Translations under genes and position numbers: made by a program
Notes under the pieces: model-generated
What the model was told of the DNA's origin: nothing
Seen by the model: the letters and a program-made list of their open reading frames with translations, nothing else
Database searches by the model: none
Assembly: GCA_938073745.1 (NCBI GenBank)
Contig: CALJFR010000052.1
Span: forward strand, 1-34,384
Reading direction: 5' to 3'
Origin: an uncultured Flavobacteriales bacterium
Lineage (GTDB): Bacteria > Bacteroidota > Bacteroidia > Flavobacteriales > BACL11
Length of the DNA stretch: 34,384 nucleotides
Shown here: positions 1 to 34,384 of the stretch, piece after piece
Layout: the number at the start of each line of letters is the position of its first letter
Numbering within the stretch: the stretch's first letter is position 1

Positions 1-1
1 A

Positions 2-508
2 AAAACATTTACAGTTACACAACCTGATGAATTAGAAGTAACTATTGTTGAGACAAGTCCTTTTGTTCTAGAACTCTCAACAGTAACAGGAGGTACTCCT
101 TCATATACTTATGCTTGGTATGAGTCAGGAAATAGTGTTGGAACAGGTACTTCTTACATTGTGTCAAGTAATGGAACTTACTCTCTAGAAGCTACAGATG
201 CAAATAACTGTACTAATACATCAAACAGTATAACTTATAATGTGCCGCCATCTGGAGTAAATGGAGAGGAAGTTAGTTTTAGGGTTTATCCAAATCCATT
301 TAGAGAAGAAGCAACTATTGATTTTGGATACACAGTAAATGAGGCTACAATAAGTATTGTTGATATTTATGGCAAACTTATAGAGCAACATGAGGTTATA
401 AATGCAAGTTCATTTATAATCACAAATAAGAACAAAGCTAGCGGAGTCTATTTTATGAAAATGGAAACAGGCAATAAATTGTACAATACAAAAATTATTA
501 TTGAATAA
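2..508 (+). CDS. C-terminal part of a large secreted protein with a SprB-repeat-like segment and a T9SS type A sorting domain (5' truncated by window edge)
   Basis: Frame 2 is open from the window edge (KTFTVTQPDELEVTIVETSPFVLELSTVTGGTPSYTYAWYESGNS...), so the ORF-track start at 161 is internal. 'GGTPSYTYAWYESG...GTYSLEATDANNCT' resembles SprB repeats. 'YPNPFREEATIDFGY...ISIVDIYGKLIE...SGVYFMKMETGNKLYNTKIIIE' is a typical Por secretion tail. Confidence 0.88.
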   Translation, partial: KTFTVTQPDELEVTIVETSPFVLELSTVTGGTPSYTYAWYESGNSVGTGTSYIVSSNGTYSLEATDANNCTNTSNSITYNVPPSGVNGEEVSFRVYPNPFREEATIDFGYTVNEATISIVDIYGKLIEQHEVINASSFIITNKNKASGVYFMKMETGNKLYNTKIIIE

Positions 509-679
509 TAATTTTCATCCTAAATCTTGACAAAACTTATCAATAAACAGTTGATTACTAGATGTTTGAGTGGTGATTAATATGCTTTTTATTTTTAGAA
601 GCCTTTACTAGAAATAAATTATAATTTTTTCAGAGATAAAAAAAAATCATATCTATTTCATATTATTACAATAAATTAT

Positions 680-687
680 TACTTTTG
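680..687 (+). promoter_or_regulatory. Candidate Bacteroidota -7 promoter element (TACTTTTG, matches TAnnTTTG) upstream of rpsL
   Basis: TACTTTTG lies 25 nt before the rpsL ATG in the only sizeable gap before the ribosomal cluster. Only a weak TTTC is present near the expected -33 position (about 656). Confidence 0.5.
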
Positions 688-712
688 CCGACCATTTTAG
701 TAAAGATATAAT

Positions 713-1087
713 ATGCCGACAATACAACAATTAGTAAGAAAAGGTAGGGTAACTATCAAGAAAAAGAGTAAATCTCTAGCCTTGAAAAATTGTCCTCAAA
801 GAAGGGGAGTATGTACAAGAGTTTATACTACTACACCAAAAAAGCCAAATTCAGCTCTTAGAAAAGTAGCCAGAGTTAGATTAACAAATGGAAATGAGGT
901 GAATGCATATATAGGTGGTGAAGGACATAATTTACAAGAATATTCTGTTGTGTTAGTTAGAGGTGGAAGAGTAAAAGATTTACCAGGTGTAAGATATCAT
1001 ATTGTTAGAGGTGCACTTGATACTTCAGGTGTTAATGAAAGAACACAAAGAAGATCAAAATATGGAGCTAAAAGACCAAAGAAATAA
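713..1087 (+). CDS. rpsL: 30S ribosomal protein S12
   Basis: [12 protein letters not shown]...[21 protein letters not shown]...[25 protein letters not shown]. Confidence 0.99.
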
Positions 1088-1091
1088 ATAA

Positions 1092-1562
1092 ATGAGAAAA
1101 AAAAGAGCAAAAAAAAGATTACTTATTCCAGATTCAAAATTTGGAAGCACACTAGTTACTAGGTTTGTTAATAACCTTATGCTAGATGGAAGAAAAAATA
1201 CAGCATTCAAGGTTTTTTATGATGCTATGAATAATATTTCTGAAAAAGTTACCGAAGAAAGCTCACTTCAGGTATTTGAAAAGTCTTTAGAAAATGTAAT
1301 GCCACATGTTGAAGTTAGAAGTAGAAGAATTGGTGGGGCAACATTCCAGATTCCTCATCCTGTAAGGGAAGATCGCAGAGTCTCATTAGGTATGAAATGG
1401 ATGATTGGTGCCGCTAGAAAAAGAAATGAAAAAACAATGCAGCAAAAACTAGCTGGTGAAATATTAGCTGGCTATAAAGAAGAAGGCGCTGCATTTAAGA
1501 AAAAACAAGATACTCATAAAATGGCAGAAGCTAACAAAGCTTTCTCTCACTTTAGATTTTAA
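1092..1562 (+). CDS. rpsG: 30S ribosomal protein S7
   Basis: MRKKRAKKR...FVNNLMLDGRK...VRSRRIGGATFQIPHPVREDRR. Confidence 0.99.
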   Translation: MRKKRAKKRLLIPDSKFGSTLVTRFVNNLMLDGRKNTAFKVFYDAMNNISEKVTEESSLQVFEKSLENVMPHVEVRSRRIGGATFQIPHPVREDRRVSLGMKWMIGAARKRNEKTMQQKLAGEILAGYKEEGAAFKKKQDTHKMAEANKAFSHFRF

Positions 1563-1571
1563 ATTATAAAA

Positions 1572-3674
1572 ATGGCAAGAGATTTAAATTTTACAAGAAA
1601 TATCGGTATTGCAGCGCATATTGATGCTGGAAAAACTACAACTACTGAAAGAATTCTCTACTATGGTGGTGTGAACCACAAAATTGGAGAGGTTCATGAT
1701 GGTGCCGCTACAATGGATTGGATGGAACAAGAGCAAGAAAGAGGAATTACAATTACCTCTGCTGCAACGACATTAGGATGGGATTATAGAGGTCAAAATT
1801 ATCATGTAAACATTATTGATACTCCTGGTCACGTAGATTTTACTGTTGAAGTTAACAGATCATTAAGAGTTTTAGATGGATTAGTATTTTTATTTAGTGC
1901 TGTTGATGGTGTTGAGCCTCAATCAGAAACTAATTGGAGATTAGCTAATAATTATAATGTCCCGAGAATAGGTTTTGTAAATAAGATGGATCGTCAAGGT
2001 GCAAACTTTTTAAAGGTTTCTGCACAAGTAAAAGAAATGCTTGGAAGCCATGCTTTACCACTTCAAATTCCAATTGGAGCTGAAGATGATTTTAAAGGTG
2101 TTGTTGATTTGATAAATTTCAAAGGAATTGTTTGGAACGAAGAGGATCAAGGAATGACGTATAAAGAAGTTGAAATTCCAGAAGATATTATTGATGAAGC
2201 TAGAGAATATAGAAGTCAATTACTAGAGGCAGTTGCCGAGTTTGATGAATCTTTGATGGAAAAATATTTTGAGGACGAAAATTCTTTAACAGAAAGAGAA
2301 ATTCTAACGGCACTTCGTCAAGCAACTATTACAGGAAAGGTAGTTCCAATGATGTGTGGTTCTGCCTTTAAAAATAAAGGTGTTCAGACAATGCTTGACA
2401 TGGTTATGGAAATTCTTCCATCTCCTCTTGATGTTGAAGCAATTACAGGAACTAACCCTGATACTGAGGCTGAAGAAAGTAGAAAGCCTGATGCAAGTGA
2501 GCCTTTTGCTGCTCTAGCATTCAAAATTGCCACTGACCCGTATGTTGGAAGATTATGTTTTACAAGAGCATATTCAGGTACTTTAGAGCAGGGTACTTTT
2601 GTAAATAACTCAAGAACAGGTAAGAAAGAAAGAATTTCAAGAATTTATCAAATGCATTCTAATAAACAGAATCAGATTGATTCGCTTCAGGCTGGTGATA
2701 TTGCTGCTCTAGTTGGATTTAAAGATATTAGAACTGGAGATACTTTATGTGATTTAAAATCACCTATTGTTTTAGAATCTATGGACTTTCCAGATCCAGT
2801 TATTGGAATTGCTGTAGAGCCAAAAACACAAAAAGATTTAGACAAATTAGGTGTAGCTCTAGGAAAGCTTGCTGAAGAAGACCCAACCTTTACTGTAAAA
2901 ACTGATGAAGATTCAGGACAAACTATTATTTCTGGAATGGGTGAGCTTCATCTAGATATAATTGTTGATAGATTAAGAAGAGAGTTTTCTGTTGATGTTA
3001 ATCAAGGAGCTCCACAGGTTGCTTATAAAGAAGCAATCACTAGCTCAGTAGATCATAAAGAAGTATACAAAAAACAATCAGGTGGACGTGGTAAGTTTGC
3101 TGATATTAGATTTGAAATGTCACCAATTGATGCTGATTTTGAAGAAGAAGGACTTCAATTTATTAATAAAATAAAAGGAGGAAACATTCCAAAAGAATTT
3201 ATCCCATCTGTTGAAAAAGGTTTCAATATGGCGATGTCAAATGGGGTTTTAGCTGGTTTTCCATTAAATTCAATGAAAGTTACTCTTTATGATGGTTCTT
3301 ATCATGATGTTGATTCAGATGCGTTGTCATTTGAATTATGTGCTCAAATTGCATTTAAATCTGCAGCTAAGCAAGCATCTCCTGTTTTACTAGAGCCAAT
3401 AATGAAATTAACGGTTATTACTCCTGAGGAAAATATGGGTGATGTAATCGGAGATCTAAATAGAAGAAGAGGACAAGTTGAAGGTATGGATGACAAAGGA
3501 GGAGCAAAAGTTGTTAATGCTAAAGTTCCTTTATCTGAAATGTTTGGATACATTACAGATTTAAGAACAATAACATCTGGTAGAGCAACATCTACAATGG
3601 AGTTCTTTGCTTTTGAAAATGCTCCAAAGAATATTTCTGAAGAGGTAATTGCTAACGTAAAAGGAGAAAAATAA
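1572..3674 (+). CDS. fusA: Elongation factor G
   Basis: [46 protein letters not shown]; 700 aa; standard position after rpsG. Confidence 0.99.
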
Positions 3675-3683
3675 ATTATAATT

Positions 3684-3992
3684 ATGGCACAAAAAGTTAG
3701 AATAAAACTTAAATCTTTTGATCATACATTAGTTGATCAATCTGCAGAAAAAATTGTAAAAACAGTAAAAAATTCTGGTGCAATAATTAGTGGTCCAATT
3801 CCACTTCCAACTCACAAAAGAATTTATACAGTTTTGCGTTCTCCTCACGTTAACAAGCAAGCAAGGGAGCAGTTTCAACTTGCTAACCACAGAAGATTGA
3901 TGGATATTTATTCTTCTTCTTCAAAAACAATAGACGCACTAATGAAATTAGAATTACCAAGTGGTGTTAAGGTTGAAATTAAAGTAATTTAA
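3684..3992 (+). CDS. rpsJ: 30S ribosomal protein S10
   Basis: [20 protein letters not shown]...[22 protein letters not shown]. Confidence 0.99.
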
Positions 3993-4003
3993 ATTAAAGA
4001 AAG

Positions 4004-4618
4004 ATGGCTGGATTAATAGGAAAAAAAATAGGTATGACGTCAATGTTCTCTGAAGAAGGAAAGAATATACCTTGTACAATAATTGAAGCTGGTCCTTGCG
4101 TTGTTACTCAGATTAAAACTCAAGAATCAGACGGATACAGTGCATTACAGATTGCTTTTGACAACCAAAAAGATTCACGTCTTTCTAAAGCGCTTTTAGG
4201 TCATCTTAAAAAAGCTGGAGCACCTGCTTCAAAAAAAATTGTAGAAATATCTTTTGATGAAGATATTTCAATGGGAGACACATTAAATGTTGATTTATTT
4301 AAGGAAGGTGATTTTGTCACTGTAGTTGGAAACTCAAAAGGTAAAGGATTTCAAGGAGTCGTAAAAAGACATGGATTTGCAGGTGTTGGCGATGCTACTC
4401 ATGGGCAACATAACAGATTACGTGCTCCAGGTTCGATTGGTGCTGCTTCATATCCTGCAAGAGTATTTAAGGGAATGAGAATGGCTGGTCAAATGGGTAA
4501 TGCTAGAGTTAAAGTTGAGAACTTACAAGTAATGAGAGTAATGAGTGAGAAAAACATCATGATTGTTAAAGGTGCTGTTCCTGGAGCAAAAAATTCATAT
4601 ATAATAATTGAGAAATAA
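4004..4618 (+). CDS. rplC: 50S ribosomal protein L3
   Basis: [13 protein letters not shown]...[16 protein letters not shown]...[24 protein letters not shown]. Confidence 0.99.
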
Positions 4619-5241
4619 TGAAGATAGCTGTACATAATATAAAAGGAAAAGAGACTAAGAAAAAAGTTGATTTAAATAAAGATGTGTTTGGTATTGAACC
4701 TAATAATCATGCTATTTACTTAGATGTTAAGCAGCATCTTGCAAGCCAAAGATCAGGTACACATAGTGCAAAAGAAAGAGGTCAGATAACAGGTAGTAGA
4801 AGAAAATTAAGAAAGCAAAAAGGAAGTGGAGCAGCAAGGGTTGGTGATATAAAAAATCCACTTTTTAGAGGTGGAGGTAGAGTTTTTGGTCCGAGACCTA
4901 GAAATTATGGTTTCAAAGTAAATAAAAAAGTAAAAAGACTAGCTAGAAAATCTGCACTTACACTCAAGTTTAATGAAAATAATATTATTGTAGTTGAAGA
5001 TTTTAATTTTGACACACCATCTACAAAGCTTTATTCTAATGCATTAGCAAGTTTTGAATTATTAGATAACAAATCATTATTGGTATTAGATAAACCAAAT
5101 AATAACATTCTTTTATCATCTAGAAATTTAAGAAAAGCAAAAGTTGTACTTGCCTCTCAATTAAACACATATGATATTATGAATGCTAATAAGATGTTAT
5201 TCATAGAATCTTCAATCAAAGTTGTAGAAGAAACTTTTTAA
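4618..5241 (+). CDS. rplD: 50S ribosomal protein L4
   Basis: L4 motif GTHSAKERGQITGSRRKLRKQKGSGAARVGDIKNPLFRGGGRVFGPRPR; start overlaps rplC stop (TAATG). Confidence 0.99.
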   Translation: MKIAVHNIKGKETKKKVDLNKDVFGIEPNNHAIYLDVKQHLASQRSGTHSAKERGQITGSRRKLRKQKGSGAARVGDIKNPLFRGGGRVFGPRPRNYGFKVNKKVKRLARKSALTLKFNENNIIVVEDFNFDTPSTKLYSNALASFELLDNKSLLVLDKPNNNILLSSRNLRKAKVVLASQLNTYDIMNANKMLFIESSIKVVEETF

Positions 5242-5252
5242 TTATATAGAAT

Positions 5253-5543
5253 ATGAGTATTATAAAGAAACCAGTAATCACAGAAAAAATGACGCTTGAA
5301 AGCGAAAAGTTCAATCGTTATGCATTTGTGGTTGATAGAAAAGCTAATAAGATACAAATAAAAAAGGCAATTGAAGAGCAATACGACGTTGTTGTTGATT
5401 CTGTTAGAACAATGGTTTGTATTGGGAAGAAAAGAGTTAGAGGATCAAAATCAGGAATGATTGTTGGAAAAACAAGTACATATAAAAAAGCTATTGTTCA
5501 ATTACCAGAGGGTGAAGCTATAGATTTTTACAGTAATATTTAA
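5253..5543 (+). CDS. rplW: 50S ribosomal protein L23
   Basis: KPVITEKMTLESE..YAFVVDRKANKIQIKKAIEEQYDV. Confidence 0.98.
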   Translation: MSIIKKPVITEKMTLESEKFNRYAFVVDRKANKIQIKKAIEEQYDVVVDSVRTMVCIGKKRVRGSKSGMIVGKTSTYKKAIVQLPEGEAIDFYSNI

Positions 5544-5552
5544 TTAAAAAAA

Positions 5553-6380
5553 ATGGCAGTAAGAAAATTTAAACCAATAACACCAGGGCAAAGACATAAA
5601 GTTGCAATATCTTTTGATACTATTACTAAATCTAAGCCTGAGAAAAGCTTACTTGTACCTAATCATAGATCAGGAGGGAGAAATGATACGGGTAAAATGA
5701 CTATTGCAAATGTTGGTGGAGGTCACAAAAAGAAATATAGATTAATTGATTTTAAAAGAGAAAAGTTAAATGTTCCGGCAAAAGTTGCTTCTATCGAATA
5801 TGATCCAAATAGGACTGCTAATATTGCTTTACTACATTATAAAGATGGTGAAAAAAGATATATTATTGCTCCAGAGGGCTTGACTGTTGGAATGGAATTG
5901 ATATCTGCTAAAGATGCACCTATTAACATTGGGAATACATTGCCTCTAAGCTCATTGCCTTTAGGAACAATTATTCATAATATAGAATTAAAGCCAGGTC
6001 AAGGAGCAATTATGGTAAGAAGCGCAGGTTCATTTGCTCAATTAATGGCTAGAGATGGAAAATATGCTACTGTTAAGTTGGCATCAGGTGAAATTAGAAG
6101 AATTTTAACTACTTGTTTAGCAACTATTGGTTCTGTTTCAAATTCTCAACATCAACTACAAATTTCCGGAAAAGCAGGAAGAAGTAGATGGCAAGGTCGT
6201 AGACCAAACGTTAGAGCTACTGTAAAGAATCCAGTTGATCATCCAATGGGTGGTGGGGAAGGAAAACATTCTGGAGGCTTACCGCGAAACAAGAATGGAG
6301 TTCCTGCTAAAGGATACAAAACAAGAAATAAAAAGAAAGCTTCTGATAAATACATAATAGAAAGAAGAAAAAAGAAATAA
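5553..6380 (+). CDS. rplB: 50S ribosomal protein L2
   Basis: [10 protein letters not shown]...[26 protein letters not shown]...[17 protein letters not shown]. Confidence 0.99.
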
Positions 6381-6383
6381 AAT

Positions 6384-6653
6384 ATGGCTAGATCACTAAA
6401 AAAAGGACCCTATATTCACTATAAGTTGCAAAAGAAAGTTGACGCAATGAATGAATCAGGAAAGAATTCTGTAATCAAAACATGGTCAAGAGCGTCTATG
6501 ATTTCTCCAGACTTTGTTGGGAAAACTATTGGTGTTCACAATGGTAGACAGTTTATTCCTGTATTTATTACTGAAAACATGGTTGGTCACAAGCTTGGAG
6601 AGTTTTCTCCAACTAGAACTTTTAGAGGTCACGGAGGTAACAGAAAAAAATAA
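6384..6653 (+). CDS. rpsS: 30S ribosomal protein S19
   Basis: [15 protein letters not shown]...[19 protein letters not shown]. Confidence 0.99.
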
Positions 6654-6659
6654 AAATAA

Positions 6660-7067
6660 ATGGGAGCTAGAAAACGTATAAAAGCAGATAGCATGAAGGA
6701 AGCTAGAAAAAACATCGCTTTTGCTAAACTTAATAATTGTCCTACTTCTCCAAGAAAAATGAGATTGATTGCTGATTTAATTAGAGGAATGGATGCAGAA
6801 AAAGCTTTATCTGAATTAAAGCATAACCCAAAAGAAGCTTCGATCAGAATGGAGAAACTATTACTTTCTGCCTTGGCAAATTGGGAGGCAAAAAATGACG
6901 GGAAAAATATGGATGAAAGTAATCTTTATGTTTCAGAAGTTAAGGTTGACAGTGGAAGGATGTTAAAAAGAATACAACCAGCACCTCAAGGTAGGGCACA
7001 TAGAATTAGAAAAAGATCTAATCATGTTACAATAGTTGTTGATAGTAGAGAAATAGAAACAAATTAA
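6660..7067 (+). CDS. rplV: 50S ribosomal protein L22
   Basis: [22 protein letters not shown]...[20 protein letters not shown]. Confidence 0.98.
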
Positions 7068-7070
7068 AAT

Positions 7071-7769
7071 ATGGGACAAAAAACAAATCCAATAGGTTTT
7101 AGATTAGGTATAATTAGAGGATGGGAGTCTAATTGGTACGGAGGAAATAATTTTGGAGATAAACTTGCCGAGGATGCTAAAATTAGAAAATATCTTAGAG
7201 TAAGATTGTCTAAGGGTAGTGTATCTAAAATTGCCATTGAAAGAACATTAAAGTTGGTTACTATTACAATTCACACAGCACGACCAGGTATTATTATTGG
7301 AAAAGGAGGTCAAGAGGTAGAGACACTAAAACAAGAAATTAATAAGATAACTAACAAAGAAATTCAAATTAATATTTTTGAGGTTAAAAAACCTGAACTA
7401 GAAGCAACTCTTGTTGCAGATAGTATTGCTAGACAAATAGAAGGTAGAATTTCATATAAAAGAGCTATTAAGATGTCAATTGCCTCTACCATGAGAATGG
7501 GAGCAGAGGGAATTAAAGTTCAAATATCAGGAAGATTAAATGGTGCTGAAATGGCACGTTCTGAAATGTATAAAGATGGAAGAACTCCTCTACATACTTT
7601 TAGAGCTGATATTGATTACTGTTTGGCAGAAGCACAAACAACATATGGCCTGATTGGAGTAAAGGTTTGGATTTGTCGTGGTGAAGTTTATGGAAAACGT
7701 GATTTAATGCTGCATTTCAAAACTCCAAAGAAAACTGGTGGAATGAATCAGAAAAGAAGAAGAAAATAA
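7071..7769 (+). CDS. rpsC: 30S ribosomal protein S3
   Basis: [26 protein letters not shown] motif [26 protein letters not shown]. Confidence 0.99.
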
Positions 7770-7790
7770 TTAAATAGAAAATACAAAGAA

Positions 7791-8210
7791 ATGTTACAAC
7801 CAAAAAAGACAAAATTCAGGAAAATGCAGAAGGGAAGGATGAAGGGTAATGCCCAAAGAGGTCATCTTTTAGCTTTTGGGTCATTTGGTATTAAAGCACT
7901 TGAAGAAACTTGGTTAACTGCACGACAAATTGAAGCAGCGAGGATAGCTGTTACAAGATACATGAAAAGACAAGGTCAAGTTTGGATTAGAGTATTTCCT
8001 GATAAGCCAATAACAAAAAAACCTGCTGAAGTAAGAATGGGGAAAGGTAAAGGAGCACCTGAATATTGGGCTGCAACTGTAAGTCCAGGTAGAATGATCT
8101 TTGAATGTGATGGTGTTGACATGGCTACTGCTAAAGAAGCCTTAAGATTAGCTGCGCAAAAGTTGCCGATTAAAACGAAATTTGTAGTTAGAAGAGATCT
8201 ACAAGCTTAA
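7791..8210 (+). CDS. rplP: 50S ribosomal protein L16
   Basis: [24 protein letters not shown]...[29 protein letters not shown]. Confidence 0.99.
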
Positions 8211-8221
8211 ATTATAAAGAA

Positions 8222-8419
8222 ATGAAAGATACAGTACTAACAGAAATGCCTTTGAATGAATTAAATGACCTTTTACTTTCTGAAAAGGAAAGGTTGGTTA
8301 AATTAAAAATGAGCCATTCAGTTTCTCCTTTAGAAAATCCATTGTCTATAAAATATGCAAGAAAAAAAATTGCTAGAGTTATGACGGAACTTTCTAAAAG
8401 AAAAAATACAGCTAAATAA
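8222..8419 (+). CDS. rpmC: 50S ribosomal protein L29
   Basis: 65 aa, LNELNDLLLSEKERLVKLKMSHSVSPLENP; conserved position between rplP and rpsQ. Confidence 0.96.
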   Translation: MKDTVLTEMPLNELNDLLLSEKERLVKLKMSHSVSPLENPLSIKYARKKIARVMTELSKRKNTAK

Positions 8420-8428
8420 AATTTAGAT

Positions 8429-8683
8429 ATGAACAGAAATTTAAGAAAAGAAAGAATTGGTGTTGTTACAAGTAACAAAATGGATAAATCTATTGTCGTT
8501 TCAATAGCAAGAAGAGTAAAACACGATTTATATGGAAAATTCCTTAACAAAACATCAAAATTTATTGCTCATGATGAAAAAAATGAGTGTAATGAAGGAG
8601 ATACTGTAAAAATAATGGAAACACGTCCAATGAGTAAAAGTAAAAATTGGAGATTAGTAGAAATAATTGAAAGAGTAAAATAA
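8429..8683 (+). CDS. rpsQ: 30S ribosomal protein S17
   Basis: [33 protein letters not shown]...[24 protein letters not shown]. Confidence 0.98.
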
Positions 8684-9051
8684 TGATACAATCAGAATCA
8701 AGACTTAATGTGGCAGATAATAGTGGAGCCAAACAAATACTATGTATTAGAGTATTAGGTGGGACTAAAAAAAGATATGCTTCAGTAGGTGATAAAATAG
8801 TTGGGACAGTTAAAAATGCAACACCTTCTGGAACAGTTAAAAAAGGACAAGTTGTAAAAGCTGTTATTGTTAGAGTTAAAAAAGAGGTTAGAAGACCTGA
8901 CGGTTCTTATATAAGATTCGGTGATAACGCATGTGTTATTATTGACGAAAATGGACAAATGAAAGGAACTCGTGTTTTTGGCCCTGTTGCAAGAGAGTTA
9001 AGAGAAAATGATTTTATGAAAGTAGTTTCACTAGCACCAGAAGTTTTATAA
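8683..9051 (+). CDS. rplN: 50S ribosomal protein L14
   Basis: [27 protein letters not shown]...[24 protein letters not shown]; start overlaps rpsQ stop (TAATG). Confidence 0.99.
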
Positions 9052-9059
9052 TTAATGAT

Positions 9060-9383
9060 ATGGGAAAATTAAAGATTAAGAAAGATGATACAGTGCTTGT
9101 TTTAGCAGGTACTTCTAGAGGCTCAAAAGGAAAAGTTGTAAAAGTAATTCCTAGTGAGAATCGTGCAATTGTTGAAGGGGTTAATATGGTTTCAAAGCAT
9201 ACAAAACCAAATGCAGCTAATCCTCAAGGTGGAATTGTTAAGCAAGAATCACCTATTCATATTTCAAATTTGAAATTGGTTGATCCTTCTTCTGGAAAGC
9301 CTACACGTGTTGGTAGAAAAAAAGATGAGAAGACAGGTAAAATAGTTAGATTTTCAAAAACAACTAAAGAAGTAATAAAGTAA
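9060..9383 (+). CDS. rplX: 50S ribosomal protein L24
   Basis: [25 protein letters not shown]...[21 protein letters not shown]. Confidence 0.98.
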
Positions 9384-9934
9384 TGGAATATACACCTAGA
9401 CTTAAGAAAAAATATAATTCTGAGATTGTAAACAATCTTAAGAAAAATTACAAATCAGTGATGCAAGTTCCTAAACTTACAAAGATTTCTATAAATCAAG
9501 GAGTTGGAAATGCTGTTAATGATAAAAAATTAATTGAAGCTGCTCAACAAGAAATGACTCTTATTGCTGGACAAAAAGCTGTTTTAACAAAATCTAGAAA
9601 AGATATATCAAATTTTAAACTTAGAAAAGGAATGCCAGTAGGGGTTATGGTAACTTTAAGAGGGGATAGAATGTATGAATTTCTAGATAGGTTCGTTACT
9701 TCAACTTTACCAAGGGTCAGAGATTTCCAAGGAATCCCTAATAAAGGATTTGACGGCAGGGGTAATTATACTATAGGAATTAAAGAGCAAATAGCTTTTC
9801 CTGAGATTAGTATTGATAAAGTTTTAAAAGTTACTGGAATGGATATAACTTTTGTAACTAATACCGACTCAGATGAAGAAGCCCTGACACTATTAACTGA
9901 GTTAGGACTCCCATTTAAAAATAAAAATAAATAA
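9383..9934 (+). CDS. rplE: 50S ribosomal protein L5
   Basis: [11 protein letters not shown]...[14 protein letters not shown]...[26 protein letters not shown]; start overlaps rplX stop. Confidence 0.99.
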
Positions 9935-9942
9935 AACTCGAT

Positions 9943-10212
9943 ATGGCAAAAGAATCAATGAAGGCTCGTGAGGTAAAAAGACAAAAATGCGTAGATAAGT
10001 ATGCAGACAAAAGAGCAGCGCTGAAAGCTGCCGGTGATTATGAAGGGCTTCAAAAATTACCAAAGAATGCTTCACCTATTAGATTGCATAACAGATGCAA
10101 ATTAACTGGCCGTCCTAAAGGATATATGAGACAATTTGGTTTATCTAGAGTTATGTTCAGGGAAATGGCAAATTTTGGCCTTATTCCTGGAGTTAAAAAA
10201 GCAAGTTGGTAA
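9943..10212 (+). CDS. rpsN: 30S ribosomal protein S14 (long, zinc-ligand-free type)
   Basis: 89 aa; [42 protein letters not shown]; lacks the CXXC..CXXC zinc ribbon of short S14. Confidence 0.98.
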
Positions 10213-10230
10213 ATAAAAGAAATTAAACAA

Positions 10231-10632
10231 ATGTATACAGATCCAATATCAGATTATTTAACAAGACTAAGAAATGCACAAATGGCTGGTCACAAAGTTG
10301 TTGATATACCTGCATCTAACTTGAAAAAAGAAATAACAAAAATCCTTCATGAAAAAGGATATATTCTTAATTATAAATTTGAAGATGAAGTGAATTTTCA
10401 AGGTAATATTAAGGTTGCTTTAAAGTACAATGTAAGAACAAAAATGCCAGCAATTAAAAAACTTATTAGAATTAGTAAGCCAGGCTTAAGAAAATATACT
10501 GATTCTAAAAATTTACCAAGAGTAATTAATGGTTTGGGAATCGCAATTATTTCTACATCAAATGGAGTAATAACAGATAAAGAAGCAAGAGACTTAAATA
10601 TTGGTGGTGAAGTAATATGCCACGTTTATTAA
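10231..10632 (+). CDS. rpsH: 30S ribosomal protein S8
   Basis: [32 protein letters not shown]...[27 protein letters not shown]. Confidence 0.99.
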
Positions 10633-10651
10633 TAAATATAAGTAATTAGAA

Positions 10652-11203
10652 ATGTCAAGAATAGGAAATAACCCGATAAGTATACCTGAAGGAGTGTCAG
10701 TTAATTTTAATAATAATGTTATTAATGTTAAGGGTAAGTTAGGAGAATTGTCTCAAGATATTAACTCAAATATTAGTTTAAATATTTCTGATAATGAGAT
10801 TGTTTTTTCAAGATCTAATGATCAAAAAGAAAACAGATCATTACATGGCTTATACAGAGCATTAGTATCTAATATGATTATTGGTGTTAGTGATGGTTAC
10901 ACAAAAAAATTAGAATTAATTGGTGTTGGTTACAGAGCCATAGCAAGTGGTCAAAAACTTGACTTTTCTGTAGGATTTTCACACAATATTGTTTTTGAAA
11001 TTCCAGCTGAAGTTAAAGTTACAGCGGAAACAGAAAAAGGTAAAGCCCCTGTGATTACATTAACTTCTCATGACAAACAATTATTAGGTGCTGTTGCTTC
11101 AAAGATTAGATCTTACAGAAAACCAGAGCCATATAAAGGAAAAGGGATTAGATACATGGGAGAATATGTTAGAAGAAAAGCAGGTAAAACTGCAGCTAGC
11201 TAA
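10652..11203 (+). CDS. rplF: 50S ribosomal protein L6
   Basis: [15 protein letters not shown]...[10 protein letters not shown]...[31 protein letters not shown]. Confidence 0.99.
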
Positions 11204-11214
11204 AAAAAATAAAT

Positions 11215-11571
11215 ATGATAAAGTCAAAGAAAGATAAAAGACAAAAAGCAAGATTTAAGATTAGAAAACGTATTTCTGGAACAAAAGAAATGCCAAGACT
11301 TGCTGTGTTTAGAAGTAATAAAGAGATATATGCTCAGTTAATTGATGATGATTCATCATCAACCTTAGTTGCTGCATCATCTAGAGAAAAAGCTTCTTCA
11401 AAAGATAAAACTAATAAAGTTGATCAAGCTAAGTTAGTTGGTAAGTTAATTGCTGAAAGAGCAAAGGATGCTGGTGTGAAAAGTGTCGTTTTTGACAGAG
11501 GAGGTTTTTTATACCATGGAAGAGTAAAAGCTTTAGCTGATTCAGCTAGAGAAGCAGGATTAAATTTTTAA
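11215..11571 (+). CDS. rplR: 50S ribosomal protein L18
   Basis: [33 protein letters not shown]...[27 protein letters not shown]. Confidence 0.98.
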
Positions 11572-11580
11572 TAAATATAT

Positions 11581-12105
11581 ATGTTAGAATTAGCAAAAGA
11601 TAAAAAAGTAAAAATATCATCTGATATTGAACTAAAGGACAGACTAGTTGGTATTCAACGTGTTGTTAAGGTAACAAAAGGAGGTAGAGCTTTTGGATTT
11701 TCAGCAATAGTTGTAGTTGGTGATGAAAAAAGTATTGTTGGAATAGGATTAGGAAAATCTAAAGATGTATCAACAGCAATTGCAAAGGCTATTGAAGCTG
11801 CTAAGAAAAATCTTGTTAGAGTTCCTATTCTTAAAGGAACAATTCCTCATGAACAAGCAAGTAAGTTTGGTGGTTCACAAGTTTTAATCAAACCTGCTTC
11901 TAATGGTACTGGAGTAAAAGCTGGAGGAGCAATGCGTGCTGTTTTAGAAAGCGCAGGAGTAAAAGATGTTCTTGCAAAATCTAAAGGATCGTCTAATCCT
12001 CACAACTTAGTTAAGGCAACGCTAAAAGCACTTTTAGAACTTAGAGATGCAAGAACTGTTGCAATGCAGAGAGGGATTAAAATGGATAAGGTATTTAACG
12101 GATAA
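11581..12105 (+). CDS. rpsE: 30S ribosomal protein S5
   Basis: [31 protein letters not shown]...[14 protein letters not shown]...[21 protein letters not shown]. Confidence 0.99.
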
Positions 12106-12114
12106 AAATTTATC

Positions 12115-12291
12115 ATGAGTAAGATTAAAATAAAACAAGTTAGAAGTAGAATTGGTAGACCAAAAGATCAGAAAAGAACTTTAGACGCACTTGGTTTAAG
12201 AAAAATGAATCAAATAGTTGAGCATAATGTAACACCTCAAATTGAAGGTATGATAAAAAAAATTAATCATTTAATTACAATTGTAGAATAA
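12115..12291 (+). CDS. rpmD: 50S ribosomal protein L30 (absent from supplied ORF track)
   Basis: Manual translation: MSKIKIKQVRSRIGRPKDQKRTLDALGLRKMNQIVEHNVTPQIEGMIKKINHLITIVE* (58 aa), exactly filling the rpsE-rplO gap. Confidence 0.97.
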   Translation: MSKIKIKQVRSRIGRPKDQKRTLDALGLRKMNQIVEHNVTPQIEGMIKKINHLITIVE

Positions 12292-12293
12292 TT

Positions 12294-12746
12294 ATGGAAT
12301 TACACAACTTAAAACCTGCAGAGGGTTCAACAAAAAACAGAAAAAGAGTTGGTCGTGGTGAAGGCTCCAAAAGAGGAGGAACGTCAACAAGAGGTCATAA
12401 AGGTGCTAAATCTAGATCTGGTTATTCACGCAAAGTAGGATTCGAAGGTGGTCAACAACCACTTCAGAGAAGAGTACCGAAATTTGGTTTCACTAATCCA
12501 AACAGGGTTGAATACAATGGCGTAAACATAGATACATTACAACAATTATTCGACAGTAAAAAAATAAAATCTAAGGTAGATAAACAAACTTTAATTGATA
12601 ATGGTCTTGTCCAGAAGAATGATTTGGTAAAAATTCTTGGAAGAGGTGAATTAAAATCTAAGCTTTCTGTAACTGCTGATGCATTTTCAAGCACTGCAAA
12701 AGCGGCTATAGAAAAAGCAGGTGGTTCTGCTAACATAACAGAATAA
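12294..12746 (+). CDS. rplO: 50S ribosomal protein L15
   Basis: MELHNLKPAEGSTKNRKRVGRGEGSKRGGTSTRGHKGAKSRSG. Confidence 0.99.
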   Translation: MELHNLKPAEGSTKNRKRVGRGEGSKRGGTSTRGHKGAKSRSGYSRKVGFEGGQQPLQRRVPKFGFTNPNRVEYNGVNIDTLQQLFDSKKIKSKVDKQTLIDNGLVQKNDLVKILGRGELKSKLSVTADAFSSTAKAAIEKAGGSANITE

Positions 12747-12750
12747 TAAA

Positions 12751-14088
12751 ATGAAGAAATTAATCGAAACTATAAGAAATATTTGGAATATTGAAGATCT
12801 AAGAGACAGACTTTTAGTTACTCTAGGTATTCTAGCTATTTATAGATTTGGTTCTTTTGTTGTTATTCCTGGAGTAGATCCGGCACAATTGTCTGCACTT
12901 CAAGATCAAACAGCTGATGGTTTACTTGGTCTATTAAATATGTTTACAGGTGGTGCTTTTTCTCAAGCATCAATTTTTGCATTAGGGATTATGCCCTATA
13001 TTTCTGCTTCTATTGTTGTACAACTACTTGGAATGGCTGTTCCATATTTTCAAAAATTACAAAAAGAAGGTGAGAGTGGTAGAAGAAAGATTAATAATAT
13101 CACTAGATATTTAACAATATTGATTACTGGAGGACAAGCACCTGGTTACATTGCTAATTTACAAGCGACATTACCTGAAACTGCATTTTTACTTCCAGCA
13201 GGTGGGTTTTGGCTATCATCAATTATTATTCTTGTTACTGGTACTATGTTTGTGATGTGGTTAGGTGAAAAAATTACTGATAGAGGTGTAGGAAATGGAA
13301 TCTCATTATTAATTATGATCGGAATTATTGCAAGTTTCCCTCAGTCACTAATGCAAGAATTTGTTTCTGCTCTTGGAAGTACAGGGGGTGGTTTAGTAGT
13401 TTTTCTTGTTGAAATGATACTATTATTATTTGTAATTTTGGTGACAATACTGTTGGTACAGGGTACAAGAAGAATACCTGTTCAGTATGCTAAAAGAGTT
13501 GTTGGCAACAAACAATATGGTGGTGTCAGACAATTTATTCCATTAAAGGTTAATGCTGCTGGAGTTATGCCAATCATTTTTGCTCAAGCAATAATGTTCG
13601 TGCCCATCACATTAGTTGGTTTTTCGGAAAACGAATCTTTACAAGGTATAGCTGCTGTTTTAACAGATTTTCAAGGCCTATGGTACAATGTTTTATTTTT
13701 CTTTATGATTGTAGCTTTTACGTACTTTTATACTGCAATGACAGTCAATCCTAATCAGATGGCTGATGATATGAAGAAAAATGGTGGCTTTATTCCTGGT
13801 ATAAAACCTGGAAGAGCAACAGCAGATTATTTAGATAATATTATGTCTCGTATAACCTTTCCTGGATCATTATTTTTAGGATTGGTTGCAATTTTACCTG
13901 CTTTTGCAATGCAAGGTGGAGTAAATATACAATTTGCACAGTTTTATGGAGGTACATCTTTATTAATATTAGTTGGTGTAATATTAGATACACTTCAACA
14001 AATTGAAAGTCACTTATTGATGCGTCATTATGATGGCTTAATGGAGTCGGGAAGGATAAAAGGAAAATCTTCTGGAAGAATAATGTAA
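12751..14088 (+). CDS. secY: Preprotein translocase subunit SecY
   Basis: 445 aa, multi-spanning; IYRFGSFVVIPGVD, GIMPYISASIVVQLL, GERITDRGVGNGISLLI-like motif, QYAKRVVGNK, NPNQMADDMKKNGGFIPGIKPG. Confidence 0.99.
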   Translation: MKKLIETIRNIWNIEDLRDRLLVTLGILAIYRFGSFVVIPGVDPAQLSALQDQTADGLLGLLNMFTGGAFSQASIFALGIMPYISASIVVQLLGMAVPYFQKLQKEGESGRRKINNITRYLTILITGGQAPGYIANLQATLPETAFLLPAGGFWLSSIIILVTGTMFVMWLGEKITDRGVGNGISLLIMIGIIASFPQSLMQEFVSALGSTGGGLVVFLVEMILLLFVILVTILLVQGTRRIPVQYAKRVVGNKQYGGVRQFIPLKVNAAGVMPIIFAQAIMFVPITLVGFSENESLQGIAAVLTDFQGLWYNVLFFFMIVAFTYFYTAMTVNPNQMADDMKKNGGFIPGIKPGRATADYLDNIMSRITFPGSLFLGLVAILPAFAMQGGVNIQFAQFYGGTSLLILVGVILDTLQQIESHLLMRHYDGLMESGRIKGKSSGRIM

Positions 14089-14098
14089 TCATTTTATA

Positions 14099-14881
14099 AT
14101 GATTTATTATAAGTCAGAAGAAGAGATTGATTTGGTTAGAGAAAGTTCTTTACTTGTTGCAAAAACTCATGCTGAAATAGCAAGGCATATTAAGCCAGGT
14201 ATTTCTTCATTGGAATTAGACTTATTAGCTGAAGAGTTCATCAGAGATAATGGAGGTATTCCAGCCTTTAAAGGCTATAATGGATTCCCTTGCACATTAT
14301 GTGTATCTCCAAATGAACAAGTTGTGCATGGAATTCCTAATAAAGATATCTTAAAAGAAGGAACTGTTCTATCTGTAGATTGTGGAGTTCTAATGAATGA
14401 ATATTACGGAGACTCTGCATACACCTATGAGATTGGTAATGTTGATGAAAATATAAGAGAACTTTTAAAAGTTACTAAAGAATCATTATATAAAGGTATT
14501 GAAAAAGCAATCGCAGGAAATAGAATAGGCGATATTAGTTATGCTGTTCAAGAACATGCTGAAGCCAATAATTATGGAGTAGTAAGGGAATTAGTTGGTC
14601 ATGGAATTGGAAGAAAACTACACGAAAGTCCTGAAGTCCCAAATTATGGCAGAAGAGGTTCTGGAATTAAATTGAAAAAAGGTTTAGTAATTGCAATTGA
14701 ACCAATGATTAATATGGGAAAAAGAGATATAATGCAACATAGAGATGGATGGACAATAACTACAATTGACAAAAAACCATCTGCACATTTTGAGCATACG
14801 ATTGTTGTTCGAGAAGGTGAAGCTGAGATTTTGTCAAGTTTTAAAGAAATAGAAGAAGTAATAAAAAAAAGAAATGGCTAA
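14099..14881 (+). CDS. map: Type I methionine aminopeptidase
   Basis: [69 protein letters not shown]. Confidence 0.98.
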
Positions 14882-15089
14882 ACAAGCTAATATAGAATTA
14901 GATGGTACGATAACACAGGCATTATCAAATGCAATGTTTCGTGTGGAATTAGAAAATGAGCATATTGTAACTGCACATATTTCTGGTAAAATGAGGAAAT
15001 TCTATATTAAATTATTACCAGGTGATAAAGTGAAGTTGGAGATGTCTCCATATGATTTGACAAAAGCTAGAATTACTTATAGATACTAA
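14874..15089 (+). CDS. infA: Translation initiation factor IF-1
   Basis: [71 protein letters not shown]; overlaps map by 8 nt. Confidence 0.98.
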
Positions 15090-15100
15090 AAATAAAAAAA

Positions 15101-15217
15101 ATGAAAGTAAGAGCATCAGTAAAGAAAAGAAGTGATGAATGTAAAATCGTCAAAAGAAAAGGAAGATTATACGTTATCAATAAAAAGAATCCAAAATTTA
15201 AACAAAGACAAGGTTAA
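15101..15217 (+). CDS. rpmJ: 50S ribosomal protein L36 (absent from supplied ORF track)
   Basis: Manual translation: [38 protein letters not shown] (38 aa), between infA and rpsM as expected. Confidence 0.97.
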
Positions 15218-15222
15218 AAACT

Positions 15223-15600
15223 ATGGCTAGAATAAAAGGAATTGATTTACCAAAAAACAAAAGAGGAGTTATTGCATTAACTTATTTATATGGAATAGGT
15301 TCTACTTTTGCAGCAAATATTTTAGACGAAGCTAAGGTTTCTCATGATATAAAAGTTCAAGATTGGTCAGATGATCAATCAAGTAAGATAAGATCAATAG
15401 TATCTGATAAATATACAGTTGAGGGAGAGCTTAGAGCTGAAACTCAAACTAATATTAAAAGACTAATGGATATTGGATGTTATAGGGGTATACGTCATCG
15501 TACCGGACTTCCATTAAGAGGTCAGAAGACAAAAAACAATTCTAGAACTAGAAAAGGAAAAAGAAAAACAGTTGCAAATAAAAAAATAGCAACCAAATAA
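15223..15600 (+). CDS. rpsM: 30S ribosomal protein S13
   Basis: [26 protein letters not shown]...[34 protein letters not shown]. Confidence 0.99.
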
Positions 15601-15608
15601 ATTAAATA

Positions 15609-15989
15609 ATGGCTAAAACATCAAAAAAGAATAAAGTTAAAGTTGAATCTGAAGGTCAAGCTCATATTCAGGCAACATTTAATAATATAATTATATCAAT
15701 AACAAACAAAAATGGCCAGGTTATTTCTTGGTCTTCTGCTGGTAAAATGGGTTTTAGAGGATCTAAGAAAAATACACCTTATGCAGCTCAATTAGCTGCA
15801 GAAGATTGTACGAAAGTAGCACTTGAAGCAGGTCTTAAAAGGGTTAAGGTTTTTGTTAAAGGTCCTGGTGCTGGTAGAGAATCTGCAATTAGAACTATTC
15901 ATAATAATGGAGTTTTAGTTACTGAAATAGTGGATGTTACACCTGTACCACATAATGGTTGCAGACCTCCTAAGAAAAGAAGAGTTTAA
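15609..15989 (+). CDS. rpsK: 30S ribosomal protein S11
   Basis: [44 protein letters not shown]...[16 protein letters not shown]. Confidence 0.99.
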
Positions 15990-16007
15990 TTAATAAAAAA
16001 TTATAAA

Positions 16008-16613
16008 ATGGCAAGATACACAGGACCAACGTCAAGAATTTCAAGAAGATTTGGAGAGCCAATTTTTGGACCAGATAAGGCTTTAGCAAAAAAAGCTTAT
16101 GCTCCAGGACAACATGGTAATTCAAGAAGAAGAGGAAAGAAATCAGAATATGGTGTTCAGCTTGATGAAAAACAAAAGGCAAAATACACTTATGGTATAT
16201 TAGAGAAGCAATTTTCAAATCTTTTTAAAGAAGCTTTACGAAGAAAGGGTATTACAGGTGAGATTCTTCTTCAAATGTGTGAATTAAGGTTAGATAATGT
16301 TGTTTACAGATTAGGCATAGCGCCAACAAGAAGAGCTGCTCGTCAATTTGTCACTCATAGACATATTATGGTTAACGATAAGCTTGTAAATATTCCTTCT
16401 TATGCTCTTGGTGTTGGAGATATTGTTAGTGTGAGAGAACGTTCAAAGTCTATGGAAGCTATAAATAATTCTGTTGCTAATCATAACAGTCAAATGGAAT
16501 GGTTAGAATTTAATCCTGACTCAAAAGTTGGTAAAATTCTTTCATCTCCTGAAAGAATTCAAATTCCTGAAAATATTAATGAACAATTGATTGTTGAGTT
16601 GTACTCTAAATAA
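16008..16613 (+). CDS. rpsD: 30S ribosomal protein S4 (zinc-ligand-free type)
   Basis: [22 protein letters not shown]...[30 protein letters not shown]. Confidence 0.99.
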
Positions 16614-16636
16614 AAAATAAATAAAAAATAAAAAAT

Positions 16637-17620
16637 ATGCAAATTTTAGATTTTCAAAAACCAGATGAAGTAATAATGATTAACGAAGAAGCTAATCAAG
16701 GTAGCTTCGAGTTCCGTCCTTTAGAACCTGGCTACGGTCTTACTGTTGGTAATGCTGTGAGAAGAGTATTATTGTCATCTCTTGAAGGTTATGCAATTAC
16801 ATCTATCAAAATTAAAGGTGTTGATCATGAATTCTCTACAATTAAAGGTGTTGTTCATGATGTAACAGAGATAATTCTAAATTTAAAACAAATTAGATTC
16901 AAACAACAAATTAATGATATTGAAGAAGAAAATGCAAGTATTACTGTCAAAGGTCAAGAGACGTTAACAGGTGCTGATATCGCAAATGGATTATCTAATT
17001 TTCAAGTTTTAAACCCAGATCATATTATTTGTGAAATGGGTAAAAACGTTGAGTTTTCAATGGAATTTGCAATTAAAAAAGGAAGAGGTTATGTATCTGC
17101 AGAGAATAATGTAGTAGAAGATGCCCCAATTGGTACTATAGCTATTGATTCAATATTTACTCCAATTAAAAATGTAAATTATAATATTGAAAATTACAGA
17201 GTCGGTCAAAAAACAGACTTTGAGAAGTTAAATATAAATATTACTACCGATGGTTCTATTGATCCAAAATTAGCTTTAACTGAAGCATCTAAAATTTTGA
17301 TTCAGCATTTTATGCTTTTCTCTGACGAAAAAATAAATCTTGAAACAGATAATGTTGATGATTTTGATGAAGATACACTACACATGAGACAATTGCTAAA
17401 AACTGAGTTGACTGACTTTGGTTTATCTGTTAGAGCTTTAAATTGCTTAAAAACAGCTGAAGTATTTACATTAGGAGAGTTGGTTTCTTTTAAGAAAAGT
17501 GACATGTTAAAGTTTAGAAATTTTGGTAAAAAGTCTTTGACTGAGCTGGAAGAACTTATTGATGACAAAGGCTTACACTTCGGATTTGATACTTCGATTT
17601 ATAATTTAGATAACGAATAA
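16637..17620 (+). CDS. rpoA: DNA-directed RNA polymerase subunit alpha
   Basis: [59 protein letters not shown]; alpha-[24 protein letters not shown]. Confidence 0.99.
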
Positions 17621-17624
17621 TAAA

Positions 17625-18203
17625 ATGAGACACGGAAAAAAGTTTAATCATCTAGGAAGAAAGGCAGCTCATAGAAAAGCTATGCTAGCTAACATGGCTT
17701 GTTCTTTAATAGAGCACAAAAGAATTAAAACAACATTAGCAAAGGCAAAAGCTTTGAGAATGTATATTGAGCCTTTAATTACAAAGTCTAAGAATGATAC
17801 TACTCATTCTAGAAGAGTTGTTTTTAGTTATCTTAAACAAAAAGAAGCTATAACTGAATTATTTGGAGATATATCATCTAAAGTTTCAGAAAGAAATGGA
17901 GGATATACCAGAATATTAAAATTAAGTAATAGACTTGGCGATAATGCTCAGATGTGTTTTATTGAACTTGTTGACTATAATTCAGATTATATCACTGAAA
18001 AATCCGAATCAAAAAAATCTAGAAGAAGTAGAAGAAAATCTTCTAATACTGTAAAATCTAATGTTGAAACTAAAGACGATAAGATAATAGAAGATGCTGA
18101 AGTAATAAATGAAAATCCAGCAGTTGAGGAAACTCCAGCAGTAGAGGAAACTCCAGCCGTAGAGGAAACTCCAGCAGCTGATGAAAACGATAAAAAAGAA
18201 TAA
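17625..18203 (+). CDS. rplQ: 50S ribosomal protein L17 with extended low-complexity C-terminal tail
   Basis: [50 protein letters not shown]; tail ends [28 protein letters not shown]. Confidence 0.98.
18120..18173 (+). repeat. Three tandem 18-bp units encoding (A-V-E-E-T-P)x3 in the rplQ tail
   Basis: gcagttgaggaaactcca / gcagtagaggaaactcca / gccgtagaggaaactcca read directly. Confidence 0.95.
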
Positions 18204-18235
18204 TAATAGTAGATATTAATATGACAAAATAATTT

Positions 18236-18272
18236 AAAAAGGATAAAGCATTGTGTTTTGTCCTTTTTTTTT
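18236..18272 (+). terminator. Intrinsic terminator closing the ribosomal supercluster
   Basis: AAAAAGGATAAA-gcattgtg-TTTTGTCCTTTTTTTTT: AAAAAGGA pairs with TCCTTTTT, extended by a T-G wobble and AAA/TTT, with a 9-T tract (18264-18272) on the 3' side, 33 nt after the rplQ stop. Confidence 0.82.
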
Positions 18273-18286
18273 AATTTTAATTTATT

Positions 18287-19399
18287 ATGGATTATAAGAA
18301 AAAAAATAAGGCAGTATTATTATTGGAAGATGGAACTGTATTTCACGGTTTTGCAGCAGGAAAAGAAGGGTATGCTACTGGAGAATTATGTTTTAATACT
18401 GGTATGACAGGATATCAAGAAGTATTTACAGACCCCTCTTATTATGGGCAATTAATGATTACAACTAATGCACATATAGGAAATTATGGCGTAAAGGATG
18501 CTGATGTTGAATCAGATGAAATTAGAATTTCTGGATTAATATGTAAAAATTTAAATACTACTTATTCTAGAGCAGCAGGTGATGGAAATGTAAATGATTA
18601 TTTTATCAATAATAATAAGGTAATTATTACCGATGTTGACACTCGAGCTGTAGTACGCCATATTAGAGATAAGGGCGCTATGAATGCCATTATTTCAAAT
18701 GATAATACAGATATAGTAGAATTATCTGAAAAATTAAATGATATTCCTTCAATGCAAGGATTGGAACTTGCTTCAAAAGTATCAACTAAAAAACCTTATT
18801 TTTTTGGTGATGAAATTTCAAAATTTAAAGTTGCTGTTTTAGATCTTGGGATTAAAACAAATATTTTAAGATGCTTGTCCGAAAGAGGTTGTTATTTAAA
18901 AGTTTTTCCAATTAATTCATCTTACAAAGAATTGAATTCATTTAACCCTGATGGATTTTTCTTGTCAAATGGTCCTGGTGATCCTTCAGTTATGAAGCGG
19001 GTTATTAATACAACAAAAGATATTACAAGTGATGGAAAACCTGTTTTTGGTATTTGTTTGGGTCATCAAATTTTAGCACTATCTGAAGGAGTTAGTACTT
19101 ATAAAATGCATAATGGGCATAGAGGAATAAATCACCCTGTTAGAAATATTATAACTGGAAAATCTGAGGTCACTTCTCAAAATCACGGATTTAGTATAAA
19201 GAATGAAGATGTAAAACAAAATTCAAATATTGATATTACTCATATTAACCTTAATGATAATACAGTTGAAGGGATTAGTTTTAATCATAAGAATTGTTTC
19301 TCAGTTCAATATCATCCTGAATCATCACCTGGACCATATGATTCTAGATATCTTTTTGATAAATTTATTAATAGAATGAAAGAATACAAGAGTAAATGA
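18287..19399 (+). CDS. carA: Carbamoyl-phosphate synthase small subunit
   Basis: [11 protein letters not shown]...[25 protein letters not shown]-like N-terminus; GATase [37 protein letters not shown]. Confidence 0.98.
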
Positions 19400-20685
19400 G
19401 CAAGATAAAAAAAATTTTTTCCAGACAAATAATAGACTCAAGAGGTAATCCAACTGTTGAAGCAGATATAATTACAGAAACTGGTCTAATTGGAAGAGCA
19501 GCTGTTCCCTCTGGTGCTTCAACTGGAAAGCATGAGGCAGTTGAACTTCGTGATAATGATATGTCTATTTACAAAGGTAAGGGTGTTTTAAATGCAGTTT
19601 CAAATATTAATAATATTATTAATAATGAATTAACAGGTTTAGAACTTTATGATCAAAATCTAATTGATTCACGACTTATCAGTTTAGATGGGACAGAAAA
19701 TAAATCAAATTTAGGAGCAAATGCAATGTTAGCTGTATCTCTAGCATACGCTAAAGCTGGTGCACTTTCAAAAAAACAAAGTCTTTATCATTTTTTATCT
19801 CAAAAAGAGACATATGAATTGCCAATTCCAATGATGAATATCTTGAATGGAGGTTCTCACGCGGATAACAGTATTGACTTTCAGGAATTTATGGTTATGC
19901 CTGTTGGAGCTAGTTCATTTTCACATGCATTACAAATGGGTACAGAGATTTTTCATTGCTTAAAAAGTGAATTGAAAAATAATGGATATTCTACAAATGT
20001 TGGTGATGAGGGTGGTTTTGCACCAAACTTATCATCAAATACAGAGGCTATTGAAGTTGTATTAAAATCTATTAAATCTGCAGGCTATATTGCAGGAAAG
20101 GATGTCTATATTGCAATAGATGCAGCTGCATCAGAGTTTTACAACAAAAAAGAAAATGTATATCATCTTCATCAATCTACAGGTGAAAAATTATCACCAA
20201 ATGAAATGGTTGATTATTGGCAAAATTGGACTAATCAATATCCTATTATATCAATTGAAGATGGTCTTGATGAAGATGATTGGGACGCATGGAAAAAATT
20301 AACTGATAAAGTTGGTGACAAAATACAATTGGTAGGTGATGATCTTTTTGTTACTAATGTTAATAGATTACAAAAAGGAATTGATGAAAATATTGCAAAT
20401 TCTATCTTAGTTAAAGTTAATCAAATTGGAACTTTGTCAGAAACTATTAGTGCAGTCAACTTAGCTAAAAATAATGAATATACTTCCGTAATGAGTCATA
20501 GATCAGGTGAAACTGAAGACACTACAATTGCTGACTTATCTGTTGCTTTAGAAACAGGTCAAATCAAGACTGGTTCTGCATCTCGCTCTGACAGAGTTGC
20601 AAAATATAATCAATTATTAAGAATTGAAGAGGAGTTAGGGAACAGAGCACTTTTTACCGGAAAAGGATTCAAATTTCTTAGGTAA
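19396..20685 (+). CDS. eno: Enolase
   Basis: [64 protein letters not shown] overlap with carA. Confidence 0.99.
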
Positions 20686-20724
20686 TTATCTTTATAGATA
20701 TTATATTTACAATTAAATATTTTT

Positions 20725-22014
20725 ATGATGAGTAAAATAGCAAAATTACATATTAACGGCTCTCAATATGAACTTCCAATAGTTGAAGGCACAGAGCAAG
20801 AAACAGCTGTTGACATTAGTAATTTGCGATCTCAATCTGGAATCATTACACTTGATAAGGGTTTTAAAAATACAGGCTCCACAAAAAGTGCTATCACTTT
20901 TTTAAACGGTGAAAAAGGAATTTTAAGATACAGGGGTTATACAATAGAAGATTTATCTGAAAAATCAAGCTTTTTAGAGGTCTCTTATTTATTAATTTAT
21001 GGAGAACTACCATCTTCAAATGAATTAGCTAATTTTTCAAATGAGATTAGATCTCATACATTAGTTCATGAAGATGTAAAATCTATTCTTGACGGCTTCC
21101 CATCAAGAGCCCATCCAATGGGAGTCCTATCTTCGCTAGTTTCATCTTTAACAGCTTTCTATCCTAAGTCACTTGACCCTAACAGATCTATTGAAGAGAT
21201 TAATGGGACTATTATCAGACTTATAGCTAAACTACCTACACTTGCGGCATGGAGTTATAAAAACCGTATGAGACAGCCTATAATGTATCCGAAAAATCAT
21301 TTAGATTACACCAGTAATTTTTTATATATGATGTTTGGTTTGCCAACAGTTGAAACTGAAATTAATCCTATCATAGCTAAAGCTCTTGATAAGCTTTTAA
21401 TTTTACATGCCGATCACGAACAAAACTGTTCAGCATCAACAGTAAGAATTGTTGGATCTTCTCATGCGAGTTTATACGCATCTATTTCAGCCGGTATTGC
21501 TGCATTATGGGGACCTCTACATGGTGGAGCTAATCAGGCAGTAATTGAAATGCTTGAAGAAATTAAAAATCAAGGTGGAGATGTAGAGAAGTTTATAAAT
21601 AAAGCAAAAGACAAGTCTGACTCGTTTAGATTAATGGGGTTTGGACATAGAGTGTATAAGAACTTTGATCCACGAGCAAAGATTATTAAAAAGGCAGCTG
21701 ATGATGTGCTTTCTCAACTCGGAATAAATGATCCTATACTAGATCTTGCTATGAAGTTAGAAGAGGTTGCTTTAAATGATGATTATTTTAAATCTCGTGG
21801 TTTATATCCTAATGTAGATTTTTATTCAGGAATAATATATAGAGCACTAGGAATCCCAACAGATATGTTTACTGTTATGTTTGCGCTTGGAAGATTGCCA
21901 GGATGGATTGCTCAATGGAAAGAAGCAAGAGAAAATAGTGAGCCAATAGGAAGACCAAGACAGGTATATATTGGTCATAATCATAGAGCTTACAAAAATA
22001 TTTCAGACAGATAA
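20725..22014 (+). CDS. gltA: Citrate synthase (type II-like; start could be the second ATG at 20728)
   Basis: GILRYRGYTIEDLSEKS, LHADHEQNCSASTVRIVGSSHASLYASISAGIAALWGPLHGGANQAV, MGFGHRVYKNFDPRAKI. Confidence 0.97.
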   Translation: MMSKIAKLHINGSQYELPIVEGTEQETAVDISNLRSQSGIITLDKGFKNTGSTKSAITFLNGEKGILRYRGYTIEDLSEKSSFLEVSYLLIYGELPSSNELANFSNEIRSHTLVHEDVKSILDGFPSRAHPMGVLSSLVSSLTAFYPKSLDPNRSIEEINGTIIRLIAKLPTLAAWSYKNRMRQPIMYPKNHLDYTSNFLYMMFGLPTVETEINPIIAKALDKLLILHADHEQNCSASTVRIVGSSHASLYASISAGIAALWGPLHGGANQAVIEMLEEIKNQGGDVEKFINKAKDKSDSFRLMGFGHRVYKNFDPRAKIIKKAADDVLSQLGINDPILDLAMKLEEVALNDDYFKSRGLYPNVDFYSGIIYRALGIPTDMFTVMFALGRLPGWIAQWKEARENSEPIGRPRQVYIGHNHRAYKNISDR

Positions 22015-22031
22015 CCTAAAAATAATTCCGA

Positions 22032-23753
22032 ATGGGTTATTCTTCATTAAGAAGTTGTATTGATGATTTAGAAAAGAATGGATTTCTTATAAGAATTTCT
22101 AAAGAAGTAGATCCTAATTTAGAAATGGCATCTATACATCTTAAAGAATTTGAGAATTCAGGAAAAGCTATTTTATTTGAAAATGTAAAGGGAAGTAAAT
22201 ATCCAGCTATATCTAATATTTTTGGTTCTGTAGAAAGAAGTAATTTTATATTTCGTAAGTCAATTAAGAAAGTAAAGAAGTTAATTGATTTGAAAATGAA
22301 TCCAATTAATGGATTTAAAGACCCTATATCTTCACTTAAAAGTGCTGTTTACGCGACAATGGCTTTACCTAAAAGAGTTAGTTTTCCTAATGATTTTGAA
22401 GAGATTAAAATTTCTGAAATTCCACAAATTAAATGTTGGCCTGATGATGGAGGAGCATTTATAACTCTTCCACAGGTTTATTCTGAAGATGTTATGAGTC
22501 CCGGAATTATGAATTCAAATTTAGGAATGTACAGAATACAAATAAGTGGAAATGAATTTATAAAGGATAAAGAAATTGGTCTACATTATCAAATCCATAG
22601 AGGTATTGGTATTCATCAAAAGCATGCAGTTGAGAATGGAGAAAATTTAAAAGTTTCTATCTTTATTGGTGGTCCTCCTTCACATACTTTTGCTGCTGTT
22701 ATGCCATTGCCAGATGGCATGTCTGAAATTACATTTGCTGGTATACTAGAAGGAAGAAGGTTTAGATATGCACTCAAAGATGGATATACAATTTCTACTG
22801 ATGCTGATTTTGTAATTTGTGGTGAGGTAAGTACTGATTTAAAACCTGAGGGTCCTTTCGGAGATCATTTAGGATATTATAGTTTAACTCATGACTTTCC
22901 ATTTTTAAAAATACATAAAGTTTATGCTAAGAAAAATGCAATTTTTCCATTCACAGTTGTAGGAAGACCACCTCAAGAGGATTCTCAATTTGGAAAGCTA
23001 ATACATCAAATGACAGGTAAAGCAGTTGAAAATGAAATCCCAGGTCTTAAAGCCGTAAATGCTGTTGATGAATCAGGAGTTCATCCACTTTTATTAGCAA
23101 TAGGAAAAGAGAGGTATACACCATATAACCCAACTAGAGCACCTCAAGAAATATTAACTATTGCTAATCATATTTTAGGAACAGGTCAGCTTTCTTTGGC
23201 AAAGTATCTACTAATTATAGAAGATGAAAATGCTCCAGATATTAATAATAAAAAAGAGTTTTTCAAACATTTATTACAACATGTTGATTGGTCAAGAGAT
23301 TTACACTTTCAAACTAACACAACAATTGATACATTGGATTACTCAAGTAAAGAGTTAAATCATGGGTCAAAATTAATTATAGCTGCAGCAGGTAAAAAGA
23401 AAAGAAATTTACTTACTGAATTTTCCCCCTATAATCTTTCAAATAAATTTAATAGCCAGGTTTTAGTTATAGATGGTATATTAGCAATTGATGGCAAAGG
23501 TAGTATTGAAGAACTAATTAAAGAATTAGAAAAATATGATACTACTGGAATAGCACTAATAACATTTGTTGATGATGCTAATTTTGTTTCTGAAGATTTT
23601 AGTAATTGGTTGTGGGTTTGTTTTACAAGATCTAATCCATCTCATGATGTTTATGGTCTAAACATGAAAATAGAAAACAAACATTTCTCATGCACACTTC
23701 CGATTATAGATGCCAGAATTAAGCCACATCATGCTCCTGTTTTAACTCGTTAA
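22032..23753 (+). CDS. UbiD family decarboxylase (prFMN-dependent family)
   Basis: LRSCIDDLEKNGFLIRISKEVDPNLEMASI, AILFENVKGSKYPAISNIFGS, GPFGDHLGYYSLTHDFPFLKIHKVYAKKNAIFPFTVVGRPPQEDSQFGKL. Confidence 0.9.
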   Translation: MGYSSLRSCIDDLEKNGFLIRISKEVDPNLEMASIHLKEFENSGKAILFENVKGSKYPAISNIFGSVERSNFIFRKSIKKVKKLIDLKMNPINGFKDPISSLKSAVYATMALPKRVSFPNDFEEIKISEIPQIKCWPDDGGAFITLPQVYSEDVMSPGIMNSNLGMYRIQISGNEFIKDKEIGLHYQIHRGIGIHQKHAVENGENLKVSIFIGGPPSHTFAAVMPLPDGMSEITFAGILEGRRFRYALKDGYTISTDADFVICGEVSTDLKPEGPFGDHLGYYSLTHDFPFLKIHKVYAKKNAIFPFTVVGRPPQEDSQFGKLIHQMTGKAVENEIPGLKAVNAVDESGVHPLLLAIGKERYTPYNPTRAPQEILTIANHILGTGQLSLAKYLLIIEDENAPDINNKKEFFKHLLQHVDWSRDLHFQTNTTIDTLDYSSKELNHGSKLIIAAAGKKKRNLLTEFSPYNLSNKFNSQVLVIDGILAIDGKGSIEELIKELEKYDTTGIALITFVDDANFVSEDFSNWLWVCFTRSNPSHDVYGLNMKIENKHFSCTLPIIDARIKPHHAPVLTR

Positions 23754-24961
23754 TTTTTCTTTTTGTTCCAATATTTTTTTTTCTTTTTTTTCTTTTGAAA
23801 AATTACATATTTTGGACCATTTGAAAAATTGTTAGGTAAGTTAATTTTTGGTACTGTATTTTCAATAAGCTTTTCAATATCCATAAAATTACTTACTTGA
23901 TTACTGTTTATAAATGTTATGGCTTCACCAGTTTTATCAGCTCTAGCAGTTCTTCCTATTCTGTGAACATAATCCTCTGCGTCATGAGGTACTTCATAAT
24001 TAATTACTAATTCTATACCTTTAATATCAATCCCCCTAGATAAAATATCTGTTGCTACTAGTATTTTTATTTTTTTGTTTTTAAAATCTCTTATTGTACT
24101 TTCTCTTTGTTCTTGATTTAGTTCTGAATGCATATCACTTGATTTAAAACCAGATCTATTTAATGTTTTCTTTATTTCTTTTACACTCTTAATGCTAGAA
24201 GCAAAGATTAAAACATGACTCAAAGGTTTTTCTTTGTTTTTTTTAATAAATATTTCTTTGATAAGTTGTACTTTTTGTTCATCATGAACAAGGTACGCTG
24301 TTTGCTTTATTCCTGATGCTGGTTTAGAAATAGCTAAGCTTATGCTTTTTGGATTTTTAAGAATGTTTTCTGCAAGCTTTCTGATTTTTTTTGGCATTGT
24401 AGCGGAAAACAAAAGTGTTTGTCTTGATTCTGGTATTTTTTTAGCAATCTTAATTATATCATCATAGAAACCCATATCTAACATTCTATCTGCTTCATCT
24501 AAAATTAGATAATCTATATGTTTCGTGTCAAAATAGTCAAATTTTAGGTGAGCCATTAATCTTCCAGGAGTACATATAATAATATCTGTTCCTTTTACTA
24601 AAGCTTGTTTTTGATTTTCAAACTCTGGTCCAGTTCCACCCCCATATATTGGATACGATGAAGAATTAGTGAAATATGAAAATCCTTCTATTTGCATATC
24701 TATTTGCTTTGCTAGTTCTCTTGTTGGAGCTATAATTAGTGCTTTAACTTTATTATTTTGCTTTTTAGAGGAAATGAGGCTGAGAATTGGTAGAACAAAT
24801 GCGGCAGTTTTACCAGTTCCTGTTTGAGCGCAAGCTATTAAATCATCACCACTTAAAATAATTGGTATTGATTGTTGTTGAATAGGAGTAGCATCTACAA
24901 ATCCCATCATTTCCAAGCCATCTTCTAAGTTTTTATTTAGATTAAAGTTGTTAAATTTCAT
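23750..24961 (-). CDS. DEAD-box ATP-dependent RNA helicase (RhlE-like)
   Basis: TPIQQQSIPIILSGDDLIACAQTGTGKTAAFVLPIL, LILDEADRMLDMGF, LLFSATMP, VATDILSRGIDIKGIELVINYEVPHDAEDYVHRIGRTARA; Lys-rich tail. Confidence 0.97.
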   Translation of the reverse strand: MKFNNFNLNKNLEDGLEMMGFVDATPIQQQSIPIILSGDDLIACAQTGTGKTAAFVLPILSLISSKKQNNKVKALIIAPTRELAKQIDMQIEGFSYFTNSSSYPIYGGGTGPEFENQKQALVKGTDIIICTPGRLMAHLKFDYFDTKHIDYLILDEADRMLDMGFYDDIIKIAKKIPESRQTLLFSATMPKKIRKLAENILKNPKSISLAISKPASGIKQTAYLVHDEQKVQLIKEIFIKKNKEKPLSHVLIFASSIKSVKEIKKTLNRSGFKSSDMHSELNQEQRESTIRDFKNKKIKILVATDILSRGIDIKGIELVINYEVPHDAEDYVHRIGRTARADKTGEAITFINSNQVSNFMDIEKLIENTVPKINLPNNFSNGPKYVIFQKKKKKKKYWNKKKN

Positions 24962-24975
24962 TTATAAAACTTTTG

Positions 24976-25404
24976 TTATTTTTCATTATTAATAATATGA
25001 TTGATTTTTTTTAAAATATTAAAAAAAGTATCCATTTCAGATTTATTAAAATGAGAAAAAACTTTGTTGTTAAAATCTAAAACTATTTCTTTTGCAACTT
25101 CTCTACCAGCTAATCCTGATTTAGTTAAATGAATAATTGATTTTCTTTTGTCTTTAGGGTCAGGTTTTCTAGTAATATAGCCGCTTTTTTCAAGTTTATT
25201 TAATGATCTTGAAAGCGATGTAGATTCCATTCCCATATTTGGCCCTAGTTGAGTAGAAGGAGTTCCTTCTATCATATCTATGTTTAAAACAATCATTGCT
25301 AGTGATGTGCTAGCCATATAATCTGTGGCTGTCCGATTATACATTTTAGTTATATTAAACCATGTTTTTCTAATATTATAGTCTATAGTATCTTCTGGTT
25401 CCAT
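24976..25404 (-). CDS. MarR family transcriptional regulator
   Basis: 142 aa winged-helix: GPNMGMESTSLSRSLNKLEKSGYITRKPDPKDKRKSIIHLTKSGL. Confidence 0.94.
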   Translation of the reverse strand: MEPEDTIDYNIRKTWFNITKMYNRTATDYMASTSLAMIVLNIDMIEGTPSTQLGPNMGMESTSLSRSLNKLEKSGYITRKPDPKDKRKSIIHLTKSGLAGREVAKEIVLDFNNKVFSHFNKSEMDTFFNILKKINHIINNEK

Positions 25405-25436
25405 ATTTATAATTATTTTTATAAATATAAGAATTT

Positions 25437-25454
25437 AACTATGCAAGCATAGTT
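25437..25454. promoter_or_regulatory. Perfect 8-bp inverted repeat with 2-bp spacer (AACTATGC-AA-GCATAGTT); candidate MarR operator
   Basis: Lies in the 88-bp divergent gap between the MarR gene (start at 25404, -) and the acyl-CoA ligase gene (start at 25493, +). Confidence 0.72.
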
Positions 25455-25492
25455 TTTGCTGAACTTTTAAAGAATATAAATAATTACACAAT

Positions 25493-27121
25493 ATGAACAA
25501 TTTAACAACTTTAGATTGGCTCTACAAATGGGAGAAAGAAAAACCAAATTCTATTTATTTAAGTCAACCAATAAACGGTGTATGGCATAATTGGACATTT
25601 TATGATTTTGGACAAGAAGTTAGAAAAATGGCAGCCTACATAAGATCCTTAAATTTAAAAAAGAATTCAAAAATTGGTATTCTTTCAAAAAATTGTGCAC
25701 ATTGGATTATGTCTGATTTAGCTATTATGTTGTCAGGACATATTTCTGTTCCACTTTATCCAAACCTAAATTCAGAATCATTAAATAAAATTTTATTGCA
25801 TAGTGAAACACAACTTCTTTTTGTTGGAAAGCTTGATAATTTTGACTTAATGAAAGATGGTATTCCATCTAATATTAATTGTATTACTTTTCCATTTTAT
25901 TCGCAAGATTATCCAATTTGGGATGATTTAATAAAAGGTATTCAACCAATCGAAGATAATGTAGAAAAAAATGCAAATGAATTAGCATCAATTATTTATA
26001 CATCTGGAACTACTGGAGATGCAAAAGGCGTAATGCATAGTTTTGCCAATTTTAGTTTTGCAACTATTAATGCTAGCAAATCATTAGAAATAGTGAATAG
26101 AGAAATTTTCTTTTCATATCTTCCATTAAGTCATATTGCTGAAAGATTATTAATTGAAATGTGTAGTTTATACACAGGAAGTAGAGTTTATTTTGCTGAA
26201 AGTCTTGAAACTTTTGCCGCTAATTTGTCTTATGCTTCTCCTACAGTTTTTTTAGGAGTTCCAAGAATTTGGACAAAATTTCAACAAGGTATTCTTCTGA
26301 AATTGCCTCAAAAGAAATTAGATATATTATTGAAGATACCATTTGTATCATTGTTAATTAAAAATAAAATTAAAAAGGGACTAGGTTTAAAAAGAGCTAA
26401 TAATGTCTTTACAGGTGCTGCACCTACTCCTATCGCAACTATTAATTGGTTTGCAAAACTTGGAATATTTATTCAAGAAGCATATGCAATGACAGAAAAC
26501 ACTTGCTATTCGCATGTCACTCTAAAAGATAACATACGCGTTGGATATGTTGGACAGGCATTACCAAAATGTGAAGTTAAATTTAGTCAAGAAAAAGAAA
26601 TTTTAATTAAGCATGAGGCTTTAATGCTTGGTTATTATAAAGATATTGATAAAACTAATGAGATTATAAAAGATGGTTGGCTTCATACAGGCGATGAGGG
26701 AGAAATCGATAAGGATGGTTTTTTAAGAATAACAGGAAGAGTAAAAGATATTTTTAAAACTTCAAAAGCAAAATATATAGCTCCATCACCGATAGAAATG
26801 AAATTATCCGAGAATAGTAATATTGAACAAGTATGTGTTGTTGGTACGGGAATACCACAGCCAATAGCTTTGGTTGTTTTATCTGATAATGCAAAAAAAT
26901 CAATTAATTATAAAGCGTCTATTGAAGAAACTTTAAAAGATGTTAATCAAACATTAGATAAGCATGAGGTCATTCATAATTTAATAGTAGTTGATGATGT
27001 TTGGACGGTTGAAAATAAGTTTTTAACCCCATCTATGAAAATTAAAAGAAAGACTATTGAGAAAAAATATCAAGCTAATTACTCAACTTGGTACGATCAA
27101 AATACTATTATAGTACTTTAA
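25493..27121 (+). CDS. Long-chain acyl-CoA synthetase / AMP-dependent ligase (FadD-like)
   Basis: AMP-binding motif IIYTSGTTGDAKGVMHS; YAMTENTCYSH; DGWLHTGDEGEIDKDGFLRITGRVKDIFKTSKAKYIAPSPIE. Confidence 0.95.
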   Translation: MNNLTTLDWLYKWEKEKPNSIYLSQPINGVWHNWTFYDFGQEVRKMAAYIRSLNLKKNSKIGILSKNCAHWIMSDLAIMLSGHISVPLYPNLNSESLNKILLHSETQLLFVGKLDNFDLMKDGIPSNINCITFPFYSQDYPIWDDLIKGIQPIEDNVEKNANELASIIYTSGTTGDAKGVMHSFANFSFATINASKSLEIVNREIFFSYLPLSHIAERLLIEMCSLYTGSRVYFAESLETFAANLSYASPTVFLGVPRIWTKFQQGILLKLPQKKLDILLKIPFVSLLIKNKIKKGLGLKRANNVFTGAAPTPIATINWFAKLGIFIQEAYAMTENTCYSHVTLKDNIRVGYVGQALPKCEVKFSQEKEILIKHEALMLGYYKDIDKTNEIIKDGWLHTGDEGEIDKDGFLRITGRVKDIFKTSKAKYIAPSPIEMKLSENSNIEQVCVVGTGIPQPIALVVLSDNAKKSINYKASIEETLKDVNQTLDKHEVIHNLIVVDDVWTVENKFLTPSMKIKRKTIEKKYQANYSTWYDQNTIIVL

Positions 27122-27122
27122 A

Positions 27123-28406
27123 CTAAGTTTTTAATTTCTTTTTCTTAGCTGCTGGAAATAAAATATTATTTAAAATTAATCGATATCCTGGAGAATTTGG
27201 ATGTAAAGATAAATCTGTTTTTGGATCTCCAACTTTGTGCTGATAATCTTCTGGATCGTGACCACCATAGAAGGTCCATGTTCCATTTCCAAGTTTGCCA
27301 TGGATATATCTTGATTCATTTGTAGATTTTGTTTCTCCCATAATAATAACATCAGACTTTAAGTATTTATTTCTGAATGATGTTGTTTGTCCCATAAAAC
27401 CTTTAATTACCTGCATGTGATTTTGACAAAGCATAGTTGGAACAGGATCCCATTTTGCTGAAAAATCAAATAGGGTAAAGAAATCTAAATTACGTTTTAT
27501 TTTACGTGTTTGAGTTGCGTCAATTGAAGAGAATTCATAACGATTTGGATTTTTAACTAACTCAAAATCTTTAAATGCAAGTGTGTTCTTGTAATTAAGT
27601 TTTGTATCAATATCATTGTCAATTGGATCACCATCAAACATATGTTGACAGATGTCTACTCCCTCAGATGCTAAGGCAATATCATATGAGTCTGTTGCAG
27701 AACACATTGCAAAAAGAAAACCACCACTTAAAACATATTCTTTTATTTTTTTTGCAACAGCTAATTTTGCTTGAGATACTTTATTGAATCCAAGTTCTTT
27801 AGCATTTTTTTCGAAAGATTTCTTTTGTTCCTTGTACCAGCTAGCATTTTTAAAAGAAGCATAAAATTTTCCATATTGACCGGTAAAGTCTTCATGGTGT
27901 AAATGAAGCCAATCATAAAGAGGTAATAAATTATTTATTACCTCTTCATCATAAATTATGTCATAAGGAATTTCCGCATATGTTAGAGCTAATGTTACTG
28001 CATCGTCCCAGGGTTGTTTATTTTTTGGAGAATAAATTGCAATTTTTGGAGCTTTCTCAAGACTAATAATTTCTTGATTTACATCATTTCTATTGATATC
28101 ACTTAATATATTATTAGATTGAACATCTGCAATTAATGAATATGAAACATTTCTTGTTTTACACTCATTCTCTATAAAATTATTTGATTTTATAAGAAAA
28201 CTACCACCCTTATAGTTCAATAACCACTTGACGTTTATTTCATTTTCTATAGAAAGAAATGCTATTCCATATGCTTTTAGATGATTGGTTTGTTGATCAT
28301 CCATATTGATAAGTATATAGGAAGCATGTGAAAAACTAAAACATAGTAAAAAAAATAAAAGAAGAATTTCTTTTTTGAATGTACTAAAATGGTGCATCGT
28401 TATCAT
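27123..28406 (-). CDS. Exported conserved Bacteroidota protein, of the group often labelled 'asparagine synthetase B' although it lacks AsnB motifs; function unknown
   Basis: Signal-peptide-like N-terminus (FKKEILLLFFLLCFSFSHASY), then ILINMDDQQTNHLKAYGIAFL...; GGFLFAMCSATDSYDIALASEGVDICQ; GTWTFYGGHDPEDYQHKVGDP; LHPNSPGYRLILNNILFPAAKKK. Confidence 0.8.
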   Translation of the reverse strand: MITMHHFSTFKKEILLLFFLLCFSFSHASYILINMDDQQTNHLKAYGIAFLSIENEINVKWLLNYKGGSFLIKSNNFIENECKTRNVSYSLIADVQSNNILSDINRNDVNQEIISLEKAPKIAIYSPKNKQPWDDAVTLALTYAEIPYDIIYDEEVINNLLPLYDWLHLHHEDFTGQYGKFYASFKNASWYKEQKKSFEKNAKELGFNKVSQAKLAVAKKIKEYVLSGGFLFAMCSATDSYDIALASEGVDICQHMFDGDPIDNDIDTKLNYKNTLAFKDFELVKNPNRYEFSSIDATQTRKIKRNLDFFTLFDFSAKWDPVPTMLCQNHMQVIKGFMGQTTSFRNKYLKSDVIIMGETKSTNESRYIHGKLGNGTWTFYGGHDPEDYQHKVGDPKTDLSLHPNSPGYRLILNNILFPAAKKKKLKT

Positions 28407-29865
28407 TATTCATACTTGATGAAACTGTCGAGATCATAGATTCTCCATCAATACCACTTGAAAAGTCTTCAACATAATCAATGTCAGAGAATTTAGCAAA
28501 TTCAGCAATAAACTTTAATCTTACATTTTCTAGCGCTCCATTTCTGTGTTTAGCAATTATAATTTCACCTTGACTTCTTGAATCATCACCATTATCCCAT
28601 TCATAAATTTTGTAATATTCAGGTCTATATATGAATGTTACTATATCTGCGTCTTGTTCAATAGCTCCTGATTCCCTTAAATCTGAAAGCATAGGCCTTT
28701 TACTTCCTGTACCTGTTCTACTTTCAACACCTCTATTTACTTGAGATAATGCTATAACGGGTATCTTTAATTCTTTTGCAATTCCTTTAAGTGAACGCGA
28801 AATAGTTGATATCTCTTGTTCTCTATTTCCAGCATTACCACCAGCACTCATCAGCTGTAAATAATCAATCATAATTATTTGTACATTATGATTTTTCACT
28901 AATCTTCTAGCTTTAGCTCTTAATTCAAAAACTGTTAGCGCAGGTGTGTCATCAATGAAAATTTGAGCTTCAGATAATTGCTTTATTTTTTCATGTAACT
29001 GAACCATTTCATAATCTTGTAAATCACCTTTTCTTAATTTAGATGCAGGAAGCTGAGCTTCGCTAGCTATTAGCCTGGAAACTAATTGCTCTGAAGACAT
29101 TTCTAAAGAGAAGAAACCAATCGGTGTGTCATGATTAATGGCAATATTTCTTGCCATACTTAGTGCGAATGCTGTTTTACCCATTCCAGGTCGAGCAGCA
29201 ACAATAATTAAATCAGATTTTTGCCATCCAGAAGTAACTCTATCCAATTTTGTAAATCCAGATGGAACACCACTCAAACCATCTTCTTTTTGTCTTAAAA
29301 CTTCGATGTTATCTAAAGCTCCTTTAATGAGGGTACTCATTTTATCATAACTCTTTCTAAGAGTTCCTTCAGTAACAGTAAATAATTTTTCTTCTGCAGT
29401 ATTTAATAAATCAAAAATATCAATAGTATCATTAAATGCATCACCAATAATATTATTAGAAATACTAATTAATGATCTTTTAATAAATTTTTCAGCGATA
29501 ATTCTAGCATGAAACTCTGTATTGGATGATGAAGAAACATTATTTGTTAGCTGACTTATATACAACATTCCTCCAACTTGTTCTAATACATCCATTCTCT
29601 TTAATTCTTCAGAAACAGTTAGGATATCTACAGGTTTACTATTATTAAATAAATTTATTATTGCCTCAAAAATCTTTTGGTGATCAGGCTTGTAAAAGTA
29701 TTCTGGTTGTAAGCTATCAATTGTATCAGATAAAGATTCGTTATCTATCATTAAAGCTCCTAAAACTACTTCTTCTAATTCAATTGCTTGTGGTTGTAGT
29801 TTTCCATCAATCTTTTGAATTGAAGTCGCTTTTATTGATCTCTTGCCTATAGTTTTTTTTGCCAT
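28384..29865 (-). CDS. dnaB: Replicative DNA helicase DnaB
   Basis: PQAIELEEVVLGALMID, LIIVAARPGMGKTAFALSMARN, FFSLEMSSEQLVSRLIASEA, IIMIDYLQLMS, ALSQVNRGVESR, SDLRESGAIEQDADIV. Confidence 0.98.
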   Translation of the reverse strand: MAKKTIGKRSIKATSIQKIDGKLQPQAIELEEVVLGALMIDNESLSDTIDSLQPEYFYKPDHQKIFEAIINLFNNSKPVDILTVSEELKRMDVLEQVGGMLYISQLTNNVSSSSNTEFHARIIAEKFIKRSLISISNNIIGDAFNDTIDIFDLLNTAEEKLFTVTEGTLRKSYDKMSTLIKGALDNIEVLRQKEDGLSGVPSGFTKLDRVTSGWQKSDLIIVAARPGMGKTAFALSMARNIAINHDTPIGFFSLEMSSEQLVSRLIASEAQLPASKLRKGDLQDYEMVQLHEKIKQLSEAQIFIDDTPALTVFELRAKARRLVKNHNVQIIMIDYLQLMSAGGNAGNREQEISTISRSLKGIAKELKIPVIALSQVNRGVESRTGTGSKRPMLSDLRESGAIEQDADIVTFIYRPEYYKIYEWDNGDDSRSQGEIIIAKHRNGALENVRLKFIAEFAKFSDIDYVEDFSSGIDGESMISTVSSSMNNDNDAPF

Positions 29866-29866
29866 T

Positions 29867-30817
29867 TTATTTTACTACTCCCATTTCACAAAACTTATCC
29901 ATTCTTTTTTTTATTAGGTCTTTAACAGATAACGATTGTAGTTGTTTTATTGAATTATTCATTTCCTTTTTGACAATTTTAAATGTCATTTCCGGTTCAG
30001 AATGAGCTCCTGATAATGGTTCCTTGATAATTTTGTCTACAAGACCATTTTTTTTCATATCATTAGCTGTTAGCTTCAGAGATTCAGCGGCTGTTTCTTT
30101 AAAGTCCCAACTTCTCCATAATATTGTTGAACAATTTTCAGGAGAAATAACTGAATACCATGAATTATTTAACATTAGTACATGGTCACCAACACCAATA
30201 CCTAAAGCTCCTCCGGAAGCTCCTTCACCAATAATAACGCATATAATAGGAGTCTTTAATCTAGTCATTTCGATAATATTTCTTGCTATTGCTTCACCTT
30301 GCCCTCTTTTTTCAGCCTCTAATCCAGGAAATGCGCCAGGAGTATCAATTAGAGAAATAACAGGCTTGTTAAACTTTTCAGCTAATTTCATTAGTCTTAA
30401 AGCCTTTCTATATCCCTCTGGGTTCGCCATTCCAAAATTTCTGAATTGACGCTCTTTTGTATTTCTACCTTTTTGTTGTCCAATAAACATTACAGTTTTG
30501 CCATCAATTGTGCCCCAACCACCAACCATTGCCTTATCATCTTTAACATTCCTATCACCATGAAGCTCAACAAAATCTCCATTCGTTAAAGCATTAATAT
30601 AATCAAGGCTATATGGTCTATCTGGGTGTCTTGATAACTGTACTTTTTGCCAAGGAGAAAGATTGTTATAGATTTCTTTTTTAGCTTTTAAAATTTGATT
30701 TTCTATATCGTTAATAGTTTTACTAGCGTCTACATCTTTTAAATCAGCCAATTCTCTTGCTTGAATTAATTTATTATTTAATTCTTCAATAGGTTTTTCA
30801 AATTCTAAATATTGCAT
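29867..30817 (-). CDS. accA: Acetyl-CoA carboxylase carboxyltransferase subunit alpha
   Basis: [108 protein letters not shown]. Confidence 0.98.
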
Positions 30818-30837
30818 TGTAAAGATAAAAAGGGTAT

Positions 30838-30845
30838 CAAATATA
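30838..30845 (-). promoter_or_regulatory. Candidate -7 element (TATATTTG on the - strand) for accA-dnaB
   Basis: + strand CAAATATA is the reverse complement of TATATTTG (TAnnTTTG), about 20 nt upstream of the accA start; no clear -33 element seen. Confidence 0.4.
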
Positions 30846-30885
30846 AATAAAATGATTTGTCATGACCTATAAAAAAACAGATGAT

Positions 30886-30893
30886 TATTTTTG
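30886..30893 (+). promoter_or_regulatory. Candidate -7 element (TATTTTTG) for ispE
   Basis: Matches TAnnTTTG, about 20 nt upstream of the ispE ATG; a TTTG lies at 30856-30859 but the spacing looks too long for a canonical -33. Confidence 0.4.
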
Positions 30894-30912
30894 TTGTTGA
30901 AAACTATTTTAA

Positions 30913-31665
30913 ATGATTTTATATCCAAATGCAAAAATTAATTTAGGATTAAATATTCTATCAAAAAGAGATGATGGTTTTCATAATTTAATTTCAGTTT
31001 TTTATCCATTACATAATTATTTTGACATTTTAGAAATTATACCAGCTACAAAATTTCTTTTTACAACATCTGGTTTAAATATTCCAGGAAAAACTAATTT
31101 GTGTGAAAAAGCATATGCTTTAATGAATTCTAAATATAATATTAAACCTATTCATATTCATTTGCACAAAAATATTCCTATTGGCTCTGGATTAGGAGGT
31201 GGTTCTTCAGACGCATCATTTGTTTTAAAAGGTATTAATCAACTATTTAATTTAAATATTGATAATCATATATTACAAAATATTTCTTTAGAAATAGGTG
31301 CTGATTGTCCTTTTTTCATCGAAAATAAAGTAAAGCTTGTAACTGGAATAGGAGATGTTATGAATGATATAGATCTAGATATATCTGAATATGAAATTAG
31401 GGTAATTAATACCGGGATACATATTAGTACCAAAGAAGCATTTTCTGAAATTGTTTGTGATAATACCAATAATTCTTTACAAAATTTAGCTTTTTTACCA
31501 ATAGAAAAATGGAAATATTCAATTACAAATGATTTTGAAAAAAATCTTTTTAATAAGTATCCAAAAATTAAAGAATCTAAGCAGAAACTTTATGATTCAG
31601 GAGCAATATATTCAAGTATGACAGGAACAGGTTCAACTGTATATGGAGTTTTTAAAAAGTCTTAA
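30913..31665 (+). CDS. ispE: 4-diphosphocytidyl-2-C-methyl-D-erythritol kinase
   Basis: PNAKINLGLNILSKRDDGFHNLISVFYPL; GHMP motif NIPIGSGLGGGSSDAS; GADCPFFIENK; SSMTGTGSTVYGVF. Confidence 0.96.
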   Translation: MILYPNAKINLGLNILSKRDDGFHNLISVFYPLHNYFDILEIIPATKFLFTTSGLNIPGKTNLCEKAYALMNSKYNIKPIHIHLHKNIPIGSGLGGGSSDASFVLKGINQLFNLNIDNHILQNISLEIGADCPFFIENKVKLVTGIGDVMNDIDLDISEYEIRVINTGIHISTKEAFSEIVCDNTNNSLQNLAFLPIEKWKYSITNDFEKNLFNKYPKIKESKQKLYDSGAIYSSMTGTGSTVYGVFKKS

Positions 31666-31667
31666 GA

Positions 31668-33212
31668 TTACCCGTTCATTGTGATTAAGAATTCATTGTT
31701 GTCTTTTGTCTTCTGAAGTCTATCTTTCATAAATTCAATAGCTTCGACAGGATTCATATCTGCAAGATAATTTCTTAATACCCATATTCTTTGAATATGA
31801 TCTTTGTCTAAAAGAAGATCTTCTCTTCTTGTACTTGATGCAACAAGATCAACAGCAGGATAGATCCTTCTATTGGCAATTTTTCTATCAAGCTGAAGCT
31901 CCATATTACCAGTTCCCTTAAATTCTTCAAAGATTACTTCATCCATTTTACTGCCAGTTTCTGTTAAAGCAGTTGCTAGTATTGTTAATGATCCACCATT
32001 TTCAATTTTTCTAGCAGCACCAAAGAATCTCTTAGGTTTATGAAGTGCATTAGCGTCAACTCCACCACTGAGAATTTTACCTGATGCAGGTTGTACTGTG
32101 TTATAAGCTCTAGCCAATCTTGTAATTGAATCTAGTAGAATTACAACATCATGACCACATTCAACCATTCTCTTAGCTTTTTCCAAAACAATATCAGCTA
32201 CTTTTACATGTCTGCTAGCTGGTTCATCAAATGTAGATGCTATTACTTCAGCATTCACACTCCTTTCCATATCAGTAACTTCTTCAGGTCTTTCATCAAT
32301 TAATAGAATTATCATGTATACTTCAGGATGATTATCAGCTATTGCATTTGCAATTTCTTTTAAAAGAACAGTTTTACCTGTTTTAGGTTGTGCTACAATT
32401 AACCCTCTTTGTCCTTTTCCTAAAGGAGTAAAAATATCTAACATTCTAGTTGATATGTTATTATGTCCATTATCCAAAAGATGGAACTTTTCATTTGGGA
32501 AAAGCGGTGTTAGGTGCTCAAAAGGAACTCTATCTCTAGCTATTGCAGGGTCTCTACCGTTAATATTTTTCACATTTATTAAAGGAAAATATTTTTCTCC
32601 AGATTTAGGAGGTCTAACAGTTCCTACTATTGTATCTCCTGTTTTAAGTCCAAATAATTTAATCTGGGAGTGAGAAACATAAACATCATCTGGAGAAGAT
32701 AAATAATGATAATCAGATGATCGCATAAAACCATATCCGTCTGGCATGATTTCTATAACCCCTTCAGTTTCTATAATACCATCAAAATCATAGTCATAAT
32801 CTGATTTTGGCTTTTGATTAGGATTTGGTCTATTATTTGGATTGTGTTTTTGATTAGGATTGTTCTTATTATGATGATGTTTTTTTTCTTGATTTTTGTT
32901 TTTGTAATTATTATCTGTTGAAATATGTTTTGAAGTAATATTCATCTCCTTTGAATCAATTTTACTATTTTCTTTTTTTATTGGAGCTTTATCTTTTGGT
33001 TTAGCACTTGGTTTAGCACTTGGCTTAGCACTTGGTTTAGCACTTGGTTTGGCAGGATTTTTTGTAACTTCATTTTGTTCTGCTTGATGATCTAGAATAG
33101 CATATGCTAAGTCAAGTTTTTTTAACTTCTCATAATTTGAGATGTTTAATTTTTTAGCAATTTCTTTAAGCTCGGTTACTTTTGAATTATTTAATTCTTC
33201 TAGTTTATACAT
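31668..33212 (-). CDS. rho: Transcription termination factor Rho with a long low-complexity insert
   Basis: [122 protein letters not shown]. Confidence 0.98.
33001..33048 (-). repeat. Four tandem 12-bp units in rho encoding repeated A-K-P-S
   Basis: + strand ttagcacttggt / ttagcacttggc / ttagcacttggt / ttagcacttggt read directly. Confidence 0.95.
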
Positions 33213-33369
33213 TTTATGTTTTTTGATGACAATCTGTAATGTTTGTTACAGAAAATTTTTGGTTATTTAAAAAGAGATTTGATTAAATCTTTGGTAAGTT
33301 GGTGCAATATTACGAATTTTTACATTAATCATCTTTTTTATTTGATATTATTTATTTTTGTAATTAGAT

Positions 33370-33762
33370 ATGATACAAAGAATCCAATCTGTTTTTTTTC
33401 TACTTTCTGCACTAACATCAATTTTGATTATTTTTTATTTTCCTGTTTTGAGTAATGAAGGAGATAACTTATTCCTATTTAATCGTTTTGTATATTTAAG
33501 AATTTTACTTTTATCGTCTTCATTACTAGCAATTTTCGCGATATTTCAATATAAAAACAGATCTCGTCAAAGGTTAATATCTTCTTTGTCTAGACTAATG
33601 ATTACTTTTTTTTATATCATAACTCTAGTGTTCTATAAAGAGGATTTTGATTTTGAAATTGGTCTTTTCTTATGTATAATACCTTTCATTTTATTGTTTA
33701 TTGCAAGCTATTTTGTCAAAAAAGATGAAAAATTAATAAAGGATTCTGATAGGATTCGATAG
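33370..33762 (+). CDS. DUF4293-like small membrane protein
   Basis: 130 aa, about four hydrophobic segments, starts MIQRIQSVFFLLSALTSILIIFYFPV as in the Bacteroidota DUF4293 family. Confidence 0.78.
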   Translation: MIQRIQSVFFLLSALTSILIIFYFPVLSNEGDNLFLFNRFVYLRILLLSSSLLAIFAIFQYKNRSRQRLISSLSRLMITFFYIITLVFYKEDFDFEIGLFLCIIPFILLFIASYFVKKDEKLIKDSDRIR

Positions 33763-33763
33763 T

Positions 33764-34255
33764 TTATTTCTTTAACTCAATAACTTTTAAGTCAGTTATA
33801 TTTTCTTTATCTATTTTGAATTTTAAAATAGTTTTTACTTTGTGAACTCCATAGTTACCTGCTGCTCCAGGATTCATATGTAATAAGTTAAATTTTTTAT
33901 CAAAGATTACTTTTAAAATATGAGAGTGTCCACATATAAAAAGTTTAGGTCTTACTTTTTGTATTTTTTCTTTTATTCCTTTGGTATATTTTCCTGGGTA
34001 TCCTCCAATATGAGTTATTAATACATTTACTTCTTCACATTTAAAATTTATAAATGCTTTCGTTGCACTTCTGATAATATGATTATCAATATTTCCATAA
34101 ACTGCTCTAACTTTTGTTATTTTTTCTAAATTTTCAAGTATTCCTATATTTCCTATGTCTCCAGCATGCCATATTTCATTAGCATCTTTAAGATGTGGTA
34201 AAAATCTTTCATCCAAAGCACTGTGTGTGTCAGATAAAAGTACAATCTTCTTCAT
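33764..34255 (-). CDS. YfcE-family metallophosphoesterase
   Basis: MKKIVLLSDTHS, IWHAGDIGN, VRAVYGNID, VLITHIGGYPGKY, FICGHSHI, LLHMNPGAAG. Confidence 0.93.
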   Translation of the reverse strand: MKKIVLLSDTHSALDERFLPHLKDANEIWHAGDIGNIGILENLEKITKVRAVYGNIDNHIIRSATKAFINFKCEEVNVLITHIGGYPGKYTKGIKEKIQKVRPKLFICGHSHILKVIFDKKFNLLHMNPGAAGNYGVHKVKTILKFKIDKENITDLKVIELKK

Positions 34256-34384
34256 TTATTTTATTAGAGTAATCTGGCCTACTTCTCTTTCTATTTTATT
34301 TTTAAAGTCAATAATGTCTATGCTGTAAAAATATTGTCCACTAGGCACGTTTTTCCCATCCCATCCTTGATTTTCTGCTTGATA
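34256..34384 (-). CDS. C-terminal end of a T9SS type B (gliding-motility-associated C-terminal domain) protein, truncated by window edge
   Basis: Reverse-strand translation YQAENQGWDGKNVPSGQYFYSIDIIDFKNKIEREVGQITLIK*; 'WDGKNVPSGQYFYSIDI...G.ITLIK' is the type B sorting-domain signature; stop immediately precedes the phosphoesterase ATG (TAAATG). Confidence 0.85.
   Translation of the reverse strand, partial: YQAENQGWDGKNVPSGQYFYSIDIIDFKNKIEREVGQITLIK

Follow-up and report, generated by a model that had tools for sequence, protein, structure and literature searches.

An autorepressing MarR protein with a divergently transcribed target is a well-known kind of system. FadR, PsrA and other repressors of fatty-acid degradation belong to the GntR or TetR families. 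The regulator that we describe here resembles FadR and PsrA in that one protein is predicted to stand over fadD, fadBA, fadE and the etf genes, with release by acyl-CoA probable. It differs from them in being a MarR protein with another operator and, in one lineage, in having secreted lipases among its predicted targets.

The Rhodococcus jostii protein CouR is a MarR repressor of p-hydroxycinnamate catabolism that is released by p-coumaroyl-CoA; its operator is one inverted repeat lying between divergent promoters and overlapping both -35 boxes (PMC4737184). CouR has in common with the regulator in our window (the whole stretch of DNA analyzed, 34,384 nucleotides) the MarR fold, an arrangement of one inverted repeat flanked by divergent promoters, and acyl-CoA chemistry in the controlled pathway. 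By analogy it is the nearest working precedent, although it serves the p-hydroxycinnamate pathway and the window protein is only 16-21% identical to it in a fold alignment. AesR of Corynebacterium glutamicum, a MarR protein of aromatic-response genes, also has an autoregulated divergent promoter (PMC13413800). Its half-site is the same (ACTATG-N3-CATAGT in AesR, ACTATG-N4-CATAGT in the window), but the spacer is one base shorter, the genes respond to aromatics and the phylum is another. A further MarR protein, FabT, represses the synthesis of fatty acids in streptococci and enterococci. It too has a lipid regulon and is encoded by the first gene of the operon that it controls (PMC13046290), but that regulon is one of synthesis while the Flavobacteriales regulon is one of degradation.

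The Flavobacteriales count among the major degraders of sea and soil, and some of them are pathogens of fish. Expression of the beta-oxidation genes of Flavobacterium psychrophilum increases sharply in response to fish mucus and plasma; the main text of that study names no MarR regulator (PMC9723704). A literature search, with subscription papers mostly outside its coverage, returned no account of this MarR, its motif or its regulon, and an order-wide fatty-acid MarR regulon of Flavobacteriales appears to be undescribed.

The palindrome and its neighboring genes

A sequence-only reading of the window had pointed out a perfect palindrome in an 88-bp gap between divergent genes for a MarR regulator and an acyl-CoA ligase. 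On re-reading we found its sequence, coordinates, divergent genes and gap to be correct. The palindrome is 18 bp long, with 8-bp arms and an AA spacer, and the gap lies between the marR ATG at 25404 (minus strand) and the ligase ATG at 25493 (plus strand). The features are:

25437..25454, no strand: putative palindromic operator, AACTATGC-AA-GCATAGTT; the arms fit the order-wide consensus [C/T]TATGC-N2-GCATA[G/A]
24976..25404, minus strand: MarR-family regulator, 142 aa (Pfam MarR PF01047, 4e-10)
25493..27121, plus strand: acyl-CoA ligase, FadD-like, the divergent target (AMP-binding PF00501, 1e-57; AMP-binding_C_3)
25422..25429, minus strand: predicted marR -7 box, TATATTTA; one mismatch to TAnnTTTG, beginning at offset 9 from the 16-bp operator
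about 25462..25469, plus strand: weak candidate ligase -7 box, AACTTTTA; two mismatches, at the mirror position (offset 9), placed by analogy with other targets

The regulator carries a MarR winged-helix domain (39.9 bits against PF01047, cut-off 24.6), and its AlphaFold2 model (pLDDT 88.9) has the MarR fold, a winged helix flanked by N- and C-terminal dimerization helices. A fold search with this model matched structures of MepR, SlyA, CouR and FabT; the best PDB matches were MarR proteins, many with a TM score of about 0.8. Guessing the ligand from this search was abandoned, as CouR and FabT were both among these generic, non-discriminating matches. Assignment to a named subfamily was likewise rejected because no NCBIfam equivalog reached its own cut-off: BilQ, the best-scoring named one, gave 55.3 bits (cut-off 125) and FabT 31 bits (cut-off 200). 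We propose that this protein is the owner of the operator and is autoregulated. The top NCBIfam matches of the ligase were fatty acid-CoA ligases, all below their cut-offs, and its specificity is probably for long chains. A DEAD-box RNA helicase gene (23750-24961, minus strand) begins 14 bp past marR, and the two genes may share a transcript.

Taken singly, the palindrome is only weakly unusual. Palindromes with 8-bp arms and a spacer of at most 4 arise in 9% of Markov-shuffled 88-bp regions (16% GC), and the window holds 15 of them. The case for an operator therefore rests on conservation across genomes. No second copy with up to 3 mismatches occurs elsewhere in the window. In the assembled portion of the source genome (~54%) we likewise found no second site: all other matches with up to 2 mismatches, including a 1-mismatch match at C13:8855, fall inside coding sequences and were rejected as second operators.

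Conservation and probable loss of the operator at marR promoters

Two sets of marR promoters were compared. The family set held MarR orthologues from 37 of the 52 genomes of the window's family, which named records, including Cryomorphaceae bacterium BACL11, place among marine Flavobacteriales. The order set consisted of 40 marR promoters from other Flavobacteriales families, picked by marR alone and with the motif ignored. A promoter was scored positive when at least 11 of the 14 positions of ACTATGCNNGCATAGT matched. The operator was found upstream of marR in 39/40 promoters of the order set and in 27/37 of the family set, so the conservation in relatives that the sequence-only reading had named as a check is present; shuffled promoters reached the same threshold in 0.3-0.5% of cases. 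Over 66 orthologous marR promoters the TATGC-N2-GCATA core was nearly invariant, with no more than one deviating sequence at any position. Many family members have a second operator copy closer to the ligase, while ten that retain marR have no palindrome at its promoter. The sole order-set orthologue without the palindrome upstream has an intact marR gene.

In relatives, marR heads a marR-fadB-fadA-fadE operon in which fadB overlaps marR by 14 bp, and the ligase is divergent from marR in 34 of the 37 family loci with room upstream. The marR-fadB arrangement is also present in other families, in several of which the ligase lies upstream in tandem. Being placed between the ligase and marR-fadB-fadA-fadE, the operator would control the whole unit of activation and beta-oxidation.

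In the window, the DEAD-box helicase lies downstream of marR, where fadB stands in the relatives that retain beta-oxidation. FadB was found neither in the assembled 54% of the window's genome nor in the related genome G019 (88% complete). The operator was retained in all 18 family genomes with both marR and fadB compared to 9 of the 19 with marR only (p = 4e-4). A decay of the operator after loss of the operon would give this pattern, and we interpret the window locus as an operator-marR-ligase remnant after loss of fadBAE.

Predicted targets of the operator across Flavobacteriales

We inspected 53 loci with the exact motif. The site precedes marR in 18-19 of these, etfB in 18 and the acyl-CoA dehydrogenase gene fadE in 6, and most of the others are genes for lipid enzymes, among them FabH (two sites) and, with one site each, 2,4-dienoyl-CoA reductase, an acyl-ACP desaturase, a serine-palmitoyltransferase-like enzyme and a FabK-like enzyme. 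At most of the etfB sites the gene is divergent from that for pyruvate dehydrogenase E1 beta, and there the two genes share the operator. Allowing one mismatch brings in a second ligase promoter and the promoters of three TonB-dependent receptors from three genera. At the latter the operator lies 74-77 bp before the start codon, and these receptors possibly serve lipid or fatty-acid uptake.

Within the window's family, extra sites precede genes for BD-FAE esterases, a number of which carry a type IX secretion tail, and for secretory lipase, patatin phospholipase and one SprB/GEVED protein. This gene content suggests that lipid scavenging is under MarR control in marine Flavobacteriales.

Across the order, fadD, fadB/A, fadE and the etf genes have a common operator; in the window it lies at marR and the ligase only. 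The operator thus appears to mark a fatty-acid-degradation regulon, a larger circuit than had been proposed. The sequence-only reading had predicted a MarR operator common to divergent promoters in fatty-acid or acyl activation, and both the conservation and the functions of the targets support this. The genome scan for further copies that it suggested gave sites at other fatty-acid genes in relatives but none in the assembled part of the genome itself.

We lean, with some reserve, toward a still broader interpretation. A single MarR, traces of which occur in other orders of Bacteroidia, may be the master repressor of fatty-acid degradation in Flavobacteriales and fill the role that FadR or PsrA have elsewhere. 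Its regulon would have been rewired in small-genome marine lineages, with operators at secreted lipases and phospholipases and with stepwise decay after loss of fadBAE, the window keeping only operator, marR and ligase. The analysis supplies a candidate for the regulator, a site of 16 bp and a list of targets, all testable in culturable Flavobacterium or Chryseobacterium, and a site definition that can be used to annotate lipid-use regulons in uncultured marine genomes.

Promoter geometry, proposed mechanism and alternative readings

The sigma-A -7 box of F. psychrophilum is TAnnTTTG, at -12 to -5 (PMC9723704). The spacing from the operator end to TAnnTTTG is 9-11 bp at marR, mostly 9 at fadE and mostly 8-12 at lipase genes. 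Within the family almost every marR promoter has a spacing of 9-10; in the order set it is mostly 10-11. Two close relatives of the window have a perfect box, TATATTTG. Given these conserved boxes 9-11 bp from its end, the operator would span about -36 to -21 at promoters of the marR class. At etfB the box begins 18-21 bp after the operator, one helical turn further, which would place the site at about -46 to -31; the second copy before the ligase in family members has this longer spacing too. Both placements fit repression. By the same comparison, the -7 boxes that the sequence-only reading had put inside the palindrome (TAGTTTTTG on the plus strand at the right arm, TATGCTTG on the minus strand in the core) are off the conserved position and were rejected. 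The comparison puts both boxes outside the palindrome, with the operator upstream of those of marR and the ligase. A scan of the window for TAnnTTTG matches did not pick up the ligase box at 25462..25469.

The sequences themselves show that the operator is conserved and co-occurs with MarR, what its targets do and how it is spaced from the promoters; from them we infer the binder, repression as opposed to activation, and the ligand. The palindrome very probably serves as operator for the MarR encoded next to it, which would repress the divergent marR and ligase genes as part of a fatty-acid-degradation regulon. A MarR dimer would bind TATGC-N2-GCATA, placing a winged helix on each half-site. 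It would thereby cover about -36 to -21 of both divergent promoters and exclude RNA polymerase from each. Once fatty acids have been taken up and the ligase has activated them, acyl-CoA (or fatty acid) would most likely release the repressor. Acyl-CoA would be a natural signal because it is both the product of the neighboring ligase and the substrate of FadE. Judging from the content of the regulon, a long-chain acyl-CoA is a reasonably likely ligand.

One alternative is that MarR binds as an activator, or that its ligand, perhaps an aromatic or a xenobiotic, lies outside fatty-acid metabolism. Response to aromatics is common among MarR proteins and is seen in AesR, which has the same half-site, and the etfB-class spacing puts the site where activators can also work. 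However, enzymes of beta-oxidation and acyl-CoA metabolism, ETF and lipases make up the great bulk of the targets, and the commonest operator position overlaps the core promoter. We therefore regard this alternative as unlikely, and repression by MarR as very likely.

Another possibility is that the palindrome is a regulon operator recognized by some other transcription factor that co-occurs with it, and that marR is just one of several targets of that factor. The genome-wide distribution bears on this. Exact copies of the motif were found in 121 of 348 Flavobacteriales genomes, mostly one per genome, while a reversed-motif control was found in 0/348. MarR (E up to 1e-10) is present in 234 of the 348, among them 120 of the 121 motif-positive genomes; the exception is G345 (92% complete, about 360 contigs). 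The motif thus occurs in 120/234 marR-positive compared to 1/114 marR-negative genomes (Fisher p = 1e-25, or 4e-13 with one reduced-genome family omitted, both uncorrected for phylogeny). These counts were compared by eye from two tables, and the genomes are not independent events. Besides G345, the genomes G048 (99% complete) and G041 carry sites without a detected marR, in their case 1-mismatch sites before lipase genes. In G048, an assembly of 2 contigs, the frame of the secretory lipase is broken by several stops; assembly frameshifts may hide marR there, or the decay may be real. Against a different factor stand the co-occurrence with MarR, the near-universal site at marR itself, the DNA-recognition region of MarR, which is among the most conserved parts of the protein across Flavobacteriales, and the use of the ACTATG half-site by the footprinted MarR protein AesR (PMC13413800). 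A different factor is quite improbable in our judgment, and the adjacent MarR is almost certainly the binder of the palindrome.

The idea of a chance palindrome or a regulator-free structural element, such as a terminator-like hairpin, was rejected despite the frequency of such palindromes in shuffled regions and in the window, since the core is near-invariant across the order, promoter spacing and gene context are fixed, and it is the sequence itself, beyond mere symmetry, that is conserved.

In a class-wide sample drawn mostly from other orders, the motif was rare, occurring in 20 of 346 genomes, eight of those being Flavobacteriales. Outside the order, several of its sites again stand in front of genes that, judged by the starts of their sequences, encode a MarR orthologue, an acyl-CoA dehydrogenase or an acyl-CoA carboxylase-like protein.
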